Shown here piece by piece: positions 1 to 64,000 of a DNA stretch of 64,000 nucleotides (positions are counted from its first letter, which is position 1; each line of letters starts with the position of its first letter). Source of the DNA: Hydrogenobaculum sp. Y04AAS1. Its GTDB lineage: Bacteria > Aquificota > Aquificia > Aquificales > Aquificaceae. Position numbers and translations under genes: made by a program. The stretch is from the NCBI RefSeq assembly GCF_000020785.1, contig NC_011126.1, positions 62,001 to 126,000 of the forward strand, read 5' to 3'. The notes beneath the pieces were generated by a model. The model worked only from the letters and a program-made list of their open reading frames with translations, made no database searches and had not been told where the DNA came from.

Positions 1-363
1 CTTGTAGAGGCCGGTTATCAACCAGAGATGGCTTATTTTGAATGTCTTCATGAGTTAAAGCTAATAGTAGACCTCATATACCAACACGGCATAGCTGGTA
101 TGAGATATTCTATATCAGATACCGCAAAATATGGCGATGTAACAAGAGGTGATAGAGTATACGAAGCTGTCAAACCTCTTATGAAACAGATGCTCAAAGA
201 AATTCAAGATGGTGAGTTTGCCAGAGAATGGATATTGGAAAATCAAGCCAACAGACCAGTTTACAACGCTCTTTTAAATAAGGATAAAGAACATTTGGTG
301 GAAAAAGTTGGTAAAGAGCTAAGACAGATGATGCCGTGGCTATCTGGTAAAGAGTTAAAATGA
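1..363 (+). CDS. ilvC: Ketol-acid reductoisomerase, C-terminal part (partial)
   Basis: This is the 3' end of a gene that begins before the window; the reading frame is open from base 1. The 120 visible residues match the helical C-terminal domain of class I ketol-acid reductoisomerase, the NADPH- and Mg2+-dependent second step of valine, leucine and isoleucine synthesis. Diagnostic stretches are [13 protein letters not shown] and [14 protein letters not shown], the conserved helices that contribute metal and substrate ligands. The stop codon overlaps the start of the next gene by 4 nt (ATGA), so the two are probably translationally coupled. Identification is firm; the N-terminal Rossmann domain is not visible here. 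Confidence 0.96.
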
Positions 364-983
364 ATCTTACCAAAAAACGTTATAAACTAAAAAAGTTTTA
401 CGCTCCCATGGGGCATGTGTTTGTAAAGATGCACATGTCCCCAAACGTAATAACCCTTTTGTCTTTGGCTTTTGGACTTACAGGCGCTTACTTTTTTTAT
501 ATACACAAACCACTAACCGGAGCATCGTTTTTGATAATATCGGGATTTTTAGATTTGATGGATGGTGTGGTTGCGAGGCTTGAAGATAAAGCTTCGAAGT
601 TTGGGGCAGCTTTTGACTGGATAGCAGATAAAACTGTAGATGGTTTTATACTTGGAAGCATAGGTTTTGCATATGGGTCTCCTTTTATAGCTATAAGCGC
701 TATTACATTTTCTATGCTTCATACCTTTATAAAGCCAGTGGTGTATGCTGAGATTGGTTTTTCCGAAAGACAAAAAGGTAAGATAGATGATCCTTTGGAA
801 GGGATAGGTTTTTTCGGTAGGCCTGAAACCCATATAAGTATATTATTTTTTAGTATATTAGAGCGCATAAACCCTATTTTTGGTCTGCATCTTGGCATGA
901 AACTTATAGTGCTATTTACGTTTGGTTCGCTTTTAATAAGAATTTTGTATCTTTTAAAGAAATACGGGAAGGATTATGAATAA
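360..983 (+). CDS. CDP-alcohol phosphatidyltransferase family membrane protein
   Basis: A membrane enzyme of phospholipid synthesis that transfers a phosphatidyl group from CDP-diacylglycerol (or a related CDP-lipid) to an alcohol. The signature of the family, DGx2ARx8Gx3Dx3D, is complete at about residues 67-89 (DGVVAR, then G, D and D at the right spacing); the aspartates bind the catalytic metal. Hydrophobic segments before and after the motif fit the usual six-helix fold, and 207 residues is normal. The alcohol acceptor (glycerol phosphate, inositol phosphate or another) cannot be told from sequence alone. It overlaps ilvC by 4 nt and the next gene by 8 nt. Confidence 0.9.
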
Positions 984-1644
984 CCAAGATAAACCTTATG
1001 TAATAATAGTATCAGAGCTAACTTTGGATGGCAAGTTAACACTATACAGAGGGGCATCTTCTAAAGAACTTATGACTCTTATGGATGAAGAGGCTTATAG
1101 ATACCTTCATGAGGTAAGGGCAAAAGTAGACGCCATAATGGTAGGCTGTGAAACCATAAGGACAGACAATCCAAGCCTTACGGTAAGATATGTAAAAGGT
1201 AAAAACCCAATAAGAGTTATACCTTGCTCTACGGCAAACATACCGTTTGATGCAAACGTTTTATCAAAGGATGCTCATACGATCATAGCCACCACCAAAA
1301 GAGCCCCAGAAGAAAAAATCAAAAAACTTACGGAAATGGGTATAGAAGTGCTTGTGACAGGAGATTACCTTGTGGATTTTGAGCTTTTACTAAAAAAATT
1401 AAGAGAAAAAGATATAAAAAGCTTGATGGTAGAAGGTGGTTCTTCTATAAATTGGGAGCTTTGTAAGTTAAAAGCTGTAAATGAAATTCGTATTATACAT
1501 CTTCCTGTAATTGTTGGCGGTGAAAACGTTCCTACTTTGGTAGGCGGAGAGGGTTTTAAGACTTTAAACAATATACTTCATCTAAGGCTTAGGGCGCATT
1601 TTAAAAGAGGATACCATCTCATCACCGAATGGGAAGTGGTATAA
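976..1644 (+). CDS. RibD C-terminal-domain reductase (riboflavin pathway type)
   Basis: A 222-residue protein consisting only of the RibD C-terminal (dihydrofolate-reductase-like) domain. The family reduces the ribosyl side chain of the diaminopyrimidine intermediate of riboflavin synthesis with NADPH. Visible hallmarks are the N-terminal strand with SELTLDGKL, the VDAIMVGCETIRTDNPSLTVR segment (nucleotide and substrate binding) and the late MVEGGSSINW glycine-rich turn. Bacterial RibD normally carries an N-terminal deaminase domain; none is present, so this is either a stand-alone reductase of the archaeal/fungal RIB7 type or a paralogue. Its place in a mixed biosynthetic operon does not decide this. 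Confidence 0.85.
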   Translation: MNNQDKPYVIIVSELTLDGKLTLYRGASSKELMTLMDEEAYRYLHEVRAKVDAIMVGCETIRTDNPSLTVRYVKGKNPIRVIPCSTANIPFDANVLSKDAHTIIATTKRAPEEKIKKLTEMGIEVLVTGDYLVDFELLLKKLREKDIKSLMVEGGSSINWELCKLKAVNEIRIIHLPVIVGGENVPTLVGGEGFKTLNNILHLRLRAHFKRGYHLITEWEVV

Positions 1645-1674
1645 TAAAGGTATAAATTTTTGGAGGTATTTAAA

Positions 1675-1932
1675 ATGCAAGAAAATCAAGAAGGTTATTA
1701 CGCAGTGCCCTTCAGCATAGTGGGGTTGTTTCTTACAAACAAGGATGTGGAGCAAAGCATTAGGGAGGAGATAAGCCCTGAAGAACTTGAAAAACTTCAA
1801 GAGATCGTAGCTAAAATGCTTTTTACCTCTGGAGTTAACGTAGCCCTATATCCTGGAATAGTGCCACCAGATCAAGCTGTAGAAGCGGTAAATGAGCTTG
1901 AAGATCTCATTATGGGCGAAGGAGAAGAATGA
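1675..1932 (+). CDS. Conserved small protein of unknown function
   Basis: An 85-residue acidic protein that I do not recognise. The ATG at 1675 follows a good ribosome-binding site (GGAGG at about 1662-1666), so an in-frame TTG at 1660 that overlaps that site is rejected. No signal peptide or membrane segment is visible; the middle is predicted helical (PEELEKLQEIVAKML) and the C-terminus is rich in glutamate. It overlaps dapB by 4 nt and lies in the same operon, so co-expression with lysine and riboflavin genes is likely. No function is proposed. Confidence 0.75.
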   Translation: MQENQEGYYAVPFSIVGLFLTNKDVEQSIREEISPEELEKLQEIVAKMLFTSGVNVALYPGIVPPDQAVEAVNELEDLIMGEGEE

Positions 1933-2717
1933 CAAAAGATTCTCCTTATTTTGTTTCTATTGCCTTATGCGGCTTTTTGGGTCGCATGGGTAGTAGTATT
2001 ATAGAAGTTTCTAAAAGCTATCAAGACTTAGTTGTAAAAGCAGGCGTAGACAAAGAAGAGCTTATTAAAGGTAAAACTTTTGTGTTAGAATATGTATCAT
2101 CTAAATTAGAAGATGTTGTTGACTATGTAGATGTCGTCATAGAGTTTACAGGTAGTGTGGATACAGCCATAAAAAATGCTTATATATGCAAAGAACATAA
2201 CAAACCTATTGTAATAGGCACTACTGGGTTTGATCAGCATCAGTTAGACCAAATAAAAGAACTCTCTAAATCAATACCTATAGTATTTTCCCCAAATATG
2301 AGTCTTGGGGTCAATGTACTCTTTAAGCTTTTAGAAATAGCTACAAAAGCTTTAAAGGATAAAGGGTATGATATAGAGATATCAGAAATTCACCATCGTT
2401 TTAAAAAGGATGCACCCTCTGGAACCGCTTTAAGGCTGTTGGAAATAGTAAAAAAAGAGATTCCGGATGTAAAAGAAACCTTTGGAAGAGAATGGCTAGC
2501 ACCAAGACAGGATAAGGAAGTGGGTGTTTTTGCTATAAGGGGAGGAGATGTGGTGGGTGAACATACTGTCTATATGTTTGGTATGGGAGAGAGGTTGGAG
2601 CTTACCCATAGAGCCACAGATAGGAGGATATTCGCAAAGGGCTCTTTGGAGGCTGCCAAATGGGTTTATAGAAAACCTGCGGGCTTTTATTCAATGTTTG
2701 ATGTGCTTGGCTTATGA
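1929..2717 (+). CDS. dapB: 4-hydroxy-tetrahydrodipicolinate reductase
   Basis: DapB reduces the dipicolinate-type intermediate with NAD(P)H in the diaminopimelate/lysine pathway, which also supplies peptidoglycan. The N-terminal Rossmann motif GFLGRMG (about residues 15-21) binds the cofactor. The family signature EIHHRFKKDAPSGTA at about 154-168 holds the catalytic histidine-lysine pair and the substrate-binding loop. A further conserved stretch, RGGDVVGEHTV, follows. The length of 262 residues is typical. The start overlaps the preceding small gene by 4 nt and the stop overlaps the HNH gene by 4 nt, indicating one transcript. Confidence 0.95.
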   Translation: MTKDSPYFVSIALCGFLGRMGSSIIEVSKSYQDLVVKAGVDKEELIKGKTFVLEYVSSKLEDVVDYVDVVIEFTGSVDTAIKNAYICKEHNKPIVIGTTGFDQHQLDQIKELSKSIPIVFSPNMSLGVNVLFKLLEIATKALKDKGYDIEISEIHHRFKKDAPSGTALRLLEIVKKEIPDVKETFGREWLAPRQDKEVGVFAIRGGDVVGEHTVYMFGMGERLELTHRATDRRIFAKGSLEAAKWVYRKPAGFYSMFDVLGL

Positions 2718-3238
2718 AGCTGTATAGTCTTTTATTGGATAAGACTTATAAGCCTTTGACACTCCTTGATTATAGAAAATCTTTCTTGTTAGAATATACA
2801 CAAAGGGCTACGGTGCTTGAATACCATCCAGAAGCTGTAATAAGATCTACTTACAGAACTTACAAAGTACCCATTGTACTCAAAACCAACGCTTTATCAA
2901 AAACTTTTTATAAGAATATACCCACTAGGTACAACGTCTATGTAAGAGATAACTTCACTTGTGGTTATTGCGGTAAGGTGTGTGATGATAGCGAGATTAC
3001 GGTAGACCATATAATACCTGTATCAAAGGGTGGTAAATGGACTTGGGATAATCTTGTTACTGCTTGTGAATCTTGCAATGCAAGTAAATCTGACAATATT
3101 ATAATGCCAATTTATATTAAACCCCATAAACCTCAATATTTTACATTGCTTTTAAAAGAACATTTGAAAAAAATTGATGAAACTACGTTAAATATTATAA
3201 AGCCTTATTGCTATCAATATTTAAAAGAGATTTCTTGA
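2714..3238 (+). CDS. HNH endonuclease family protein
   Basis: A 174-residue protein with a complete HNH nuclease core in its C-terminal half. It shows CGYCG and a later CESC pair that would bind a structural zinc, the catalytic DHIIP histidine-aspartate segment and the NL..ACESCNASKSD asparagine/histidine-metal region. The N-terminal 75 residues resemble those of McrA-like HNH proteins of bacteria that are not tied to a restriction system. It overlaps dapB by 4 nt and looks like a housekeeping-operon member rather than a mobile homing nuclease, because no intron or intein surrounds it. Its DNA target and role are unknown. Confidence 0.88.
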   Translation: MKLYSLLLDKTYKPLTLLDYRKSFLLEYTQRATVLEYHPEAVIRSTYRTYKVPIVLKTNALSKTFYKNIPTRYNVYVRDNFTCGYCGKVCDDSEITVDHIIPVSKGGKWTWDNLVTACESCNASKSDNIIMPIYIKPHKPQYFTLLLKEHLKKIDETTLNIIKPYCYQYLKEIS

Positions 3239-3253
3239 GCTTTAGTTTTATGC

Positions 3254-3259
3254 TATAAT
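3254..3259 (+). promoter_or_regulatory. Extended -10 promoter element upstream of rpmB
   Basis: The sequence TGCTATAAT (3251-3259) contains a perfect TATAAT with the TG dinucleotide of an extended -10 element. It lies 33 bases before the rpmB start. Only a weak -35 candidate (TTGAGC at 3235) is visible, with too short a spacer. The same TGCTATAAT string precedes several other genes in this window, which supports it as a real sigma-70-type element. Confidence 0.6.
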
Positions 3260-3292
3260 ATTAGCTTAAAACATTTGTAAAGGAGTTATGAT

Positions 3293-3484
3293 ATGGCGGC
3301 ATGTTTTGTTTGCAATAAAAAGGCTGTTTATGGGAAAAGCGTTACATTTTCAGCAGAAAGAAATTCAAGAGTATTTAAACCAAACCTCCAGAGTGTAAAG
3401 ATTAGGATGCCAGATGGTAGCACAAAGCGCGTTATGGTATGTACAAAGTGTCTAAAAGCCGGGAAGGTGGTAAAAGCCGTTTGA
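3293..3484 (+). CDS. rpmB: 50S ribosomal protein L28
   Basis: A 63-residue basic protein of the large ribosomal subunit. The N-terminal CFVCNKKAVYGKSVTFS pattern, the middle KPNLQSVKIRM and the C-terminal CTKCLKAGKVVKAV match L28 of thermophilic bacteria. The paired CxxC motifs indicate the zinc-binding form. A clear ribosome-binding site (AAGGAG) precedes the ATG, and the gene has its own extended -10 promoter, so it forms a single transcript or heads a short unit with the next gene. Confidence 0.95.
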   Translation: MAACFVCNKKAVYGKSVTFSAERNSRVFKPNLQSVKIRMPDGSTKRVMVCTKCLKAGKVVKAV

Positions 3485-3535
3485 TATACTGATTTAACGC
3501 ATTTTGAAAAGATAAAATAAATATATATTTTTCTT

Positions 3536-4447
3536 ATGAAAGTTTTAGTGGCAGGGGGTACCGGTTTTGTTGGCAAATATGTTGTAGAGGCTTTGGAGAA
3601 GTCTACTCATTCTTACAAACTTTTGACGCGCAAAAAAGTAAGTAAGCCTCATATCGTTGTGGATTTTTTCGATGAAGAAAGCCTTAAAAAGGCTTTTGAA
3701 CAAGAAAAACCAGATGTATTGATAAATCTTATAGGCATTTTGGTAGAAGAGCCTTCTAAAGGTATAACCTTTGAAAATATCCATTACCTTATACCAAAAA
3801 ATCTTTATACCGTCGCCAAAGAATACGGTATAAAACACATCATACATATGAGCGCTTTGGGAGTCTCAGAAGAAGCCCCATCTATGTATCATCACACCAA
3901 GCTTTTAGCAGAAAAATTTCTCATGTCTTTGGGGATAGATTACACCATTATAAGACCTTCTTTGATAATAGGACCTGAGCAAAGACTTTTTAAAGATCTT
4001 GATTTCTTTGGAAAATACTTTCATATTATGGCTCATCCCGGTATATTGTCTTATTATTTTGCACCGGTGGATGTTAGAGATGTTGCTTTTGTATTTGTAA
4101 AAGCTATAGACGATCCAAATTTAAAGAATAAGATTATAGAGCTTTGCGGTAAAAAGCCTGTTTCTTTTGATAAACTTTTAAAAGATAGTTTTAAGCTTTT
4201 AGGAAGACATGCTTTTGTGTTAAGACTACCAAAACCTCTGATGTATGTAAGCGGTGCTTTGGTTGAGAAAATATTAGAACCACCTCCTTTTAGCAAAGAC
4301 CAAATACTTATGATGTACAAAAACAACGTTTGCCAAGGACAAGACCCATGGCCATTGATAGGAAAAGAACCAATCTCCTACGAAGAATCTTTGAAATGGG
4401 CTATAGAAAACTACAAGTCACATTTAAAACATGGTCTGAAAAGCTAA
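3536..4447 (+). CDS. NAD(P)-binding protein of the atypical SDR / NDUFA9-like family
   Basis: A 303-residue nucleotide-binding protein. The N-terminus VLVAGGTGFVGKYVVEAL (residues 3-20) is the GxxGxxG Rossmann motif of extended or atypical short-chain dehydrogenases. The following segments (HMSALG, YHHTKLLAEKFL, YTIIRPSLIIGP) match the NDUFA9/complex-I-associated subgroup and its bacterial relatives. The YxxxK catalytic pair is present as YHHTK. The substrate is unknown; relatives include putative quinone-biosynthesis or complex I assembly factors. The last 24 bases overlap, tail to tail, the end of the porin gene on the other strand. Confidence 0.82.
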   Translation: MKVLVAGGTGFVGKYVVEALEKSTHSYKLLTRKKVSKPHIVVDFFDEESLKKAFEQEKPDVLINLIGILVEEPSKGITFENIHYLIPKNLYTVAKEYGIKHIIHMSALGVSEEAPSMYHHTKLLAEKFLMSLGIDYTIIRPSLIIGPEQRLFKDLDFFGKYFHIMAHPGILSYYFAPVDVRDVAFVFVKAIDDPNLKNKIIELCGKKPVSFDKLLKDSFKLLGRHAFVLRLPKPLMYVSGALVEKILEPPPFSKDQILMMYKNNVCQGQDPWPLIGKEPISYEESLKWAIENYKSHLKHGLKS

Positions 4448-5689
4448 CGTATAATCCCAGTAGTTTTTTAAAGTAGTTTGACCATTTTCGGTATCGTATA
4501 TCAAATTTGAATTTGGGTTTATAAAATCTGCTCCTAAGGATATCTTAGCAGATTCACCGTTTATATAATAAGTACCAAAGATGCTAAGCCTGTTTATCTT
4601 GGCTTTGTTAGAGTAGTTGTTGGTGTTTTCGTCGGTTTCGTATCTAAGGGCCAAAGAGGGTTTTCCTATGCCTATGTGTTTGTCATATAAAATAGCCGTT
4701 TGTATATAATATCCAGTAGCTTTTATAGGTGCTTTTACCGTATATTGACTAACTGACATTCCATATGGTAAGTCTGTTGTGTTTGAATATCCCATCTGAA
4801 GGTTTGGGACGAGACTATTAAACTTTTTCTCAATCAAAAGGTCTGTGTCAAAGGATTTTGAATTTGTAGAACCGCTTTGGTTTGTAAATTTATCTTGCTC
4901 ATATGCTATACCAAGTGCTAAAATATTCTTATTACCAAAATATGTGTCTTCATCCATATAACCTTCGTTATTTGAAAAGCCCAAAAACGTTGGAGATAGC
5001 TCAAGTCTAAAACCGTATTTTAAACTTGGAGATGTGATGTTGTCGTTTGAAAGTTCATAGTCGTATCTTCCGTTTGCTATATCTACATAGTATTTGATAG
5101 CACTGTGAAATTTGGAGCCCCAAATTGCTATACCCATGTCTCTGTAGGCATTTTGTATATCAGAACCTATATCAAGAGGCGTAAATGGGTTTACAAACAT
5201 AGGTCCTTTTAGGGATTTGTTCATTATAAAACTATTTATTGTACCAACCCCTTCCATAGTAGGGATAACGGTATAATAGCTGTCTGTTAAAGATATGCGA
5301 GAATATGGATCCATAAAAAGGCCTGTCATTATATTAAAAGATTTTGAAAATCTAAAATTTATATAAGCATCTTTTACAATACTTTGGTGCATACCAGTGT
5401 GAGTTCTTGCTGTACCATCTGGTGAGAGTAAATTGTTATCTGAAAAATCAAAGTTTGCTCCAAACTCCACTATTTTATTTAGTTTACCCATAAAATATAT
5501 ACGGGCGTTTTGTACTGAGAAGTTTGTAGAAGAATGATCGGTGGTTGTTACAGCTCCGTCTTTTTGTGCAAATATTTGAAGTTTAAGGCCAGCCATAACA
5601 TCCTGCTGGCCTTGTTTTATTTCAAATGAAAAAGATGAACTTGTAACTAAAGCTAGTAAAAGTAGTGATTTTAAGCTTTTAAAAGCCAA
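4424..5689 (-). CDS. Outer-membrane porin-like beta-barrel protein
   Basis: A 421-residue exported protein with an N-terminal signal peptide (KSLLLLALVTSSSFS, cleavage near residue 22). Alternating hydrophobic/polar strands rich in aromatic residues follow, and the protein ends in phenylalanine (LAFQTMF), the usual signal for the outer-membrane assembly machinery. The pattern resembles phosphate-selective porin O/P-like proteins, but the transported solute is not evident. It follows the NifU-like gene with an 11-nt overlap and ends convergent with, and overlapping, the gene on the plus strand. No terminator fits in that overlap. Confidence 0.8.
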   Translation of the reverse strand: MAFKSLKSLLLLALVTSSSFSFEIKQGQQDVMAGLKLQIFAQKDGAVTTTDHSSTNFSVQNARIYFMGKLNKIVEFGANFDFSDNNLLSPDGTARTHTGMHQSIVKDAYINFRFSKSFNIMTGLFMDPYSRISLTDSYYTVIPTMEGVGTINSFIMNKSLKGPMFVNPFTPLDIGSDIQNAYRDMGIAIWGSKFHSAIKYYVDIANGRYDYELSNDNITSPSLKYGFRLELSPTFLGFSNNEGYMDEDTYFGNKNILALGIAYEQDKFTNQSGSTNSKSFDTDLLIEKKFNSLVPNLQMGYSNTTDLPYGMSVSQYTVKAPIKATGYYIQTAILYDKHIGIGKPSLALRYETDENTNNYSNKAKINRLSIFGTYYINGESAKISLGADFINPNSNLIYDTENGQTTLKNYWDYTLAFQTMF

Positions 5690-5942
5690 AACTAAAACCT
5701 AAATCTGCGTTTACATCTTTTACTTCTTTTATATCTGGGAACTTTTGCTTAAGGGCTCTTTCCACTCCGGCTTTTAATGTAAGAGTAGACATACCACAAC
5801 CAGAGCAAGCCCCCATAAGCCTTACTAATACTGTACCATCTTCTTCTATGCTAACAAGCTCAATATCACCGCCGTCAAATCTCAAAGCTGGCCTTATTTC
5901 ATCTAAAGCTTCTTCTACCTCTTCTACAGTTGGTAAAGCCAT
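5679..5942 (-). CDS. NifU-like C-terminal domain protein (Fe-S cluster scaffold/carrier)
   Basis: An 87-residue protein made only of the NifU C-terminal (Nfu) domain, which carries or delivers iron-sulfur clusters to target proteins in the cytoplasm. The cluster-binding CSGCGMSTLTLK motif (CxxC) is present after the typical LRFDGGDIELV strand. The start at 5942 is chosen because it has a strong ribosome-binding site (TAGGAGGT) about 8 bases upstream. A longer reading from 6026 would overlap the dismutase gene and adds a basic, unrelated leader. It is the second gene of a dismutase-Nfu-porin string, consistent with oxidative-stress repair of clusters. Confidence 0.92.
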   Translation of the reverse strand: MALPTVEEVEEALDEIRPALRFDGGDIELVSIEEDGTVLVRLMGACSGCGMSTLTLKAGVERALKQKFPDIKEVKDVNADLGFSFGF

Positions 5943-5956
5943 AAGCTTACCTCCTA

Positions 5957-6580
5957 TTAACAAAAACCTTTTAGTGTTTCGTAAGCTTTTATAGCTTTTT
6001 CGAATCTTTCGTTTATTACGTCCCAATTTAGAGAATTTAAGAAAGCGTCTATGTAAGGTGGGCGTTTGTTCTTTTGGTCTACATAGTAAGCGTGTTCATA
6101 GGTATCCAACACTATAAGTGGGATAAGCCCTGTAAGGTTGTAAAGGTTATGAGCGTCAAGACCGTTTATCATAAGTTTACCAGAAAATATATCAAGACCC
6201 AAAATAGCCCATCCTCTAAAGGCTATACCTGCTGCTTTTAACTCTGTTACGCAGTTATCCCAAGAGCCAAAATCTTCTTCTACTTTTTTCTTGAGAGCTT
6301 CTGATGGAGTACCCTTTGGGGTTAGATGTCCAAAGTAAAGCTCATGCAAGACTGTACCCATGTAGTTGAAGGTTTCTTCTACTTTTAGCTCTCTATATTC
6401 TGAATAGTTTTGATTGGCTTTTGCCCTATCTGAAAAGTTTAAATCTGCCAACTTATCTTGGATTTCATTAAACTTAGCCACATAGCCTTTGTAGTGAGCT
6501 TCAAAGTGCGGTTCTATCTGCTCGTTAGATATGCCGTTTAAACTTGACGGTTTTAAGTGATTCTTTGGTTCTAACTTCAT
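5957..6580 (-). CDS. Iron/manganese superoxide dismutase
   Basis: A 207-residue member of the Fe/Mn superoxide dismutase family, converting superoxide to oxygen and peroxide. The four metal ligands are all visible: His25 in IEPHFEAH, the histidine of VLHELYFGHL, and the aspartate and histidine of DTYEHAYYVD near the C-terminus. No signal peptide is present, so it is cytoplasmic. A good ribosome-binding site (AAGGAGGT) precedes the ATG. Whether iron or manganese is used cannot be decided by eye. It lies immediately upstream of the Nfu-type gene. Confidence 0.94.
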   Translation of the reverse strand: MKLEPKNHLKPSSLNGISNEQIEPHFEAHYKGYVAKFNEIQDKLADLNFSDRAKANQNYSEYRELKVEETFNYMGTVLHELYFGHLTPKGTPSEALKKKVEEDFGSWDNCVTELKAAGIAFRGWAILGLDIFSGKLMINGLDAHNLYNLTGLIPLIVLDTYEHAYYVDQKNKRPPYIDAFLNSLNWDVINERFEKAIKAYETLKGFC

Positions 6581-6635
6581 ATCTTTTACCTCCTTTTTAG
6601 GCTTTTAAAAAAATCTAAAGTTTTATGAGCACTAG

Positions 6636-7223
6636 TCAATGACCAATATTATAAAATCTTTTTACATCTTCTTTGGTGTTTATGTTTGAAAAAGATATCA
6701 AATCTTTATCTACACTCCTTGCCTGCTCTTCGGTTAATACGTTTACATCAAGATTAAGTATAAGCTTTTGAAAAGATGCTCTTTGGTTTTCTATAGATTG
6801 TTTTATTTTATCTTTTACTGAAGGATCGTAAACGGCAAGAAGTGGTTCAAAAAAACCATTTATCTTAAATATCGTTGCTTCTTTTTTATGATTTCTTATC
6901 ATATACTCTACAAGATCCTTTTTTATAAAAGGCATATCTGCTCCCACTAACAAAAACGGTTTTTCTGTATAAAAACACGCTGTATAAAGACCACTTAGCG
7001 GGTTTTGAATATCTAATATGTCTTTTATTGATTTTGCATTTTTTATAAATAAGTATTTTTCTGGGTTTTTAGAAACTATATATATATTTTTTGAAAAGCT
7101 GTACAATGTTTCAAACACATGTTCTATCATTGGCTTATTGTCAAAAATAAAAAGCGTTTTATCCCCTTTAAACCTTTTGCTTTGGCCTCCCGCTAATATG
7201 AAAACATCTATGGTATCATTCAC
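6636..7223 (-). CDS. mobA: Molybdenum cofactor guanylyltransferase
   Basis: MobA transfers GMP from GTP to molybdopterin to make the bis-MGD cofactor of enzymes such as formate dehydrogenase and DMSO-reductase-family oxidoreductases. The nucleotidyltransferase signature [14 protein letters not shown] lies at residues 9-22 and a conserved GADMPF segment (metal-binding aspartate) near residue 95. The protein of 195 residues is the normal size. The start overlaps the end of the upstream transglycosylase gene by 8 nt. Other molybdopterin genes lie elsewhere in the window (57266-58174). Confidence 0.9.
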
Positions 7224-8184
7224 CTGCTATTAATCTTTTTATAGAGTCATCTGTGGAAGCTTCTCTGTAAATTGGTTTTCCAAAGGACGGTATATAAACG
7301 TAGCCACCAGCCGGGACTAAACCTTGTTTTATTTGAGGGTTCAACCTTTTCAAGAGATAATAGTTTACGTTGTAGGCTAGAGCTATATTTCTAAGCTCTT
7401 GCGGGGAATTTGGTCTATATATATGAAGCGTATAGTTAAAGTATTGCTTCTTTACTTTTATACCAAAATATTTTGCATTTTTTATGATATCTAAAAGCGC
7501 TAAAAATCTTGGTACATATTGCTGAGTTTCTGGCGGAAACGAACTTTGAAAAGCCCAAAAACTTCCCCTTGGGTCTTGTTTAAACACCGACGATACACAA
7601 TAAGGACCGCAGTTGTAAGCAGCTAAAACCTTGTTCCAATCTCCAAACTGATTGTATAAATCGCTAAGATAATGGGCTGCAGCTTGGGTAGCTTTTATAA
7701 TATCAAACCTCTCGTCTATTTGATTGTTTACTATAAGACCGTAATCTCTTGCTGTTTGAGGCATTAACTGCCATATACCGGCTGCTCCGGTGCTTGACAC
7801 AGAATATTGATTATATCCACTTTCTATGATGGGAAGGTATATAAAATCCGATGGAAGGTTGTACTTTTTAAGTATTGGTAATATTATAGGAGAGTAGTAA
7901 ATGGCTTTTTCTATGCCCCTTTCTATAAAACCTCTATCTTGGTATAAAAAGTAGTTTATATACTTTTTAACATCTTGTGTATATACAAGATTTAGAAATT
8001 GAGGGTTGTTTTGATATATGGGACGATGGCTTATTTGGGGTCTTTCATAGCTTACGTAGTTTGGCTTTTTGTAAGCGTAGTTGTTTCCATATAAAGATGC
8101 GTTTGTAATCTCTGCACTGCAAGAGCTAAGTATTATTGATAAAAGCCCCAAACCAAGAAGCCTTTTTACGTTCATAGCATACAT
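7216..8184 (-). CDS. Membrane-bound lytic transglycosylase (MltD-like lipoprotein)
   Basis: A 322-residue periplasmic peptidoglycan-cleaving enzyme. It starts with a lipoprotein signal peptide ending in the lipobox LSSC (Cys22), so it should be anchored to a membrane. The SLT catalytic domain spans about residues 100-215 with the catalytic Glu121 in IIESGYNQ, followed by [13 protein letters not shown] and AAYNCGP. The C-terminal 60 residues ([21 protein letters not shown]) form one LysM-like peptidoglycan-binding repeat. Two start codons, at 8184 and 8175, are possible and neither has a clear ribosome-binding site. It sits between the secretin gene and mobA. Confidence 0.88.
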
Positions 8185-8233
8185 ATCGGTATTTTAAGAT
8201 ACCATTAAAGTGTTAAACTTTATATGATATATA

Positions 8234-10216
8234 TTATTCTTTTGCTTTTTTCACACTTTCGTATATTCTGTGCGCTATTACTTCATTTGCTTTCGTAATT
8301 TTGGCAAGTTGATCTGGGCTTTTTATGATGTAAGGTGTTATAAATATAAAAAGAGTGCTTTTTTTATTTTCTCTGTTTTGATATTTGAAGAGATTTCCTA
8401 AAACTGGGATATCTTGAAGAATTGGTATACCGCTTATGTTTTTTATAGTGTTGTTGCTCACGAGTCCTCCTAATATCACCGTTTGACCGCTTTTAACGAC
8501 TACTTCCGAATTTAAAACTCTATCTGTGGTAATAGGTATAGGCACCGTTTGACCCGCTACGTTTGTATTTGTAAAGCCCGTGATATCTTGAAGATTTAAG
8601 TTTATGCCAAGCCTTATGTTGTCTTTTGAAACAGTAGGTATAACATCAAGCTCTAGGCCTATATCTTTGTAGTCGTAAGTGAGTATTGGGAAGCCGTTTA
8701 TGTTGTATTGGGTACCTGTTACATAAGGATAAACTTGAGCTTCTTTTATAATAGCCTCTTCGTTGTCAAGGGTTAGCACCTTTGGGTTTGATATGATTTT
8801 AAAACCATTTCCTTGCTCTAACAAACTTAAAAATACCGCTAAATCAGGAAATATGATTGTATTACCACCTACGTTTGCACTTATACTGCTTGAGCTTGTA
8901 ACACCTACTACGAAGTTTCCAGATAAAAGCCCTTGGTATATGGTTTGAAGAGATGCCGGGTTAAATCCTATACCGCCATTTTTGCCCAAAGCTTGCCAAT
9001 TTACACCGGTGGTAAGTTGTTTGGTGAGGTTTGCCTCCACTACAGAAGCCGCTATCAGCACTTGAATGCGTTTTTCGTCTAGTTTTTTTATGAGATTTTT
9101 TAGATTTTCGTATTGAGATTTTGTGGCGTATAAAATAACGCTGTTTGTGGCTCTGTCAAAACCTATCCTCGTGCCATCAGAAAGATATATAGAGCCTATT
9201 GGTTTGTTGGAAGATATTACGTTTATGTTTTGATTTGGAGGTACGTTGCTTTGAATTGTTTGAGGTTGGTTTTGCATAGTGTTTAGGTTTGGTGTAGGTC
9301 TTTTTGTGGTAGAGGAAATGGCGCTTGCGCTTCCAAAAAGGCTTGCCAACGTCTTTGCCATTTCTCCTACAGAGGCGTTTTGAAGTGGGATAACATAATA
9401 ATGTCTTCTAAAATGAGAGGCGCTTTCGTTTATTTTATGTATAATCTCTTTTATAGAGGCTTGCATAAGCTTCGGTGCATATACAAGCACAAAACCGCTT
9501 TTGGAGTGTTTTTTCTGAACAGAAGATACCACCATAGGTATACCAAACTTTTGACTTACAGGGTTTGCCAAGGGGCTTAGGGCTTTTACAACGGCGTTTG
9601 TATCTTTTGTTTGATACATTTTTAGACTAAAAGCTAAATTTGGTATATCTATACTCTTTAAAAGTTTTTGGATTTTATCAACAGACACTCCTATATCAGA
9701 TATGATAAGGGCGTTTGAGGGCATATAAACGGTGGCGTTACCATATTGGCTTAAAAAAGGTCTTACGGCATTTAGAAGTATTTGGGAGTTTGTATGGGCA
9801 AAGTAAATGTAGGTTTCTATAGAGGGGCTTGGAAAGGCTTTTTTTGTAACACTTGTGCTAAAAGAAGATGCTTCTTTTAGAGGAAGTATCTTGTAAAAGT
9901 TTTTATATTTTACAACAGTGTACCCATCTAAAGCTAAGCTCGTTAAAAAAAGATGCCAAGCGTCTTCTACGCTTACAGGTTTTTTGGAGCTAACCGTTAT
10001 TTTAGGAAGATTTCCCTTTATCCCTATCACTATAGTTTTACCAGTAAGCTTTGACATAAACTTTGCTATATCATCTATGCTTTGGTTTTGGAAGTTTAGT
10101 ACTACCATGTTGTTTAAGTATTTGGTTTTTCCCTTTCCATGGGCCATTCCAAACACTATAAAAATCCATAAAACGGAAAATATATTCAAACAATTTATTT
10201 TTCTTAAAATCTTCAT
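8234..10216 (-). CDS. gspD: Type II secretion system secretin (GspD-like outer-membrane channel)
   Basis: A 660-residue outer-membrane secretin. The start at 10216 gives a clean signal peptide (KILRKIN followed by a hydrophobic stretch to about residue 26); a TTG at 10267 would put 17 extra residues before it. The N0 domain (VVLNFQNQSIDDIAKFMSKL) and several N-repeats (VIPLQNASVGEMAKTLASLF) precede a Ser/Asn/Pro-rich linker. The C-terminal secretin barrel includes the late VILGGLVSNN and IPVLGNLFKYQ motifs that are nearly universal in the family. PilQ of type IV pili is the main alternative; the N0 layout and absence of AMIN domains favour GspD. No other secretion genes adjoin it, though a pseudopilin lies at 38611. 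Confidence 0.85.
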   Translation of the reverse strand: MKILRKINCLNIFSVLWIFIVFGMAHGKGKTKYLNNMVVLNFQNQSIDDIAKFMSKLTGKTIVIGIKGNLPKITVSSKKPVSVEDAWHLFLTSLALDGYTVVKYKNFYKILPLKEASSFSTSVTKKAFPSPSIETYIYFAHTNSQILLNAVRPFLSQYGNATVYMPSNALIISDIGVSVDKIQKLLKSIDIPNLAFSLKMYQTKDTNAVVKALSPLANPVSQKFGIPMVVSSVQKKHSKSGFVLVYAPKLMQASIKEIIHKINESASHFRRHYYVIPLQNASVGEMAKTLASLFGSASAISSTTKRPTPNLNTMQNQPQTIQSNVPPNQNINVISSNKPIGSIYLSDGTRIGFDRATNSVILYATKSQYENLKNLIKKLDEKRIQVLIAASVVEANLTKQLTTGVNWQALGKNGGIGFNPASLQTIYQGLLSGNFVVGVTSSSSISANVGGNTIIFPDLAVFLSLLEQGNGFKIISNPKVLTLDNEEAIIKEAQVYPYVTGTQYNINGFPILTYDYKDIGLELDVIPTVSKDNIRLGINLNLQDITGFTNTNVAGQTVPIPITTDRVLNSEVVVKSGQTVILGGLVSNNTIKNISGIPILQDIPVLGNLFKYQNRENKKSTLFIFITPYIIKSPDQLAKITKANEVIAHRIYESVKKAKE

Positions 10217-10260
10217 TATAACTATTATACATAAGTTTTTGCTTTTAAAATATAAAATCC

Positions 10261-10287
10261 TTGACAAAGGTAAAAATATGCTATAAT
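10261..10287 (+). promoter_or_regulatory. Strong sigma-70-type promoter of speD
   Basis: A perfect -35 hexamer TTGACA at 10261-10266 and a perfect -10 hexamer TATAAT at 10282-10287 (inside TGCTATAAT) are separated by 15 bp. The spacer is shorter than the ideal 17, which the extended -10 may offset. Transcription would begin near 10294, leaving a leader of about 135 nt before speD. Confidence 0.75.
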
Positions 10288-10320
10288 GATTAATCTATCT
10301 TTTTTTTCTGGAGGTATTTT

Positions 10321-10458
10321 ATGAGTGAGCAGGATAGCAAATTCCGAAAGCGTGTGGGTGGCGCTGGTAATTTTGAGCAAGTTAGTTGCTCCACATCTTT
10401 TGTTGTGTTGATACCAAGGGAGGTATTGAAATGGCAAAAACCCTCGGACTCCATATTA
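10321..10458 (+). CDS. Upstream ORF overlapping speD (possible leader peptide)
   Basis: A 45-residue reading frame with a near-ideal ribosome-binding site (TGGAGGT, about 7 bases before the ATG). It starts just downstream of the speD promoter and ends 28 bases inside speD in another frame. The peptide (MSEQDSKFRKRVGG at its start) resembles nothing I know. A perfect 6-bp hairpin, GAAGCA-free but GAGCAA/TTGCTC with a 5-base loop, lies at 10375-10391 inside it. Its position suggests translational control of speD by ribosomes leaving the upstream frame. It could also be a non-coding structured leader or a chance ORF. Confidence 0.45.
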
Positions 10459-10835
10459 TAGCTGACCTTTATGGAGTTAACCCTGATCTCATTGACAGGG
10501 AAGAAGATATCAGACACCTTCTTGAAAATTCAGTAAAAGCAGGAGAGCTTACAAAAATCTCCTCTCATTTTTACCAGTTTAACCCTCACGGAGCTACGGG
10601 AGTTATCCTGTTAGCCGAATCTCATATATCCATTCATACGTGGCCAGAGCATAAAACGGCTACTGTGGATGTATTTACCTGTGGAGACCCATCAAAGGCT
10701 TATAGAGCCATGGACTATATAATAAACTCTTTATCCCCTACTCACGTAGATAAAAAAGTCTTTGATAGAGGTATCATAGAAGATTCAAAGGGAAAAGATG
10801 TGCTTTGGATAATGTCGAAAGCTGGTTGTTGCTAA
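10431..10835 (+). CDS. speD: S-adenosylmethionine decarboxylase proenzyme
   Basis: SpeD makes decarboxylated S-adenosylmethionine, the aminopropyl donor for spermidine and the long polyamines of thermophiles. The small prokaryotic class 1B form is recognised by the self-cleavage site ESHISIHTWPEH. Ser64 becomes the pyruvoyl group, and His69 lies close by in the sequence. The conserved Cys of TCGDP is also present. The ATG at 10431 follows AAGGGAGGT; a longer frame from 10386 would overlap that site. The 5' end lies inside the 3' end of an upstream ORF, and dprA begins inside the 3' end of speD. The methylthioadenosine by-product would be recycled by the phosphorylase at 58171-59013. Confidence 0.94.
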   Translation: MAKTLGLHIIADLYGVNPDLIDREEDIRHLLENSVKAGELTKISSHFYQFNPHGATGVILLAESHISIHTWPEHKTATVDVFTCGDPSKAYRAMDYIINSLSPTHVDKKVFDRGIIEDSKGKDVLWIMSKAGCC

Positions 10836-11830
10836 AATCCATAAAAGGAATAGGCAACAAGTTACTATATAGGGCTTTTAGACATTTTGGTAGTGCCGAA
10901 GCAATATTAAAAGCCGACAAAACATCTTTGGAGCCATTCTTCGGCTCCAAAGCTATAAATATTGTTGCTAAAGCTTTTGATAAAAACTATGTAAATAACG
11001 CTATTATTAAATTAAAACAGTTAAATATCGAAGCCATAACCTATGAAAATAAATTGTATCCTGCAAATATGTTAAATCTTCTTGATCCTCCTCCGGTAAT
11101 ATTTTTAAAAGGTGATAAACCTTTGCTTTGTCAAAAATCTGTCAGCATAGTAGGCTCAAGGAAAGCCGTTTTGAGTGCTTTAAATATGACAAAATCTGTT
11201 GTATCAGAACTAAGACAAACTGTGGTATCTGGAGGAGCCGATGGTATAGACTCAAAAGCTCATCAAAGTGCTTTAGAAGAGTCTGTCCCCACTATAGCCG
11301 TTCTTGGTTTTGGATTTTTGTATGCAAAACAAAGTCTTTTTGGAAAGATTCTAGATAAAGACGGTCTTTTGTTGACGGAATTTTTACCTTTTGAGGCACC
11401 TTCAAAATATACGTTTCCAATGAGAAACAGAATAATAGCCGCTTTGGGAGATTATATTTTGGTTATGCAAGCCTCTTCTAAAAGCGGTGCTCTTATAAGT
11501 GCGTATTGGGCTTTTAAATTAAACAAAAAAGTTTTTGCATATGTGGGAAACCCGGTGGAAGAGTTTGAGGGTTGTGTAAACTTAGTAAGAGAAAATGTAG
11601 CTAAGCTTTTTACAAATAAATCCCATCTTTTTAAAGACCTAGATTTATCTTTTGAAAAGCCAGAAAACCAACAAAATCCTATACTTTCTTTTCTTGATAA
11701 ACCATGCACTTTTGATGAGCTTTTAGTAAAAACAAACTATGACGAGGAAAAACTTACAATGGAGCTTACCATGCTTGAAATAGAAGGCTATATATCAAAA
11801 GACGGTGCTTATTTTGTGAAAAATGCATAG
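10805..11830 (+). CDS. dprA: DNA-processing protein DprA/Smf
   Basis: A 341-residue DprA, which binds incoming single-stranded DNA and loads RecA during natural transformation. The N-terminal helix-hairpin-helix-like region (KSIKGIGNKLLYRAF) precedes the extended Rossmann fold with SIVGSRKA, VVSGGADGIDSKAHQSAL and PMRNRIIAALGD, the family landmarks. The C-terminal winged-helix domain (FDELLVKTNYDEEKLTMELTML) is present. The TTG at 10805 is the likely start since it retains the conserved N-terminus, and it overlaps speD by 31 nt. A ComF homologue (19425) and a secretin with a pseudopilin elsewhere in the window fit competence, but they are unlinked. Confidence 0.9.
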   Translation: MDNVESWLLLKSIKGIGNKLLYRAFRHFGSAEAILKADKTSLEPFFGSKAINIVAKAFDKNYVNNAIIKLKQLNIEAITYENKLYPANMLNLLDPPPVIFLKGDKPLLCQKSVSIVGSRKAVLSALNMTKSVVSELRQTVVSGGADGIDSKAHQSALEESVPTIAVLGFGFLYAKQSLFGKILDKDGLLLTEFLPFEAPSKYTFPMRNRIIAALGDYILVMQASSKSGALISAYWAFKLNKKVFAYVGNPVEEFEGCVNLVRENVAKLFTNKSHLFKDLDLSFEKPENQQNPILSFLDKPCTFDELLVKTNYDEEKLTMELTMLEIEGYISKDGAYFVKNA

Positions 11831-12482
11831 GTTTTTTGCTTTTAGAAAAAATGGTACGATAGAGTTTTTTGAGGAAGATAAAAAGCATTTTAAAGTACTT
11901 AGAATAGAAAAAAACGAACTTTTAGAGCTTGTTATAGAAGACAAAATATACGAAGCTAAATTCACAGGGCAAAATTTTGAGCTTTTAGAAGAAAAAACAA
12001 AACCCCCAGATGTAAAAATATATGCAAACGTATGTATACCGATAAAGCTTCAAACGTTAGAAACAATAATAGATTATGCAGTACAAGGCGGTGTTTTTGA
12101 GATAACCCCTGTTTTTTGCAAAAGAAGTTTTCAAGATAGCTCTAAGCTTTTGGAAAAGTATCAAAGGCTTCAAAAAATTTTAAAAGAAGCTATAAAGCAA
12201 AGTAGACCCTCTTTCTTGCCAAAATTAAACCATCCTATTTCTTTACAGGATATAACATTACAAGGATACGGTATTGTTTTTGATAGTTTTGAAAAGCCCA
12301 AAAACGATTTATTAAAAGACAACAAGTATACCCTTGTTTTTGGTCCAGAAGGAGGACTCTCCAAGGAGGAGGTGGAGTTTTTAAAAGCTTTGGGATTTAA
12401 TACTCATTCTTTGGGGGATAACATATTAAGAGAAGAGCTTGCGGTGTTTGCTGGTATTTTTATGATAAGATGTAAGTTGTAG
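11823..12482 (+). CDS. rsmE: 16S rRNA (uracil1498-N3)-methyltransferase
   Basis: RsmE methylates a uridine of 16S rRNA in the decoding region using S-adenosylmethionine. The protein has an N-terminal PUA-like domain (MHRFF start, KHFKVLRIEKNE) and a C-terminal SPOUT knot. The knot contains the family motif VFGPEGGLSKEEVEF and the closing LGDNILREELA segment that forms the cofactor pocket. The length of 219 residues is at the short end of normal. It overlaps dprA by 8 nt. Confidence 0.93.
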   Translation: MHRFFAFRKNGTIEFFEEDKKHFKVLRIEKNELLELVIEDKIYEAKFTGQNFELLEEKTKPPDVKIYANVCIPIKLQTLETIIDYAVQGGVFEITPVFCKRSFQDSSKLLEKYQRLQKILKEAIKQSRPSFLPKLNHPISLQDITLQGYGIVFDSFEKPKNDLLKDNKYTLVFGPEGGLSKEEVEFLKALGFNTHSLGDNILREELAVFAGIFMIRCKL

Positions 12483-12518
12483 TTTGTATGATACAATTAT
12501 ATAAGTGGAGGTGTAAAT

Positions 12519-14174
12519 ATGGATTTGACTATGATAGTTGGAGGAAAAGCGGGTGCTGGTATAAAAGAAGCTGGTAGACTTATATGTTCTGCTTTGACAG
12601 AGCTTGGGTATTATGTGTTTATGTATGTGGATTACCCATCTCTTATAAGGGGAGGACATAACTTTGTAAGCATAAGAATAGCAGATTTTCCTATAAACAG
12701 CGTTCATAAAAAAGCAGACATCATAATAGCCACAGACAAGCGCTCTGTTAAAGAGCACCTTGAAGATGCAAAAGACGATACCCTTTGGATAATAAACGAA
12801 GTTACCGACAAAGATATGATACCTAAGGCAAAAGAGATTATCGTGATGCCTTTTAAAGAAGTTGCACCAAGCTTTTTTAAAAGTACATCGGTTTTTGGCG
12901 GTGTTTTGAAGCTTTTAAACATAGATTACGAAGTAGGCTTGCCTTTCGTAAGAAAATTAAAAGAACCAGACAAAAACGAAGCCATCTACAAAGATGCCTA
13001 TGAAGCTAGTGTGGTAAAGTTTGATGTAAAACCAAGCGGTGAGAAAAAAGGTGAGCTTGTATCTGGAAACGATGCGGTGGCAAACGGTGCAGTGGATGGT
13101 GGGCTAGGTATATACTTTGCTTACCCAATGACGCCTTCTTCTTCAGTTTTACATACGTTAGCAGCTAAAAAAGATGAGCTTGGTATAAAAGTAATACATC
13201 CAGAAAATGAGATAGCCGTTATAAACATGGCCATAGGAGCCGCTTACGCAGGTAAAAGGTCTATGGTAGGTACATCTGGGGGTGGTTTTGCCCTTATGGT
13301 GGAGGCTTTAAGCCTTGCAGGTATGACAGAGACTCCTGTAGTAATATATGAAGCTCAAAGACCTGGCCCAAGCACTGGCCTCCCCACTTACAGCGCTCAA
13401 TCAGATTTACTTTTTGCTATTTTTGCAGGACATGGGGATTTTGGTAAGGTTGTGATGGGAGTGTCAGATGCAGAGGATTCTTACTCTCTTACCAAAGAAG
13501 CTCTAAACTTAGCTTGGGAATATCAAGTGCCTGTCATAGTATTAAGCGATAAAAACGCTGCAGAAAACTATTATATATCCTCTTGTAACGATATATGTAG
13601 CAGAATAAAAGATATAAGACCGCCCAAAATGTATGAAGGAGATCCAAAGCTTTACAAACGTTATCAAAATGTAGAGGATGGTATATCGCCTCTTTTATTC
13701 CCTGGTACAAAGGACGCTGTGGTGAAGGCAAACTCCTATGAGCACAACGAAGCTGGTATTACCATAGAAGATGCCCACATCACAAAGCTTATGCAAGATA
13801 AAAGACTAAGAAAATATCAAAAGCTAAAATCAGATATACTAAGCACCAAACAAACTTACGAGGTTTTTGGCAACAAAGATTCGGATGTATGCCTTATCTC
13901 TTGGGGCTCTAACAAGCATGTGTTAAAAGAAGTGGCAAATGCCCTAAATATAAAATTTGTGCATGTTATATACTTAGAACCATTCCCAGAGGATAATATC
14001 AAAAAAGAGATTTCTAACAAGAAGCTTATAGCGGTAGAATGCTCTGCCACAAAGCAGTTTGAAAGACTTCTTCACATGTACGGCATAAGAGCTGATGTAA
14101 ATATAAATAAATACGATGGAAGACCGTTTTTTGAAGATGAGGCTTTAGAGCTTGTCAAAAGCTATATAAACTGA
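12519..14174 (+). CDS. korA: 2-oxoacid:ferredoxin oxidoreductase, fused gamma-alpha subunit (KorA type)
   Basis: A 551-residue subunit of a CoA-dependent 2-oxoacid:ferredoxin oxidoreductase, an enzyme class that fixes CO2 in the reductive citric acid cycle. Residues 1-165 form the gamma domain (GGKAGAGIKEAGR; YPSLIRGGHNF). Residues from about 175 form the alpha pyrimidine-binding domain (GNDAVANGAVDGGL, MTPSSS, HPENEIAVINMAIGAA, YEAQRPGPSTGLP). This layout is that of 2-oxoglutarate synthase KorA. The thiamine-diphosphate-binding beta subunit, usually the next gene, is absent: a transporter gene starts 4 bases after the stop. The substrate is therefore uncertain. A ribosome-binding site GGAGGTG precedes the start. 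Confidence 0.85.
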   Translation: MDLTMIVGGKAGAGIKEAGRLICSALTELGYYVFMYVDYPSLIRGGHNFVSIRIADFPINSVHKKADIIIATDKRSVKEHLEDAKDDTLWIINEVTDKDMIPKAKEIIVMPFKEVAPSFFKSTSVFGGVLKLLNIDYEVGLPFVRKLKEPDKNEAIYKDAYEASVVKFDVKPSGEKKGELVSGNDAVANGAVDGGLGIYFAYPMTPSSSVLHTLAAKKDELGIKVIHPENEIAVINMAIGAAYAGKRSMVGTSGGGFALMVEALSLAGMTETPVVIYEAQRPGPSTGLPTYSAQSDLLFAIFAGHGDFGKVVMGVSDAEDSYSLTKEALNLAWEYQVPVIVLSDKNAAENYYISSCNDICSRIKDIRPPKMYEGDPKLYKRYQNVEDGISPLLFPGTKDAVVKANSYEHNEAGITIEDAHITKLMQDKRLRKYQKLKSDILSTKQTYEVFGNKDSDVCLISWGSNKHVLKEVANALNIKFVHVIYLEPFPEDNIKKEISNKKLIAVECSATKQFERLLHMYGIRADVNINKYDGRPFFEDEALELVKSYIN

Positions 14175-14177
14175 ATT

Positions 14178-15275
14178 TTGGTGGATAACACAAAGCTTTT
14201 TGCCCTATACGAGTTTGGCGAGTCTTTCCTTGCCAACGGCTTTGGGCTTGTGCTTTTCCCAATTTTGTTTTATCAGTTTGGTGTAAGTATATACACATAC
14301 GCTTTTGTAATAGGTGTTTCAAACCTAATCGGTGTTTTTATAAATATTTTTTTATTAAGAAAACCCCTAAGAGTCCTAAATAAGCTCTTTCTTTTTTCTA
14401 GTATTACATTTTTTGTAAGTTTTGGGCTTTTGGTAGAAGATAAATATTTGTTTGGTTTGTTTTTTATGCTTTTTACAGTCGTTCACATGCAAGGGCTTTT
14501 GTTTTATCAGATATCGATATTAGAAACCAAAGACACAAAAATATCATCTTCTTTTAGTAGCATTTTAGGATATTTGGGTTATTTTTTGGCTGTTGTATCA
14601 ATGTTTTTTATAAAAGACAAGAGGATGCTTATAAGCGTCGGTATCTTTGTTTATATAACCTGCGCTTTTTTGTTTTACAAATATTCTAATAAAAATGTTT
14701 TATTAAAAGCTCAAAAACTAAGTGTTTTTAAGGACAATATTTTTTTAAAATATACAATTTCTTTACTTTTTTTGAGTATAGCCCCTCAATTTTTCAATAA
14801 CTCTATGACTATGTATCTTAAAACCTATCTTTTATTGCCAAACAAGGAAGTTTATATCCTTATGTTTATAGGGCTTTTATTTGCCATAGGTTCTTCTTTT
14901 GTGCTTGGTGTTTTTTGGAAAAAAGAAAATACCGGCTTTTATATAACGGTATTTTTGTGGTTTATGGTATATCTACTTGCTATATGGAGGTTTTTCATGC
15001 GTGTAGATTATCCATTTTTTTACGGAGTAATTCTTGCCGTTGCTGGGGGTATGGCTACTGGTGTTTTTTGGACATTTTTTAAAGCTATAACTGTGCTTAA
15101 ATTTAACGATGATAACGTAGGGATTAGGATAAGCTCTATATATGGGCTTTCTTCTGGCTTAGGGCCTATTTTGTTTTTTGTGATGTCTTTCATAAGCCCA
15201 GTGGTAGCTTTTTTTAGTATATTGGTCCTTCTTATAATATCGTTTTTTATTTATATTTTGTTTTTTGGCTTTTAA
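14178..15275 (+). CDS. Major-facilitator-like integral membrane protein
   Basis: A 365-residue protein with about 11-12 hydrophobic segments spread over its whole length and short basic loops (KKPLR-type), the overall pattern of a major facilitator superfamily transporter. No substrate motif is recognised. The start is TTG at 14178 or GTG at 14181, close behind korA; the ribosome-binding site is poor, suggesting coupling to korA translation. Membership in a specific family is tentative, while the integral membrane nature is clear. Confidence 0.6.
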   Translation: MVDNTKLFALYEFGESFLANGFGLVLFPILFYQFGVSIYTYAFVIGVSNLIGVFINIFLLRKPLRVLNKLFLFSSITFFVSFGLLVEDKYLFGLFFMLFTVVHMQGLLFYQISILETKDTKISSSFSSILGYLGYFLAVVSMFFIKDKRMLISVGIFVYITCAFLFYKYSNKNVLLKAQKLSVFKDNIFLKYTISLLFLSIAPQFFNNSMTMYLKTYLLLPNKEVYILMFIGLLFAIGSSFVLGVFWKKENTGFYITVFLWFMVYLLAIWRFFMRVDYPFFYGVILAVAGGMATGVFWTFFKAITVLKFNDDNVGIRISSIYGLSSGLGPILFFVMSFISPVVAFFSILVLLIISFFIYILFFGF

Positions 15276-15312
15276 AATCTTGAAAACTTTATAAATATAT
15301 AACTATATCTTA

Positions 15313-15342
15313 TTGACTTTTAAGAAAAAACTATAATATAAT
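15313..15342 (+). promoter_or_regulatory. Sigma-70-type promoter for the Tat protein / binding protein operon
   Basis: A TTGACT -35 element at 15313-15318 and a TATAAT at 15337-15342 are separated by 18 bp; an overlapping TATAAT starts at 15332. The A+T-rich flanks and a ribosome-binding site AAAGGAGG just before the ATG at 15396 complete the unit. The region 15276-15395 contains no gene. Confidence 0.6.
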
Positions 15343-15395
15343 ATTTACTATGAGGGTTAAACTATAAGATAACTTTCTAAAAAGGAGGAAACGTT

Positions 15396-16196
15396 ATGGA
15401 TCAAAGTAGAAGAAATGTGTTAAAAGGAGCCATACTAGGCTTAGGAGCAGGAATGGTAGCTTCAGCCTTAAACCCAACGGCTGCCAAGGCTGAGGAAGTG
15501 GGCGCTTTGATACCAAAAGGTGCTAGGACACTAAAAGAGCTGGCAGAAAGGCTTGCAAAAGCACCAAGAAGAAGAAATTTCAAGTCTCTACCGATGGTTT
15601 TAACAGACAAAAATCAATGGGACTGGGAAGCTTTGGACGAAGTATTCAACTATAAAGGTGGTCCAAAACAAGTATGGGACAATTACGATATACACAGCGC
15701 TTGGCTAAACGTTATGAGAAATGCTATGAATGCTCAAATATGGTCTTATAAAAATCCAGATTTCCTTTGTGTAAGCGCAACTCATGGTAATGCACACTTT
15801 GCTATATACGATGATTATGTATGGGAAACGTATATAACACCTTTGACAAAAGGAAAGTTAAAGAAAAATGTATGGCTTAAAATGAAACCTGGTATGCTTG
15901 AAAAAGATAGCCCTACAGATGAGTCTGGTGCTTTCTCACCAGCTGATAACAGCGTAGAAGCTCTTATAGAAAGAGGCGCTGTATTTTTGGCTTGCCACAA
16001 TCAAACCTGGGAAATGGCAGGTGCACTTTTAAAAGCTGGAATAAATCCTCATAAACTTACCCACGACGAACTCTCTGCAGATCTTACAAACCATATCATA
16101 CCACAAGCTATAGTAACCCCAGGCGTGGTAGCTACAATACCAGAGCTTCAAATGAGAGGTTTCCATTATATAAACACGGCAGATTTTCCAAAATAA
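15396..16196 (+). CDS. Tat-exported protein, probably DsrE-like
   Basis: A 266-residue protein with a twin-arginine signal (SRRNVLKG at residues 4-11, then a hydrophobic stretch ending near ATAKA-like residue 30), so it is exported folded, probably with a cofactor or partner. The C-terminal 120 residues (LIERGAVFLACHNQTWEMAGALL, LTNHIIPQAIVTPGVVATIPELQ) resemble periplasmic DsrE-fold proteins linked to sulfur metabolism, including a cysteine in ACHN. I am unsure of the family. It is co-transcribed with a periplasmic binding protein whose start is 19 bases downstream. A role in handling reduced sulfur in the periplasm is an inference only. Confidence 0.6.
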   Translation: MDQSRRNVLKGAILGLGAGMVASALNPTAAKAEEVGALIPKGARTLKELAERLAKAPRRRNFKSLPMVLTDKNQWDWEALDEVFNYKGGPKQVWDNYDIHSAWLNVMRNAMNAQIWSYKNPDFLCVSATHGNAHFAIYDDYVWETYITPLTKGKLKKNVWLKMKPGMLEKDSPTDESGAFSPADNSVEALIERGAVFLACHNQTWEMAGALLKAGINPHKLTHDELSADLTNHIIPQAIVTPGVVATIPELQMRGFHYINTADFPK

Positions 16197-16215
16197 ATTT
16201 TAGGAGGTTAGAAGC

Positions 16216-17223
16216 ATGAAAAAAGCTTTACTAGCTTTAAGTGTAATGGCGTTAGGCGCCGCAGCTTTTGCAACCACAGATTTAAACCCTTATGAAATGC
16301 CACCGCACACACCACCATGGAGCAGAAAACCAGTTGTTAGCCCAGATGTTCACAGCGCCAATGATCCAGCTGTTTACAAGGGTTTTGATTTTACAATACC
16401 CCCAGTGGATAATGTTGTGGACTTTCACGGCGATTTAAACGCTGCCAACAAAGATGGTTTGGTAGTGTATGTAGGCGGTAACTATTATTTTGCAGCTACC
16501 AAGCTTGTAAATGCTTTTGAAAAAGAATATCCTCAATACAAAGGCAAGGTATTTATAATAACAATACCTCCAGGTAAGCTTTTGCAAACTATAGAGCATT
16601 ACCACGATACATTTACTTTGGGTGATATGACTTTCACTGCCAAACCAGATATATTTGCTGGCGGTGCTTTTGGCGTGAAAAAATGTATAAAAGATGGTTT
16701 TTGCGAAGCTTCTACATTTACCCCATACGTTACAAACACACTTGCTATAGAAGTCTACAAAGGCAATCCAAAGCATATACATAGCCTCCAAGACTTAGCA
16801 AGAAAAGATGTGAAAGTAATCATGCCAAATCCAAAGTTTGAAGGTATAGCAAGAAGAATAGAAGACGCCCTTGAAAAATGTGGTGGTAAGAAGTTAAAAG
16901 ATGCCATATTTGGTCCACACGGTAAGGCTATATTGACAGAAATACACCACAGACAAACCCCACTTGCAATTATGGAACATATAGCTGATGCCGGTGTTGT
17001 ATGGCACTCTGAAGTAGAAGCTCAAATGAAACAATACCACAATCCTCTTGAAGCTGTGCCAATACCAGCAAAATGCAATTACACGGCTATATACGCTGCT
17101 GCTGAGGTTAAAGGAGCTCCACATCCACAAGCAGCTAAAGATTGGTTGCACTTCTTAAGGACACCAGCCGCTCTAAAGGTATTTGAATTCTACGGCTTCA
17201 AACCCTACGAAGGAAAAAGATAA
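16216..17223 (+). CDS. Periplasmic substrate-binding protein (type 2 fold)
   Basis: A 335-residue exported protein with a clear Sec signal peptide (KKALLALSVMALGAAAFA, cleavage near residue 19) and the layout of a type 2 periplasmic binding protein of the molybdate/sulfate/tungstate-like class. Supporting stretches are LVVYVGGNYYFAATKLVNAF, the mid-domain TNTLAIEVYKGNP hinge and the late HPQAAKDWLHFLRTPAA. Two cysteines (KKC and GFC, six residues apart) are unusual. The ligand is unknown. No permease or matching ATPase adjoins it, so it may act as a stand-alone periplasmic binding or enzyme component with the Tat protein. AGGAGG precedes the start. Confidence 0.7.
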   Translation: MKKALLALSVMALGAAAFATTDLNPYEMPPHTPPWSRKPVVSPDVHSANDPAVYKGFDFTIPPVDNVVDFHGDLNAANKDGLVVYVGGNYYFAATKLVNAFEKEYPQYKGKVFIITIPPGKLLQTIEHYHDTFTLGDMTFTAKPDIFAGGAFGVKKCIKDGFCEASTFTPYVTNTLAIEVYKGNPKHIHSLQDLARKDVKVIMPNPKFEGIARRIEDALEKCGGKKLKDAIFGPHGKAILTEIHHRQTPLAIMEHIADAGVVWHSEVEAQMKQYHNPLEAVPIPAKCNYTAIYAAAEVKGAPHPQAAKDWLHFLRTPAALKVFEFYGFKPYEGKR

Positions 17224-17234
17224 TTTCTCAAACT

Positions 17235-17253
17235 AGCCCGCTTAAGGCGGGCT
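17235..17253 (+). terminator. Hairpin terminator after the binding-protein gene
   Basis: A perfect 7-bp stem AGCCCGC/GCGGGCT with a 5-base loop (TTAAG) lies 12 bases after the stop codon and is followed by TGTTCTTATT. The U-rich tail is interrupted, so termination may be partial. It closes the 15396-17223 operon. Confidence 0.7.
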
Positions 17254-17420
17254 GTTCTTATTAATCTATATGTCATCTGTAAAAACTTCATTTATTTTTC
17301 ATAATTTTTGTGATATCTTTATATGCTTAATTTCATATTGACATATTTGTAAATTTGGTTTATATTTATTTATGTAAATTTTTAAGATGAAGTTAAAAAG
17401 CGAAGGTGAGTTTAGATACT

Positions 17421-17437
17421 CCCTCCCTCCCCCTCCC
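17421..17437 (-). other. Potential G-quadruplex on the minus strand
   Basis: The plus strand reads CCCTCCCTCCCCCTCCC, so the minus strand carries four runs of at least three G separated by single A bases. That is the arrangement of very stable parallel quadruplexes. It stands out sharply in an A+T-rich genome and lies in the 255-base gap between the binding-protein operon and the ABC ATPase gene. No other gene was found in this gap. Confidence 0.6.
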
Positions 17438-17447
17438 AAGATTTTTT

Positions 17448-17467
17448 GCACCGCATCCTTGCGGTGC
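17448..17467. other. Strong hairpin just upstream of the ABC ATPase start
   Basis: A perfect 8-bp inverted repeat GCACCGCA/TGCGGTGC with a TCCT loop ends 11 bases before the ATG at 17479. It has no downstream T-run on either strand, so it is not a standard intrinsic terminator. It occupies the place where a ribosome-binding site would be expected and may limit translation of the next gene. Confidence 0.5.
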
Positions 17468-17478
17468 CTTTCTAAGAT

Positions 17479-18222
17479 ATGAATACACTTAAAATAGAAA
17501 ATCTTTACAAATCTTTTGACAAAAAACATTATATATTAAGTAACATAAATGTTGAAGTAACAAAAAATCAATCTTTTTGTATAATAGGTCCTTCTGGCTC
17601 TGGCAAATCAACCTTAGGAAAGTGTATACTTAGGTTTATAAAACCAGATTTTGGGAATATATATTTTAAAGGCGAAGATATATACACTATAAAAGATTAT
17701 CCAAGACATGTCTCTTTTATACCCCAAGATCCAATGTCTTCCATAAACCCTAGGTTCGGTGTTTTAGATGCCATATTAGAACCACTTCGTATAATGTCTT
17801 TGGCTTTTGATATGAAAAATATAATAAATGATATTTTGGCGCTTGGTTTAAAAGAGGAGCTTTTTAATAAGAAGATAAGAGATTTATCAGGGGGAGAGCG
17901 CCAAAGGGTAGCGATAGCAAGAGCTTTCATAACAAATCCAGAGCTTATAATAGCCGATGAACCTACATCTTCTTTGGATGCTATTCATAAATCCATTGCT
18001 GCGTCGCTTTTTTTGAAAATTAAAGAAAGTAAAACACTTTTTCTAATCACACACGATATAAAATTTGCACAGAAAATTTGTGATAAAATTGGGGTTATGT
18101 ACAATGGAAAAATAGTGGAAATAAGGGATAAAGAAGATATTTTTAAAAGCCCAAAACATGAGTTTACAAAGACACTTTTAAATAGCTATTCTCTGGATTG
18201 CAAACAGTATTCCTATGAATAG
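17479..18222 (+). CDS. ABC transporter ATP-binding protein, peptide/nickel (DppF/OppF) type
   Basis: A 247-residue ATPase subunit. Walker A (GPSGSGKST) is at residues 37-45, the Q-loop is in IPQDPMSSINPRFGV, the signature LSGGERQRVAIARAF is near residue 135, and Walker B with the catalytic glutamate is in LIIADEPTSSLDA. The QDPMSSINPR sequence is typical of dipeptide/oligopeptide/nickel importers. No permease or binding-protein gene adjoins it in the same operon, so it must act with subunits encoded elsewhere. No ribosome-binding site is evident, and a hairpin sits just upstream of the start. It overlaps the next gene by 8 nt. Confidence 0.88.
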   Translation: MNTLKIENLYKSFDKKHYILSNINVEVTKNQSFCIIGPSGSGKSTLGKCILRFIKPDFGNIYFKGEDIYTIKDYPRHVSFIPQDPMSSINPRFGVLDAILEPLRIMSLAFDMKNIINDILALGLKEELFNKKIRDLSGGERQRVAIARAFITNPELIIADEPTSSLDAIHKSIAASLFLKIKESKTLFLITHDIKFAQKICDKIGVMYNGKIVEIRDKEDIFKSPKHEFTKTLLNSYSLDCKQYSYE

Positions 18223-19468
18223 TATATTGCTTTATAGCCTTTTAATACTTTTTCTCATATTTTTATCTGGTTTTTTTGCCTCTTCGGAGGTTGTGTTTTT
18301 TGGTGCTTCTAATATATTAGAAGAAAAGGATAAAAAGTTTTATAAAAAACTTATAGATAGAATATTTAAAGACCCGCAAGCTCTTTTAGTGTCAATGCTC
18401 ATTGGGAACGAGTTTGTAAATGTTTTAATATCTTCAGTGAGCTCTAGTTTTGTAATAAACCTGGTAGGCAAAAGATGGGTATTTTTATCTGGCATATTTA
18501 TCAGTATATTGATATTTTTAATTGGTGAAACTATACCTAAAAATATTGCTCTTTTCTTGAAAGATAGGCTTTTAAAGTTTTACGCGATCATATTTTATCC
18601 ATATCTTGTAGCCACAAAGCCTTTTACTTACATTTTTGTAGCACCTGTAAAAAAGATATTAAAACTTTTTGGTGTTGAAAATATAAGCTTGGAAAAGAAG
18701 TTTTCTTTAGAGCATATAGTTTATATAATGCAAAGTCCAGCAAACGCTCAGGAATTTTCAGAAGAAGAAACTCAGATGATACAAAAAGTATCTCAGATGA
18801 GAGAAACTATAGTAAGAGAAATAATGACTCCAAGGCTTGATATATTTATGTTAGAAGCAACCCAAACTGTAAAGGAAGTTATAAACGATATATTAGAGCA
18901 TGAACATAGTAGGATACCTATATACAAAGATACAAAAGACAATGTGGTTGGCTATATACATATAAAAGACCTTACGCCAGTTTATCAGCATAAAGACGAT
19001 ACGTTAGAGATTTTTTTAAGACCTATTGAATTTATACCAGAGGTTATGAGTATAAAAAATCTACTTCAAGAGATGAAAAAATCTTCAAGTCAAATAATGA
19101 TGGTGGTAGATGAGCACGGTGCCATATCTGGACTCATTACGAAACATGATTTGCTTGAATGGTTGGCAGGAGATTTACCTCAGGAGTGGGAAGATGAAAA
19201 TGAGTTTACCAAGATGTCTTCAGATGTTTATATAGTGGAAGGTTCTGCCTCCATAGAAGAAGTCGCCGCTACCGTTGGTTTTGAACTCTCTGAGAACTAC
19301 GATTACGATACGTTGAGCGGTTTTATAATGGCAAACATGGGGAAAATTCCAAAAGAAGGCGATGAGTTTGAATACAAAGGTTTTAAGTTTATAGTGGATA
19401 AAATGGATGGTAAAAAGATAGAGCATGTACTTATCAAAATACCTACGGATAAAGAGCCAAATAGCTAA
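18215..19468 (+). CDS. CorC/HlyC-family membrane protein with CBS domains (DUF21)
   Basis: A 417-residue protein. Three or four membrane segments of the DUF21/CNNM domain cover about residues 1-175, including the GETIPKN motif typical of the family. Two CBS domains follow at about 195-320 (REIMTPRLDIFML; PIYKDTKDNVVGYIHIKDL), and a CorC/HlyC C-terminal domain covers about 335-412 (SASIEEVAATVGFEL, FKFIVDKMDGKKIEHV). Members are linked to Mg2+ or Co2+ efflux and homeostasis; the older hemolysin label is not supported. It overlaps both neighbours, by 8 nt upstream and 44 nt downstream. Confidence 0.9.
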   Translation: MNSILLYSLLILFLIFLSGFFASSEVVFFGASNILEEKDKKFYKKLIDRIFKDPQALLVSMLIGNEFVNVLISSVSSSFVINLVGKRWVFLSGIFISILIFLIGETIPKNIALFLKDRLLKFYAIIFYPYLVATKPFTYIFVAPVKKILKLFGVENISLEKKFSLEHIVYIMQSPANAQEFSEEETQMIQKVSQMRETIVREIMTPRLDIFMLEATQTVKEVINDILEHEHSRIPIYKDTKDNVVGYIHIKDLTPVYQHKDDTLEIFLRPIEFIPEVMSIKNLLQEMKKSSSQIMMVVDEHGAISGLITKHDLLEWLAGDLPQEWEDENEFTKMSSDVYIVEGSASIEEVAATVGFELSENYDYDTLSGFIMANMGKIPKEGDEFEYKGFKFIVDKMDGKKIEHVLIKIPTDKEPNS

Positions 19469-20123
19469 GATTTTTGACAAACTTTACATACCAGACAACG
19501 TTTGTCTTAGTTGTAACAACTATTTTAAGCCGACGCTTCAGGGTTATGTTTGCGATGATTGTATAGCATCTATAAAACCTATGCTTTTTGAAAAAGAAAC
19601 TCTTCCTTACATAGATTCCTATAGGATTTTTAGTAGCTACGATAAAGCTTTAAAAGAAATGATAATCGCCTTAAAATTTAAGAAAGCCTCTTTGTTTGCA
19701 AAAATAATAGGTGATATTGTGAAAGATGATTTTTTTGCTTTTGTAAAATCTATAAACCCTGATATTGTTACCTATGTGCCAGTTTCTTTCTTTAGATTTT
19801 GGCAAAGGGGCTATGACCAGAACGATATCTTATTAAAAGCTTTAAACGCTCAATACATATCTATTTTGAAACGTAGAAGACATGCTAAACCTCTATCTCT
19901 TAGCATGGATAAAAATCAAAGAGAACACATTGTTTCTAAGGCTTTTAAGATAAGAAAAGAATTTGTATTTAATTTAGAAGGTAAAAAAGTTTTAGTCTTT
20001 GATGATATATTAACTACAGGAGCTACTGCTACTCAAATAGCGAGAACCCTTAAGATGCACGCTGTAAAAGAAGTTTATTTTTATTTTATAGCGTCCCATA
20101 AAAGAGCTATTGATATGGTATAA
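19425..20123 (+). CDS. comF: ComF-family phosphoribosyltransferase-like protein
   Basis: A 232-residue protein with an N-terminal zinc finger of four cysteines (C27, C30, C43, C46). A type I phosphoribosyltransferase fold ends in the PRPP-binding loop VLVFDDILTTGAT. Homologues (ComFC, GntX) assist DNA uptake in transformable bacteria; the enzymatic role is not settled. The YVPVSFFRFWQRGYDQND stretch is conserved in the family. The start lies 44 bases inside the CorC-like gene. It may work with DprA and the secretin/pseudopilin genes found elsewhere in this window, but they are not linked. Confidence 0.86.
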   Translation: MYLSKYLRIKSQIAKIFDKLYIPDNVCLSCNNYFKPTLQGYVCDDCIASIKPMLFEKETLPYIDSYRIFSSYDKALKEMIIALKFKKASLFAKIIGDIVKDDFFAFVKSINPDIVTYVPVSFFRFWQRGYDQNDILLKALNAQYISILKRRRHAKPLSLSMDKNQREHIVSKAFKIRKEFVFNLEGKKVLVFDDILTTGATATQIARTLKMHAVKEVYFYFIASHKRAIDMV

Positions 20124-20155
20124 TAATTTTAATCAAAAGCTGGAGGTATATAACT

Positions 20156-22036
20156 ATGAACGATGAAGTGCTTTTAAAAGTGGAGGAGAAGATAAACCCA
20201 CCATCTCGCATATTGGAGGAGGCTCATATAAAGGATTATGAGTCTATTTACAAAAAATCAATAGAAAATCCAGATGCTTTTTGGGCAGAAGCAGCACAAG
20301 ATATTACATGGTTTAAACCATTTTCAAAGGTTTTAGAATGGAACTTTCCATACGCCAAATGGTTTTTAGATGGTAAATTAAACGCCTCTTACAACTGTCT
20401 TGATAGGCATATAGAAGAAGGCCTTAGAAACAAAGTAGCTTATATAGGAGTAAACGAAGATTTAGAAGAGAAAAAAATTACCTACGGGGAGCTTCTTGAG
20501 CTTGTAAATAGACTTGCAAATGCTTTGAAAAGCTTAGGCCTTAAAAAAGGCGATAGAGTTTCTATATACATGCCAAACACGGTAGAAGCTGTGGCAAGCA
20601 TGCTGGCTTGCGCTCGTATTGGGCTTATACATCAAGTAGTGTTTGCCGGGTTTAGTGAAGGCGCTTTAAGAACGAGGGTAGAGGATGCAGGGGCAAGCGC
20701 TATAATAACTGCCACATACACAAAAAGGCGTGGTAAAAAAGTAGAGCTTTTGCCTACTGCTTTAGAAGCTATAAAAGGCCTTGATTCAATCAAACATGTA
20801 ATATGTTGGGATAGAGATAACGCTGGTCTTCCAGAGGGAGTGCTCGGCTTTTACGATATTGTTAAAAGCCAAAAACCAGAATGTGAACCAGAACATATGG
20901 ATTCTGAAGATCCACTTTTTATACTCTATACTTCTGGTACCACCGGTAAGCCTAAAGGTGTGATACATACCACCGGTGGATACATGGTAAATGTGCATTT
21001 TACCACAAAAAACGTATTTGCCCTAAAGCCAAACGATATATACTGGTGTACTGCTGATATAGGCTGGATAACAGGGCATTCTTACATAGTTTATGGGCCG
21101 TTGTCTGTAGGTGTTACAAGCGTTATATTTGAGGGCGCTCCAGACTATAAAGATCCATCCACTTGGTGGAAGATAGTAGAAAAATACAGAGTAAACAAGT
21201 TTTATACTGCTCCAACAGCTGTTAGACTTTTTATGAAATACGGAGAGCAATGGCCAGAAGCTCATGATCTATCTTCTCTTAAAATCCTTGGTTCTGTGGG
21301 CGAACCTATAAATCCTGAAGCTTGGCACTGGTACTACGAGCATATAGGACATAAAAATTGCGCCATAGTAGATACTTGGTGGCAAACAGAGACTGGAACT
21401 CACATGATAACTACTTTGCCTGGCAACCCTATGAAACCAGGTAAAGCCGGTAAACCGCTTCCAGGTATTGAAGTTGCTATAGTAGATAAAAACGGAAACC
21501 CTGTCCCACCTAACACGGTAGGCTATGTGGTTATAAAAAATCCTTGGCCTTCTATGATGAGAAATTGTTGGGGGCAACCTGAACGTTATAAAAAATATTG
21601 GACTGAAATACCAGGCAACGTTTACAACGCTGATGACTTAGGGTCTATAGATGAAGAAGGTGATATTATGATAGTAGGTAGGGCCGACGATGTACTTTCT
21701 GTGGCTGGTCATCGTATAGGCACTATGGAAGTAGAAAGCGCTATAGTTGATCATGAAGCTGTGGCTGAAGCTGCTGTTATAGGTAAACCTGATCCCATAA
21801 AGGGTGAACGTATAAAGGCTTTTGTAATACTAAAACAAGATTATAATCCTTCTGAAGAGCTTAAAAAAAGCATTCAAGAGCATGTAAAACACGTGCTTGG
21901 GGCTATAGCCTATCCAGAAGAGATAGAGTTTGTAGATAAATTACCAAAGACAAGAAGTGGAAAGATTATGAGAAGAGTACTAAAAGCCAAAGAGCTTGGG
22001 CTTGATATAGGCGATGTATCTACCTTAGAGGATTAA
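20156..22036 (+). CDS. acs: Acetyl-coenzyme A synthetase (AMP-forming)
   Basis: A 626-residue Acs that activates acetate to acetyl-CoA through acetyl-AMP. The adenylation-loop motif YTSGTTGKPKG is near residue 262, and the conserved GWITGHSYIVYGPL and DTWWQTETGTHM segments mark the acetyl-CoA synthetase subgroup. The C-terminal lysine in LPKTRSGKIMRR is the catalytic lysine that is commonly regulated by acetylation. Its ribosome-binding site is GGAGGT. It ends one base before purH starts, implying co-transcription. In an autotroph it would recapture acetate. Confidence 0.95.
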   Translation: MNDEVLLKVEEKINPPSRILEEAHIKDYESIYKKSIENPDAFWAEAAQDITWFKPFSKVLEWNFPYAKWFLDGKLNASYNCLDRHIEEGLRNKVAYIGVNEDLEEKKITYGELLELVNRLANALKSLGLKKGDRVSIYMPNTVEAVASMLACARIGLIHQVVFAGFSEGALRTRVEDAGASAIITATYTKRRGKKVELLPTALEAIKGLDSIKHVICWDRDNAGLPEGVLGFYDIVKSQKPECEPEHMDSEDPLFILYTSGTTGKPKGVIHTTGGYMVNVHFTTKNVFALKPNDIYWCTADIGWITGHSYIVYGPLSVGVTSVIFEGAPDYKDPSTWWKIVEKYRVNKFYTAPTAVRLFMKYGEQWPEAHDLSSLKILGSVGEPINPEAWHWYYEHIGHKNCAIVDTWWQTETGTHMITTLPGNPMKPGKAGKPLPGIEVAIVDKNGNPVPPNTVGYVVIKNPWPSMMRNCWGQPERYKKYWTEIPGNVYNADDLGSIDEEGDIMIVGRADDVLSVAGHRIGTMEVESAIVDHEAVAEAAVIGKPDPIKGERIKAFVILKQDYNPSEELKKSIQEHVKHVLGAIAYPEEIEFVDKLPKTRSGKIMRRVLKAKELGLDIGDVSTLED

Positions 22037-23557
22037 ATGAGAGCACTTATATCTGTATACGATAAAACCGGTATTTTAGAACTGGCTAAGGAGCTTTTGA
22101 ACCAAGGGTATGAGATTCTATCCAGTGGTGGGACATACACTTATCTAAAAAATGCTGGTGTTGATGCCATAGAGGTATCTGAGGTAACAGGTTTTAGAGA
22201 GATTTTAGGTGGTAGAGTTAAGACGCTTCATCCCGCTATACACGGTGGTATTTTGTTTAGAGAAGACGTAGAAAAAGATTTAGAAGAAATAAAAGAAAAC
22301 TCTATAGAACCTATTGATATCGTAGTGGTGAACTTGTATCCTTTTGAAAAGAAGATGAAAGAGCTAAAAGATATAGATGCTCTTGTGGAGTTTATAGACA
22401 TAGGGGGTCCTACTCTTGTAAGAGCCGCTGCTAAAAATCACAAACGAGTTAGTGTACTTACAGATATCGAAGATTACGGATGGTTTATAGAAAAGCTCAA
22501 AATGAATGCTGTATCTCAGCAAGACAGAAAATACTTAGCTTTGAAAGCTTTTTGGTTAACATCTTACTATGATGCTGTTATAGCTAGTTATTTTTCCAAA
22601 GTATTTGGCTTTTCAGAAAAAGATTTTAAGCATCATACTGTACCTATGTTTTTGAGAGATGAATTGAGATACGGTGAAAATCCACATCAGCAAGCTTACC
22701 TATATGAAAATCCGTTGGAAGAAAATGGTATTGTAAGAGCTGATGTGCTTCAAGGTAAAAAGATGTCTTACAACAACTATCTTGATGCCGATTCTGTTGT
22801 AAAGCTCATGTCAGAGTTTTCTAATCCTTGCTGTGCTATCGTAAAACACAACAATCCAAGCGGTATAACCACAGACAACAATATTCTGGAAGCTTACAAA
22901 AAAGCTTTTCAATGTGATCCTGAGGCGGCGTTTGGTGGTATCGTAGCTTTTAACAAGGTTGTAGATAAAGACGTTGCTAAGGCTATTACAGAGCATTTTT
23001 ATGAGATAGTTATAGCTCCTGAGTTTACCGAAGAAGCTGTTGAAGAGTTTTCCAAAAAGAAGAATTTAAGGTTAGTAAGGTATAAAAACTACAATCAGAA
23101 TATTGATCTAAGGAGTATATCTGGCGGGTTTTTAGTGCAGGACATAGATGATAAGCTTTATGAGTCTATAGAGATAGTTTCATTGAGAAGACCTACTGAG
23201 CAAGAGTTAGAGGATGCTATATTTGCTTGGAAAGTGGCAAAATGGACAAAATCAAATGCTATAGTGATAGCTAAAAACAATCAAACCATAGGTATAGGCG
23301 CTGGTCAGGTGTCGAGGGTAGATTCTCTTAGAAGCGCTATAAGAAAAGCAAAAAACTTTTCCCATGATTTAAAAGGCGCCGTAGTGGCCTCAGACGCTTT
23401 TTTCCCGTTTAGAGATAGCATAGATATAGCTGCTGAAGAAGGAATATCTGGTACAATACAACCTGGTGGTTCTATAAGAGACAAAGAAGTTATAGAGGCT
23501 GTAAATGAGCATAACATGTTTATGATATTTACCCATATGAGGCATTTCAGACATTGA
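22037..23557 (+). CDS. purH: Bifunctional AICAR transformylase / IMP cyclohydrolase
   Basis: PurH catalyses the last two steps of purine synthesis. The N-terminal MGS-like IMP cyclohydrolase domain covers about residues 1-140 (YDKTGILELAKELL, SSGGTYTYL, GGRVKTLHPAIHGGIL). The transformylase domain covers 190-506 (LRYGENPHQQAYLY, MSYNNYLDADSV, KHNNPSG, and the C-terminal DAFFPFRDSID followed by GTIQPGGSIRD). The length of 506 residues is standard. It follows acs directly, with no ribosome-binding site of its own except in the acs end. Confidence 0.96.
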   Translation: MRALISVYDKTGILELAKELLNQGYEILSSGGTYTYLKNAGVDAIEVSEVTGFREILGGRVKTLHPAIHGGILFREDVEKDLEEIKENSIEPIDIVVVNLYPFEKKMKELKDIDALVEFIDIGGPTLVRAAAKNHKRVSVLTDIEDYGWFIEKLKMNAVSQQDRKYLALKAFWLTSYYDAVIASYFSKVFGFSEKDFKHHTVPMFLRDELRYGENPHQQAYLYENPLEENGIVRADVLQGKKMSYNNYLDADSVVKLMSEFSNPCCAIVKHNNPSGITTDNNILEAYKKAFQCDPEAAFGGIVAFNKVVDKDVAKAITEHFYEIVIAPEFTEEAVEEFSKKKNLRLVRYKNYNQNIDLRSISGGFLVQDIDDKLYESIEIVSLRRPTEQELEDAIFAWKVAKWTKSNAIVIAKNNQTIGIGAGQVSRVDSLRSAIRKAKNFSHDLKGAVVASDAFFPFRDSIDIAAEEGISGTIQPGGSIRDKEVIEAVNEHNMFMIFTHMRHFRH

Positions 23558-23618
23558 AGCTTTGCAAATTTGAGAATTGTTTTTATATTTTATGTATATC
23601 CAATAGTGAGAGGTTTTT

Positions 23619-24767
23619 ATGAAATTACCACCACTTAGAATAAGGCATATAGAGGTGGAGATACCTATTATACAAGGGGGTATGGGCGTAGGTATTTCTT
23701 GGGAAAAATTGGCAGGGGCTGTTGCATCCTGCGGTGCTGTAGGTGTTGTATCCTCAGTGGGTACAGGTTATAGATTTTTAGAACTTGTTAAAAAAGATAA
23801 GTTTGGAAGACCGATAGGCACTGAAAATGCTCACAACGGCGAGGCTTTGAGGCTCATTATTCAAAAAGCCAGAGAAATAGCCGGTGGCAAAGGCGCCATA
23901 GGTGTAAATATACTATCTGCTATAAACGATTACGGTAGGGTAGCAAACGAAGCTGCCAAGTTTGGAGCTGATTTAATCATATCTGGAGCAGGACTTCCTT
24001 TGAAGTTGCCAGAGTATACAGAGGGGTATGATACGGCTTTGGTGCCTATAGTATCTTCTGCTAGGGCTTTAAACCTTATAGCCAAAACATGGAAAAAGCG
24101 CTATAACAGGTTACCAGATGCTGTCGTTTTGGAAGGTCCCATGTCTGGTGGTCATCAAGGTTTTAAGTATGAAGATTGTTTTAAGCCGGAATTTCAACTT
24201 GAAAATTTGTTTGATGAGGTTTACAAAGAGGCTCAAGAATGGGGTAATATACCTCTTATAGTGGCAGGTGGTGTTTGGGATTACAAAGATATAAAAACCT
24301 ACATTCAAAGAGGTGCTGTCGGTGTTCAGATGGCCACCAGGTTTGCAGTTACAAAAGAAAGCGATGCACCGCTTGTATACAAGGAGCTTCTTTTAAACGC
24401 TGAAGAAAAGGATATAATGCTTCTAAAATCGCCGGTGGGATATCCTTTGAGGGTTATAAAAACGCCTTTTGTGGAAAAGCTTTTAAACGGATACAACGGC
24501 TGGAAAGGATGCGTTTCTGATTGCGTGGCCCCTTGTAAGCATGGAGAGGAGGCTAAAAAAGTAGGTTTTTGTATAGCCGATAGGCTTGGAGCTGCTTGTC
24601 TTGGCAATGTAGAAGAAGGTATTTTTATAAGCGGTGCCAACGGATATAAGTTGAAAAAGCAAGGTATAATATCTGTCTGTGAGCTTATAGATATGCTTAC
24701 TGGTAAAATGCCAGACCCCACTATAGATACTGTAGAAAACAAAGAGACATTTACAGAGGTGATATAA
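23619..24767 (+). CDS. Nitronate monooxygenase / 2-nitropropane dioxygenase-like FMN enzyme
   Basis: A 382-residue TIM-barrel FMN protein of the nitronate monooxygenase/FabK superfamily. The FMN-binding features are the N-terminal IIQGGMGVGIS, the central EGPMSGGHQG (catalytic histidine) and the late VAGGVWDYKDIKTYIQRGAVGVQMATRF phosphate-binding strand. Four cysteines lie in the 290-325 stretch (GCVSDCVAPC, CIAD), suggesting a metal or Fe-S site not found in all relatives. The true substrate is unknown; nitronate oxidation and enoyl reduction are both possible in this family. Confidence 0.82.
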   Translation: MKLPPLRIRHIEVEIPIIQGGMGVGISWEKLAGAVASCGAVGVVSSVGTGYRFLELVKKDKFGRPIGTENAHNGEALRLIIQKAREIAGGKGAIGVNILSAINDYGRVANEAAKFGADLIISGAGLPLKLPEYTEGYDTALVPIVSSARALNLIAKTWKKRYNRLPDAVVLEGPMSGGHQGFKYEDCFKPEFQLENLFDEVYKEAQEWGNIPLIVAGGVWDYKDIKTYIQRGAVGVQMATRFAVTKESDAPLVYKELLLNAEEKDIMLLKSPVGYPLRVIKTPFVEKLLNGYNGWKGCVSDCVAPCKHGEEAKKVGFCIADRLGAACLGNVEEGIFISGANGYKLKKQGIISVCELIDMLTGKMPDPTIDTVENKETFTEVI

Positions 24768-25100
24768 GTGAGGTTTTATGGGCTTTTAAAAGATGAAGAT
24801 TTTTTAAATATTGTGCAAAAAATCTCTGGTGATAATTGGATTATAGAAGATACAAAATCAAAAACAAAAGAAGAGCTTTCAAAAGATCAAATAAAAAACT
24901 GTCTTTTAGATATTGCCAACGAGATAAAGAATTGGAAACAAACTCTTACCCTTATGCCAAGCAATACTATTTTTGTGTTTGTGGCTGATAAAGAAGAACC
25001 AAAAGCTTTTAAGATATACGATACAAGCTCACTGGGATGTTCTACAACGCTACCTCCTCCAAGATGGAAAGTTTATCAAAAGGGTATAGTGCTTGAATGA
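24768..25100 (+). CDS. Hypothetical protein
   Basis: A 110-residue protein starting with GTG directly after the stop codon of the FMN enzyme gene. No family is recognised. It is soluble, with a lysine/glutamate-rich helix near residue 25 and a mixed C-terminal half ending in TLPPPRWKVYQKG. Its stop overlaps the next start by 4 nt (ATGA), so it belongs to a coupled string of small genes that runs into dxr. No function is proposed. Confidence 0.65.
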   Translation: MRFYGLLKDEDFLNIVQKISGDNWIIEDTKSKTKEELSKDQIKNCLLDIANEIKNWKQTLTLMPSNTIFVFVADKEEPKAFKIYDTSSLGCSTTLPPPRWKVYQKGIVLE

Positions 25101-25378
25101 TTTATCTTGTAATGGTAGGACAGCATAAGTTAAGAGAGCTTATATACCTTTGGACGCTTTTAAACTTAAACAATATAAAATGCTTTATATCTTATATAAA
25201 AAATGAACCTTACTATGAAAGAACAGCTTCTTTGTATGGGGCAAAGGTTTTTATAAAAGATTCCGATTTGGATAGGATTAATGTCCTTGATATACAAAAC
25301 AGTATTTTTTTATTGGAAAAGCCCGTAAACTTTGAAAATATAAACAACATATACAAGGATATTCTTTCTTTGTTATGA
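25097..25378 (+). CDS. Hypothetical protein
   Basis: A 93-residue protein without recognised family. The sequence has an alternating helix-strand look (MIYLVMVGQHKLRELIYLWTLL; IKCFISYIKN) reminiscent of a small response-regulator or DUF-type alpha/beta domain, but no motif can be claimed. It is bounded by 4-nt ATGA overlaps on both sides, so it is translated with its neighbours. Confidence 0.65.
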   Translation: MIYLVMVGQHKLRELIYLWTLLNLNNIKCFISYIKNEPYYERTASLYGAKVFIKDSDLDRINVLDIQNSIFLLEKPVNFENINNIYKDILSLL

Positions 25379-25773
25379 CCAACATAGTTCTTTTCATGAT
25401 AAGCACATGGTTTGGTGTTAGTTTGTTTTTTAGCTTTGATGTGGCCCCCACTCTTTTTGATACGCTTTCTACCATGTTGGCTGGTGATGTGGTGGCAAAA
25501 ATATTTCCAATGTATTTTGGTATTGGACTTTTTATATTTCTTATGAGTTTTTTTATTTTGTTTTTAAGTGAAAAGCCAACATTCAGAAAAAACTTCGCTT
25601 TTTTGATATTAAATATAGTTATTTTCATAGCTTTTCTTGTTTTTATATTGCCAGAGGCCTCTTTTTTAAAACATACAGATTATCACGCATTCCTTCGTTT
25701 ACACGCTTTTAGTATGGTATTAAATCTTATACAAATGATAAATAGCTTTTTTATAATACTAAGTTTGATATGA
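25375..25773 (+). CDS. DUF4149-like integral membrane protein
   Basis: A 132-residue protein with four hydrophobic helices. The stretch FDTLSTMLAGDVVAKIFPMYFGIG resembles the DUF4149 (TMEM205-like) family, in which a small four-helix membrane protein carries a conserved threonine/alanine-glycine motif in the first loop. The function of the family is unknown. It is coupled by 4-nt overlaps to the preceding hypothetical gene and to dxr. Confidence 0.7.
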   Translation: MTNIVLFMISTWFGVSLFFSFDVAPTLFDTLSTMLAGDVVAKIFPMYFGIGLFIFLMSFFILFLSEKPTFRKNFAFLILNIVIFIAFLVFILPEASFLKHTDYHAFLRLHAFSMVLNLIQMINSFFIILSLI

Positions 25774-26906
25774 CAAGGCTTGGTGTACTTGGTTCTACGG
25801 GGACTATTGGGAAAAATGCCCTTGATATTGTTAGATCAAACAAAGATAAGATAGAGCTTATAGGTATAGGTGCATATCGATCATCCAAAGGGCTTTTAGA
25901 AGAGGTTAAAGAGTTTAGACCTAAGTTTGTTTTTAGTGTAGAAACCCCTACAAAAGACTGGATTGATGAGGTTTCAAAATATTCTACATACCTTAACGAA
26001 GAAGAGGGACTTCAGGCTATTATAGAAAACTCCGATAGGATTTTAAACGCTATATCTGGGACCTCTGGCATAAAAGCCACTTACAGCATACTAAAAGCTA
26101 AAAAAATACTTCTTGCTTCCAACAAGGAATCAATCCTTTGTATGCCAAACCTAATAAGAGAAAATATTGAGCTAGTGATACCGGTAGACAGCGAACACAA
26201 TGCCGCTTTTGAGCTTCTTAAAAGCCACAAAACTGTGAAAAACCTTTATATAACAGCTTCAGGTGGTCCTTTCAGAGGGTATTCCAAAGAACAGCTAAAA
26301 ACTGTAAGCAAAGAAGAGGCTCTTAAACACCCAAATTGGAAGATGGGTCCAAAGATAACCATAGACTCTGCAACACTTATGAACAAAGGATTTGAACTTG
26401 TAGAAGCCAGTGTATTGTTTAATATACCACTTGAACGCATAAAGATATTGATACATCCTCAAAGTATAGTGCATGCCATAGTTGAACTTGAAAACGGCTC
26501 TTTTATAGCAAATATGTCGCTTCCAGATATGAGGCTTCCTATTCAAAACGCTATTTTTTATCCAGAGATGGTAAATTATACCTTCAATAGGTTAGATTTA
26601 ACATCTATTTCTTGTCTTACTTTTGAAAAGCCTAAAAGGGATTTGTTTAGGGCTATCGATGTTTGTGAATGGGTAGCCTCTATGGGAAACCCTTATGTAT
26701 CTGTGCTTTTAGGAGCTGATGATAAAGCTGTAGAGCTTTTTTTAGAAGGGAAAATTGGATTTCTTGATATACCAGTTTTGATAGAGAGCGTACTTTCTTC
26801 GGTGAATTTTCATATAGAAGAGAATCTTGAAGATATTTTAAGGGCTGTGGAGTTTGGTAAAAACAAATTACTAGAATTATCAAATCATAGGCTAACTAAC
26901 TGTTAA
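25770..26906 (+). CDS. dxr: 1-deoxy-D-xylulose 5-phosphate reductoisomerase
   Basis: Dxr makes methylerythritol phosphate, the committed step of the non-mevalonate isoprenoid pathway. The N-terminal GSTGTIGKNALDIV binds NADPH. Catalytic-domain motifs are ASNKESIL, PVDSEHNAAFELL, ITASGGPFR and HPNWKMGPKITIDSATLMNKGFE, with the flexible loop following. The length of 378 residues is normal. It is the last gene of a tightly overlapped operon and is followed by the IS607-type remnant. Confidence 0.96.
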   Translation: MTRLGVLGSTGTIGKNALDIVRSNKDKIELIGIGAYRSSKGLLEEVKEFRPKFVFSVETPTKDWIDEVSKYSTYLNEEEGLQAIIENSDRILNAISGTSGIKATYSILKAKKILLASNKESILCMPNLIRENIELVIPVDSEHNAAFELLKSHKTVKNLYITASGGPFRGYSKEQLKTVSKEEALKHPNWKMGPKITIDSATLMNKGFELVEASVLFNIPLERIKILIHPQSIVHAIVELENGSFIANMSLPDMRLPIQNAIFYPEMVNYTFNRLDLTSISCLTFEKPKRDLFRAIDVCEWVASMGNPYVSVLLGADDKAVELFLEGKIGFLDIPVLIESVLSSVNFHIEENLEDILRAVEFGKNKLLELSNHRLTNC

Positions 26907-26971
26907 AACTTTCCTTCTTTTTTCTACTATTTTGTGCTTGAAAAAATTAGAATTTATACTATATTTAAAGT

Positions 26972-27049
26972 ATGTATAAGATAAGAAAATTTTCTAAGCT
27001 TACAGGTATATATATAACTACATTGAGAAAGTGGGATGAAAAAGAATAA
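26972..27049 (+). pseudogene. tnpA: IS607-type serine transposase remnant (TnpA N-terminus)
   Basis: A 25-residue reading frame, MYKIRKFSKLTGIYITTLRK then WDEKE, followed by a stop. It matches the MerR-like helix-turn-helix at the start of IS607 TnpA proteins (form K-L-G-V/I-x-x-x-T-L-R-x-W-D). The usual continuation (EGKL..., then the serine recombinase domain) is gone, and tnpB starts inside the last codons. An internal deletion joined the two genes. Confidence 0.7.
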
Positions 27050-28628
27050 CAAACAATCTCTAGTTCAAAATACCGAGTTAAGAACCTTTTCTATAAGAAT
27101 AAAGTCTGACAAGTTAGAAAAGAAACTAAAAAATATCTTATTTACTTATAAACACTTTGAAAACATATTGCTAATACTTATAAACCAAAACTACAATCTA
27201 TATAAAGATGGTAAAGATACAAATGATTTTAACTTACTTACTTCTCCACAGCTTATGAGAAACGCTTTGTATGATTACAACTCTAAACATTCAGCTCAGA
27301 TAGAGTATCTCAAGAACAAATATAAGGACAATCAACTTTGGAATGAATTAAAAGAAACTGCTAAGAAATTGAAATCACATAACTTAACTCATATCATCAA
27401 GAGAGTAAAAGCAAGTTTTAATACCTACTTTACTAGTTTAGAGTTATATAAACAAAATCCAAGTTTATTTCAAGGAATGCCTAAGCCTCCTAAACCAAAA
27501 AAGCTTTCTAAACTAACAAACTATGCAGTAGAATTAGATAAATACTGTTCTTTATCTTTTGCACGATTAGAGAAGGAAAATTTAGTAGGTATTAATTTGT
27601 CTGACCGCATGGTTTATATACATGTGGATAAAGAGCAGGTTAAAAAGCTAACAGACATAAACAAGTTATACTCAGCAAGAGTTGTGTATGATAATGGAGA
27701 TTTGTATTTGCAAATTAGTTATTTGAAAGAATTAAATAAAACAGAAAAGGATAAAATCAAATATGCAGGCATAGATATAGGCATAAATAATCTGATAACA
27801 GTGTTTATAGACGACAAAAGTACTCCATCACTAATAGTGGATGGCAAGCCCTTTAAACATTACAATGCAAAGTTTAATAGACTTGTAGCTAAGCTTAATG
27901 AATCAAAATCTAAAGAGGTATTAGAATGGGGTGTATCAAAAACAGGGACAAAATATCCTGTTAAATATACAGAGAAAGGTAAGAGAATTGGTAAATTTAT
28001 TTCGTTCTTATACTCAAAAAGAAATAGGTTTTTTACAGATCAATTTCATAAAATGGCTAAACGTGTAGTTGAGTATTTACATCTACATGGAGTATCAGAA
28101 CTTTTTATATCCAAAAACTTAGCACAGCTAAAGAGCAATGGAGAATGTGAACTAAGCAAAGCTGTAAAACAAAACTTCATTCAAATACCATTTGTGAAAC
28201 TTTTAAAATACATAGAGTACAAAGCACAAGAATATGGAATAAAAGTAAGTTATATAGATGAAAAATACACATCTAAAGCAAGCTGTATAAGTGATGATGT
28301 AGAAAGTATTCAAGATAATCCTGACTTGACTAATGCTTTCAAAGGAAAGCGTGTTAAGAGGGGTTTATTCTTGGATACTGTTATAAACAAAGTATTCAAT
28401 GCTGATATTAACGCTGCAGTAAACCATATCAAAATAGGTACTGGTAAATGTTTTGTTTGGTTAAAAGACAAACTATTTAAGCTCTGTAATCCCATTAAAA
28501 TCAAAAGCGACTACGAATTCTGTAGACTGCTAAAAAGTCTATGGAATAGTGTGGGGAATAAGTCCGTGTCATTTGGCACAGAGGCGTTGCAATCTAACAG
28601 ATTGGTAAAAAATTTCAGTTTTTGTTAG
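27036..28628 (+). CDS. tnpB: TnpB, RNA-guided nuclease of IS607/IS605-type elements
   Basis: A 530-residue TnpB homologue. RuvC-I is AGIDIGINNL (Asp247), and RuvC-III is FNADINAAVNHI (Asp457). The second motif lacks the usual glutamate: the expected place reads LFISKNLAQLKSNGE, like the GxNxxWK subgroup. A glutamate instead sits in IDEKYTSKASC (Glu409), a relocated position reported for some TnpB groups. The four-cysteine zinc finger is missing (one Cys after TSKAS). The N-terminal half is helical and basic, as in the RNA/DNA-binding lobe. The gene is full-length without frameshifts, so RNA-guided activity is possible although the transposase partner is lost. Confidence 0.88.
   Translation: MKKNNKQSLVQNTELRTFSIRIKSDKLEKKLKNILFTYKHFENILLILINQNYNLYKDGKDTNDFNLLTSPQLMRNALYDYNSKHSAQIEYLKNKYKDNQLWNELKETAKKLKSHNLTHIIKRVKASFNTYFTSLELYKQNPSLFQGMPKPPKPKKLSKLTNYAVELDKYCSLSFARLEKENLVGINLSDRMVYIHVDKEQVKKLTDINKLYSARVVYDNGDLYLQISYLKELNKTEKDKIKYAGIDIGINNLITVFIDDKSTPSLIVDGKPFKHYNAKFNRLVAKLNESKSKEVLEWGVSKTGTKYPVKYTEKGKRIGKFISFLYSKRNRFFTDQFHKMAKRVVEYLHLHGVSELFISKNLAQLKSNGECELSKAVKQNFIQIPFVKLLKYIEYKAQEYGIKVSYIDEKYTSKASCISDDVESIQDNPDLTNAFKGKRVKRGLFLDTVINKVFNADINAAVNHIKIGTGKCFVWLKDKLFKLCNPIKIKSDYEFCRLLKSLWNSVGNKSVSFGTEALQSNRLVKNFSFC
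28523..28604 (+). ncRNA. Candidate TnpB guide-RNA scaffold (omega/reRNA)
   Basis: Three hairpins follow one another at the 3' end of tnpB and extend toward the element's right end. They are TAGACT/AGTCTA (28523-28541, 7-base loop), GTGTC/GGCAC with one wobble (28566-28579, ATTT loop) and CAATCT/AGATTG (28590-28604, 3-base loop). Reprogrammable guide RNAs of TnpB systems overlap the tnpB 3' end in this way. The guide would lie just beyond the element's right end, in the 30 bases before purT. This is inferred from position and structure only. Confidence 0.5.
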
Positions 28629-28660
28629 GTGTAAGTCGACGGATGTGATAAAATATAATT

Positions 28661-29845
28661 ATGATAGGCACCCCATTGTCTTACAACACTACAAAAATAT
28701 TGCTTCTTGGTTCAGGTGAACTTGGTAAAGAGTTTGCTATAGAAGCTGTAAGGCTTGGTATAGAGCTTGTGGCGGTGGATTCATATCAGCACGCTCCAGC
28801 CCAACAAGTAGCCCAAAGATACTACGTTATAGATATGAAGAATAAAGAGCTTTTAAAGAGTATAGCCTATAGGGAAGCCCCCGATTTTATAGTTCCTGAG
28901 ATAGAAGCTATAAATACAGATGCCCTTATAGAGTTAGAGCAAGAAGGTTTTAATATAGTGCCCTGTGCTAAAGCTGTAAAATATACGATGAACCGTATAG
29001 CCATAAGGCGATTTGCTGCTGAAGAGCTAGGACTTCCTACTTCTAAGTATAAATTTGTAAATACGTTTGAAGAGTTAAAACAAGCTGCCAAAGAACTTGG
29101 TTATCCAGTGGTGGTAAAACCGGTTATGAGTTCTTCAGGTAAGGGTCAGTCTATAGTTTATAAAGAACAAGATTTAGAAAAAGCTTTTTATATAGCAAGA
29201 GAAAAGGCAAGAGGTGATTCAAAAGAACTTATCGTAGAGGAGTTTATAGATTTTGATTATGAAATTACGATGCTCACAGTAAGAACAAAAAATCAAGGGA
29301 TTTTGTTTTGCCCGCCCATAGGTCATATACAAGTAGAAGGTGATTATTATGAAAGCTGGCAACCTCATCCAATGGATGATAAGCTTTTACAAAAAGCCCA
29401 AAATATAGCAAGAACCGTTGTAGAAGGACTTGGTGGGTATGGTATATTTGGATGTGAGCTTTTTGTAAGAAAAGATGAGGTTATATTCAACGAAATATCT
29501 CCAAGACCCCACGATACTGGTATGGTGACGATGATCTCTCAAAATATGTCTGAGTTTGAGATACATCTAAGAGCAATACTTGGACTCCCTATACATATTG
29601 AGCTTTTAGGAGCCGGAGCCTCTTATTGTTTTCATGCAAAAACAGATGGTATAATACCAGCTTACGACAATCTTGAAGAGGCTTTATCTATACCAAACAC
29701 AAAGCTAAGGATCTTTGGAAAGCCCATCACAAGACCAAAAAGACGTATGGGAGTGGCTTTGGCGTTGGCAGAGGACATAGAAAAAGCCCGTCAAAACGCT
29801 AAAAAAGTTGCTAATGCAGTAAGAATTTTGGAAGAGAGTATTTAG
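28661..29845 (+). CDS. purT: Formate-dependent phosphoribosylglycinamide formyltransferase
   Basis: PurT uses formate and ATP, rather than formyl-tetrahydrofolate, to formylate GAR in purine synthesis. It is an ATP-grasp enzyme: the N-terminal [21 protein letters not shown] binds substrate, [15 protein letters not shown] is the ATP-binding loop and [15 protein letters not shown] is the metal-binding motif. The length of 394 residues is typical. An A/T-rich promoter-like stretch (GATAAAATATAATTATG) immediately precedes the start. Together with purH at 22037 it supplies the purine pathway. Confidence 0.95.
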
Positions 29846-29854
29846 TATAATCCG

Positions 29855-31654
29855 ATGGAAAACATAAGAAACTTCTCGATAATAGCCCATGTAGACCATG
29901 GCAAATCTACATTGGCCGATAGGCTTATAGAGTTTTGCGGAGCTATCACAGATAGAGAAAAAAAAGATCAAATGCTTGATACTCTTGATATAGAAAGAGA
30001 AAGAGGCATCACGATAAAACTCCAAGCTGTGAAGATAAACTATCACAGCAAGATACAAAACAAAGACTTTACATTGCATCTTATAGACACACCAGGGCAC
30101 GTAGATTTTTCTTACGAAGTATCAAGATCTTTAGCAGCTTGCGAAGGGGCTTTGCTCTTAATAGATGCCTCACAAGGTATAGAAGCCCAAACTGTGGCAA
30201 ATTTTTGGAAAGCCGTCGAGCAAAACCTAGTTATAATACCTGTAATAAACAAAATAGACCTACCAGCAGCAGACCCAGATCGTATAAAACTTCAAATAAG
30301 AGATATACTTGGCCTTGACCCAGATGAGGCTATACTTGCTTCTGCAAAAGAAGGTATAGGGATAGAAGAGATTTTAGAGGCTATCACAAAGAGGATACCA
30401 CCACCAAAAGGAGATGAAAATGCACCTTTAAAAGCTCTCATATTTGATTCTTATTATGATCCTTATAGAGGTGCTGTGGCTTTTGTTAGAATATTTGATG
30501 GGTCTTTGAAAGTAGGTGATAGGATAAAGCTATTTTCTACCGGCAAGGAGTTTGAAGTTACTGAGGTTGGTGCCCAGACGCCAAAAATGACAAAGCTTCC
30601 TATACTAAAAGCCGGAGACGTTGGGTATATAGCAGCTTCTATAAAAGATGTAAGAGATATAAGAGTTGGCGATACTATCACATTAAAATCAAACCCCACC
30701 AAAGAAGCAATCCCTGGTTTTAAAACTGCTAAGCCTATGGTTTTTGCCGGGCTTTACCCCACCGAGGATTCAGACTTTGAAGAGCTAAGAGATGCTTTAG
30801 AAAAATACTCTATAAACGACGCAGCTATCACTTACGAACCAGAAACATCCCCTGCTATAGGTATGGGTTTTAGATGTGGGTTTTTGGGGCTTTTACACAT
30901 GGAAATAGTCCAAGAAAGACTTTCAAGAGAGTACAACATAGATGTTATCACCACTGCTCCAAGCGTTGTTTATAGGTTAAAGCTTAAAAATAGATCTGAT
31001 ATCTTAGAGGTCAAAAGCTCAAACGATATACCAGACAACTTTGGCCTTATAGAGTATATAGAAGAACCATACGTATTGGCCACCATCATTACACCCAAAG
31101 ACTATGTAGGAAATATAATAAATATATGCCAAGATAAAAGGGGTATACAGGTAAAATTTTCTTACCTTGATCAAAACACAGCGTTGCTTGAGTATGAGAT
31201 GCCACTTCAAGAGATCATAGTGGATTTTCACGATAAGATAAAATCTGCTTCCAAAGGATATGCATCTTTTGATTATGAGTTTTTAGGATATAAAGAATCT
31301 GATTTGGTAAAACTAACTATCATGATAAACAAAGAACCAGTGGATGCTCTGTCGTTTTTGGTGCACAAAGATAAAGCTTACAGAAAAGCAAGGGCTTTGG
31401 TGGAGCAACTAAAAGAGACTATACCAAGACAGCTTTTTGAAATAAACGTCCAAGCGGCTATAGGTAGTAAAATTATAGCTTCAGAGCGTATACCCCCAAT
31501 GAGAGCAAACGTTACTGCAAAGTGCTATGGTGGTGATATATCAAGAAAAAGAAAGCTCTTAGAAAAGCAAAAAGAAGGTAAAAAACGCATGAAGCAGTTT
31601 GGCAAGGTATCTTTGCCTCAAGAGGCGTTTTTAAGCGTTTTAAAAGCCCAATGA
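29855..31654 (+). CDS. lepA: Elongation factor 4 (LepA)
   Basis: A 599-residue translational GTPase that back-translocates or remodels stalled ribosomes. G1 is [14 protein letters not shown] (residues 8-21), G2 is RERGITIK, G3 is [12 protein letters not shown] and G4 is NKIDLP. The C-terminal LepA-specific domain is complete ([56 protein letters not shown]-type basic stretch). The length is exactly that expected. It overlaps the next gene by 4 nt. Confidence 0.97.
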
Positions 31655-32748
31655 TAAAAACAACTGACAAGTCAAAGTGGAATGATTGGCGTTGGCAACT
31701 TCAAAACCGTATAACCACTTTAGAAGAATTATCAAAATATATAGAGCTAACTAACGAAGAGATTAAGTTTTTTGATGCTGTTGCAGAAGAATATCCTTTT
31801 GCCGTGACCCCTTATTATCTATCGCTTGTAAAAAATCCCAAAGATAAAAAAGATCCCATAAGGCTTCAAATAGTCCCAAGCCCTCTTGAAATAGATGAGA
31901 ACGCCCAACAAAACTCACATCCAAACGCTTTAAACGAAGAAACTTTTATAAAAGGTCTTACTCATAGATACGAAGATAGGGCTCTTATAAGTGTAACCTC
32001 TTACTGCGGTGTTTATTGTAGGCATTGTATGAGAAAGCGCATTTTCAAAGAGGGTACTCATGCCGCTCCCAAAGAGCTTTTAGATGTTTATTTTGATTAT
32101 ATTAAAAACCATAAAACCATAAAAGATGTTTTAATATCAGGCGGAGACCCTCTTACTCTTGATAACGAAAGACTAAAATACATCCTTAATAACCTATCTT
32201 CTATAGAGCATCTTGAAGTGATAAGGATAGGCTCAAGGGTACCGGTGACACTTCCCCAGCGCCTTTACGATGAGGAGCTTCTTGATATACTATCGAGATA
32301 TGACAAGCTTTGGATAAATACACACTTTAACCATCCAAACGAAATCACAGAAGATGCCAAAGTAGCTATAAGAAATCTGCTAAAGGCTGGTGTGCCAGTA
32401 AACAATCAAGCTGTACTTTTAAAAGGTGTAAACGATGACAAAGAAACGATGCTTGAACTAATGAGGAAACTCTTAAGCATAAAGGTAAAACCTCAGTACC
32501 TTTTCCACTGTGACCCCATCACAGGCACAATTCATTTTAGGACCTCCATAGAAAAAGGCTTAGAGATAATGGATTATATGAGAGGAAGGCTAAGCGGGTT
32601 TGGTATACCCACTTACGCTATAGATTTACCTGGTGGTAAGGGTAAAGTTCCACTTATCCCAAGTTATTTTAAAAAGCTTGAAGACGGCTTATATGAGTTT
32701 ATAGCTTTTGATAAAACAAAAGTTATAATAGAAGAAACACTTAAATAA
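31651..32748 (+). CDS. KamA-family radical SAM enzyme (lysine 2,3-aminomutase-like)
   Basis: A 365-residue radical SAM protein. The 4Fe-4S ligands are Cys119, Cys123 and Cys126 in CGVYCRHC, and conserved [19 protein letters not shown] and [10 protein letters not shown] segments are those of lysine 2,3-aminomutase and its short relative EpmB. The PLP-binding lysine region [12 protein letters not shown] is present near the C-terminus. It may make beta-lysine for modification of elongation factor P or a compatible solute; the choice is not decided by sequence. It overlaps lepA by 4 nt. Confidence 0.88.
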
Positions 32749-32754
32749 CATCTA

Positions 32755-32794
32755 TTGCAACATTGATGCAACATTGATGCAACATGAAACATCA
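32755..32794 (+). repeat. Tandem 11-bp repeats, likely enhancer (UAS) of a sigma-54 activator
   Basis: Three head-to-tail copies start at 32756, 32767 and 32778: TGCAACATTGA twice, then TGCAACATGAA. The period of 11 bp is about one helical turn, so bound dimers would sit on one DNA face. The first two copies also form the dyad TTGCA-N7-TGCAA. They lie roughly 90-125 bp upstream of the predicted start of the sigma-54 transcript, the usual distance for an enhancer. The activator encoded at 34036 is the obvious candidate to bind them. Confidence 0.65.
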
Positions 32795-32854
32795 GCATTT
32801 TTTAAAGTCATTAGAATATCAATGGTTTACTATTAAAAGTTTATTACATTATGA

Positions 32855-32870
32855 TGGCACGATATTTGCC
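32855..32870 (+). promoter_or_regulatory. Sigma-54 (-24/-12) promoter of the DUF2173 operon
   Basis: The sequence TGGCACGATATTTGCC matches the sigma-54 consensus TGGCACN5TTGCW, with the invariant GG (32856-32857) and GC (32868-32869) exactly 10 bases apart. Transcription should start near 32881, and the first gene begins at 32906 after an AGGAGGTG ribosome-binding site. No sigma-70 promoter is visible in the same stretch. Confidence 0.8.
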
Positions 32871-32905
32871 ATATAAATAGTATCAAACGTTAGGAGGTGT
32901 GGCTT

Positions 32906-33247
32906 ATGGCTACAGTTAGCAAGCTAAAAGAGCTCATGACTCTCCCGGGTGCTGTGGCAGCGGGCGAGTTTACAGACGATGGTAGGTTGGTAGCCTACTA
33001 CGGGGATATAGATGAGAAATCTGCCGAAATTGCAGCTATGATGTGTGCTGCCAACAAGCTTATGGGTAATATGCAGGCTAAAGGCTGGAGCACTTACACT
33101 GGCAAAGGCGGTTTTTATCCAGTAGAGGGCTTTGCGGTGGCTGGTGGTAAGTATGTAGCTTGTATTTTCGGCAACGTAGGTGTGTTTTTGGAACTTTCAA
33201 AAGCTGATTTTGACAAGACCTTTGAAGTACTATCAAAATATATTTAA
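32906..33247 (+). CDS. DUF2173 (roadblock/LC7-like) protein, copy 1
   Basis: A 113-residue cytoplasmic protein of the DUF2173 family. The shared core includes PGAVAAGEFTDDGRLVAY, an alpha-helix with the conserved MMCAAN cysteine, and a C-terminal strand GKYVACIFGNVGVFLEL. ATG at 32906 is preferred because AGGAGGTG precedes it; an in-frame start at 32897 overlaps that site. DUF2173 occurs in sulfur-oxidising and thermophilic prokaryotes but has no established function. It is the first gene after a sigma-54 promoter and is followed by a paralogue. Confidence 0.85.
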   Translation: MATVSKLKELMTLPGAVAAGEFTDDGRLVAYYGDIDEKSAEIAAMMCAANKLMGNMQAKGWSTYTGKGGFYPVEGFAVAGGKYVACIFGNVGVFLELSKADFDKTFEVLSKYI

Positions 33248-33258
33248 GGAGGTGCAGT

Positions 33259-33582
33259 ATGGCAAACCTTGATCAACTTTTAAGCATAAAAGGTGTATGG
33301 GCAGCTGGTGAGTTTTCTCAGGATGGTAAACTCTTGGCTTACAAAGGCAACATAAGTGAAGAAGAAGCTGCTATGGCCGCCATGATGTGTGCTGCCAATA
33401 TGATGATGGCTGAGATGCAAACCCAAGGTTACACAGCCATGTCTGGTAAAGAGTGGACTCCTCTTGTAGGCTTTGCTCTTACTGGTCCAAAGTACTCTGT
33501 TTGCGTTGTAAAAGGTGTTGGTGTTTTTGTAAACAACGACGAAGTTTCTTTTAACGAAGTGTTCAAAGCTCTTTCTTCCTAA
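33259..33582 (+). CDS. DUF2173 protein, copy 2
   Basis: A 107-residue paralogue of the preceding gene; both share the WAAGEF/VAAGEF start, MMCAAN and a VVKGVGVFV-type last strand, so they arose by tandem duplication and may form a heterodimer. This copy is richer in methionine around the cysteine (MMCAANMMMAEMQ), which could favour metal or redox chemistry, but that is a guess. AGGAGGTG precedes the ATG. A terminator hairpin lies 16 bases after the stop, so the two downstream genes may be made at lower level. Confidence 0.85.
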   Translation: MANLDQLLSIKGVWAAGEFSQDGKLLAYKGNISEEEAAMAAMMCAANMMMAEMQTQGYTAMSGKEWTPLVGFALTGPKYSVCVVKGVGVFVNNDEVSFNEVFKALSS

Positions 33583-33597
33583 GGTTTATGGTGTTAC

Positions 33598-33624
33598 TGG
33601 GGGTGGGGAGCCCCCACATTTTTT
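33598..33624 (+). terminator. GC-rich intrinsic terminator between the DUF2173 genes and the SCP2-like gene
   Basis: A G-rich arm (33599-33608) pairs with CCCCC (33611-33615) and AC; the best stem is GTGGGG/CCCCAC with a three-base loop, and it is followed by six T (33619-33624). Read-through would be needed to express the SCP2-like and activator genes from the sigma-54 promoter, since no other promoter is seen. Confidence 0.75.
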
Positions 33625-33640
33625 GTTTAGGAGTGGAATT

Positions 33641-34027
33641 ATGTATAAATTTTTATCTTATGATTTTATAAAAGCTTACAAAGATCAATGGAACAAAAAC
33701 GAGAAACTTAAAAATGATCTTAAAAACTTCTCTGCTAAGCTAAAATATTATATAATCTCTAAAGAGAATGAAGCGGTAGAGCTTATAATAAAAAATGGAG
33801 AGGCTATAAGCTGTGGAATGGCAGACGGTAAAGATTACGATTTTGAAATGTGGGCTACATTGGAAGACTGGAAATCGCTTGCTACAGGGCAAATGGGACC
33901 AAAAGCTGCCATGCTTACAAAGAAGTTAAAGTTTAAGGGTTCTATGATAACAGCTATGAAATATATGGGAGCTTTTGAGGAGAGCTTGAGGATGATGGGT
34001 AGCGTACCTGTGGATTGGAATGCTTGA
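33641..34027 (+). CDS. SCP2 sterol-carrier-like domain protein
   Basis: A 128-residue protein resembling the SCP2 lipid-binding fold (VELIIKNGEAISCGMADGKDYDFEMWATLEDWKSLATGQMGPKAAMLTKKLKFKGSM is the diagnostic region, quoted here only through its landmarks NGEA, WATLEDW, GQMGP and KFKGSM). Such domains bind hydrophobic ligands such as acyl chains. The ATG at 33641 follows TTTAGGAGTGGAATT with a clear ribosome-binding site; a longer start at 33623 lies in the terminator tail. It sits between the DUF2173 pair and the activator. Confidence 0.75.
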   Translation: MYKFLSYDFIKAYKDQWNKNEKLKNDLKNFSAKLKYYIISKENEAVELIIKNGEAISCGMADGKDYDFEMWATLEDWKSLATGQMGPKAAMLTKKLKFKGSMITAMKYMGAFEESLRMMGSVPVDWNA

Positions 34028-34035
34028 TATGTTTT

Positions 34036-35595
34036 ATGGATTTTAGTATACTCGATGAGCTTCTTGACGGGGTTTTGGTAATAGGCTTAGACTATAAGAT
34101 AGTTTATGCCAACGATTCTGCTAAAAAGCTTCTTGACGTAAAAGAAAACGATTTTTGTAAAGGACTTTTTAGTATATGTAATTCTTGTCCCTTAAAGCTT
34201 GTTTTGGAAGAGAGAGAAAGCGTGCAGGTTTACGATATAAAAACCAACACAGATGTTCATGCTTGTTGGAGTATGAGCCCTCTTTTTAATGGTGATAAAT
34301 GCGAGGGGGTAGTGGAGGTCTTTAAAGATGTAAGCAACGTAGTTTCTTGTATATTAGAATCTCAAAGACAAAAAACCTACAAAGAAACAATTTTAAACTC
34401 TATAGTAGAGGCAATACTTGTTTTGGATGAAAACGGTTATATAGTAGAGCACAACAATATAGCCAAAAAAATGCTTTGTAGAACCAGCGAAGAATCTTTG
34501 ATAGGAAGGCATATAAAAGAGCTTGTGAATCTGAGTTTAGAAGAGTTTCCTCCACAAGGAGAAAGAACAGATGTATACATAGAAACTCCGTGTGGTAGGC
34601 AAAAAGCATCAACGCTTGTATCCCCTATGAATCTTGGTTTTGGTTATGTGGTATCTTTTTATGTGATCCAGCAAGATAATATGTCTTTTTGCGATAAACT
34701 AGATTACATTTTTACCAAAAGCCCAACATTTCAAAAAGTACTTGATTTAGTGAAATCTTGTTCAGAGCACAATGTAAACGTGCTTATAGAAGGAGAAACC
34801 GGCATAGGCAAAAGCCTTTTGGCAAAATACATACATCTTTTGTCCCCAAGAAGAGATGCTCCTTTTGTTAAAGTAAACTGTGCTGCTATACCAGAGAACC
34901 TCTTGGAGGCAGAGCTTTTTGGATACGTAAAAGGAGCTTTTACAGGGGCCACAAAAGATAAACCCGGTAAAGCGGAGATAGCTGATGGCGGAACTTTGTT
35001 TTTGGATGAGATAGGGGATATGCCACTGAGCTTACAGGCAAAAATTCTCCACCTTGTGGAAGAAAAAGAATTTGAAAGGCTTGGCTCAAACACCCCTAGA
35101 AAGACAAATACAAGGATTATAGCTTCCACCAACAAAGACATAAAAGAGCTTATGAGACAAGGACGTTTTAGAGAAGATCTTTATTACAGGTTAAGTGTTG
35201 TGAACATATATCTACCCCCTCTTAGAGAAAGAAAAGAAGATATACCGCTTTTAATAAATAATTTTATAGAAAAATATTCAAAACTCTATTCAAAAAGGGT
35301 AAAATCAATATCTGGTGATGCTATAAAAATGCTCCTTGGTTATGATTTTCCAGGTAACATCAGAGAATTAGAGCATATTATAGAAAAGGCTGTAATAACA
35401 TGTAGAGGTAGCATAATAAATATCGAAGATATAAGTTTAGATTTTCAAAGCAACAACCATAAACAGCAAGAAGAAAAAGAAAGGATAAAGGCTGTCTTAG
35501 AAAAGGTAAATTACAACAAGAGTTTGGCGGCAAAAATGCTTGGTATACACCGTACCACTCTTTGGAGAAAGTTAAAAGAGCTTGGTATTGGCTAA
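34036..35595 (+). CDS. Sigma-54-dependent enhancer-binding activator with two PAS domains
   Basis: A 519-residue transcription activator. The first PAS domain (about 1-105) has cysteines 41, 48 and 51 in FCKGLFSICNSCP, which may bind a metal or cluster or act as thiol sensors. The second PAS domain (about 115-220) follows. The AAA+ domain has Walker A GETGIGKS, the sigma-54 contact loop GAFTGA at 300-305, Walker B TLFLDEIGDM and the R-finger region. A Fis-type helix-turn-helix ends the protein (NKSLAAKMLGIHRTTLWRKL). The start may be ATG 34036 or TTG 34015; neither has a good ribosome-binding site. It is the last gene of the sigma-54-driven operon, so autoregulation is likely. Confidence 0.92.
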   Translation: MDFSILDELLDGVLVIGLDYKIVYANDSAKKLLDVKENDFCKGLFSICNSCPLKLVLEERESVQVYDIKTNTDVHACWSMSPLFNGDKCEGVVEVFKDVSNVVSCILESQRQKTYKETILNSIVEAILVLDENGYIVEHNNIAKKMLCRTSEESLIGRHIKELVNLSLEEFPPQGERTDVYIETPCGRQKASTLVSPMNLGFGYVVSFYVIQQDNMSFCDKLDYIFTKSPTFQKVLDLVKSCSEHNVNVLIEGETGIGKSLLAKYIHLLSPRRDAPFVKVNCAAIPENLLEAELFGYVKGAFTGATKDKPGKAEIADGGTLFLDEIGDMPLSLQAKILHLVEEKEFERLGSNTPRKTNTRIIASTNKDIKELMRQGRFREDLYYRLSVVNIYLPPLRERKEDIPLLINNFIEKYSKLYSKRVKSISGDAIKMLLGYDFPGNIRELEHIIEKAVITCRGSIINIEDISLDFQSNNHKQQEEKERIKAVLEKVNYNKSLAAKMLGIHRTTLWRKLKELGIG

Positions 35596-35630
35596 TAGAG
35601 TGCTATATTATAAAAATTTATAAAAACCCC

Positions 35631-35658
35631 TTTACAAAATTAAAAGTTGTGCTATAAT
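35631..35658 (+). promoter_or_regulatory. Promoter of tRNA-Pro(TGG)
   Basis: TTTACA at 35631-35636 and TATAAT at 35653-35658 (in TGCTATAAT) are separated by 16 bp. The tRNA begins 10 bases after the -10 hexamer. Confidence 0.75.
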
Positions 35659-35668
35659 GTATATACTA

Positions 35669-35741
35669 CGGGGTGTGGCTCAGGTGGTAGAGCGTCGGCT
35701 TTGGGAGCCGAATGTCGCAGGTTCGAGTCCTGCTACCCCGA
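35669..35741 (+). tRNA. tRNA-Pro, anticodon TGG
   Basis: A complete 73-nt cloverleaf: acceptor CGGGGTG/TACCCCG (one G-T pair), D arm GCTC/GAGC, anticodon arm TCGGC/GCCGA with loop TTTGGGA giving anticodon TGG, T arm GCAGG/CCTGC with loop TTCGAGT, discriminator A. CCA is not encoded. The last 9 bases overlap the stop end of lpxB on the opposite strand. Confidence 0.97.
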
Positions 35742-36800
35742 TTTTAAAATATACTCTATAAAATCTGCTATTCTTTGTGTAGCATTTTCTGGGCCAAGTT
35801 TTTCTCTTAAAAAAGAAAGGTTTTCTCTCATAGCGTTTACCTTTGAAGTGTTTTCTAAATAAGAGCTTACAACATTTATAATATCTTCTTTTGATGGTTG
35901 TATGAGCTCTGGTATTATCTCTTTATCCATTATTATGTTTGGAAGACCTATATATTTTGATTTTACAAGGCGTTTTGCTATTTGAAGCGTTATTGGGTTT
36001 AATCTATAAAATATTATATGAGGAAGTCCTAAAAGTGATGCTTCTAAAGAAGCTGTCCCAGAGGCTATTATGCCAAACTTTGCCCTTCTCATCACATCCA
36101 AAGAACTTTCTTTTGTGGTTTCTATATATTCTTTTTTGTATATTGGATAATCTACCGTGCTTGCCAGAGGTATTAGGCTTTTCATATGAAAAGTTTTATA
36201 AATATAATAAGATAGCTCTTCTAAAAGCCCAATATGTCTTTTAAACTCAGAGTTTCTAGAACCTGGGAGCATTGCTATTATATTTTCTTTTTGTATACTT
36301 GAGGGTTTTATAATATCAAGAAGAGGATGACCAAAATAGTGGACGTTAAAGTGCTCGTTTTCATATGGTTTATATATATCAAGCTCAAAAGGAAGTATAA
36401 CGATAAGATGTCTTACATACTTTACAATCTCTTTTATCCTTTGGGGTTTCCAAGCCCATACCTGAGGAGATATAAAATATATTATATGGTTGTGTTTTAT
36501 GTTTTTCATAAGACGGAAGTTAAACCCAGGAGCATCGCAAAGTATCACCCATCTTGAGTTGTTGGCTTTTTCTAAAGCAAGATTTAATATCTTTCTTATC
36601 TTAAAAACCTTTGGAAGGACTTCTATTATGCCCACCAAATTTAAATCTTTTATGTTGGCTATAGGTTTTACTCCAAGCTCTTCCATGCGTGTGTCTGTTA
36701 TACCTGATATGTTTAGATGCTTATCTTTTAAATGTTTTAATATATTTACTACATAGTTAGCGGCTGATAAATCCCCTATCGATAAAAATAAATCATCCAC
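35733..36800 (-). CDS. lpxB: Lipid-A-disaccharide synthase
   Basis: A 355-residue glycosyltransferase that joins UDP-2,3-diacylglucosamine and 2,3-diacylglucosamine phosphate in lipid A synthesis. Supporting motifs are ILCDAPGFNFRLM, ISPQVWAWKPQRI, ILPFELDIYK, MLPGSRNSEFKRH and the nucleotide-binding ASGTASLEASLLGLP. The N-terminal SIGDLSAANY departs from the usual GEaSGD sequence and the protein is somewhat shorter than average. Its stop codon lies inside the tRNA-Pro gene on the other strand. It overlaps the upstream gene by 8 nt. Confidence 0.9.
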   Translation of the reverse strand: MDDLFLSIGDLSAANYVVNILKHLKDKHLNISGITDTRMEELGVKPIANIKDLNLVGIIEVLPKVFKIRKILNLALEKANNSRWVILCDAPGFNFRLMKNIKHNHIIYFISPQVWAWKPQRIKEIVKYVRHLIVILPFELDIYKPYENEHFNVHYFGHPLLDIIKPSSIQKENIIAMLPGSRNSEFKRHIGLLEELSYYIYKTFHMKSLIPLASTVDYPIYKKEYIETTKESSLDVMRRAKFGIIASGTASLEASLLGLPHIIFYRLNPITLQIAKRLVKSKYIGLPNIIMDKEIIPELIQPSKEDIINVVSSYLENTSKVNAMRENLSFLREKLGPENATQRIADFIEYILKSG

Positions 36801-37194
36801 TTTTTAAAGTGATTTTAAACTTATCTTTTTTCTCTATTATAGCTTTGATGTTGTCTACATCTATAAAGCATCTGTAAGAGATTTCTATTTTTGCGTTTGA
36901 TCTTATGTTTACGTATCTTTCTGCAGTTATATTTTCTATTGAGTTTATAAATGTGCTTTTTAGATAAACTCCGTCGTGGTGTTCCAATATTTCTGTTTTT
37001 ACATCGTAGTAGTTGTTTTGTTCTACGGCCTCATCCCAAAGGTTTTTGTCAAGTTCTTTTTCAAAAGAGTATCCAAACTCCAAATCGTCTTCATCTATGT
37101 TTTCAATTTCTTCTTTTATAATAGGCTCGATATAAGCTTTGAAGTCCAAAAGCTTTCTTAGGTCTTTGGTCTTATAAGCTTCATCTATGGGCAT
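36793..37194 (-). CDS. Hypothetical acidic protein
   Basis: A 133-residue protein with a strongly acidic first half (EEIENIDEDDLEF) and a C-terminal half of alternating beta strands (VYLKSTFINSIE, YVNIRSNAKIEISYRCFI). No family is recognised and no signal or membrane segment is seen. It is cotranscribed with lpxB, overlapping it by 8 nt, and diverges from the cation antiporter gene with only 30 bases between the two starts. Confidence 0.65.
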   Translation of the reverse strand: MPIDEAYKTKDLRKLLDFKAYIEPIIKEEIENIDEDDLEFGYSFEKELDKNLWDEAVEQNNYYDVKTEILEHHDGVYLKSTFINSIENITAERYVNIRSNAKIEISYRCFIDVDNIKAIIEKKDKFKITLKSG

Positions 37195-37224
37195 ATATAT
37201 ATTATAGCATAGTATAATATTTGC

Positions 37225-38184
37225 ATGGATTTTATCCTTATAGCTGTTTACATGATTTTAATATATGTATTGGCGGAAGTGATTGTAAATGCTATAGATG
37301 TTTTGTCTCACGAGTTAAACATTCCAGAGGGTATTAGCTCCTCTGTGATAGCGTCTTTGGTGACTACGTTGCCGGAGTTTTTGGTGCCACTTATATCTTT
37401 TCTAAAAGGCTCTGTTGATACCACCCATATTGGTATAGGTTCTATATTTGGTGGGCCTATGTTTCTTAGTATGTTTGGTTTTGGTTTTATGCTTTTAGTG
37501 ATAGAAGCCAAATATAAGAGATTTAAAGACTTGTACGACTTGGCAAATATACTATTTTTCTTGTTTGCTTTTAACACGGCCTTATTGATAAATTTTTTAC
37601 CTGTTAAAAAGCCTTTTGTGTTGTTGTTTTTGACAATCTATGCGTACTTTGTATATATTCAGTTTAAAAGCCGCAGAACTAAAGATGAAGAAGAGAATGA
37701 AAAACTTTTTTTCTCTATTTTTTCCTCTAAACTTGGGATAAAAGGTTATATCAAGATCCTTGCCGTAGTTCAGGGTTTGTTGGTGATTTTTACGCTTCCT
37801 TTTGTAATAGATGGGCTTGTGCTAAGTATAGAAGGTGTATCTCATCTTCTTGGATGGGATGCTTACAAAAGTGCTTTGGTGTTTTCTCCCCTTGCCACAG
37901 AACTTCCAGAACTTTCAAACGCTTTTATCTGGGCTAGAAAAGGAAAGTTAAAGTCGTCTATAGGCAATATCGTAGGGTCTTTGGTTTTTCAATCTTGTAT
38001 GCCGGTGAGCTTGGGACTTTGGTTTACCGATTGGCGTATACCAAATATGCTTATGGTGGGGGGATTCTTTAGTATTTTGAGTACTTTGATATTTTCTCTT
38101 AGCATATCAAAAGCCATAAACCTTAGAATTGGTATCATATTTATAATTTTCATAATTGTGTTATACTTTTTATATATATTATGA
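37225..38184 (+). CDS. Sodium/calcium exchanger family antiporter
   Basis: A 319-residue membrane protein of the cation/Ca2+ antiporter (CaCA) superfamily. The two inverted alpha repeats are plain: SVIASLVTTLPEFLVPLISF (about 38-57) and FSPLATELPELSNAF followed by NIVGSLVFQS (about 225-260). The acidic residues in the TLPE/ELPE motifs bind the cation. About ten helices are visible. The ion carried is not certain. It overlaps the HU gene by 4 nt. Confidence 0.88.
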   Translation: MDFILIAVYMILIYVLAEVIVNAIDVLSHELNIPEGISSSVIASLVTTLPEFLVPLISFLKGSVDTTHIGIGSIFGGPMFLSMFGFGFMLLVIEAKYKRFKDLYDLANILFFLFAFNTALLINFLPVKKPFVLLFLTIYAYFVYIQFKSRRTKDEEENEKLFFSIFSSKLGIKGYIKILAVVQGLLVIFTLPFVIDGLVLSIEGVSHLLGWDAYKSALVFSPLATELPELSNAFIWARKGKLKSSIGNIVGSLVFQSCMPVSLGLWFTDWRIPNMLMVGGFFSILSTLIFSLSISKAINLRIGIIFIIFIIVLYFLYIL

Positions 38185-38489
38185 GAAAGAAAGATTTGTT
38201 GGATCAAGTTATGATAAAGTTGCAAAAACAAAATACTAAACTAAAGAAAAGAGATGTATCTCGTATAATAAATATGTTTTTAAATGCGTTAGAAGATGCT
38301 ATCATATCAAAAAAGGAAAATAAAATTCAGCTTTCTGGTTTTGGTACTTTTTATATAAAAGAAAGAAAACCCCGTATAGGAAGAAATCCAAAGACTGGTG
38401 ATTTGTATAAGATTCCCCCAAGATACAACCTCACGTTCAAACCAAGCCAAAATTTTGTGTTGCAAGTAAACCACAAGAAAAAAGTCTAA
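38181..38489 (+). CDS. HU/IHF-family DNA-binding protein
   Basis: A 102-residue histone-like nucleoid protein. The N-terminal helices (KKDLLDQVMIKL, KRDVSRIINMFLNAL) lead to the IQLSGFGTFYIKERKPRIGRNPKTGD core, whose RIGRNPKTG arm with proline intercalates DNA. The C-terminus is longer and more basic than in E. coli HU. The stop codon directly abuts tRNA-Pro(GGG) with no spacer, so the two share a transcript. The gene also overlaps the antiporter gene by 4 nt. Confidence 0.92.
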   Translation: MRKKDLLDQVMIKLQKQNTKLKKRDVSRIINMFLNALEDAIISKKENKIQLSGFGTFYIKERKPRIGRNPKTGDLYKIPPRYNLTFKPSQNFVLQVNHKKKV

Positions 38490-38562
38490 CGGAATGTGGC
38501 GCAGGTGGTAGCGCACTGGCATGGGGGGCCAGGGGTCCCGGGTTCGAGTCCCGGCATTCCGA
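38490..38562 (+). tRNA. tRNA-Pro, anticodon GGG
   Basis: A complete 73-nt cloverleaf: acceptor CGGAATG/CATTCCG, D arm GCGC/GCGC, anticodon arm CTGGC/GCCAG with loop ATGGGGG giving anticodon GGG, T arm CCGGG/CCCGG with loop TTCGAGT, discriminator A. CCA is not encoded. It begins on the base after the HU stop codon. T-rich sequence (runs of 4, 6 and 8 T) follows and may terminate transcription. Confidence 0.97.
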
Positions 38563-38610
38563 TTTTAATTTTTTATTTTTTTTACGATATAATATTTATA
38601 CGGTGATTTA

Positions 38611-39108
38611 ATGAAAAGTGTCAAAAAATTAAGCAAAGCTTTTTCTATAGTTGAGCTTCTTGTGGTGATAGCCATACTTGCCATCTTGACATATATATTT
38701 GTGGGACCTAGTATGAGGTGGTATCATCAATACAAACTCTATTCTGAAGGTCAGAGGCTACATTCTCTTGTTATGGAAGCAAAAACCTATGCAATATCAA
38801 ACTCGGTTTATGTTTCTTTGTGCAACAGCACTGGTTCTTCTTTAACTATTTATAATTTGGGACTTTATCCAAACTCCTCTTGTGGCGGTAATATTGTAGA
38901 GTCTTATACTTTACCCTCTTACGAGGCTTCTTATCTTAGCTATACAGGAAATCCGGGTTATATATCCTTTGATTCAAGGGGTGTGAGCGCTCAAAATGGA
39001 AATGTATGTGTTTATGATTCTTATATAAACCAGTACTATATGATATGTGTTTCTTATGTCGGCATAAGAGATACATCTGGCACTGGCATATGCCCAACTA
39101 ACTGCTAA
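38611..39108 (+). CDS. Type II secretion/type IV pilus pseudopilin (GspH/FimT-like)
   Basis: A 165-residue protein with a class III prepilin signal: basic leader, then SKAFSIVELLVVIAILAILTY, where the peptidase would cut after Ala and the glutamate at position 5 of the mature protein is conserved. The C-terminal globular part has five cysteines, two of them in the last few residues (GICPTNC), which suggests disulfides in the exported domain. Similar proteins build the minor pseudopilus of type II secretion or competence pili; it may pair with the secretin at 8234-10216. Confidence 0.85.
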   Translation: MKSVKKLSKAFSIVELLVVIAILAILTYIFVGPSMRWYHQYKLYSEGQRLHSLVMEAKTYAISNSVYVSLCNSTGSSLTIYNLGLYPNSSCGGNIVESYTLPSYEASYLSYTGNPGYISFDSRGVSAQNGNVCVYDSYINQYYMICVSYVGIRDTSGTGICPTNC

Positions 39109-39176
39109 ATATCATAGATTTTTAGTATTTTACTTGTTATAATTATCAATCTTAAATTAAAGAGAGGTTAGTGATT

Positions 39177-39467
39177 ATGTATGCTGTTATAGAAACAGGG
39201 TCTAAACAGTACTTAGTTAAAGAAGGCGATGTTTTAAAAGTGGAAAAGCTTCCTTTTGGAGAAAATGAGGAGATAGAACTTCCGGCTTTAAACATAGTAA
39301 AAGATGGCACTGTTAAGTTTGGTGGTAAGGTAAAGGCTAAAGTTCTATCTACTGCTAAAGATAAGAAGGTGCTTATTTTCAAGCATCTTCCAAAAAAACA
39401 TTCTAAGAAGTTAAGAGGGCATAGGCAGTTTTATACAAAAATCTCTATACTATCTATAGGAGAGTAA
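39177..39467 (+). CDS. rplU: 50S ribosomal protein L21
   Basis: A 96-residue large-subunit protein. The MYAVIETGSKQYLVKEGD start, the KVLSTAKDKKVLIFKHLPKK basic loop and the HRQFYTKISI C-terminus are those of L21. ATG at 39177 lies at good distance from AGAGAGG; a GTG two codons earlier is too close to that site. It is followed three bases later by rpmA, the usual bacterial pair. Confidence 0.96.
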   Translation: MYAVIETGSKQYLVKEGDVLKVEKLPFGENEEIELPALNIVKDGTVKFGGKVKAKVLSTAKDKKVLIFKHLPKKHSKKLRGHRQFYTKISILSIGE

Positions 39468-39470
39468 GTT

Positions 39471-39734
39471 ATGGCATCAAAGGCAAGTGGTGGTTCGACA
39501 AGAAACGGTAGAGATAGTAATTCAAAGCGTCTTGGCGTTAAGGCTTTTGGCGGACAGTTTGTAAAAGCTGGTTCTATTATAATCCGTCAAAGAGGGACCA
39601 AGGTACATCCCGGCAAAAATGTGGGGCTTGGATCTGACTATACTATCTTTGCTCTTAAAGATGGTATAGTGAAGTTTGAAGAGAAAGGTAAAAAGAATTT
39701 TGTCAGTATAGAGCCGGTAGAAGCAAGTGCATAA
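39471..39734 (+). CDS. rpmA: 50S ribosomal protein L27
   Basis: An 87-residue protein whose flexible N-terminus reaches the peptidyl-transferase centre. [20 protein letters not shown] is the conserved start, with [30 protein letters not shown] as the core (landmarks KAFGG, IRQRGT). There is no N-terminal extension that would need processing as in Firmicutes. Its end overlaps the TetR gene start by 8 nt. Confidence 0.96.
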
Positions 39735-40344
39735 GACAGTAGAAGAAAAGACACCTCAAAGAGAAAGCACAAAAGACAAAATAATAGAGATAGCGGCTGA
39801 GATAATTGCTCAGGAAGGTTTAAGAGGCTTTACGGCAAAAAACATAGCCGCTAGGCTCAATATAACCGACGCCGCTATATTTAAGCATTTTAAAGATATG
39901 AACGACATAGTCCAAACAGTAGTCAAAAAGTATACAGGAGAGTGTCTAACAGCTATAAGAAGTATAGTATTTGATAGGGATTTATCGATCCAGCAAAAGA
40001 TAGATAAAATAATGGATACTCATATAGACATGCTTGAGAAAAGTAAAGGCGCTATTCCGGTTCTGTGCTTTGAAGTATCAAGGTCAAACATATACGATAA
40101 TAGAGCTGTTGTAAGTTTTTTAGAAAACTATTTTGATCTTATAAGCATCCTTTTTCATAGAGGTATTGAAGAAGGTATTATAAAAAAAGATTTAGACATA
40201 GAAGAAGCTGCCTTTACATTTTTAGGGCTTTTACAATCAAGAGTGTTTATATGGTTTTTGAGGGGGAAAGAAGGTAGCATTGTAAAAGATAAAAAAACAT
40301 TGAAGATGCTATTTGAGGAGGGGTTGTTTGGTGCAGGCTCATAA
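39727..40344 (+). CDS. TetR-family transcriptional regulator
   Basis: A 205-residue regulator. The N-terminal helix-turn-helix ([38 protein letters not shown], recognised by its [12 protein letters not shown] and IFKHFKD landmarks) is typical of TetR proteins. The C-terminal helices probably bind an effector and dimerise. GTG at 39727 overlaps rpmA by 8 nt, so it is probably translated from the ribosomal-protein transcript. The target is unknown. Confidence 0.9.
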
Positions 40345-42379
40345 GTACTTTGTAGTTCACGGACATTTTTATCAACCTATCAGGATAAGCCCGTCTTTAG
40401 GTGAAATTGGTTTAGAAGCATCCGCTTATCCTTATGAAAACTGGAACAAAAGAATACTTAGAGAATGTTATCTTCCAAACGCTTACGCTCACATAAAAGA
40501 AGATGAGTTGGTGATAGCTATAGTAAATAACTACGAAAATATCAGCTTCAACGTGGGTTATACGCTACTTAATTGGTTTGAAAAGCATGAGCCTTATATT
40601 CTTGATATTCTTAAGAAAAGCTCAAAGAACGCCTTAGCTTTGGCTTTTAACCATACGATACTACCTTTAGATCCACGGTTTGATAAAGAGATACAGGTTT
40701 ATTGGGGCATAAAAACCCATGAGTATTATTTTGGTGTTAAACCAAAAGGCATGTGGCTACCAGAGTGTGCTGTAGATTATGAGACGTTGGAAGTCTTTAA
40801 GGCTTTTGGTATAGAGTATGTCATATTGGCTCCTCATCAGGTTTCCAACAAAACTTCTAAAAACTACGGTCATATAAAGCTAAAAAACGGTCAAATCAAG
40901 GTTTTTATATACGATGGTATAATCTCGGCAAAGGTTTCTTTTGAAGATCTTCTTACAGATGTAAAAAGACTGGTGGATGCTTTCAAACAATCTGGAGATA
41001 TTATTCCAATCGTTGCCACCGATGGAGAGACCTTTGGTCATCATAAAAAGTTTGGGGAGATGGGACTTGCTTATCTTTCAAAGCTTATACCTTTAAAAGC
41101 TCTAAATGATCTTGTAGAAGAGTTAAAAGATTTTGATTATGAATTTAAATTGGTAGAAAATACCTCTTGGAGTTGTCCGCATGGAATAGAGCGCTGGCGA
41201 ACCCATTGTGGTTGCAACTCTGGTGCTCATCCAGATTGGAATCAGTACTGGCGTGGTCCTTTGAGAGAGGCTTTAGAGTTTCTAAGACAAAAAGTCAGAG
41301 AAAATTTAGAAAATATAGCTAAAAAGTTTAAAATAGATTTAAAACAACTTTTATTTGAATACATAGATGTTATTCTTGGTGTAAAGGATACAGAAGAGTT
41401 TTTGAAAGAAAAAGGCATTGACGATGAAGAGTATAAGCTTGCTTTTGCCAAACTTCTAAACGCTTATAAATGTGTACAGTTCTCATTCTCTTCAGATGCT
41501 TGGTTTTTTGACGACGTATCTGGAGTTGAGGTAAAACACGCTCTTGATATGGCAAAGTATGCAATATACTTGTTAAAAGACTATGAAGACATTGAGATAC
41601 CTTTTATAAACATTCTGCAAAATGCCAAAGGCAATACCAAGGAAAGACCTACCGCAAAAGATGTGTATATAAAAGATGCCAAGGTTTACACCCTTGAAGA
41701 TGTAGCGTCTTATTTGGCTATTATGAATCACTACGGTTATATAAAGGACGAAGGGTATTTTGTTAAATTTTATTACAGAATTTCAATCTCTGGAAATTAT
41801 ATATATGTATTTTTAAAAGATAAAGAAACCCTTGAGCAAAATTCTTTTGAGTTTAATATAAAAGATTTAGATGTGTCTAATATGTTTGGGGCTTTTAAGA
41901 AGGATATAACGGAGTTTTTGATATACAATACAATTAAAGAGAATATAAAGCATTACGAAGAGCTTATAAAACAAATTATCTCAAATATATCACACATAGA
42001 AGTCCTTTCTCCATTTTTAAAACAGCAAAAAGCTTTTATAGAGCAAATAGCAAAGAATGTTTTACTTTATATGTTAAAACAAAACTACGATATAGAAGAT
42101 ATTGTTTCTTTTTATATTGAGCTTGTAAATTTCGGTGTGAATTTAAAATCTGTTTACATTACAAAAGAAGCTAGTAAATATCTATATAGAAAGGCAAAAG
42201 AGTTGCCAAACAACGAAGACGAATTTTTAAAGATACTTGGTTTTGTAAAACTTTATAACAAAGATGAAAAAGATTACAGTCTTATGATAGGTATATGGGA
42301 TACTCAAAATGAAGTATGGGCTAAGAAAGACCTTATAAAAAATAAATCTATTTTGGATGCACTTCACATAGCCTATTGA
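40331..42379 (+). CDS. Glycoside hydrolase family 57 (DUF3536-type) protein
   Basis: A 682-residue cytoplasmic protein. The N-terminal GH57 barrel begins with FVVHGHFYQPIR, and the catalytic Glu-containing segment MWLPECAVDYETLEVF follows near residue 135. The conserved IVATDGETFGHH carries the second acid. The region SWSCPHGIERWRTHCGC marks the DUF3536 subgroup, whose activity on alpha-glucans is not well known. The GTG start at 40331 is chosen because it follows AGGAGGGG at a good distance; a TTG at 40313 overlaps that site. It overlaps the TetR gene by 14 nt. Confidence 0.88.
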   Translation: MQAHKYFVVHGHFYQPIRISPSLGEIGLEASAYPYENWNKRILRECYLPNAYAHIKEDELVIAIVNNYENISFNVGYTLLNWFEKHEPYILDILKKSSKNALALAFNHTILPLDPRFDKEIQVYWGIKTHEYYFGVKPKGMWLPECAVDYETLEVFKAFGIEYVILAPHQVSNKTSKNYGHIKLKNGQIKVFIYDGIISAKVSFEDLLTDVKRLVDAFKQSGDIIPIVATDGETFGHHKKFGEMGLAYLSKLIPLKALNDLVEELKDFDYEFKLVENTSWSCPHGIERWRTHCGCNSGAHPDWNQYWRGPLREALEFLRQKVRENLENIAKKFKIDLKQLLFEYIDVILGVKDTEEFLKEKGIDDEEYKLAFAKLLNAYKCVQFSFSSDAWFFDDVSGVEVKHALDMAKYAIYLLKDYEDIEIPFINILQNAKGNTKERPTAKDVYIKDAKVYTLEDVASYLAIMNHYGYIKDEGYFVKFYYRISISGNYIYVFLKDKETLEQNSFEFNIKDLDVSNMFGAFKKDITEFLIYNTIKENIKHYEELIKQIISNISHIEVLSPFLKQQKAFIEQIAKNVLLYMLKQNYDIEDIVSFYIELVNFGVNLKSVYITKEASKYLYRKAKELPNNEDEFLKILGFVKLYNKDEKDYSLMIGIWDTQNEVWAKKDLIKNKSILDALHIAY

Positions 42380-42393
42380 TGTAAAATATTTGT

Positions 42394-43593
42394 ATGTACA
42401 GTCAACCGGACGAAAAAGGTTATTTTAAAGAAGGAGATATAGCTTTTGGTGGAAGGTTTTTGCCTGAAACATTGATGTATGCTCTTGAAGAGCTTGAATA
42501 TTTTTATAAAAAACTCAAAGACGACGAATTTTTTAAAAATCAACTAAATTATTATCTGAAAGATTACGCTGGAAGGCCAACCCCTCTTTATTTTGCCCAA
42601 AAGCTTTCTGAGCTTGCCGGTGCTAAGATATATCTCAAAAGAGAAGATTTGCTTCATACAGGGGCGCACAAGATAAACAACGCCATAGGACAATGCCTTT
42701 TGGCCAAAAAAATGGATAAACACCGTATCATAGCTGAGACAGGTGCAGGACAACATGGTGTGGCTACGGCTACCGCTTGTGCGTTGCTTGGTCTTGAATG
42801 CGTGGTTTATATGGGTGAAGAAGACGTTAGGCGTCAGAGGTTAAATGTTTTTAGAATGGAGCTTTTAGGTGCAAAGGTGGAAGTGGTAACCTCTGGTACA
42901 AAAACATTAAAAGATGCCATCAATGAAGCGTTGAGAGATTGGGTTACAAACGTTGAAACTACTCATTATGTAGTTGGTTCTGTGGTGGGCCCCCATCCTT
43001 TTCCTATGATAGTGAGAGATTTTCAAAAAGTAATAGGAGAAGAGACAAGGTCTCAAATAATAGAAAAAGAGGGAAGACTTCCTAATTTTGTTATAGCTTG
43101 TGTAGGTGGTGGTTCGAACTCCATAGGTATTTTTTACCCTTTTATAGATGATAAAGAGGTTAAGCTTATAGGTGTTGAAGCAGGTGGGCTTGGTCTTGCC
43201 AGTAAAAAACATGCGGCACCTTTATCGGATGGTGAAGTGGGAATACTTCATGGCATGAAATCTTACTTTATGCAGGATGAAGAAGGTCAAATATTGGGTA
43301 CTCATTCTGTATCTGCTGGTCTTGATTATCCTGGTGTGGGTCCGGAGCATGCTTTCTTAAAAGCTACAAAAAGAGCTACATACATATATGCTACTGACGA
43401 AGAGGCGCTGGAGGGTTTTAAGCTTTTAGCAAAAACAGAAGGTATAATACCTGCTTTGGAATCTTCTCATGCTGTTATAAAGGCTATAGATATTGCCAAA
43501 GAAAACCCCGGTTCTTTAATGATAATAAACCTCTCCGGTAGAGGCGATAAGGATGTAAATCAGATATTTGATATGTTTAAAGGTGGTATTTAG
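42394..43593 (+). CDS. trpB: Tryptophan synthase beta subunit
   Basis: A 399-residue TrpB of the standard (TrpB1) type, which condenses indole and serine with PLP. The PLP lysine is Lys93 in [11 protein letters not shown], and conserved [33 protein letters not shown] and the PLP-phosphate loop [10 protein letters not shown] are all present. No trpA or other trp gene adjoins it, so the pathway is scattered in this genome. It lies 14 bases after the GH57 gene. Confidence 0.97.
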
Positions 43594-43595
43594 CT

Positions 43596-43964
43596 TTATA
43601 TCTTTTTCGCCAGAGTTTCTAAGAATTCCTCATAAGTTTTTGATATCTGATCTGCTTTTTCACATAGGTTTTTATCCATGAGTATATCCTTTTTCATCAA
43701 AAATGGTCTTATCGTATTTTCATAGTTGTTCTTATGTTCTAAGTAATCGTATTTTATATCCTCTTTATCCATGTTTTCTATATCTATCATGTAAGATTTG
43801 TAAAGGACTTTTACAGATATAAGCAAATGCTCTAATTCCTTTGATAAATCGCCCTTATCTTTACCAGCCAAAAATATCCTGTTAAATTTTGAATAATTTA
43901 AGTTTTCCATGCTTTTAATATATTGTATAACCTTTAAAAAGGGATGATCAAAATAAGTATGCAA
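43596..43964 (-). CDS. Hypothetical helical protein
   Basis: A 122-residue, charged, largely helical protein with no recognised family, signal or membrane segment. It converges with trpB (2-base gap) and diverges from the MoaD-like gene. The TGCAAN5TGCAA sequence at 43960-43974 overlaps its start codon region, so the two divergent genes may share a regulator. Confidence 0.6.
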   Translation of the reverse strand: MHTYFDHPFLKVIQYIKSMENLNYSKFNRIFLAGKDKGDLSKELEHLLISVKVLYKSYMIDIENMDKEDIKYDYLEHKNNYENTIRPFLMKKDILMDKNLCEKADQISKTYEEFLETLAKKI

Positions 43965-43980
43965 TATTTTGCAACATGAA
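43960..43980. promoter_or_regulatory. Second copy of the TGCAACATGAA operator-like motif
   Basis: TGCAATATTTTGCAACATGAA contains two TGCAA half sites 10 bp apart and the exact 11-mer TGCAACATGAA found at 32778-32788 upstream of the sigma-54 operon. It lies about 35 bases before the -10 element of the MoaD-like gene. Confidence 0.4.
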
Positions 43981-44014
43981 TATGTGTAGAGATTTGCTTT
44001 AGAAAGTTTTGTGC

Positions 44015-44020
44015 TATAAT
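44015..44020 (+). promoter_or_regulatory. Extended -10 promoter of the MoaD-like gene
   Basis: TGCTATAAT ends at 44020, with a -35 candidate TTGCTT 15 bp upstream (43994-43999), the same short spacer as the speD promoter. The transcript would start near 44027, leaving a leader of about 65 nt. Confidence 0.55.
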
Positions 44021-44033
44021 TATAACTCTAACC

Positions 44034-44077
44034 AGCGCTTGCCGTATAGCGCTATATAAGTGGCGGTGCCTTTTGGC
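44034..44077 (+). promoter_or_regulatory. Possibly structured mRNA leader of the MoaD-like gene
   Basis: A 6-bp stem AGCGCT/AGCGCT (44034-44039 with 44048-44053) has an 8-base loop TGCCGTAT. Part of this loop (GCC) can pair with GGC at 44062-44064 in an H-type pseudoknot, and GCCTTTTGGC (44068-44077) forms an alternative hairpin just before the ribosome-binding site AAGGAG. No known riboswitch consensus is recognised. Confidence 0.4.
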
Positions 44078-44091
44078 TTTAAGGAGATGAT

Positions 44092-44370
44092 ATGGCTATA
44101 ACCGTTAGAATACCAACACCTTTGAGAAGGTTGGCCAATGGCCAAGGAGAAGTAAGTGTAGAGGCTAAAAACATAAGAGAGCTTATAGATGCCTTAGAAG
44201 CCTCTTATCCTGGTTTTAAAGAAAGGCTTGTGGATGAAAATGGAGAACTAAGAAGGTTTGTAAACCTTTATTTAAACGATGAGGATATAAGATTCTTAAA
44301 AGGTATAGATACAGAGCTAAAAGATGGAGATACGCTTTCTATAGTACCAGCGATTGCAGGTGGTGTTTGA
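44092..44370 (+). CDS. MoaD/ThiS-family sulfur carrier protein
   Basis: A 92-residue ubiquitin-fold protein. The beta-grasp pattern (ITVRIPTPLRRLANG; RFVNLYLNDEDIRFL) ends in DGDTLSIVPAIAGGV, the terminus of CysO/MoaD-like sulfur carriers. The thiocarboxylate forms on the second glycine; here one valine follows it, so it may need trimming, as reported for related carriers of homocysteine or cysteine synthesis. The 3' end overlaps miaA on the other strand by 32 nt. Molybdopterin synthesis is an alternative role, given mobA and the MoaC fusion in this window. Confidence 0.88.
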   Translation: MAITVRIPTPLRRLANGQGEVSVEAKNIRELIDALEASYPGFKERLVDENGELRRFVNLYLNDEDIRFLKGIDTELKDGDTLSIVPAIAGGV

Positions 44371-45235
44371 TATCTTCAATAGTTCTTATTGGTGTGAAGG
44401 TGGTTTTTTGAAACCATCTTCTTTGCCTTGAAGCATACTCTTTTGTGTTTTTTATTATATTTTCTATAGCCTCTTTGAGGCTTGATTTACCTTCTATATA
44501 AGGTATCATTTCCTTATAGCCTATAGCCTGAGAAGATGTCATAGCTTCTTTATACCCTAAACAAAGCAAATTTATACATTCTACTTCAAGCCCTTGCTCT
44601 ATCATATAGTATGTTCTTTTTTCTATGTTTTTGTTTAACTCCTCTTGAGTAAGGTTTGTATAAAAGCCCAAAACTTTCATCGTAGGTTCATGCCATTTGT
44701 GAAATGAAGAAAATGGTTTTCCTGTATTTATAAATATTTCTAACGCTCTTATTATACGTTTTTTATCGTTTTTTCCTATTTTTTCTGCGTATACTTTGTC
44801 TATGACTTTAAGCTTTTCATATAAAAAATGAAGTCCTTTTTTGTTTGCTATGCTTTCTAATTTCTTTCTAAGTCTAAAATCTGGTTCTGAAGTTTCAGGT
44901 AAGCCATATAAGAGTGCTTGGATATAGAGATATGTGCCACCTACTATTATGGGAATTTTACCTTTTTCTTTTATTTGTTTGATAATGCTTTTTGCTTTTT
45001 CCACATATATATAAGTATCAAAATATTCATTTGGTAATACTACATCTATCATATGATATTTTATCTCTTTTCTTTTTTCTAAACTTGGCTTTGCGGTGCC
45101 TATGTTCATAAACTTGTATACACACATTGAATCGGCACTTATTATCTCGGTATTTAAAAGCTTTGCCAACTCGTGAGCAATTTCTGTTTTACCGGATGCC
45201 GTGGGCCCACCTATTATTATAGCATCTATAGACAT
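44339..45235 (-). CDS. miaA: tRNA dimethylallyltransferase
   Basis: MiaA adds the dimethylallyl group to A37 of tRNAs reading UNN codons. The P-loop GGPTASGKTE is at residues 9-18; DSMCVYKFMNIGTAKP, PIIVGGTYLYIQALLYGLP and the C-terminal SRRRQWF-like ASRQRRWF are all typical. The 298 residues are full length. It overlaps tsaE by 10 nt upstream and the sulfur-carrier gene at its 3' end. The isoprenoid donor comes from the Dxr pathway. Confidence 0.95.
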   Translation of the reverse strand: MSIDAIIIGGPTASGKTEIAHELAKLLNTEIISADSMCVYKFMNIGTAKPSLEKRKEIKYHMIDVVLPNEYFDTYIYVEKAKSIIKQIKEKGKIPIIVGGTYLYIQALLYGLPETSEPDFRLRKKLESIANKKGLHFLYEKLKVIDKVYAEKIGKNDKKRIIRALEIFINTGKPFSSFHKWHEPTMKVLGFYTNLTQEELNKNIEKRTYYMIEQGLEVECINLLCLGYKEAMTSSQAIGYKEMIPYIEGKSSLKEAIENIIKNTKEYASRQRRWFQKTTFTPIRTIEDIKHHLQSLVL

Positions 45236-45627
45236 AATTTAAACAGCCTTCTATTTTTACCTATATCTTTTATACTAAGTTTTTTTGTGCATTCTATTTC
45301 TTTTGGCCACTCTACAAAGGTTATAGATTCGCTTTGTTTTTCTTTTATATAATCTATAAAACTCTTTACATTTTCTATTCTACAGAAGTCTACGTGCAGT
45401 ACATCAAAATCTTTCAACTTGTATTCGTTTATTATAGAAAACGTTGGACTTGATACGTCGTGAAAATTGTAGCTTTTTAGGAAAGCTTTTACAAACGTAG
45501 TTTTTCCCGATCCAAGATCACCTTCTAAGCATACTATATCTGATACTTTTATATAATCTTTTATGAGATTTACAAATTCGTCTAAATTATCTGGCGCGAT
45601 AATGTCTATTATGTATTTGTTTTGCAT
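45226..45627 (-). CDS. tsaE: tRNA threonylcarbamoyladenosine biosynthesis ATPase TsaE
   Basis: A 133-residue P-loop ATPase needed to form t6A at position 37 of ANN-decoding tRNAs. Walker A is GDLGSGKTT (residues 36-44), followed by SSPTFSIINEY and the HVDFCRI strand that holds the conserved Asp. The size is normal. It is directly upstream of miaA, giving a two-gene tRNA-modification unit. Confidence 0.94.
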   Translation of the reverse strand: MQNKYIIDIIAPDNLDEFVNLIKDYIKVSDIVCLEGDLGSGKTTFVKAFLKSYNFHDVSSPTFSIINEYKLKDFDVLHVDFCRIENVKSFIDYIKEKQSESITFVEWPKEIECTKKLSIKDIGKNRRLFKLCL

Positions 45628-45710
45628 AAGTGTTGATTATATCAGATGCACACGGCTTTAAACATGAGTACTATCATTGAATTTAAGTTTTTAATATGAT
45701 AAAATTTTAA

Positions 45711-45784
<74 letters not shown>

Positions 45785-45799
45785 TTTAACTTTTACTTC

Positions 45800-46723
45800 T
45801 TAAACCTCTTTAATCTTTTTGTAAAAGAAAATGTTGTTTATTTTCATAGTTTCGAAAAACTGAGTATGTATACGGCTCAGTACCTCTGTCATAGATACTA
45901 TAAAAAAACCACCCATTTTGATAGAGTAGGCTATATTTTTTATAGCATTTAGCTTTGAATCGTCGTTAAAATATATTAGGGCATTTCTGCAAAATGCCAC
46001 GTCAAATACTTCTCTATAGGGTGCAAAATCTTCTTTTCTTATGAGGTTTAACTGTTTAAATTGTGTATTTTTCATTATAGAATCTTTTATCTTAATACTA
46101 TCCTCTTTTATATCTAAAAATCTATGATATTCGTGTGGTATATCTAGCAGTTCTCTTTTCGGATATATACCGCTTCTTGCTTTCTCTAAATAGGACTCGT
46201 TTATATCAAAGCCTATTATTTGATATTTTATGGAGCTAGCTTCAAACATCATCGCCAAGGTATAAACCTCTTCTCCTGTGGAGCATGCAAAAGATGCTAC
46301 TTTTATTGGTTGACCTTTAGGAATAGCTGGAAGGACAATTTTCAAAATTATTTCTTTCATAAACGTATCAAGCTGTATTTTTTCTCTAAAGAATTTTGTT
46401 TCTGGGACAGTGATGATATTCAATATCTCTTTTGTTAGTTTTTTCTCTTTGAATAATTCATCTAGTTTTATTTTGAGTGCTTCTGTGGAATTCACTTGAA
46501 TAGTGGCAGACTTGTTGGTCGTGGCAGACTTGTTTGTCGTGGCAGACTTGTTGGTCGTGGCAGACTTGTGAACCGTGGTAGACTTGTCTTCTAAAAACAT
46601 GTTTAATTTTTTTGCTAAAAGCATCAAACGTTCATCTGGATAGTAGTTGCCAGTTAATTCATAAATTATCTTTCTTAGCTCTTCAAGGACTTTGCCGTTT
46701 ATAACAGTTTCTTGTTCCAACAT
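45800..46723 (-). CDS. cheR: CheR-family protein-glutamate methyltransferase
   Basis: A 307-residue CheR, which methylates glutamates of chemoreceptors using S-adenosylmethionine. The catalytic domain (about 95-300) has FACSTGEEVYTLAM (SAM binding), IGFDINESYLEKARSGIYP and DVAFCRNALIYF. The N-terminal helical domain (1-45) is separated from it by a low-complexity linker of five KSATTN-type hexapeptides encoded by an 18-bp tandem repeat. No other chemotaxis gene is nearby. The start overlaps trmD by 25 nt, suggesting coupling. Confidence 0.9.
   Translation of the reverse strand: MLEQETVINGKVLEELRKIIYELTGNYYPDERLMLLAKKLNMFLEDKSTTVHKSATTNKSATTNKSATTNKSATIQVNSTEALKIKLDELFKEKKLTKEILNIITVPETKFFREKIQLDTFMKEIILKIVLPAIPKGQPIKVASFACSTGEEVYTLAMMFEASSIKYQIIGFDINESYLEKARSGIYPKRELLDIPHEYHRFLDIKEDSIKIKDSIMKNTQFKQLNLIRKEDFAPYREVFDVAFCRNALIYFNDDSKLNAIKNIAYSIKMGGFFIVSMTEVLSRIHTQFFETMKINNIFFYKKIKEV
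46503..46592 (-). repeat. 18-bp tandem repeat inside cheR (5 units)
   Basis: Five units begin at 46503, 46521, 46539, 46557 and 46575; on the plus strand they read GTGGCAGACTTGTTGGTC with few changes. Units 1-3 differ by a single base, and units 4-5 diverge in their second half. Each unit encodes one hexapeptide (KSATTN), so gain or loss of a unit keeps the frame and changes only the linker length. Confidence 0.92.
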
Positions 46724-47457
46724 AACACCTCTTCAAAACTTAGATTTGTTTTTATGGCTTCTAAAAATAGCTTTTCTATATCGGTTAAATTTTTTGGTAT
46801 TAAATCTGGTCTTAACCTTATTGTAAGCTCTATTCGTTCCCATAGACTCCAAAGCTTTATTAGTTTATGATTTCCGGTTTTCAATACCCATGGTATCTTA
46901 TGTCTTTTAAATTCCTCTGGTCTTGTATAAACTGGATAACCAAGCCACTTGTTTGAGAAAGAATCCTGCCCTAAGCTTTCTTTGTCTGACAAAACCCCTT
47001 CTAAAAGTCTTGCTATACCATCTATTATTGAAAGTGCCACCAATTCCCCGCTACTTAGTATAAAATCTCCTATGGATACGTCCAAATCCACTATATTGTC
47101 TACTCTTTTGTCCATTCCTTCATATCTACCGCATAATATTATAATATTTTTTTTATTTTTTAAATTGTTTAATATATGCTGGTTTATTGTTTTGCCCCAT
47201 GGTTCTGGTTTTATTACAAAGGGTTTTTCAGAAGTGATAGACAATACATGCTCGTAGGCGGCCACTATAGGCTCTGGTTTTAACACCATTCCTGGGAACC
47301 CACCGTAAGCGGTATCATCTACTTTTTCATAAAAATTTCTTGGATTTACAGCATGAACACTGACAAACCCTTGTTTTATGGCTTTTGATAAGATACCAAA
47401 TTTAGTATAACACTCTATTATTTCTGGAAATATGCTAACTACAAAAAAATTAATCAT
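46699..47457 (-). CDS. trmD: tRNA (guanine37-N1)-methyltransferase
   Basis: TrmD methylates G37 of tRNAs reading CNN codons and prevents frameshifting. It is a SPOUT enzyme: NFFVVSIFPEII start, DTAYGGFPGMVLKPEPI, LCGRYEGMDKRV and the knot DFILSSGELVALSIIDGIARLL are all present, as is the late RPEEFKRHKIPWVLKTGNH. The 252 residues are full length. It overlaps the upstream small membrane gene by 8 nt. Confidence 0.96.
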   Translation of the reverse strand: MINFFVVSIFPEIIECYTKFGILSKAIKQGFVSVHAVNPRNFYEKVDDTAYGGFPGMVLKPEPIVAAYEHVLSITSEKPFVIKPEPWGKTINQHILNNLKNKKNIIILCGRYEGMDKRVDNIVDLDVSIGDFILSSGELVALSIIDGIARLLEGVLSDKESLGQDSFSNKWLGYPVYTRPEEFKRHKIPWVLKTGNHKLIKLWSLWERIELTIRLRPDLIPKNLTDIEKLFLEAIKTNLSFEEVLCWNKKLL

Positions 47458-47668
47458 CTTTTAACGTTTTTTTAAAATCTTGGTAAGCGTTTTTAAAACC
47501 AGCTATTATGCCAAAAGCTAAAAATATAAACAAAAACAAAGGTGATGTGCTTTTATGGAAAAAATCAAAAGCCAACTTATCAAGCATATATCCAACAAAT
47601 AAGCCCGCTATTATACCGCCTAGGATGTTAAAAGCAACATTTAAAGCGCTAAACTCTTTTAGGTTCAT
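47450..47668 (-). CDS. Small AtpZ/AtpI-like membrane protein
   Basis: A 72-residue protein with two transmembrane helices separated by a short polar loop: FNILGGIIAGLFVGYMLDKL and PLFLFIFLAFGIIAGFKNAYQDF. The pattern fits the AtpZ/AtpI family (F0F1 ATP synthase assembly or Mg2+ supply). No ATP synthase gene is nearby. It overlaps pheA by 4 nt and trmD by 8 nt. Confidence 0.72.
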   Translation of the reverse strand: MNLKEFSALNVAFNILGGIIAGLFVGYMLDKLAFDFFHKSTSPLFLFIFLAFGIIAGFKNAYQDFKKTLKDD

Positions 47669-48735
47669 TTTGGATAAGAGCCCAAAAATTTTATCATATG
47701 GCTGTTTTTGTCAAGTTCTTCTAATGCTTCTTTTACATTTTTATCTTCGATATGTCCTTCCATATCTACATAAAATATATCATCCCAAGCCTTTTTCTTG
47801 GAAGGCCTTGACTCTATTTTAGTAAGGTTTATATTGTGCCTATAAAATATTTCAAGGGCTTTATAAAGGGCTCCTGTTTGGTTTTTAACACCCATAATTA
47901 TGCTGGTTTTGTCTTTTCCTGTGGGCTTTGTAAGTGTTTTGCCTATTATTAAAAATCTTGTGAAGTTATTTTTTTGGTCTTGGATGTTTTTTGCCAATAT
48001 GTTTAATCCGTAAACGTAAGCGGCCACTTCAGATGCTATGGCTGCTGTTCCTGGTTCTTTTTGAGTTATTTCACAGGCGTTTGCGGTGCTTTTAGCTTCT
48101 AGTATCTCTGCAAAAGGAAGGTACTTCTCTAAAAATTTCCTGCTTTGTGCTAGTGCATGTTTATGGGAATATACTTTGCTTATTTTGGCAATATCTGTCT
48201 CTAACGATAATAAAAATAGATTTATAGGTATTATGATTTCTCCTACTATAAAAAGCTCTGCATCCATTAAAAGGTCAATGGTATGATTTACTACCCCCTC
48301 TATGGTATTTTCTATGGGTACTACTCCGTAATGGGCGTTTCCTGATTCTACAAGCTCAAAAACTGTAGATATAGAATCAGAGGCAATATAATCAGAAGAT
48401 AATCCAAAATGGGATATGGCTGCCTGATGAGTAAACGTCGCTTTTGGTCCAAAGTAGGCTATCTTTACAACCCCTTCTAAAGATGATATGGCAGATATAA
48501 TCTCTTTATATATTATTTCCAGTGCTTCTTTTGGAAACACACCGTATTTTTCATTTTCTTTTAGTACATTTGATATAACTTCTCTTTCCCTTTGTAAGTT
48601 CCTAACTTGTATATTTTGCTGTTTTTTTATTTCTCCTATCTTTTTTGCAATAGCGGCTCTTTTGTTTAGAAGCTCTACTATTTTTGCGTCTATTTTGTCT
48701 ATCTCACTTCTTAAATCCTCTAACTCTTTTGTCAT
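47665..48735 (-). CDS. pheA: Bifunctional chorismate mutase / prephenate dehydratase
   Basis: A 356-residue enzyme of phenylalanine synthesis. Residues 1-85 form the AroQ chorismate mutase (LRSEIDKIDAKIVELLNKRAAIAKKIG). Residues 92-270 form prephenate dehydratase (VKIAYFGPKATFTHQAA; VPIENTIEGVVNHTIDLL; FTRFLIIG). The C-terminal ACT domain (GALYKALEIFYRHNINLTKIESRPS) gives feedback control by phenylalanine. It overlaps its neighbours by 4 nt on both sides. Confidence 0.96.
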   Translation of the reverse strand: MTKELEDLRSEIDKIDAKIVELLNKRAAIAKKIGEIKKQQNIQVRNLQREREVISNVLKENEKYGVFPKEALEIIYKEIISAISSLEGVVKIAYFGPKATFTHQAAISHFGLSSDYIASDSISTVFELVESGNAHYGVVPIENTIEGVVNHTIDLLMDAELFIVGEIIIPINLFLLSLETDIAKISKVYSHKHALAQSRKFLEKYLPFAEILEAKSTANACEITQKEPGTAAIASEVAAYVYGLNILAKNIQDQKNNFTRFLIIGKTLTKPTGKDKTSIIMGVKNQTGALYKALEIFYRHNINLTKIESRPSKKKAWDDIFYVDMEGHIEDKNVKEALEELDKNSHMIKFLGSYPK

Positions 48736-48992
48736 TCTATATCAATTTTCTTTGCTTTTTTCTTGGTCTCTTGCTTGGGCTCTGTTTTTTTCTCGAGCTT
48801 TTGAACTTGATAATCCACAACAGCCTTTAAAGCTTTCCAAAAGGCCATCTCCGATATTCTCATCTGCCTTATCACCTCTTCCCTTATCTCTTTTGGTGGT
48901 AAAAATGCGCTAAAAAGCATTTTAAGGGCTTGCTCCCTTGCTATTTGAGCCTCATCTTCAAAGCTTTCCACTTCAAGTTTTTCCTTTTCCAT
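48732..48992 (-). CDS. Hypothetical protein with a lysine-rich tail
   Basis: An 86-residue protein with an acidic, helical N-terminus (KEKLEVESFEDEAQIAREQAL) and a Lys-rich C-terminal tail (KKTEPKQETKKKAKK). No family is recognised. The ATG at 48992 gives a sensible start; there is no ribosome-binding site, and a TATAAT-like box lies about 10 bases upstream, so the mRNA may be leaderless. It overlaps pheA by 4 nt. Confidence 0.6.
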   Translation of the reverse strand: MEKEKLEVESFEDEAQIAREQALKMLFSAFLPPKEIREEVIRQMRISEMAFWKALKAVVDYQVQKLEKKTEPKQETKKKAKKIDIE

Positions 48993-49057
48993 ACTAAATA
49001 TTATAAACTTTATACTTTTGGTTGGCAATATTAATTTATGATATACTAATACAAGTT

Positions 49058-49939
49058 ATGCGGATTAAATATATACATTTTATAAAGTATAGATACTATT
49101 CTTATGTGATATCTATAATATTGATATTGCTTTCAGCTTTTAGCTTGTATACGAGAGGCTTAAACCTTGGCCTTGATTTTACCGGTGGGACAATGCTAGA
49201 AGTAAGGTTCCAAACACCTGTAAGCGTAAAGCAAGTAGATGATGCTCTTTATAAGGTAGATATCAAAGATGCAGTTGTTCAGCGTACAAACACTGGCGAT
49301 ATTATTGTGAAGATAAGGGTAGGTGAGAAGCCAAGCCTTGTAGAAAAAGCGTTAAATAGCATTGGTAGTTTTCAGCTTTTACAAAGAGAAGATATCGGTT
49401 CTGTGGTAAGTGGAGAACTAAGGAAAAAGGCTGTATGGGCTGTAATTACTGCTTTAGTAGGCATACTGATATATCTATCCTTTAGATATGAGTTTTTGTT
49501 TGCTCTTGGTGGAATATTGGCGCTTGCTCACGACGTTTTTATAGTTGTGGGTGCTTATTCTTGGACTTATAAAGAAGTGAGTTTGGACGTTTTGGCTTCA
49601 ATTCTTGTGGTGGCTGGCTATTCTATAACAGATACCGTGGTAGTATTTGATAGAATAAGAGAAAATCTCAAATTAAGAAAAGGTATGGACCTGTCTGAGA
49701 TTATAAACTTGTCTGTTAACCAAAATATAGTAAGGACCATAATGACATCTTCTACTGTGTTCTTATCTTCTTTAGGTCTATACCTTTTTGGTGGAAGCGT
49801 TTTATCCGATATTTCTTTTGCGTTTTTAATAGGCGTTGTGGTGGGTACCCTTTCTTCTATATTTGTGGCTTCAGCTCTTGTGCTTGATATAAAAATTTTA
49901 CTTAGAAAGATCAAAAAACAAAAACCACAATCAATATAG
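49058..49939 (+). CDS. secF: Protein translocase subunit SecF
   Basis: A 293-residue RND-type membrane protein that helps pull proteins across the inner membrane with SecD. The first helix (YVISIILILLSAFSLYT) precedes the periplasmic domain signature GLDFTGGTMLEVRF. The conserved transmembrane block SYSITDTVVVFDRIREN and the last segments (RTIMTSSTVFLSSLGLYLFGG) follow. SecD is normally the gene just upstream but is not in this window. The ATG at 49058 keeps the right length, though no ribosome-binding site is visible; a TTG at 49022 is possible. Confidence 0.93.
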   Translation: MRIKYIHFIKYRYYSYVISIILILLSAFSLYTRGLNLGLDFTGGTMLEVRFQTPVSVKQVDDALYKVDIKDAVVQRTNTGDIIVKIRVGEKPSLVEKALNSIGSFQLLQREDIGSVVSGELRKKAVWAVITALVGILIYLSFRYEFLFALGGILALAHDVFIVVGAYSWTYKEVSLDVLASILVVAGYSITDTVVVFDRIRENLKLRKGMDLSEIINLSVNQNIVRTIMTSSTVFLSSLGLYLFGGSVLSDISFAFLIGVVVGTLSSIFVASALVLDIKILLRKIKKQKPQSI

Positions 49940-50002
49940 TCATTGTCAAATTCTTCTAAGTTTATATTTTATTAAAATCTTAAAAGCAAAGGAGTGGTTG
50001 TT

Positions 50003-50119
50003 ATGGGTAAAAAGTTGAACGCTCATGATAAGTTTATTTTCATTTTAACTCCCACTGTAATCATTATTGTATTTGTTATTTTCATAATAATATTTGACTA
50101 TGTATCTAAGCACGGTTAA
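50003..50119 (+). CDS. Small single-helix membrane protein upstream of sqr
   Basis: A 38-residue protein with a good ribosome-binding site (AAAGGAGTGG). A short basic and polar head (MGKKLNAHDKF) leads into one hydrophobic helix (PTVIIIVFVIFIIIF) and a polar tail (DYVSKHG). No family is recognised. It is the only gene between secF and sqr, 127 bases before the sqr start, on the same strand. It could be a small subunit of a membrane complex. Confidence 0.6.
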   Translation: MGKKLNAHDKFIFILTPTVIIIVFVIFIIIFDYVSKHG

Positions 50120-50146
50120 ATAGTTTTTAACAATTTTATATTTTCT

Positions 50147-50218
50147 TTATATATAAGAAAGATTTATTTTCTTATAAGATATATTTATTTACTTATATGT
50201 ATGTAGTTATATTATAAT
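50147..50218 (+). promoter_or_regulatory. Palindrome-rich promoter region of sqr
   Basis: Two perfect 10-bp palindromes, TTATATATAA (50147-50156) and TCTTATAAGA (50170-50179), lie 23 bp apart. A TATAAT -10 box (50213-50218) sits 28 bases before the sqr start. The -35 is weak (TTACTT near 50189), as expected of an activated promoter. In such A+T-rich DNA, chance palindromes are not rare. Confidence 0.4.
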
Positions 50219-50246
50219 TAAGTATTATCTAACTTTAGGAGGTATT

Positions 50247-51533
50247 ATGGCAAAAAGAGTGGTTATTATAGGCGGTGGTGTAGGTGGCGTATCTACCGCT
50301 TACAATTTAAGGAAATTAGACGCTAACATTGATATCAAAGTAGTTTCTGGAAGACCTTACTTTGGTTTTACACCGGCGTTTCCTCATTTGGCTATAGGAT
50401 GGCGTAAATTTGGTGACATATCAACGCCTCTTCAACCTGTTTTGAAGAAAAAGAACATAGATTTTATAAATGAAGACGCTGAGAAGATAGACCCGGATGC
50501 CAACAAAGTAACTTTAAAAAGTGGTAAAGTGTTAGAATACGATTATCTTGTAATAGCCACCGGCCCAAAGCTTGTATTTACAGAGGGCCAAGAGGAAAAT
50601 GGACATTCTGTATGTACAGTGGATCACGCTTTAGAGCTCAACAAAGCTTTGGAAAAGTTTTTTGAAAAACCAGGTCCAGTGGTGGTTGGTGCTAAACCAG
50701 GTACTAGCTGTTTTGGCCCAGGGTATGAATTTGCTTTTATGCTACATTATGAAGCAAAGAAAAGAGGCTTAAGGCATAAGTTCCCAATCCATTATATAAC
50801 TTCTGAGCCGTTTTTGGGTCATCTCGGTTTAGGTGGTGTTGGAACCTCAAGAAGGGTTATGGAAGATCTGATGGCCGAAAGGGATATAAGACCTATTATA
50901 AATGTAAAAACAAAAAAAGTAAACCCTAACTCTGTAGTTTATGAGGATTTAAATGGCAAAGAATATGAGGTAGAATCTTCTTTTACTATGCTTATGCCAA
51001 GTTTTATGGGTACAGATGTAGTAGCAAGCGCTGGTGATAAAGTAGCAAATCCGGCCAACAAGATGGTTATAGTGGATAAGTGCTTCAACAATCCAAATTA
51101 TAGAAACATATACGGTGTTGGTGTAGTAGCTGCTATACCTCCAGTAGAACAAACTCCAGTGCCTACCGGTACTCCAAAAACTGGTCAAATGATAGAGGGT
51201 ATGGCTTTGGCCACCGCTTTAAACATAGTATCTGATATAAGAAACAGCTCAGAAAGGTATATGCCTACTTTGGCCGCTATATGTATAGCTGATATGGGTA
51301 ACGATGCCGCTGGTTTTATAGCCTATCCAGTTATACCACCAAGAGCTTGGACCTTGCAAAAAAGGAGTAAATGGATGCACTGGGTAAAGAGCGGTTTTGA
51401 AAAATACTTCTTGTGGAAGGTAAAGACCGGTGATGTAGAGCCATGGTTTGAAAAGATGGGTCTTGAGGCTATGTTTAATCTTCACTTAGTAGAGCCATGT
51501 CCTGATTGCAGCGGTGTGCCAGGGAAACAATAA
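50247..51533 (+). CDS. sqr: Sulfide:quinone oxidoreductase
   Basis: A 428-residue membrane-associated flavoprotein that oxidises sulfide to polysulfide and passes electrons to quinone. The FAD-binding GGGVGG is at residues 9-14. Cys123 (VCTVDH), Cys155 (GTSCFG) and Cys346 (AAICIAD) match, within one residue, the Cys124/156/347 set of the Aquifex aeolicus enzyme that binds FAD covalently and shuttles sulfur. The C-terminal amphipathic region (WMHWVKSGFEKYFLWK) would dip into the membrane. Two more cysteines (PCPDC) end the protein. A good AGGAGGT site precedes the start. Confidence 0.94.
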   Translation: MAKRVVIIGGGVGGVSTAYNLRKLDANIDIKVVSGRPYFGFTPAFPHLAIGWRKFGDISTPLQPVLKKKNIDFINEDAEKIDPDANKVTLKSGKVLEYDYLVIATGPKLVFTEGQEENGHSVCTVDHALELNKALEKFFEKPGPVVVGAKPGTSCFGPGYEFAFMLHYEAKKRGLRHKFPIHYITSEPFLGHLGLGGVGTSRRVMEDLMAERDIRPIINVKTKKVNPNSVVYEDLNGKEYEVESSFTMLMPSFMGTDVVASAGDKVANPANKMVIVDKCFNNPNYRNIYGVGVVAAIPPVEQTPVPTGTPKTGQMIEGMALATALNIVSDIRNSSERYMPTLAAICIADMGNDAAGFIAYPVIPPRAWTLQKRSKWMHWVKSGFEKYFLWKVKTGDVEPWFEKMGLEAMFNLHLVEPCPDCSGVPGKQ

Positions 51534-51584
51534 CACTTGAAAAATTTTTTTTATATGTTATTATATTATTAAGGAGGTGAAGTT

Positions 51585-51743
51585 ATGTATTTAGGATTTA
51601 AGCTTTCTATGTTTTTGGCAATTATATTTTATGGTTGGATTTTTGCTACCCTTTTGTATGGTCTAGTAAATGCTTCTCGCACAGATGAAGAAGGTGAGAT
51701 TTTCCAGGGTTTTAACGACGAGCCAAACATTAAGAAACAATAA
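51585..51743 (+). CDS. Small single-helix membrane protein downstream of sqr
   Basis: A 52-residue protein with a strong AAGGAGGTGA site before the ATG. One hydrophobic helix (LSMFLAIIFYGWIFATLLYGLV) is followed by an acidic tail (RTDEEGEIFQGFNDEP). It lies 51 bases after the sqr stop and is followed at once by a terminator, so it ends the sqr unit. No family is recognised. Its counterpart upstream of sqr suggests that small helices may accompany the enzyme or an oxidase. Confidence 0.65.
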   Translation: MYLGFKLSMFLAIIFYGWIFATLLYGLVNASRTDEEGEIFQGFNDEPNIKKQ

Positions 51744-51748
51744 TGTGA

Positions 51749-51771
51749 GAAGCGGGTTGTAAGCCCGCTTC
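51749..51771. terminator. Intrinsic terminator after the sqr unit
   Basis: A perfect 8-bp stem GAAGCGGG/CCCGCTTC with a 7-base loop lies five bases after the small-protein stop and is followed by ATTTTATATT. It separates the sqr unit from the convergent transporter gene that ends at 51775. Confidence 0.85.
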
Positions 51772-51774
51772 ATT

Positions 51775-52533
51775 TTATATTAAATATTTTATTCCTATTA
51801 AAAATAAAAATAAGAGTGTTAGTCTCATAAATGTTTCATTTGATATTTTCATATGTAGTTTGTTTCCTCCAAAAAGCCCTAAACCAGCAAAAGGTATAAG
51901 AGATAGGCTTATCTCAAATAGTTTTAAGTTTAAAAGGCCTACACTAAGATAGGTGAAAACCCTAAGGATGTTATCTAAAAGTGCTATCACTTGAAACGTT
52001 GCCCTAAAGCTTCTTTTTTCTATTCTTCTTAGCTGAAGGTAAGCTACCAAGGGAGGACCACCACCGCCGTATAAGCTTCCTATAATACCAGCAAGTATCC
52101 CCAGTGGAAATGCCCAGAATTTTCTTATAATTGGTAACTTCTCCGGTTTAAAACTAACGGCATATATCACATAGGATATGATAAATACCCCTAAAAATCT
52201 TGTTATGTTTTGAGCGTCTGTGTTTGCCAAAATAAATGTACCTATGATAAGCCCTATGATGCTACCTGGAAAAAGCCATGTTAATTCTTTAAACCTTATG
52301 TGTGTAAAATCGTAAGCTCCTAACAGTATAGACCCAGCCAAGTCTAAAATGAGCACCACTGGTACCACTTCCTTTATGGGAAACAAAAGACTTAGAAGCG
52401 ATACTGAAATAAGCCCAGAGCCAAAACCTATTGTGGCTCTTATGTAAAAAGCCGAGGCTACCACAAAAGCACCGTACAAAAAATAGTCCCAAAAATGTGG
52501 GTTTAGTAAATTTATCATATCTATTGTATGCAT
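51775..52533 (-). CDS. TauE/SafE-family sulfite/sulfur exporter
   Basis: A 252-residue membrane protein with about eight helices. The paired TauE/SafE features are visible: a first-half GFGSGLISVSLLSLLFPIKEVVPV and a second-half GSLYGGGGPPLVAYL. Members export sulfite, sulfoacetate or other sulfur anions, which would fit with the neighbouring sulfide oxidoreductase. The genes are convergent and have separate transcripts, so the link is by neighbourhood only. Confidence 0.88.
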   Translation of the reverse strand: MHTIDMINLLNPHFWDYFLYGAFVVASAFYIRATIGFGSGLISVSLLSLLFPIKEVVPVVLILDLAGSILLGAYDFTHIRFKELTWLFPGSIIGLIIGTFILANTDAQNITRFLGVFIISYVIYAVSFKPEKLPIIRKFWAFPLGILAGIIGSLYGGGGPPLVAYLQLRRIEKRSFRATFQVIALLDNILRVFTYLSVGLLNLKLFEISLSLIPFAGLGLFGGNKLHMKISNETFMRLTLLFLFLIGIKYLI

Positions 52534-52600
52534 AAGAAAATTTTACTATTTAAAAACTTTTTATTCTCTGATAGATGTAGTATTTTTGCTTTTAATAAAA

Positions 52601-53203
52601 TCAAAATAATAAACTATGCCGTTTTAAAATATTGGTGATTTCGTTTGTGATGGCCTCCACATTTTTTGAGGCGTCTATTGTATAGAAATTGTATTCTTTT
52701 GCAAGTTTTAAATAACCATCCCTTACCTTTTTTAAAAATTCTAAATCTTCAAACATATCTTTTTCTCTTTTTAGCCTTTCAAGAGCTGTTCTTGGGTCTA
52801 TGTCAAATAGAAATACAATATCTGGTATATATATATCGCATACGAAATCGTTTAGGGCTTTTAGAAAGTTTATATCGATACCAAAACCATACCCCTGATA
52901 AGCTATCGTTGAATATATATATCTATCCAAAAGTAGTATACCTTCAAAACCTTTGAAATGCTTTTCTATCATATGTGCTCTTGAAGCTTCTATTAGGAAT
53001 GTTTGGGTTTTTGGGTCTAGTTTTTGTGATTTTAATATATCTCTAATTTTCTCTCCCATCTCTGTAGAGCCCGGTTCTCTTAATAATTTTACGTTTTCAT
53101 ATTTTAAAAGCTCATAAACTATATTTATTTGTGTGGATTTTCCGCTGCCGTCTATTCCTTCAAAAACTATGATGTAGGGTTTTTGTATAGTTGTATTTTC
53201 CAT
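52601..53203 (-). CDS. tmk: Thymidylate kinase
   Basis: A 200-residue nucleotide kinase that makes dTDP. The P-loop FEGIDGSGKST (residues 14-24), the substrate strand LLREPGSTEMGEKIR and the DRYIYSTIAYQGYG segment are those of Tmk. The LID arginines lie in RLKREKDMFEDL. Its start shares one base with the dnaB stop region, so the two are co-transcribed. Confidence 0.95.
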   Translation of the reverse strand: MENTTIQKPYIIVFEGIDGSGKSTQINIVYELLKYENVKLLREPGSTEMGEKIRDILKSQKLDPKTQTFLIEASRAHMIEKHFKGFEGILLLDRYIYSTIAYQGYGFGIDINFLKALNDFVCDIYIPDIVFLFDIDPRTALERLKREKDMFEDLEFLKKVRDGYLKLAKEYNFYTIDASKNVEAITNEITNILKRHSLLF

Positions 53204-54660
53204 TAAAAATCTACGTCCAAATCTATATCTGTATCTACTATATCGCTATCTTCTGTTAAACCGTTGTCCTCTCCCTCATATTTTGAGTAAAGGGAGGCAG
53301 CTTTTTCTGATAGCTGGTAAAAAGATGCGAAATCGCTAATAAAAGCAAGTCTAACTATGCCAGTAGGTCCTTGCCTTTGCTTTGCTATTATGACTTCTAC
53401 AATTCCCTTTTCCTCTGGCAATGGATTTTTTTTGTAATACTCTGGTCTATGCAAGAAGATGATGAGATCCGCATCTTGTTCTATTTGGCCAGACTCTCTT
53501 AAATCCGATAGCTGGGGTCTTTTGTCTGATCTATGCTCTGTTTGGCGTGAAAGCTGAGCTAAGGCTATTACAGGTATTTTTAGCTCTTTTGCCAAGGCTT
53601 TTAAATTTCTAGATACTTCAGCCACTTCTTCTTGTCTATTGCCTTTTGCTCTTATGGACCTTACAAGCTGAAGATAGTCTATTGCTATTATCTTGACGCC
53701 TTTTTCTCTAACTAGTTTTCTGGCTTTTATGCGAAGATCTGATATTGTAATGGCTGGGGAGTCGTCTATGTAGATTTTTAATTTTGACAGCTCTTCTTTT
53801 GTAGAGTTCAAGAGCTTTATCTCTTCGTCTGTTACCATCCCAGTTCTAAGTCTTTGCATGTCTATTTTACTTGATGAAGATAAAAGCCTCATAATAAGTT
53901 GTTCTTTACTCATCTCCAGCGAAAATATTCCAACATCTACGTCTTTTTTAGCCATGTTGTGCATCATTGAAAGCATAAAGGAAGATTTTCCCATTCCAGG
54001 TCTTGCTGCTATTATCACAAGGTCAGATTCGTGAAAACCTGTGGTAAGCTTGTCCAAATCAATAAAACCAGTAGGTACACCGGTAACAAGCTCTTTTTTA
54101 TGGGCAAATTTTTCTATTATGCTTATAACATTTTCCAATATATCTTTTAGCTCAAAGTATCCAACGTTTACATTGTCAGAGGCTATGTTTATAAGTTCAC
54201 TTTGTATAGTTTCTATAAGGATGTTTGAATCTTGGGTTTGTTTTGTTTCCCTTATTATCTTGATGCCTAAATTTATTATAGCTCTTTGAATAGCTTTTTC
54301 TTTTATAATTTTTATTACACTTTGTAAAATCTCTATATCGGTAACAGCTTCTAAAACGAGCGCTTCTAAAAAGTCTTCCGCTATATCTGTTATTTTCTTT
54401 TTTTCTATAAAATCTTTTAACAAAACTCTATCTATGGTGTTTAGATTTGCATTTTCAAAATAGTATTCTAATAAAAGCTTAAAAAGGGTGCTATGTATCG
54501 GCTCAAAGAAATCATCTTCTTTTAATACCTCTGCTACTACTGGTATGTTTTCTAAATCGTAAAGCATAGAACCAAGCACAGATCTTTCCGCAGCTTCGTC
54601 TCTTGGTAAATCGATATCAAGTATGCTGTTTTTGTTTAATAATGTGTCTGTGTTGTTCAT
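53203..54660 (-). CDS. dnaB: Replicative DNA helicase DnaB
   Basis: A 485-residue hexameric replicative helicase. The N-terminal domain (DLPRDEAAERSVLGSMLYD) that contacts primase precedes the RecA-like motor. Walker A is ARPGMGKSSF near 226; later landmarks are FSLEMSKEQL, IAIDYLQLVRS, the DLRESGQIEQDADLIIFLHRPEYY block and the AKQRQGPTGIVRL arginine-finger region. No intein is present. The C-terminus is an acidic tail (DIVDTDIDLDVDF). Confidence 0.97.
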   Translation of the reverse strand: MNNTDTLLNKNSILDIDLPRDEAAERSVLGSMLYDLENIPVVAEVLKEDDFFEPIHSTLFKLLLEYYFENANLNTIDRVLLKDFIEKKKITDIAEDFLEALVLEAVTDIEILQSVIKIIKEKAIQRAIINLGIKIIRETKQTQDSNILIETIQSELINIASDNVNVGYFELKDILENVISIIEKFAHKKELVTGVPTGFIDLDKLTTGFHESDLVIIAARPGMGKSSFMLSMMHNMAKKDVDVGIFSLEMSKEQLIMRLLSSSSKIDMQRLRTGMVTDEEIKLLNSTKEELSKLKIYIDDSPAITISDLRIKARKLVREKGVKIIAIDYLQLVRSIRAKGNRQEEVAEVSRNLKALAKELKIPVIALAQLSRQTEHRSDKRPQLSDLRESGQIEQDADLIIFLHRPEYYKKNPLPEEKGIVEVIIAKQRQGPTGIVRLAFISDFASFYQLSEKAASLYSKYEGEDNGLTEDSDIVDTDIDLDVDF

Positions 54661-54696
54661 CTTTATATTTTATTTTTAAAATTATGTTTAGGTATT

Positions 54697-55299
54697 TTAT
54701 TTTAATTCAAGTCCTATCATCTTTTCTTCTAACAATTTTGTATATTCTTCTAAATCCGCATTTTCTTCTATATATATGTCATCTGTAGTGTTTAGCTTTA
54801 TGCTTGAAAAAGGTAATGGTATTTGAAATCTGTCCCAGGAGTTAAGGCTTATATAGTTTGATATGTGTGCGTATATACCCACTATCGGTCTTCTTGTTTT
54901 TTGAGCAAGGTAAACGATACCTTGTTTTACTTTCTTGGGTGGTCCAGTGGGTCCATCTACTGTAATAGCTATATTATAACCTTGTTCTAAAATTTTTTTT
55001 ATCTGAATAAGAGCTTTAGCTCCTCCCTTGTCTTTGTTGTCTTTGTTGCTGGAACCTCTTACTACTCCAAAACCAAGACCTTCCAGTAAAATAGCAGCTA
55101 TATCACCATCTTTGTTTTGGCTTGCCATACTGTAAATGTTTTTGTCTATGCCGTACATAGCTACAGCTAAAGCCTGAGAATGCCATAATGCATATATAAC
55201 AGCTCTGTCTTTTGAATCGTCTCTATCGCAGGCTATTTTTATGGTTTTTCTTAAAAGCCTTATACCATATGGCAAAAGCTTTATGAGGCTATCTTTCAT
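54697..55299 (-). CDS. Lysophospholipid acyltransferase-superfamily protein (DUF374)
   Basis: A 200-residue protein with the DUF374 pattern: IYALWHSQALAVA (catalytic histidine region), MASQNKDGDIAAILLEGLGFGVVRGSS and TVDGPTGPPKKVKQGIVYLAQKTRRPI. These proteins resemble lipid A or Kdo acyltransferases and lie near the inner membrane face. The substrate is unknown; lipid A is plausible given lpxB in this window. It lies after a hairpin at 55318 and after glnA. Confidence 0.85.
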   Translation of the reverse strand: MKDSLIKLLPYGIRLLRKTIKIACDRDDSKDRAVIYALWHSQALAVAMYGIDKNIYSMASQNKDGDIAAILLEGLGFGVVRGSSNKDNKDKGGAKALIQIKKILEQGYNIAITVDGPTGPPKKVKQGIVYLAQKTRRPIVGIYAHISNYISLNSWDRFQIPLPFSSIKLNTTDDIYIEENADLEEYTKLLEEKMIGLELK

Positions 55300-55317
55300 T
55301 AAAATTTGAATTTGGAA

Positions 55318-55335
55318 AGGGGCTTAAAAGCCCCT
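55318..55335. terminator. Hairpin after glnA
   Basis: An 8-bp stem AGGGGCTT/AAGCCCCT with a 2-base loop lies 12 bases after the glnA stop. On the minus strand it is followed by TTCC then AAATT, a weak T-tract. It may terminate the glnB-glnA transcript or only reduce read-through into the acyltransferase gene. Confidence 0.6.
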
Positions 55336-55347
55336 ATTTTTAGCATA

Positions 55348-56757
55348 TTAGATATCAAAGTATAATTCAAATTCAAGCGGATGTGGAGTAAATTTCATTT
55401 TGTTTATTTCCTCTTTCTTTGATTCAATCCACATTTGGATAAACTCTTCTGTAAATACACCGCCTTTTAGTAAAAATTCGTAATCTTCTTCTAGAGTCTT
55501 TAGAGATTCTTCTAATGAGCCGGGAAGCTGTGGTATATTTTGAAGTTCTTCTGGTGGTAGAGAATATATGTCTTTATCAAAAGGTTCACCTGGGTTTAGC
55601 TTGTTTTCTATACCATCAATTGCTGCCATCAATATTGCTGCAAAAGCAAGGTATGGGTTTGTGGTAGGGTCTGGGAATCTTATTTCTATACGTTTTGCCT
55701 TTGGGCTTTGAGAATACATAGGTATCCTTATTGAAGCAGATCTGTTTCTAGCAGAGTAAGCAAGTCTTACAGGAGCTTCAAAGCCTGGTACCAACCTATG
55801 GTAAGAGTTTATCGTAGGGTTTGTGATAGCCGCCAAGGCTGGACCGTGTTTTAGTATACCACCTATTGCGTATTTACATATTTCTGATATGCCTGCGTAG
55901 TCAGAACCGGCAAATAGGTTTTGATCACCTTTCCATATTGAGAAGTGTGTGTGCATACCAGTGCCGTTGTCGTTTGGCAACACTTTTGGCATAAAAGTAG
56001 CAAATTTGCCATACTTAGCTGCTACTTGTCTTACTGTATATTTATATTTAAAAAGATTATCTGCTTGCTTTACTAAGGAGTTATACCTTATATCTATTTC
56101 GGCTTGACCGGCTGTTGCCACTTCGTGGTGGTGTAATTCTACTGTAATACCCATGTATTTGCTCATTATGGTTACCATTTCTGCTCTTAAGTCGTGAGTT
56201 TTATCTAGTGGAGGTGCTGGGAAGTATCCTCTCTTGTTTGGTATTTTATAACCGGATGAAGTAAACTCTCTATTCCACCATCCTTCTTCAGAATCTACCC
56301 TCCAGAAAGATGAGTTTCCGGTGTTGCCGAACTCTACAGAATCAAATATGAAAAATTCAGCTTCCGGTCCATAATAAGCTACATCGCCTATACCTGTTTG
56401 TTTGAGATATTGTTCTGCTTTTTGAGCTATGTATCTTGTGTCTCTTCCATATCTTTCCCTTGTAATGGGGTCGTAGATATCACATATCATCACAATTGTA
56501 TTTTCCATAAAAGGATCTATAAAACTTGTTTCTGGATCTGGGAAAGCTAACATATCTGATTCATTTATAGATTGCCAGCCTCTTATAGAAGAGCCGTCAA
56601 AGCCTCTCCCATTTTCGAACGTATCCATAGATAATTCATAGGCTGGTATGGTAAGGTGCTGCCATTGGCCAAACGGATCTGAAAATCTCAGATCCACATA
56701 CTCAATGCCTTCATTTTTGACTAGGTCCAAGACCTCTTGAGCTTTTGCTTGATTCAT
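55348..56757 (-). CDS. glnA: Glutamine synthetase, type I
   Basis: A 469-residue GSI enzyme that makes glutamine from glutamate, ammonia and ATP. The beta-grasp domain is followed by FDGSSIRGWQSINESDM, the YYGPEAEFFIFDSVEF metal ligands, NDNGTGMHTHFSIW and NRSASIRIPMYS. The adenylylation-type segment (NPGEPFDKDIYSLPPEE) includes the tyrosine of KDIYSLPPEE, so adenylylation control is possible. It is downstream of glnB in one operon, with 36 bases between them and an AAGGAGGT site. Confidence 0.97.
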   Translation of the reverse strand: MNQAKAQEVLDLVKNEGIEYVDLRFSDPFGQWQHLTIPAYELSMDTFENGRGFDGSSIRGWQSINESDMLAFPDPETSFIDPFMENTIVMICDIYDPITRERYGRDTRYIAQKAEQYLKQTGIGDVAYYGPEAEFFIFDSVEFGNTGNSSFWRVDSEEGWWNREFTSSGYKIPNKRGYFPAPPLDKTHDLRAEMVTIMSKYMGITVELHHHEVATAGQAEIDIRYNSLVKQADNLFKYKYTVRQVAAKYGKFATFMPKVLPNDNGTGMHTHFSIWKGDQNLFAGSDYAGISEICKYAIGGILKHGPALAAITNPTINSYHRLVPGFEAPVRLAYSARNRSASIRIPMYSQSPKAKRIEIRFPDPTTNPYLAFAAILMAAIDGIENKLNPGEPFDKDIYSLPPEELQNIPQLPGSLEESLKTLEEDYEFLLKGGVFTEEFIQMWIESKKEEINKMKFTPHPLEFELYFDI

Positions 56758-56793
56758 ATTAAAACCTCCTTAATAGAAATTTTAGCTTCTCAT

Positions 56794-57141
<348 letters not shown>

Positions 57142-57208
57142 CTATCAAATATAATGCCAATATAAATTTTTTGTAAAATAATGTTTCTTGAGAAATCACT
57201 GGTATTAT

Positions 57209-57238
57209 TTGTTAACAAAATTGTTAACATGTTAACAT
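57209..57238. repeat. Three GTTAAC palindromes upstream of glnB
   Basis: GTTAAC occurs at 57211, 57223 and 57231. The outer two are extended to perfect 10-bp palindromes (TTGTTAACAA and ATGTTAACAT). They lie within 30 bases in the gap between the MoaC-MoaB gene and glnB, about 80-105 bases upstream of the glnB start. The arrangement looks like operators for a dimeric regulator. Confidence 0.5.
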
Positions 57239-57265
57239 ACATCAACATTATATTTTTATACTTTT

Positions 57266-58174
57266 TCAATGTCCTTCACCTCTTGCCATTTTAAGAGCAT
57301 GTTTGATTAGCCCACCTATCATGCTAAGGTTGTCTTTTACGCCACCACTACTTCCCGGTAGGTTTATCACTATACAGTTTTCATTTATGATACCACAAAC
57401 ACCCCTAGACATTATACTTTTTGGCACTTTTCTATAACCATAAACTCTCATTATCTCTTCAAAACCTACCATCTCTTTTATTATAACTTCTTTAGTGGCT
57501 TCCGGTGCTATATCTCTTTTTGAAAAACCAGTGGAACCACTCGTTATAATAATATTTACAGTGTTTTGTAGGCTTTTAAGACGATATATCAGCATATCTT
57601 TATCATCTGGTATGACCTCGTAATGAACTACTTCCGCCTTTAGTTTTTTTAACATTTCTATAGCTATTTTGCCGCTTTTATCTTCGTATTCTCCTTTGGA
57701 AGCTCTATCGCTTAGGACTATGACAGCCGCTTTTTCTCCAGATAAATCTTCAAAGTAATCGGATTTCCCACCTTTTTTAGATAAAAGCTTTATTTCTTTT
57801 ATTACCATGTTTTTGTCTATACCTTTACACATGTCGTATATGTTCAAAAGCATTGTATTTACAGCGTTTAGTGCTTCCATTTCGTAGCCTGTTCTAGATA
57901 TTCCTCTTACTGTAGCAAATACTTCTATGCCGTTTTCTTTTATGTTTACCTCACCTTCCACAAAATCGATGCTTATAGGATGACAAAATGGAAGTAATTG
58001 TTGGGTCGCTTTCGCACCGTATAAAGCGCACAATTTTGTAGCTTCTATAAGATTACCTTTTGGCAATTGATTTGATTTAATCTTTTCTATAGTTTCCTTA
58101 CTAAGCTCTATGAAGCCATAGGCTTTTGCCTCTCTTAGGGTTTCTATCTTATCGCTTACATCTATTGTTTTCAT
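57266..58174 (-). CDS. MoaC-MoaB fusion protein (molybdopterin synthesis)
   Basis: A 302-residue fusion. Residues 1-145 are MoaC-like (LIEATKLCALYGAKATQQLLPFCHPI; GYEMEALNAVNTMLLNIYDMCK), which makes cyclic pyranopterin monophosphate with MoaA. Residues 150-300 are a MoaB/MogA-like domain (AAVIVLSDRASKGEYEDKSG; IITSGSTGFSKRDIAPEA; NLPGSSGGVKDNL), which adenylylates molybdopterin. Both sets of catalytic motifs appear intact. A fused arrangement is known in some bacteria. It overlaps mtnP by 4 nt. Confidence 0.92.
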   Translation of the reverse strand: MKTIDVSDKIETLREAKAYGFIELSKETIEKIKSNQLPKGNLIEATKLCALYGAKATQQLLPFCHPISIDFVEGEVNIKENGIEVFATVRGISRTGYEMEALNAVNTMLLNIYDMCKGIDKNMVIKEIKLLSKKGGKSDYFEDLSGEKAAVIVLSDRASKGEYEDKSGKIAIEMLKKLKAEVVHYEVIPDDKDMLIYRLKSLQNTVNIIITSGSTGFSKRDIAPEATKEVIIKEMVGFEEIMRVYGYRKVPKSIMSRGVCGIINENCIVINLPGSSGGVKDNLSMIGGLIKHALKMARGEGH

Positions 58175-59013
58175 ATATCTGCACCTTCTAATATACTTTC
58201 ACATTGACATACAAATTGTTTTTGGGCTTTTGGTATAAAAAGCGTTAAAAACTTTTTAATCTCTTCGTCTTTTTGTTTCATCATATCTATAACTTCTTTC
58301 GAGGTAAGCTTATGACCCTCTATGCCAGCGGCAGGGTTTGTTATTACGCTTATATGTAGTATATGCATGCCTGTTTCCCTTGCTAAAAATACCTCTGGGC
58401 AAGCTGTCATACCTACCATATCTGCTCCTAAATGCTTTAGCATTTCTACCTCTTTTTTAGTTTCAAATCTAGGTCCTTCTGTGCAAGCATATACGCCTTT
58501 TACATAGAAATGTAAGCTTAAATCTTTTGATATTCCGTTTGCTATTCCTATCATCTCTTCGCAAAAGATGTTTGACATATCTGTATGTACTACTTTTTTA
58601 GCTTTTAAAAGCCTATAAAAAGGTGTATCTTCTTGCTCTTTTATATCCTTGGAGAATATTCCTTCGAAAAACGTTGATGCTCTTGAGTTAGTAAAGTCTA
58701 AAACATCAGAGGTTATAACGATATCACCGCTTTTAAAAAGTGTGTTTATACCACCTGTAGCCCCTATACTTATTAGTTTTCTAACACCTATTTTATAAAG
58801 AGCATATATGTTTGCTCTATAGTTTACAAGATGAGGTGGTATGGAGTGGTCTATACCGTGCCTTGATAAGAAGGCAACACCATTTTTTAAAAATATTTTG
58901 GAAGATGGTTTACCGAAAGGAGTATCTATATCTAGCTCTTCAACATCGTCAAATATTTTATATAAACCACTTCCACCTATTATTCCAAGAAAAGCCTTAT
59001 TTTCATGGTGCAT
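58171..59013 (-). CDS. mtnP: S-methyl-5'-thioadenosine phosphorylase
   Basis: A 280-residue MTAP that splits methylthioadenosine to adenine and methylthioribose 1-phosphate. The landmarks are GIIGGSGLY at the start, SRHGIDHSIPPHLVNYRANIYAL (phosphate and substrate site), the purine-binding YACTEGPRFETKKEVEML and MVGMTACPEVFLARE. Methylthioadenosine is released by spermidine synthase that uses the product of SpeD (10431). It overlaps the molybdopterin fusion gene by 4 nt. Confidence 0.94.
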   Translation of the reverse strand: MHHENKAFLGIIGGSGLYKIFDDVEELDIDTPFGKPSSKIFLKNGVAFLSRHGIDHSIPPHLVNYRANIYALYKIGVRKLISIGATGGINTLFKSGDIVITSDVLDFTNSRASTFFEGIFSKDIKEQEDTPFYRLLKAKKVVHTDMSNIFCEEMIGIANGISKDLSLHFYVKGVYACTEGPRFETKKEVEMLKHLGADMVGMTACPEVFLARETGMHILHISVITNPAAGIEGHKLTSKEVIDMMKQKDEEIKKFLTLFIPKAQKQFVCQCESILEGADI

Positions 59014-59046
59014 AAAAATATAATATCACACCACGAAAAGTTTTGT

Positions 59047-59799
59047 TTAAGCTTCTAACTCTGATAATCTCTTTATTTCATAGCCTCGTTTCAAAGAATA
59101 CTCTATAACATCTTTTAGTGTAAGATCGTCTGGATATTTGAAGTGCATTAAGACCTTCGTTTTTGTTGGCCTACCAAGTTTCATAGATAATTCTTCCATA
59201 TGTTCCATATAAATTTTAAATTTATCTAAAGGTTGTATTGGGTTTTTATAAACACCAAAACGGGGTCTATGATAAAAAGACAAATCCAAATCCCACCAAG
59301 CTATATCCCAACCATGAGCTTTTATAAGAGATTCGATATATTTTTTGTTTATATAGTTGCCAACGTCTCCGTATGGATATCTAAAATGCTTTATGTTGTT
59401 GAAATTTTCGTTTCCAAGCTTGTCTATAAACGTTTTTGCATATAGGCTAAAGTCTTCGTCTATTTTAGATATAGTTTCCTTTGAGAAGAAGTTGTGAAAG
59501 TAAGTGTGACATCCTAATTCATGCCCGTTTTCTATAGCGTTTATCCATGGTTTTGGGTCCTCTTCTATAACTCTTCCTATGATAAAAAAGTTTGCTGGTA
59601 CTTGATAATGATTTACTATATTTACCATTTTTTCTCTATCAAACCACCCGTCGTCTATAGTTAAAGCTATTTGCGGTTTTATATTGGTAGATTTTGTTTG
59701 TTCTTTTGCGGTAATCTTCAATGTGCTTCCAAAAGCACTACCAATGCCTAAGCCTATTCCACCTACAAGAATGTTTTTTAAAAATTCTCTTCTTTCCAT
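59047..59799 (-). CDS. Polysaccharide deacetylase with a twin-arginine-like signal
   Basis: A 250-residue exported protein. The N-terminus ERREFLKNILVGGIGLGIGSA has a twin-arginine pattern followed by a hydrophobic stretch, so it may use the Tat route. The NodB homology domain has TIDDGW (residues 47-52, catalytic/metal Asp), HELGCHTYFHNF (metal histidines), FRYPYGD and a late histidine in VLMHFK. The start at 59799 is supported by AGGAGAAATAT; the longer frame from 59865 lacks such a site. The substrate is unknown. Confidence 0.88.
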   Translation of the reverse strand: MERREFLKNILVGGIGLGIGSAFGSTLKITAKEQTKSTNIKPQIALTIDDGWFDREKMVNIVNHYQVPANFFIIGRVIEEDPKPWINAIENGHELGCHTYFHNFFSKETISKIDEDFSLYAKTFIDKLGNENFNNIKHFRYPYGDVGNYINKKYIESLIKAHGWDIAWWDLDLSFYHRPRFGVYKNPIQPLDKFKIYMEHMEELSMKLGRPTKTKVLMHFKYPDDLTLKDVIEYSLKRGYEIKRLSELEA

Positions 59800-59865
59800 A
59801 TATTTCTCCTCTAAAATATTATATATAATAATTATGAAAGAAATATAAAACTTGTGTGAACACAT

Positions 59866-60702
59866 CTATAGGTTATTAGGGTTGTTAGAATTTTCTGTAG
59901 CAGTTTCTGCGGGGTTTAAAGATGAATGATTGTTTGTCTTTTCTCTTATTGTTATAAACTTGTTGTAGCGCAGATCCACTATTTTGTTTGCAAGATAACT
60001 AGGTCCATAGTTTAATATTATATTCAACCTCTCTAAAAGTTGCTTTTTATCATATTCGTTTGAAAGAGGTAGTATAATCTCTCCATTTATATCTTTTATA
60101 TCTACAAAAATACCGCTGTTGGTAATAAATATATTTTTGTCTTTAAATTGTTTTAAATAATTTGCTATAGGCTTTAGCCACAGCTTAACTTCTTTTTGGG
60201 TTTTTTCTATATCTGGGGTATATATGATGGTTAGGCCTTTGGTGTTGAAGTATTTTTTATCAAACAAATTACCTTTGTCATCCATGAGATAGCTTTTATT
60301 CTGATTTACCACAACGGCAATGGGTTTTCTTTCTTTTATATAAACATCTACTACTACATCGTTATTTAATATACCCTTCAAATCTTTTTTTATAGCCACT
60401 GAAGCTACAGCGTTGCCGGTGGCTTTTTCTAATTTATCTTTGATGCCAGATGCATTCATAAAAAGCCAGTTTCTTTTGTAAGCTCCTATGGCATCTGCCA
60501 CTACCTTTGGCGGTATATTTTGATCTCCGTAAACATTTACGGCTTTTGCTTTGAAAAAGCTTATGCTGTCTATAAGAAAAGGTGCAAAGAAACTAAAAAG
60601 CCCAAAAAGTATAAGCCATATAAAAGGTAGAACTTGTTTTATAGCGTTCCATTTTGATAATTTTCCCCTTTGTTTTCCTCGGTGATAATATAAGTTAGCC
60701 AT
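59866..60702 (-). CDS. ftsQ: Cell division protein FtsQ
   Basis: A 278-residue bitopic protein of the divisome. A basic cytoplasmic head (HRGKQRGKLSKW) precedes one membrane helix (FIWLILFGLFSFFAPFLI) and the POTRA domain (KAVNVYGDQNIPPKVVADAIGAYK). The beta domain follows with ILPLSNEYDKKQLLERL and VDLRYNKFITIRE. The tail is rich in Asn/Ser. It is downstream of ddl (8-nt overlap) and murB, the usual dcw-type order. Confidence 0.88.
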   Translation of the reverse strand: MANLYYHRGKQRGKLSKWNAIKQVLPFIWLILFGLFSFFAPFLIDSISFFKAKAVNVYGDQNIPPKVVADAIGAYKRNWLFMNASGIKDKLEKATGNAVASVAIKKDLKGILNNDVVVDVYIKERKPIAVVVNQNKSYLMDDKGNLFDKKYFNTKGLTIIYTPDIEKTQKEVKLWLKPIANYLKQFKDKNIFITNSGIFVDIKDINGEIILPLSNEYDKKQLLERLNIILNYGPSYLANKIVDLRYNKFITIREKTNNHSSLNPAETATENSNNPNNL

Positions 60703-61561
60703 TTACAAGCATCTCCACCATCTTGTTAAAAGATATGCCTGCTTTTTTAAGGGCCATAGGCAAAAGACTAAGTTCTGTAAGACCAGGTATAGTATTTATT
60801 TCAAGGGTGTATACGTCTTTACCTTTTACTCTAAAATCTATCCTTGCCATATCTTTTAATTCAAATATATCCACTAGCTTTGAAGCTATCTCTTTTAGCT
60901 TTTTAGCGATACTCTCATCTTCCACAAATATATATTCTGACATACCTTTTGTATATTTGCTTTCAAAATCGTATATACCTTTTTTTGGTATTATCTCTAT
61001 AGGTTCTAAAATAAACCCTTTGAAGTATCCCACCGTCATATCTTTACCCTCTATAAACTCCTCTACAATAAGCTTATCGTCTATTTTAAATATATTTTGA
61101 GCGGCTTCTTTAAGAGATTTGTCATCTTCTACTTTGAAAAGCCCAAAACTAGAACCAGCAGAAGCTGGTTTTGCAATACAAGGAAAAATGCTCCAATCTA
61201 TAACATCTTTTGGTTTGTAAGCTTTCCATTTTGGGGTTTTGATATGGTTTTGTTCAAATATCTGTTTTGAAAAATCTTTATCCATACATATGGCACTTGT
61301 TTTCGTATTTGAACCTATGTAAGGTATACCTAATATATCAAGAAGTCCTTGAACTCTGCCGTCTTCTCCGTAAGTCCCATGGGCTATTATAAAAACTTTT
61401 TCTGGATTTGTCTGTTTTAGTTTAAAACATAAATCTTTGTCTATTTCTAAAACATCTACGTCGTAGCCAAGCCTTTTAAGGGACTCTTCTACCGCTTTAG
61501 CACCTTTTAGGGCAATCTCTTTCTCAAGTGAATCTCCACCAGTTATAACCGTTATGCGCAT
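60695..61561 (-). CDS. ddl: D-alanine--D-alanine ligase
   Basis: A 288-residue ATP-grasp enzyme that makes the D-Ala-D-Ala dipeptide of peptidoglycan. Landmarks are GGDSLEKEIALKGA near the N-terminus, AHGTYGEDGRVQGLLDILGIPYIG, KPASAGSSFGLFKV and EINTIPGLTELSLLP. The last stretch gives the metal and substrate sites. The length is at the short end for Ddl. It overlaps murB by 10 nt. Confidence 0.95.
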   Translation of the reverse strand: MRITVITGGDSLEKEIALKGAKAVEESLKRLGYDVDVLEIDKDLCFKLKQTNPEKVFIIAHGTYGEDGRVQGLLDILGIPYIGSNTKTSAICMDKDFSKQIFEQNHIKTPKWKAYKPKDVIDWSIFPCIAKPASAGSSFGLFKVEDDKSLKEAAQNIFKIDDKLIVEEFIEGKDMTVGYFKGFILEPIEIIPKKGIYDFESKYTKGMSEYIFVEDESIAKKLKEIASKLVDIFELKDMARIDFRVKGKDVYTLEINTIPGLTELSLLPMALKKAGISFNKMVEMLVNG

Positions 61562-62403
61562 ATCAGTTTTATTTCCTCTTCTAATATTATATTAAAAGCT
61601 TTGTAAACTTGCTCTTTTGCTATGTTTAATATGTCAATTACATTTTGAAAAGATGCGTTTTTATAATTTATTAAAAAGTTTGCATGCCTTTCTGAAAAAC
61701 CTATGTCTTTTATTCTATATCCTTTTAAACCAACCGTTTCTAAAAGCTTACCGGCAAAGTGATCTTTTGGATTTTTAAATGTAGAACCAGAAGTGGGCAT
61801 GTTAAGTGGCTGGGCTTCTATTCTTTTTTGATTTATATTTTGTGCTAAAGGTTTTATATCTTGATGACTTTTTTTAAATAAAAACTCTCCGTACAACACT
61901 GGCTTATTTTCAAACTCGGTTTTTCTATACGAATAAAATATCTCTTCTTTTGGTTTGTAAACTATTTCGTCGTCATCTATACACCATACACCTTTTATAA
62001 AATCAAAGGTTTCCACACCATAAGCTCCTGCATTCATAGCTATTGCCCCGCCAGTGCTTGCTGGAAAACCTATCAACTTGTAAAACTCTTCTATGTTGTT
62101 TTCAATAGATAGTTTTATTAAGTCTTTCAAAGGTACTCCTGCAGAGGCTTTTACCAAAATACCTTCTTTTGTTTCTGAGATTTTAATATCGTAAAAATGT
62201 TTTGTATTTATTAATATTCCGTTGAAATCCCCAAATATGGTGTTTGAACCTTTCCCAAGTATGTAGAGTTTATCGTTTTTGTGCTTTTTATATATATTTA
62301 GGAACTCCTTTTCGTTTTCTGGAAAAAACATATATGAACCTATACCGCCTACTTTTATCGTTGTAAAGTCTTTTAAGTCCGCATTTTTGTTTATTATCAT
62401 CAA
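61552..62403 (-). CDS. murB: UDP-N-acetylenolpyruvoylglucosamine reductase
   Basis: MurB reduces the enolpyruvyl group to make UDP-MurNAc, using FAD and NADPH. The protein of 283 residues is the short type. FAD-binding features are LGKGSNTIFGDF and LIGFPASTGGAIAMNAGAYGVE; the catalytic serine is in MPTSGSTFKNP; the late GFSERHANFLIN is typical. It heads the murB-ddl-ftsQ unit and diverges from the signalling gene at 62472. Confidence 0.95.
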   Translation of the reverse strand: MMIINKNADLKDFTTIKVGGIGSYMFFPENEKEFLNIYKKHKNDKLYILGKGSNTIFGDFNGILINTKHFYDIKISETKEGILVKASAGVPLKDLIKLSIENNIEEFYKLIGFPASTGGAIAMNAGAYGVETFDFIKGVWCIDDDEIVYKPKEEIFYSYRKTEFENKPVLYGEFLFKKSHQDIKPLAQNINQKRIEAQPLNMPTSGSTFKNPKDHFAGKLLETVGLKGYRIKDIGFSERHANFLINYKNASFQNVIDILNIAKEQVYKAFNIILEEEIKLICA

Positions 62404-62471
62404 TTTATTTTATCATAACGTATATAAATTTGCTATAATACATATAAAAATAACTTTACGTGGAAGGTGAA

Positions 62472-63518
62472 ATGGAAAATAAAATTGTAAAGTTGTATAG
62501 GTTGATGAGGGCTATAAACCAGGAGATTGTTAGAAGCGTAAATGCTTCAACACCTTACGATGAAGCTTCATTTTTTGAGCATCTTTGCAATATAGTAGTA
62601 GAGCATTTTGTAAAGTTTGCCTTTATAGGTTTTTATATAAAAAGCATAAATAAAATAGTACCGGTTTATTACTCTAAAAAATCAGCCGCTGATAATATAT
62701 ATATAGATTATCTTAAATTTTTGGAAATTTCTCTTGATGAGTCAGATATAAGCTCAAAAGGACCTGCCGCCACATGTTTTAAAACAAATAGCGTTATCAT
62801 AATAGAGGATATAGAAAAAGATCCAAGAATGATACCTTGGAAAGAAGAAGCTTTAAAAAGAGGATTTCGCTCAAGCGCTACTTTGCCTGTAAGAAAAAAC
62901 GGTGATGTCGTAGGTGTGTTTGGGATGTATGCGGACGAGATAGAGTTTTTTCAAGAAGAAGAAAGGAGCTTGTTAGAGGAATTAGCTATTGATATAGAGA
63001 TGACTCTTAACGCTATAAAAACACACTGGCTTTTTCAGGCTGTAGAATCGGGGCTTTCTTCTTATATGGAATTATTTATCATGACAGACAACGACGGTAA
63101 CATATTGTATGTAGGCGATAAAACGTTGAAAGTTTTTGGATACAACAAGGGTGAGCTTTTAGGTAAAAAAGTTGATATTTTATTTAATTATTTATTTAAT
63201 TATAAAGATTTATTAGAGGCTATATCCCAAGCTAAAGAGTATAGTAGTATAGTGCTTTTTAGAACAAAACAAAACAAAAATGTTTATGTAGATCTGGCTG
63301 TTGTACCGATAGCCAACGAGAATTTTATATTTATAGGCAAAGATGTATCAAAAGAGAAGAGCTTAGAAGAGCAAATGCATTTTCTTTTAAATCAAGACCC
63401 TGTTACCGGTTTATTCTCTTACTCATTTTTGATAGCAGAACTTGATATGCATGTAAGAAGAGCATTGGAAACGAGCGAATGGGGGGGGGTGAGCCGTCTG
63501 CCGTGGTTCCCGAGATGA
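62472..63518 (+). CDS. GAF-PAS signalling protein, frame broken before its GGDEF domain
   Basis: The first 348 residues of a signalling protein. A GAF domain (about 10-170: FVKFAFIGFYIK, VIIIEDIEKDPRMIPW, SSATLPVRKNGDVVGVFGMYADE) is followed by a PAS domain (about 190-305: LFIMTDNDGNILYVGDKTLKVFGYNKGELLG) and the first helix of a GGDEF domain (LLNQDPVTGLFSYSFLIAEL). A run of nine G at 63481-63489 then shifts the frame, adding about a dozen unrelated residues before a stop at 63518. The rest of the GGDEF domain continues in another frame. With ten (or seven) G the two halves would join. The ATG at 62472 has a GGAAGGTGAA site; TGCTATAAT lies upstream. Confidence 0.88.
   Translation: MENKIVKLYRLMRAINQEIVRSVNASTPYDEASFFEHLCNIVVEHFVKFAFIGFYIKSINKIVPVYYSKKSAADNIYIDYLKFLEISLDESDISSKGPAATCFKTNSVIIIEDIEKDPRMIPWKEEALKRGFRSSATLPVRKNGDVVGVFGMYADEIEFFQEEERSLLEELAIDIEMTLNAIKTHWLFQAVESGLSSYMELFIMTDNDGNILYVGDKTLKVFGYNKGELLGKKVDILFNYLFNYKDLLEAISQAKEYSSIVLFRTKQNKNVYVDLAVVPIANENFIFIGKDVSKEKSLEEQMHFLLNQDPVTGLFSYSFLIAELDMHVRRALETSEWGGVSRLPWFPR
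63481..63489 (+). repeat. Run of nine G (candidate phase-variation tract)
   Basis: Nine consecutive G in an A+T-rich genome, sitting at the exact junction where the coding frame changes from that starting at 62472 (codon position 0) to that of the GGDEF region. Slippage of one base up or two down restores the frame. No other homopolymer G or C run of this length exists in the window. Confidence 0.9.
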
Positions 63519-64000
63519 ATGCTATAAACACTGGTAAAGCTAATTACAATAGGCTTGGGGCTTTCATACTGGCGGATATCTATAGATTTACTTATATAAA
63601 CGACGTATATGGTTTTGATATAGGCGATGAGCTTTTGAAAGCTGTGGGCAGGAGGCTAAGAGATATATTTAGGCCAACAGATATAATAGGTAGGGTTAGT
63701 TCTGATACGTTCGGTATAATTTTGACAGATTTAAAGGACAAGGAAGATGTAATAATACTTTTGGATAGATTAAGAAAAGCTTTTGAGCAACCTTTCAACA
63801 TAAATGGCAATGTCATAAGTGTAGCTATGCAAATGGGTATAGCTATTTTCCCAGACAATGGAAAGTCTGCCAAAGAGGTGTATAAAAATGCTGACATATC
63901 TTTGGCTAAAGCTAAAAAAAATACAGAGTGGAGTTATGTGTTTTTCAGCGATGATTTAAACTCAAAGGCTTCCCAGTTTTTACTTTACAAAACACATCTT
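63515..64000 (+). CDS. GGDEF-domain continuation (partial, runs off the window)
   Basis: The downstream half of the GAF-PAS-GGDEF protein, open from the G tract to the window end. The diguanylate-cyclase fold is clear: GAFILADIYRFTYINDVYGFDIGDELLKAVGRRL, then RPTDIIGRVSSDTFGIILTD, MQMGIAIFPDNGKSAKEVYKNADISLAKAK. The active-site loop reads SSDTF instead of GGDEF, so the cyclase site is degenerate. The tail (DLNSKASQFLLYKTHL) resembles a linker to an EAL domain, which would lie beyond the window. An ATG at 63515 overlaps the upstream stop (ATGA), so it might be translated separately by re-initiation. Confidence 0.85.
   Translation, partial: MNAINTGKANYNRLGAFILADIYRFTYINDVYGFDIGDELLKAVGRRLRDIFRPTDIIGRVSSDTFGIILTDLKDKEDVIILLDRLRKAFEQPFNINGNVISVAMQMGIAIFPDNGKSAKEVYKNADISLAKAKKNTEWSYVFFSDDLNSKASQFLLYKTHL

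Follow-up and report, generated by a model that had tools for sequence, protein, structure and literature searches.

A nine-G tract at the junction of a split GAF-PAS and GGDEF-EAL gene in Hydrogenobaculum: a possible gene fission, and mononucleotide tracts near c-di-GMP genes of Aquificales

Does a homopolymer tract lying exactly on a frame break switch a gene off, or does it mark the border between two genes that are both in use? The question is posed by a 64,000-nt stretch of Hydrogenobaculum sp. Y04AAS1 (hereafter the window; genome G000, one contig of 1,559,514 bases). Poly-G and poly-C contingency loci are known in Campylobacter, Helicobacter and Neisseria, and long homopolymers are slippery for polymerases. 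A first-pass annotation had proposed that a run of nine G (G9) at the frame change between a GAF-PAS protein and its own GGDEF domain holds a phase-variable cyclic-di-GMP enzyme in the OFF frame. The run was located at 63481-63489 on the plus strand, exactly at the break between the first open reading frame (ORF1), which extends from an ATG at 62472 or a GTG at 62460 to a stop at 63518, and the GGDEF frame (ORF2), open from an ATG at 63479 to beyond the end of the window. The features of the locus are as follows.

62434..62439, plus strand: TATAAT, possible −10 element of the gene, found by eye
62472..63518, plus strand: ORF1, GAF-PAS protein of 348 aa from ATG 62472, with TGA at 63516-63518; GTG 62460 is also a possible start
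62562..62999, plus strand: GAF domain PF13185 (Pfam, residues 31-176)
63075..63350, plus strand: PAS domain PF13426 (Pfam, residues 202-293)
63387..63455, plus strand: LNQDPVTGLFSYSFLIAELDMHV, initial portion of the GGDEF domain, encoded by ORF1, with good conservation across five genomes; segment alpha0, which we take to be the first helix of the domain
63479..64000, plus strand: ORF2 frame, remainder of the GGDEF domain; first ATG at 63479, frame running on to ~64105
63481..63489, plus strand: G9 tract, also G9 in G003
63515..63518, plus strand: ATGA, an ATG of the ORF2 frame over the ORF1 stop TGA; same in G003, GTGA in G001
63545..63922, plus strand: GGDEF domain minus its first part (Pfam, residues 23-148 of L001:2980-3603)
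63698..63712, plus strand: SSDTF in place of GGDEF/GGEEF, also SSDTF in G003
~64083, outside the window (L001 ~3584): 2-nt deletion in the EAL part of G000; frame intact in G003, G001 and G004

The cut falls inside a domain. ORF1 matches GAF_2 (1.3e-14) and PAS_9 (3.9e-10) in Pfam and also encodes the first part of the GGDEF domain (LNQDPVTGLFSYSF...), the remainder being encoded by ORF2. The Pfam GGDEF match of ORF2 (7.7e-30) begins at profile position 29, and that of a naturally fused relative (G004, see below) at position 32. Changing the tract in silico from 6 to 12 G bore out the arithmetic of the first-pass annotation, in which ten or seven G fuse the halves and nine end the protein at 63518. 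With 7 or 10 G the frames are fused, giving a product of 543/544 aa in G000 and 799/800 aa in G003; 8 or 11 G bring a stop directly 3′ of the tract, and with 6, 9 or 12 G the frame terminates at the site corresponding to 63518. In both genomes, having nine G means that the stop codon of ORF1 overlaps the ATG at 63515 (ATGA). The tract thus has the homopolymeric nature of a mononucleotide phase-variable locus and, in silico, its length alters frame and product. No length difference between strains was seen at the site, the only two comparable carriers both having nine.

How unusual is such a run? The whole G000 genome holds two G/C runs of at least eight, the G9 tract and a run of 25 C (C25) at 1226472-1226496. 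A first-order Markov estimate from the composition of the window gives an expectation of ~9 runs of at least eight and ~2 of at least nine. Because ~2 runs of at least nine are expected, the lone G9 of G000 is not surprising and lies within chance. What goes beyond chance is the C25 run in G000, the G9 at the same site in G003 and the recurrence of tracts at c-di-GMP genes.

The locus was compared among five genomes of the genus (G000, G001, G002, G003 and G004), of which G001, G002 and G004 are fragmented assemblies of 70-150 contigs where assembly errors at the junction are possible. G003, a single contig 96% identical over the locus, has exactly nine G and the same split, with an intact ORF2 encoding a 465-aa GGDEF-EAL protein; G9 is its sole G/C run of at least eight. 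A comparison of the tract among Hydrogenobaculum genomes had been suggested in the first-pass annotation, and the presence of the same nine G in a second one-contig genome makes a base-calling or assembly error at the tract unlikely. In G001 (86% identical) the break falls in the same linker and shifts the frame by the same net amount, but there is no G run; the first ORF (343 aa) and the second (430 aa) overlap by GTGA. G004 (77% identical) has a single fused ORF of 774 aa and G002 one of 745 aa, so that the gene is split in three of the five genomes and fused in two. The stop and start codons overlap in all three split genomes (ATGA in G000 and G003, GTGA in G001), within the limit of 10 nt used as a sign of translational coupling. 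Since G001 is split at the same linker without a run, the comparison indicates that the split does not depend on the G run. The split of G001 could also be independent, because its junction sequence differs. The constant length in both carriers and the tractless split of G001 speak against the proposed phase variability of the tract. No copy of the focal site was found in IMG/VR.

What the gene pair might do was assessed from its motifs. The GGDEF signature reads SSDTF in G000 and G003, ASDTF in G001 and G004, and SGDTF in G002; the GGDEF/GGEEF signature of an active diguanylate cyclase is absent from all five. Because the signature is degenerate throughout, cyclase activity is unlikely, judged by the known requirements of these enzymes. 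An EAL domain is recognized by Pfam in G003, G001 and G004, and its frame is broken in G000, where ORF2 ends at 208 aa (~64105) at a stop that follows the 2-nt deletion at the EAL motif. When the fused G004 protein was aligned to MucR (PDB 5m3c; E 2.5e-76), the EAL residues, including the metal-binding motif, aligned and the GGDEF motif did not. Since relatives keep intact EAL motifs while the GGDEF motif has degenerated, the lineage is probably one of sensor phosphodiesterases. Two points of the earlier description have to be amended: its GGDEF motif is a degenerate one, and beyond the window the lineage goes on into EAL. As in MucR-type GGDEF-EAL proteins, the domain order and aligned EAL residues are kept in the fused G004 protein; unlike in MucR, the GGDEF domain is degenerate in Hydrogenobaculum and separated from GAF-PAS in three of five genomes. 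G000 and G003 share an in-frame insertion in the EAL domain (L001 3903-4039 and the matching position of L004) that G001 and G004 lack; the G000 version is the longer one and contains a 41-nt direct repeat (85%).

Selection on the two halves was estimated as dN/dS by the Nei-Gojobori method, with G002 left out of all pairs. The GGDEF part gave 0.015 between G000 and G003 (15 synonymous and 1 nonsynonymous changes in 159 codons) and 0.045 and 0.066 against G001. A long EAL segment of 118 codons, for which G001 was dropped since the segment was not extracted by motif, gave 0.088 between G000 and G003; two short EAL segments of 27 and 24 codons gave 0.56 and 0.31 from only 3 and 7 changes. GAF-PAS gave 0.33 for G000-G003 and 0.11 for G003-G001. 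Changes were then assigned to branches with G001 as outgroup, six unpolarisable differences being excluded. On the G000 branch, GAF-PAS had 7 synonymous and 17 nonsynonymous changes and GGDEF 11 and 0 (Fisher p=1.1e-4); taken together, GGDEF and the three EAL segments had 19 and 4 (p=3.6e-4 against GAF-PAS), and the EAL segments alone 8 and 4, with no clear difference from GAF-PAS (p=0.07). On the G003 branch the halves were alike, with 9 synonymous and 4 nonsynonymous changes in GAF-PAS and 9 and 7 downstream (p=0.70). The nonsynonymous share of GAF-PAS on the G000 branch is also raised in comparison with the G003 branch (p=0.036).

These counts indicate strong purifying selection on the GGDEF portion of ORF2, from which we conclude that the downstream frame is translated and useful. 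In the G000 lineage the upstream half appears to be drifting while the GGDEF half is held, the two evolving on that branch like separate genes. The claim that nine G place the gene in an OFF frame does not sit well with a downstream half constrained in its own frame; the split is probably not a plain OFF switch. The pattern agrees better with two proteins made separately than with a single fused protein that is switched off. Two considerations temper this reading. A phase-variable fused gene that is often ON would likewise keep its downstream half constrained, and GAF-PAS is generally less constrained than GGDEF, which counts against treating the halves as separate genes. The picture is not uniform: three of five genomes are split and GGDEF is constrained, yet the EAL frame of G000 is broken and its GAF-PAS looks relaxed.

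We propose, at a confidence evenly balanced between acceptance and doubt, that the locus results from an old gene fission into two coupled ORFs, whose junction is marked by G9 and could slip into a fused form. The ancestor would be a GAF-PAS-GGDEF-EAL protein, still a single ORF in G004 and G002, which was divided when the linker joining the first part of its degenerate GGDEF domain to the remainder acquired a net offset of −1. This would have left overlapping ORFs in G000, G003 and G001, one for a GAF-PAS protein and one for a (degenerate GGDEF)-EAL protein. ORF2 would probably be translated by re-initiation at ATGA or GTGA, or from its own ATG at 63479; no strong Shine-Dalgarno sequence was seen by eye 5′ of 63515. 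In G000 and G003 a G9 run would have arisen at the junction. A slip to G10 or G7 would join the two halves, in G003 into an intact protein of 800 or 799 aa, and for this reason the tract could toggle between fused and split rather than between ON and OFF. The sign of translational coupling used in the GeneTack survey of conserved frame transitions, which covers seven Aquificae genomes (PMC3711429), is present here, start and stop lying within 10 nt and being conserved. The locus resembles the coupled pairs described there in this stop-start distance, in its conservation among homologues and in the retained downstream frame; it differs in that a sensor-output protein is cut inside its GGDEF domain. 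The main text of that article contains none of the terms GGDEF, diguanylate, EAL domain and Hydrogenobaculum.

The only other long run of G000 likewise breaks a GGDEF gene and, unlike the single G9, is surprising. C25 lies at L038 3473-3497 in a PAS-PAS-GGDEF gene: an ORF of 148 aa (L038 3062-3508) ends just past the tract and is followed by a 617-aa PAS-PAS-GGDEF ORF with a GGEEF motif. In silico, C24 or C27 would fuse the two to 743/744 aa. A paralog at ~183-186 kb lacks a tract at the corresponding place and forms a single frame of 785 aa. For the other four genus genomes we found short flanking matches to the C25 gene and otherwise only distant relatives (best long matches 68-72%).

G/C runs of at least nine were then counted across the family, with c-di-GMP genes located by HMMs built from sequences of this analysis. 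The 64 Aquificaceae genomes contain 32 such runs in 27 genomes, and nine of these are located within a GGDEF or GGDEF-EAL open frame or no more than 58 nt upstream of one: G9 in G000 and G003, C25 in G000, C14 in G059, C9 in G010, C9 in G060, C10 in G061, C10 in G063 and C16 in G014. In 48 further Aquificales genomes there are 17 runs, one of which, in G107, precedes a GGDEF-EAL frame by 41 nt. Significance was judged against an assumed background of 3-5%, estimated from the 10-16 GGDEF matches per genus genome rather than measured across all genomes. With every tract counted, 9/32 gives p=1.9e-5 at 5%; collapsed to loci, 4/27 gives p=0.044 at 5% and 0.008 at 3%; minus the starting G9 tract, 3/26 gives p=0.14 at 5% and 0.042 at 3%. 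Outside the family there is no enrichment (1/17, p=0.58 at 5%). The association between tracts and c-di-GMP genes is numerically suggestive and not proven; the better argument appears to be the repeated occurrence of putative promoter tracts, 7 to 16 nt long, before related genes.

The remaining tracts of at least nine number 39. Eleven are inside an ORF with a Pfam match (the scan covered 30 proteins at 27 loci and left out L123, L137, L138, L174, L176, L179, L180, L181, L186 and L189), four are at the 3′ end of tRNA-Met genes, and the rest lie near contig ends, in ORFs without Pfam match, or between genes. Several contigs end near a tract, and a c-di-GMP gene beyond the end is possible in these cases. 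Tracts also recur in a CO_dh-family gene (two), at the tRNA-Met 3′ ends (four) and in a GHMP-kinase-like gene (two, one by eye), repeats that fit coding or tRNA constraint. Some individual loci may be recorded here. In G002 a G9 (L043 1441-1661) is separated by 155 nt from the 3′ end of an EAL gene and precedes a truncated ORF that looks chemoreceptor-like by eye and has no Pfam match. In the same genome a C8 (sense) lies in an ORF, secretin-like by eye (L041 1455-1508), that has an in-frame stop ~40 nt after the run and continues in the same frame, through mutation or assembly error. In G021 a plus-strand C9 (L139 5800-5808; G9 in sense) marks the overlap of a formyltransferase ORF with a GNAT acetyltransferase ORF; this may be a frame junction in a surface-sugar locus. 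In G050 a plus-strand C11 (L128 3937-3947) lies inside a Wzz-like (polysaccharide chain length) ORF that may be truncated.

The upstream C tracts belong to two groups of GGDEF-EAL genes. The first, of GAF-PAS-GGDEF-EAL type, comprises C14 in G059, C9 in G010, C9 in G060 and C10 in G061, all of genus g7, and C10 in G063 (L132, L133, L134, L135 and L141), the G063 gene being the best match to the g7 group outside that genus (48% identity). The four g7 loci have a GTGTTYA-like box 5′ of the tract (GCGTTCA in L135) and most show, by eye, a CTTG..CAAG inverted repeat 3′ of it. Members of this group without a run are G018 (L151; the tract stretch is missing) and G073. The second group comprises C16 in G014 (L140), C9 in G107 (L178 5510-5538), and C8 in G038 and C7 in G030 (L190, L191). 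The G107 gene is a full-length homolog of that of G014 (43% identity), which belongs to a different family; its homologs in G038 (81%) and G030 (45%) have their tracts almost equally far from the start. On the sense strand of G107, C9 lies within the 17 nt separating TTGATT from TATAAT, which agree with the consensus at 10 of 12 positions; three promoter-like sites were found in this stretch against 1.1 expected. In G038 the corresponding hexamers are, by eye, only 12 nt apart. No run of at least seven was found at second-group genes of G071, G021 (two copies), G067, G069, G070, G039, G000 and G003, nor in the more distant homologs of G044, G012, G009, G007, G042 and G058, nor in the stretches examined from the second G030 copy, G090, G036, G110, G040 and G083, for which the start was not located. 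Homologs in G065, G111, G091 and the second copies in G036 and G090 are outside this tally. Of the homologs examined, a minority have an upstream tract.

Some candidate explanations for these upstream tracts were discarded. That the leader tract hides the Shine-Dalgarno sequence in the four g7 genomes is not borne out by predicted accessibility, which changes by at most 0.04 within two bases of the native length; over the wider range of tract lengths from 5 to 16 C, accessibility predicted at 75 °C drops by up to about half. A general promoter type with C7 or more before TATAAT was also rejected: such sites occur in 10 of 112 genomes, and the reversed control pattern gave 4 matches. Among the 10 genomes, the G107 and G038 sites precede c-di-GMP genes. 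A search of seven promoter-tract loci for known RNA elements returned only three tRNAs above threshold.

Three other explanations of the focal gene have to be set against a stable fission. The leading rival would be slipped-strand phase variation at G9, nine G representing the OFF or split state and ten or seven the fused one, with the locus as one of several c-di-GMP contingency loci of Aquificales. The in silico dependence of the frame on tract length speaks for it, as do the second broken GGDEF gene at C25, the nine of 32 family runs in or within 58 nt upstream of GGDEF(-EAL) frames, the different tract lengths before related genes (14, 9, 9, 10, 10 and 16, 9, 8, 7) and the position of C9 in the G107 spacer between TTGATT and TATAAT. 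We nevertheless regard it as rather unlikely for this gene: both carriers have nine G, G001 is split without a tract, the association is weak once collapsed to loci (4/27, p=0.044 at 5%) and vanishes outside the family (1/17), the two hexamers are, by eye, 12 nt apart in G038, the ortholog of G107, and ten G in G000 still would not restore the EAL domain. The broader claim, of a putative phase-variable c-di-GMP control in Aquificales, receives some support from other loci.

The broken EAL frame is what a decaying gene would show, the frameshifted copy of G000 being on its way to loss and G9 incidental. The second, 2-nt deletion at the EAL motif and the raised nonsynonymous share of GAF-PAS on the G000 branch, also relative to the G003 branch (p=0.036), agree with decay, which we nonetheless consider improbable: ORF2 is intact in G003 and G001, the split is common to three genomes, and relaxation does not extend to both halves, 17 of 24 changes being nonsynonymous in GAF-PAS and 0 of 11 in GGDEF. 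For the GGDEF half, the 11 synonymous changes with no nonsynonymous one lead us to reject a plain pseudogene. Finally, a fixed share of fused protein might be made at the G run itself, either by transcriptional slippage or by programmed −1 frameshifting. A G heptamer stands in the right frame for −1, and the slipperiness of long homopolymers for polymerases would suit slippage during transcription. Against this, no unusual structure was predicted in the 86 nt after the tract (z = +1.08, a value silent on transcriptional slippage), and G001 has no slippery run; the conserved combination of slippery site and structure expected of programmed −1 frameshifting is not seen, the slippery run being confined to two genomes. 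We hold this explanation to be very improbable.

Is any such switch known? Among the titles and abstract openings of open-licence literature we found no report of Aquificales c-di-GMP genes that vary in phase through a homopolymer; the first-pass annotation knew of no homopolymeric G-tract device in this order. The general mechanism of homopolymer contingency loci is covered in the available parts of PMC2831843 and PMC8115180. The former, a homopolymer-tract survey, names Aquificales once in its main text, as a sampled group; the latter, an evolution study of P. aeruginosa, links intergenic homopolymer indels and c-di-GMP as a speculation in the part available; and Aquificales, though not c-di-GMP, are mentioned in the available text of a survey of DNA sequence features (PMC4060949). 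Stochastic switching of c-di-GMP turnover is itself an established idea: pdcB and pdcC of Clostridioides difficile are described, in the available text, as phase-variable c-di-GMP phosphodiesterases that switch by site-specific inversion of upstream DNA and not by a homopolymer (PMC9286219). The loci considered here are like those of Campylobacter, Helicobacter and Neisseria in that G/C mononucleotide runs set the frame or sit in a promoter spacer; they are unlike them in concerning c-di-GMP turnover genes of thermophilic Aquificales, in the equal focal length in two genomes and in being known from sequence alone.

A wider proposal, which we put forward tentatively and would call possible sooner than probable, is that Aquificales repeatedly evolve mononucleotide contingency loci at c-di-GMP genes, in coding linkers (G9, C25) and in promoters or leaders (C7-C16, two families), with hot-spring populations thereby hedging at random between attached and free cells; the focal tract would then toggle between a fused sensor-phosphodiesterase and a split pair. 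Phase variation has mostly been studied in host-associated bacteria. If the proposal is true, a slippage-driven c-di-GMP switch in thermophilic chemolithotrophs would represent host-free bet-hedging of attachment or motility, exerted at the level of a second messenger and not at one surface protein. Should the split be fixed, on the other hand, the locus would present an unusual case: a sensor-output protein stably divided within its GGDEF domain, its output half kept under constraint and its sensor half, in one lineage, drifting.
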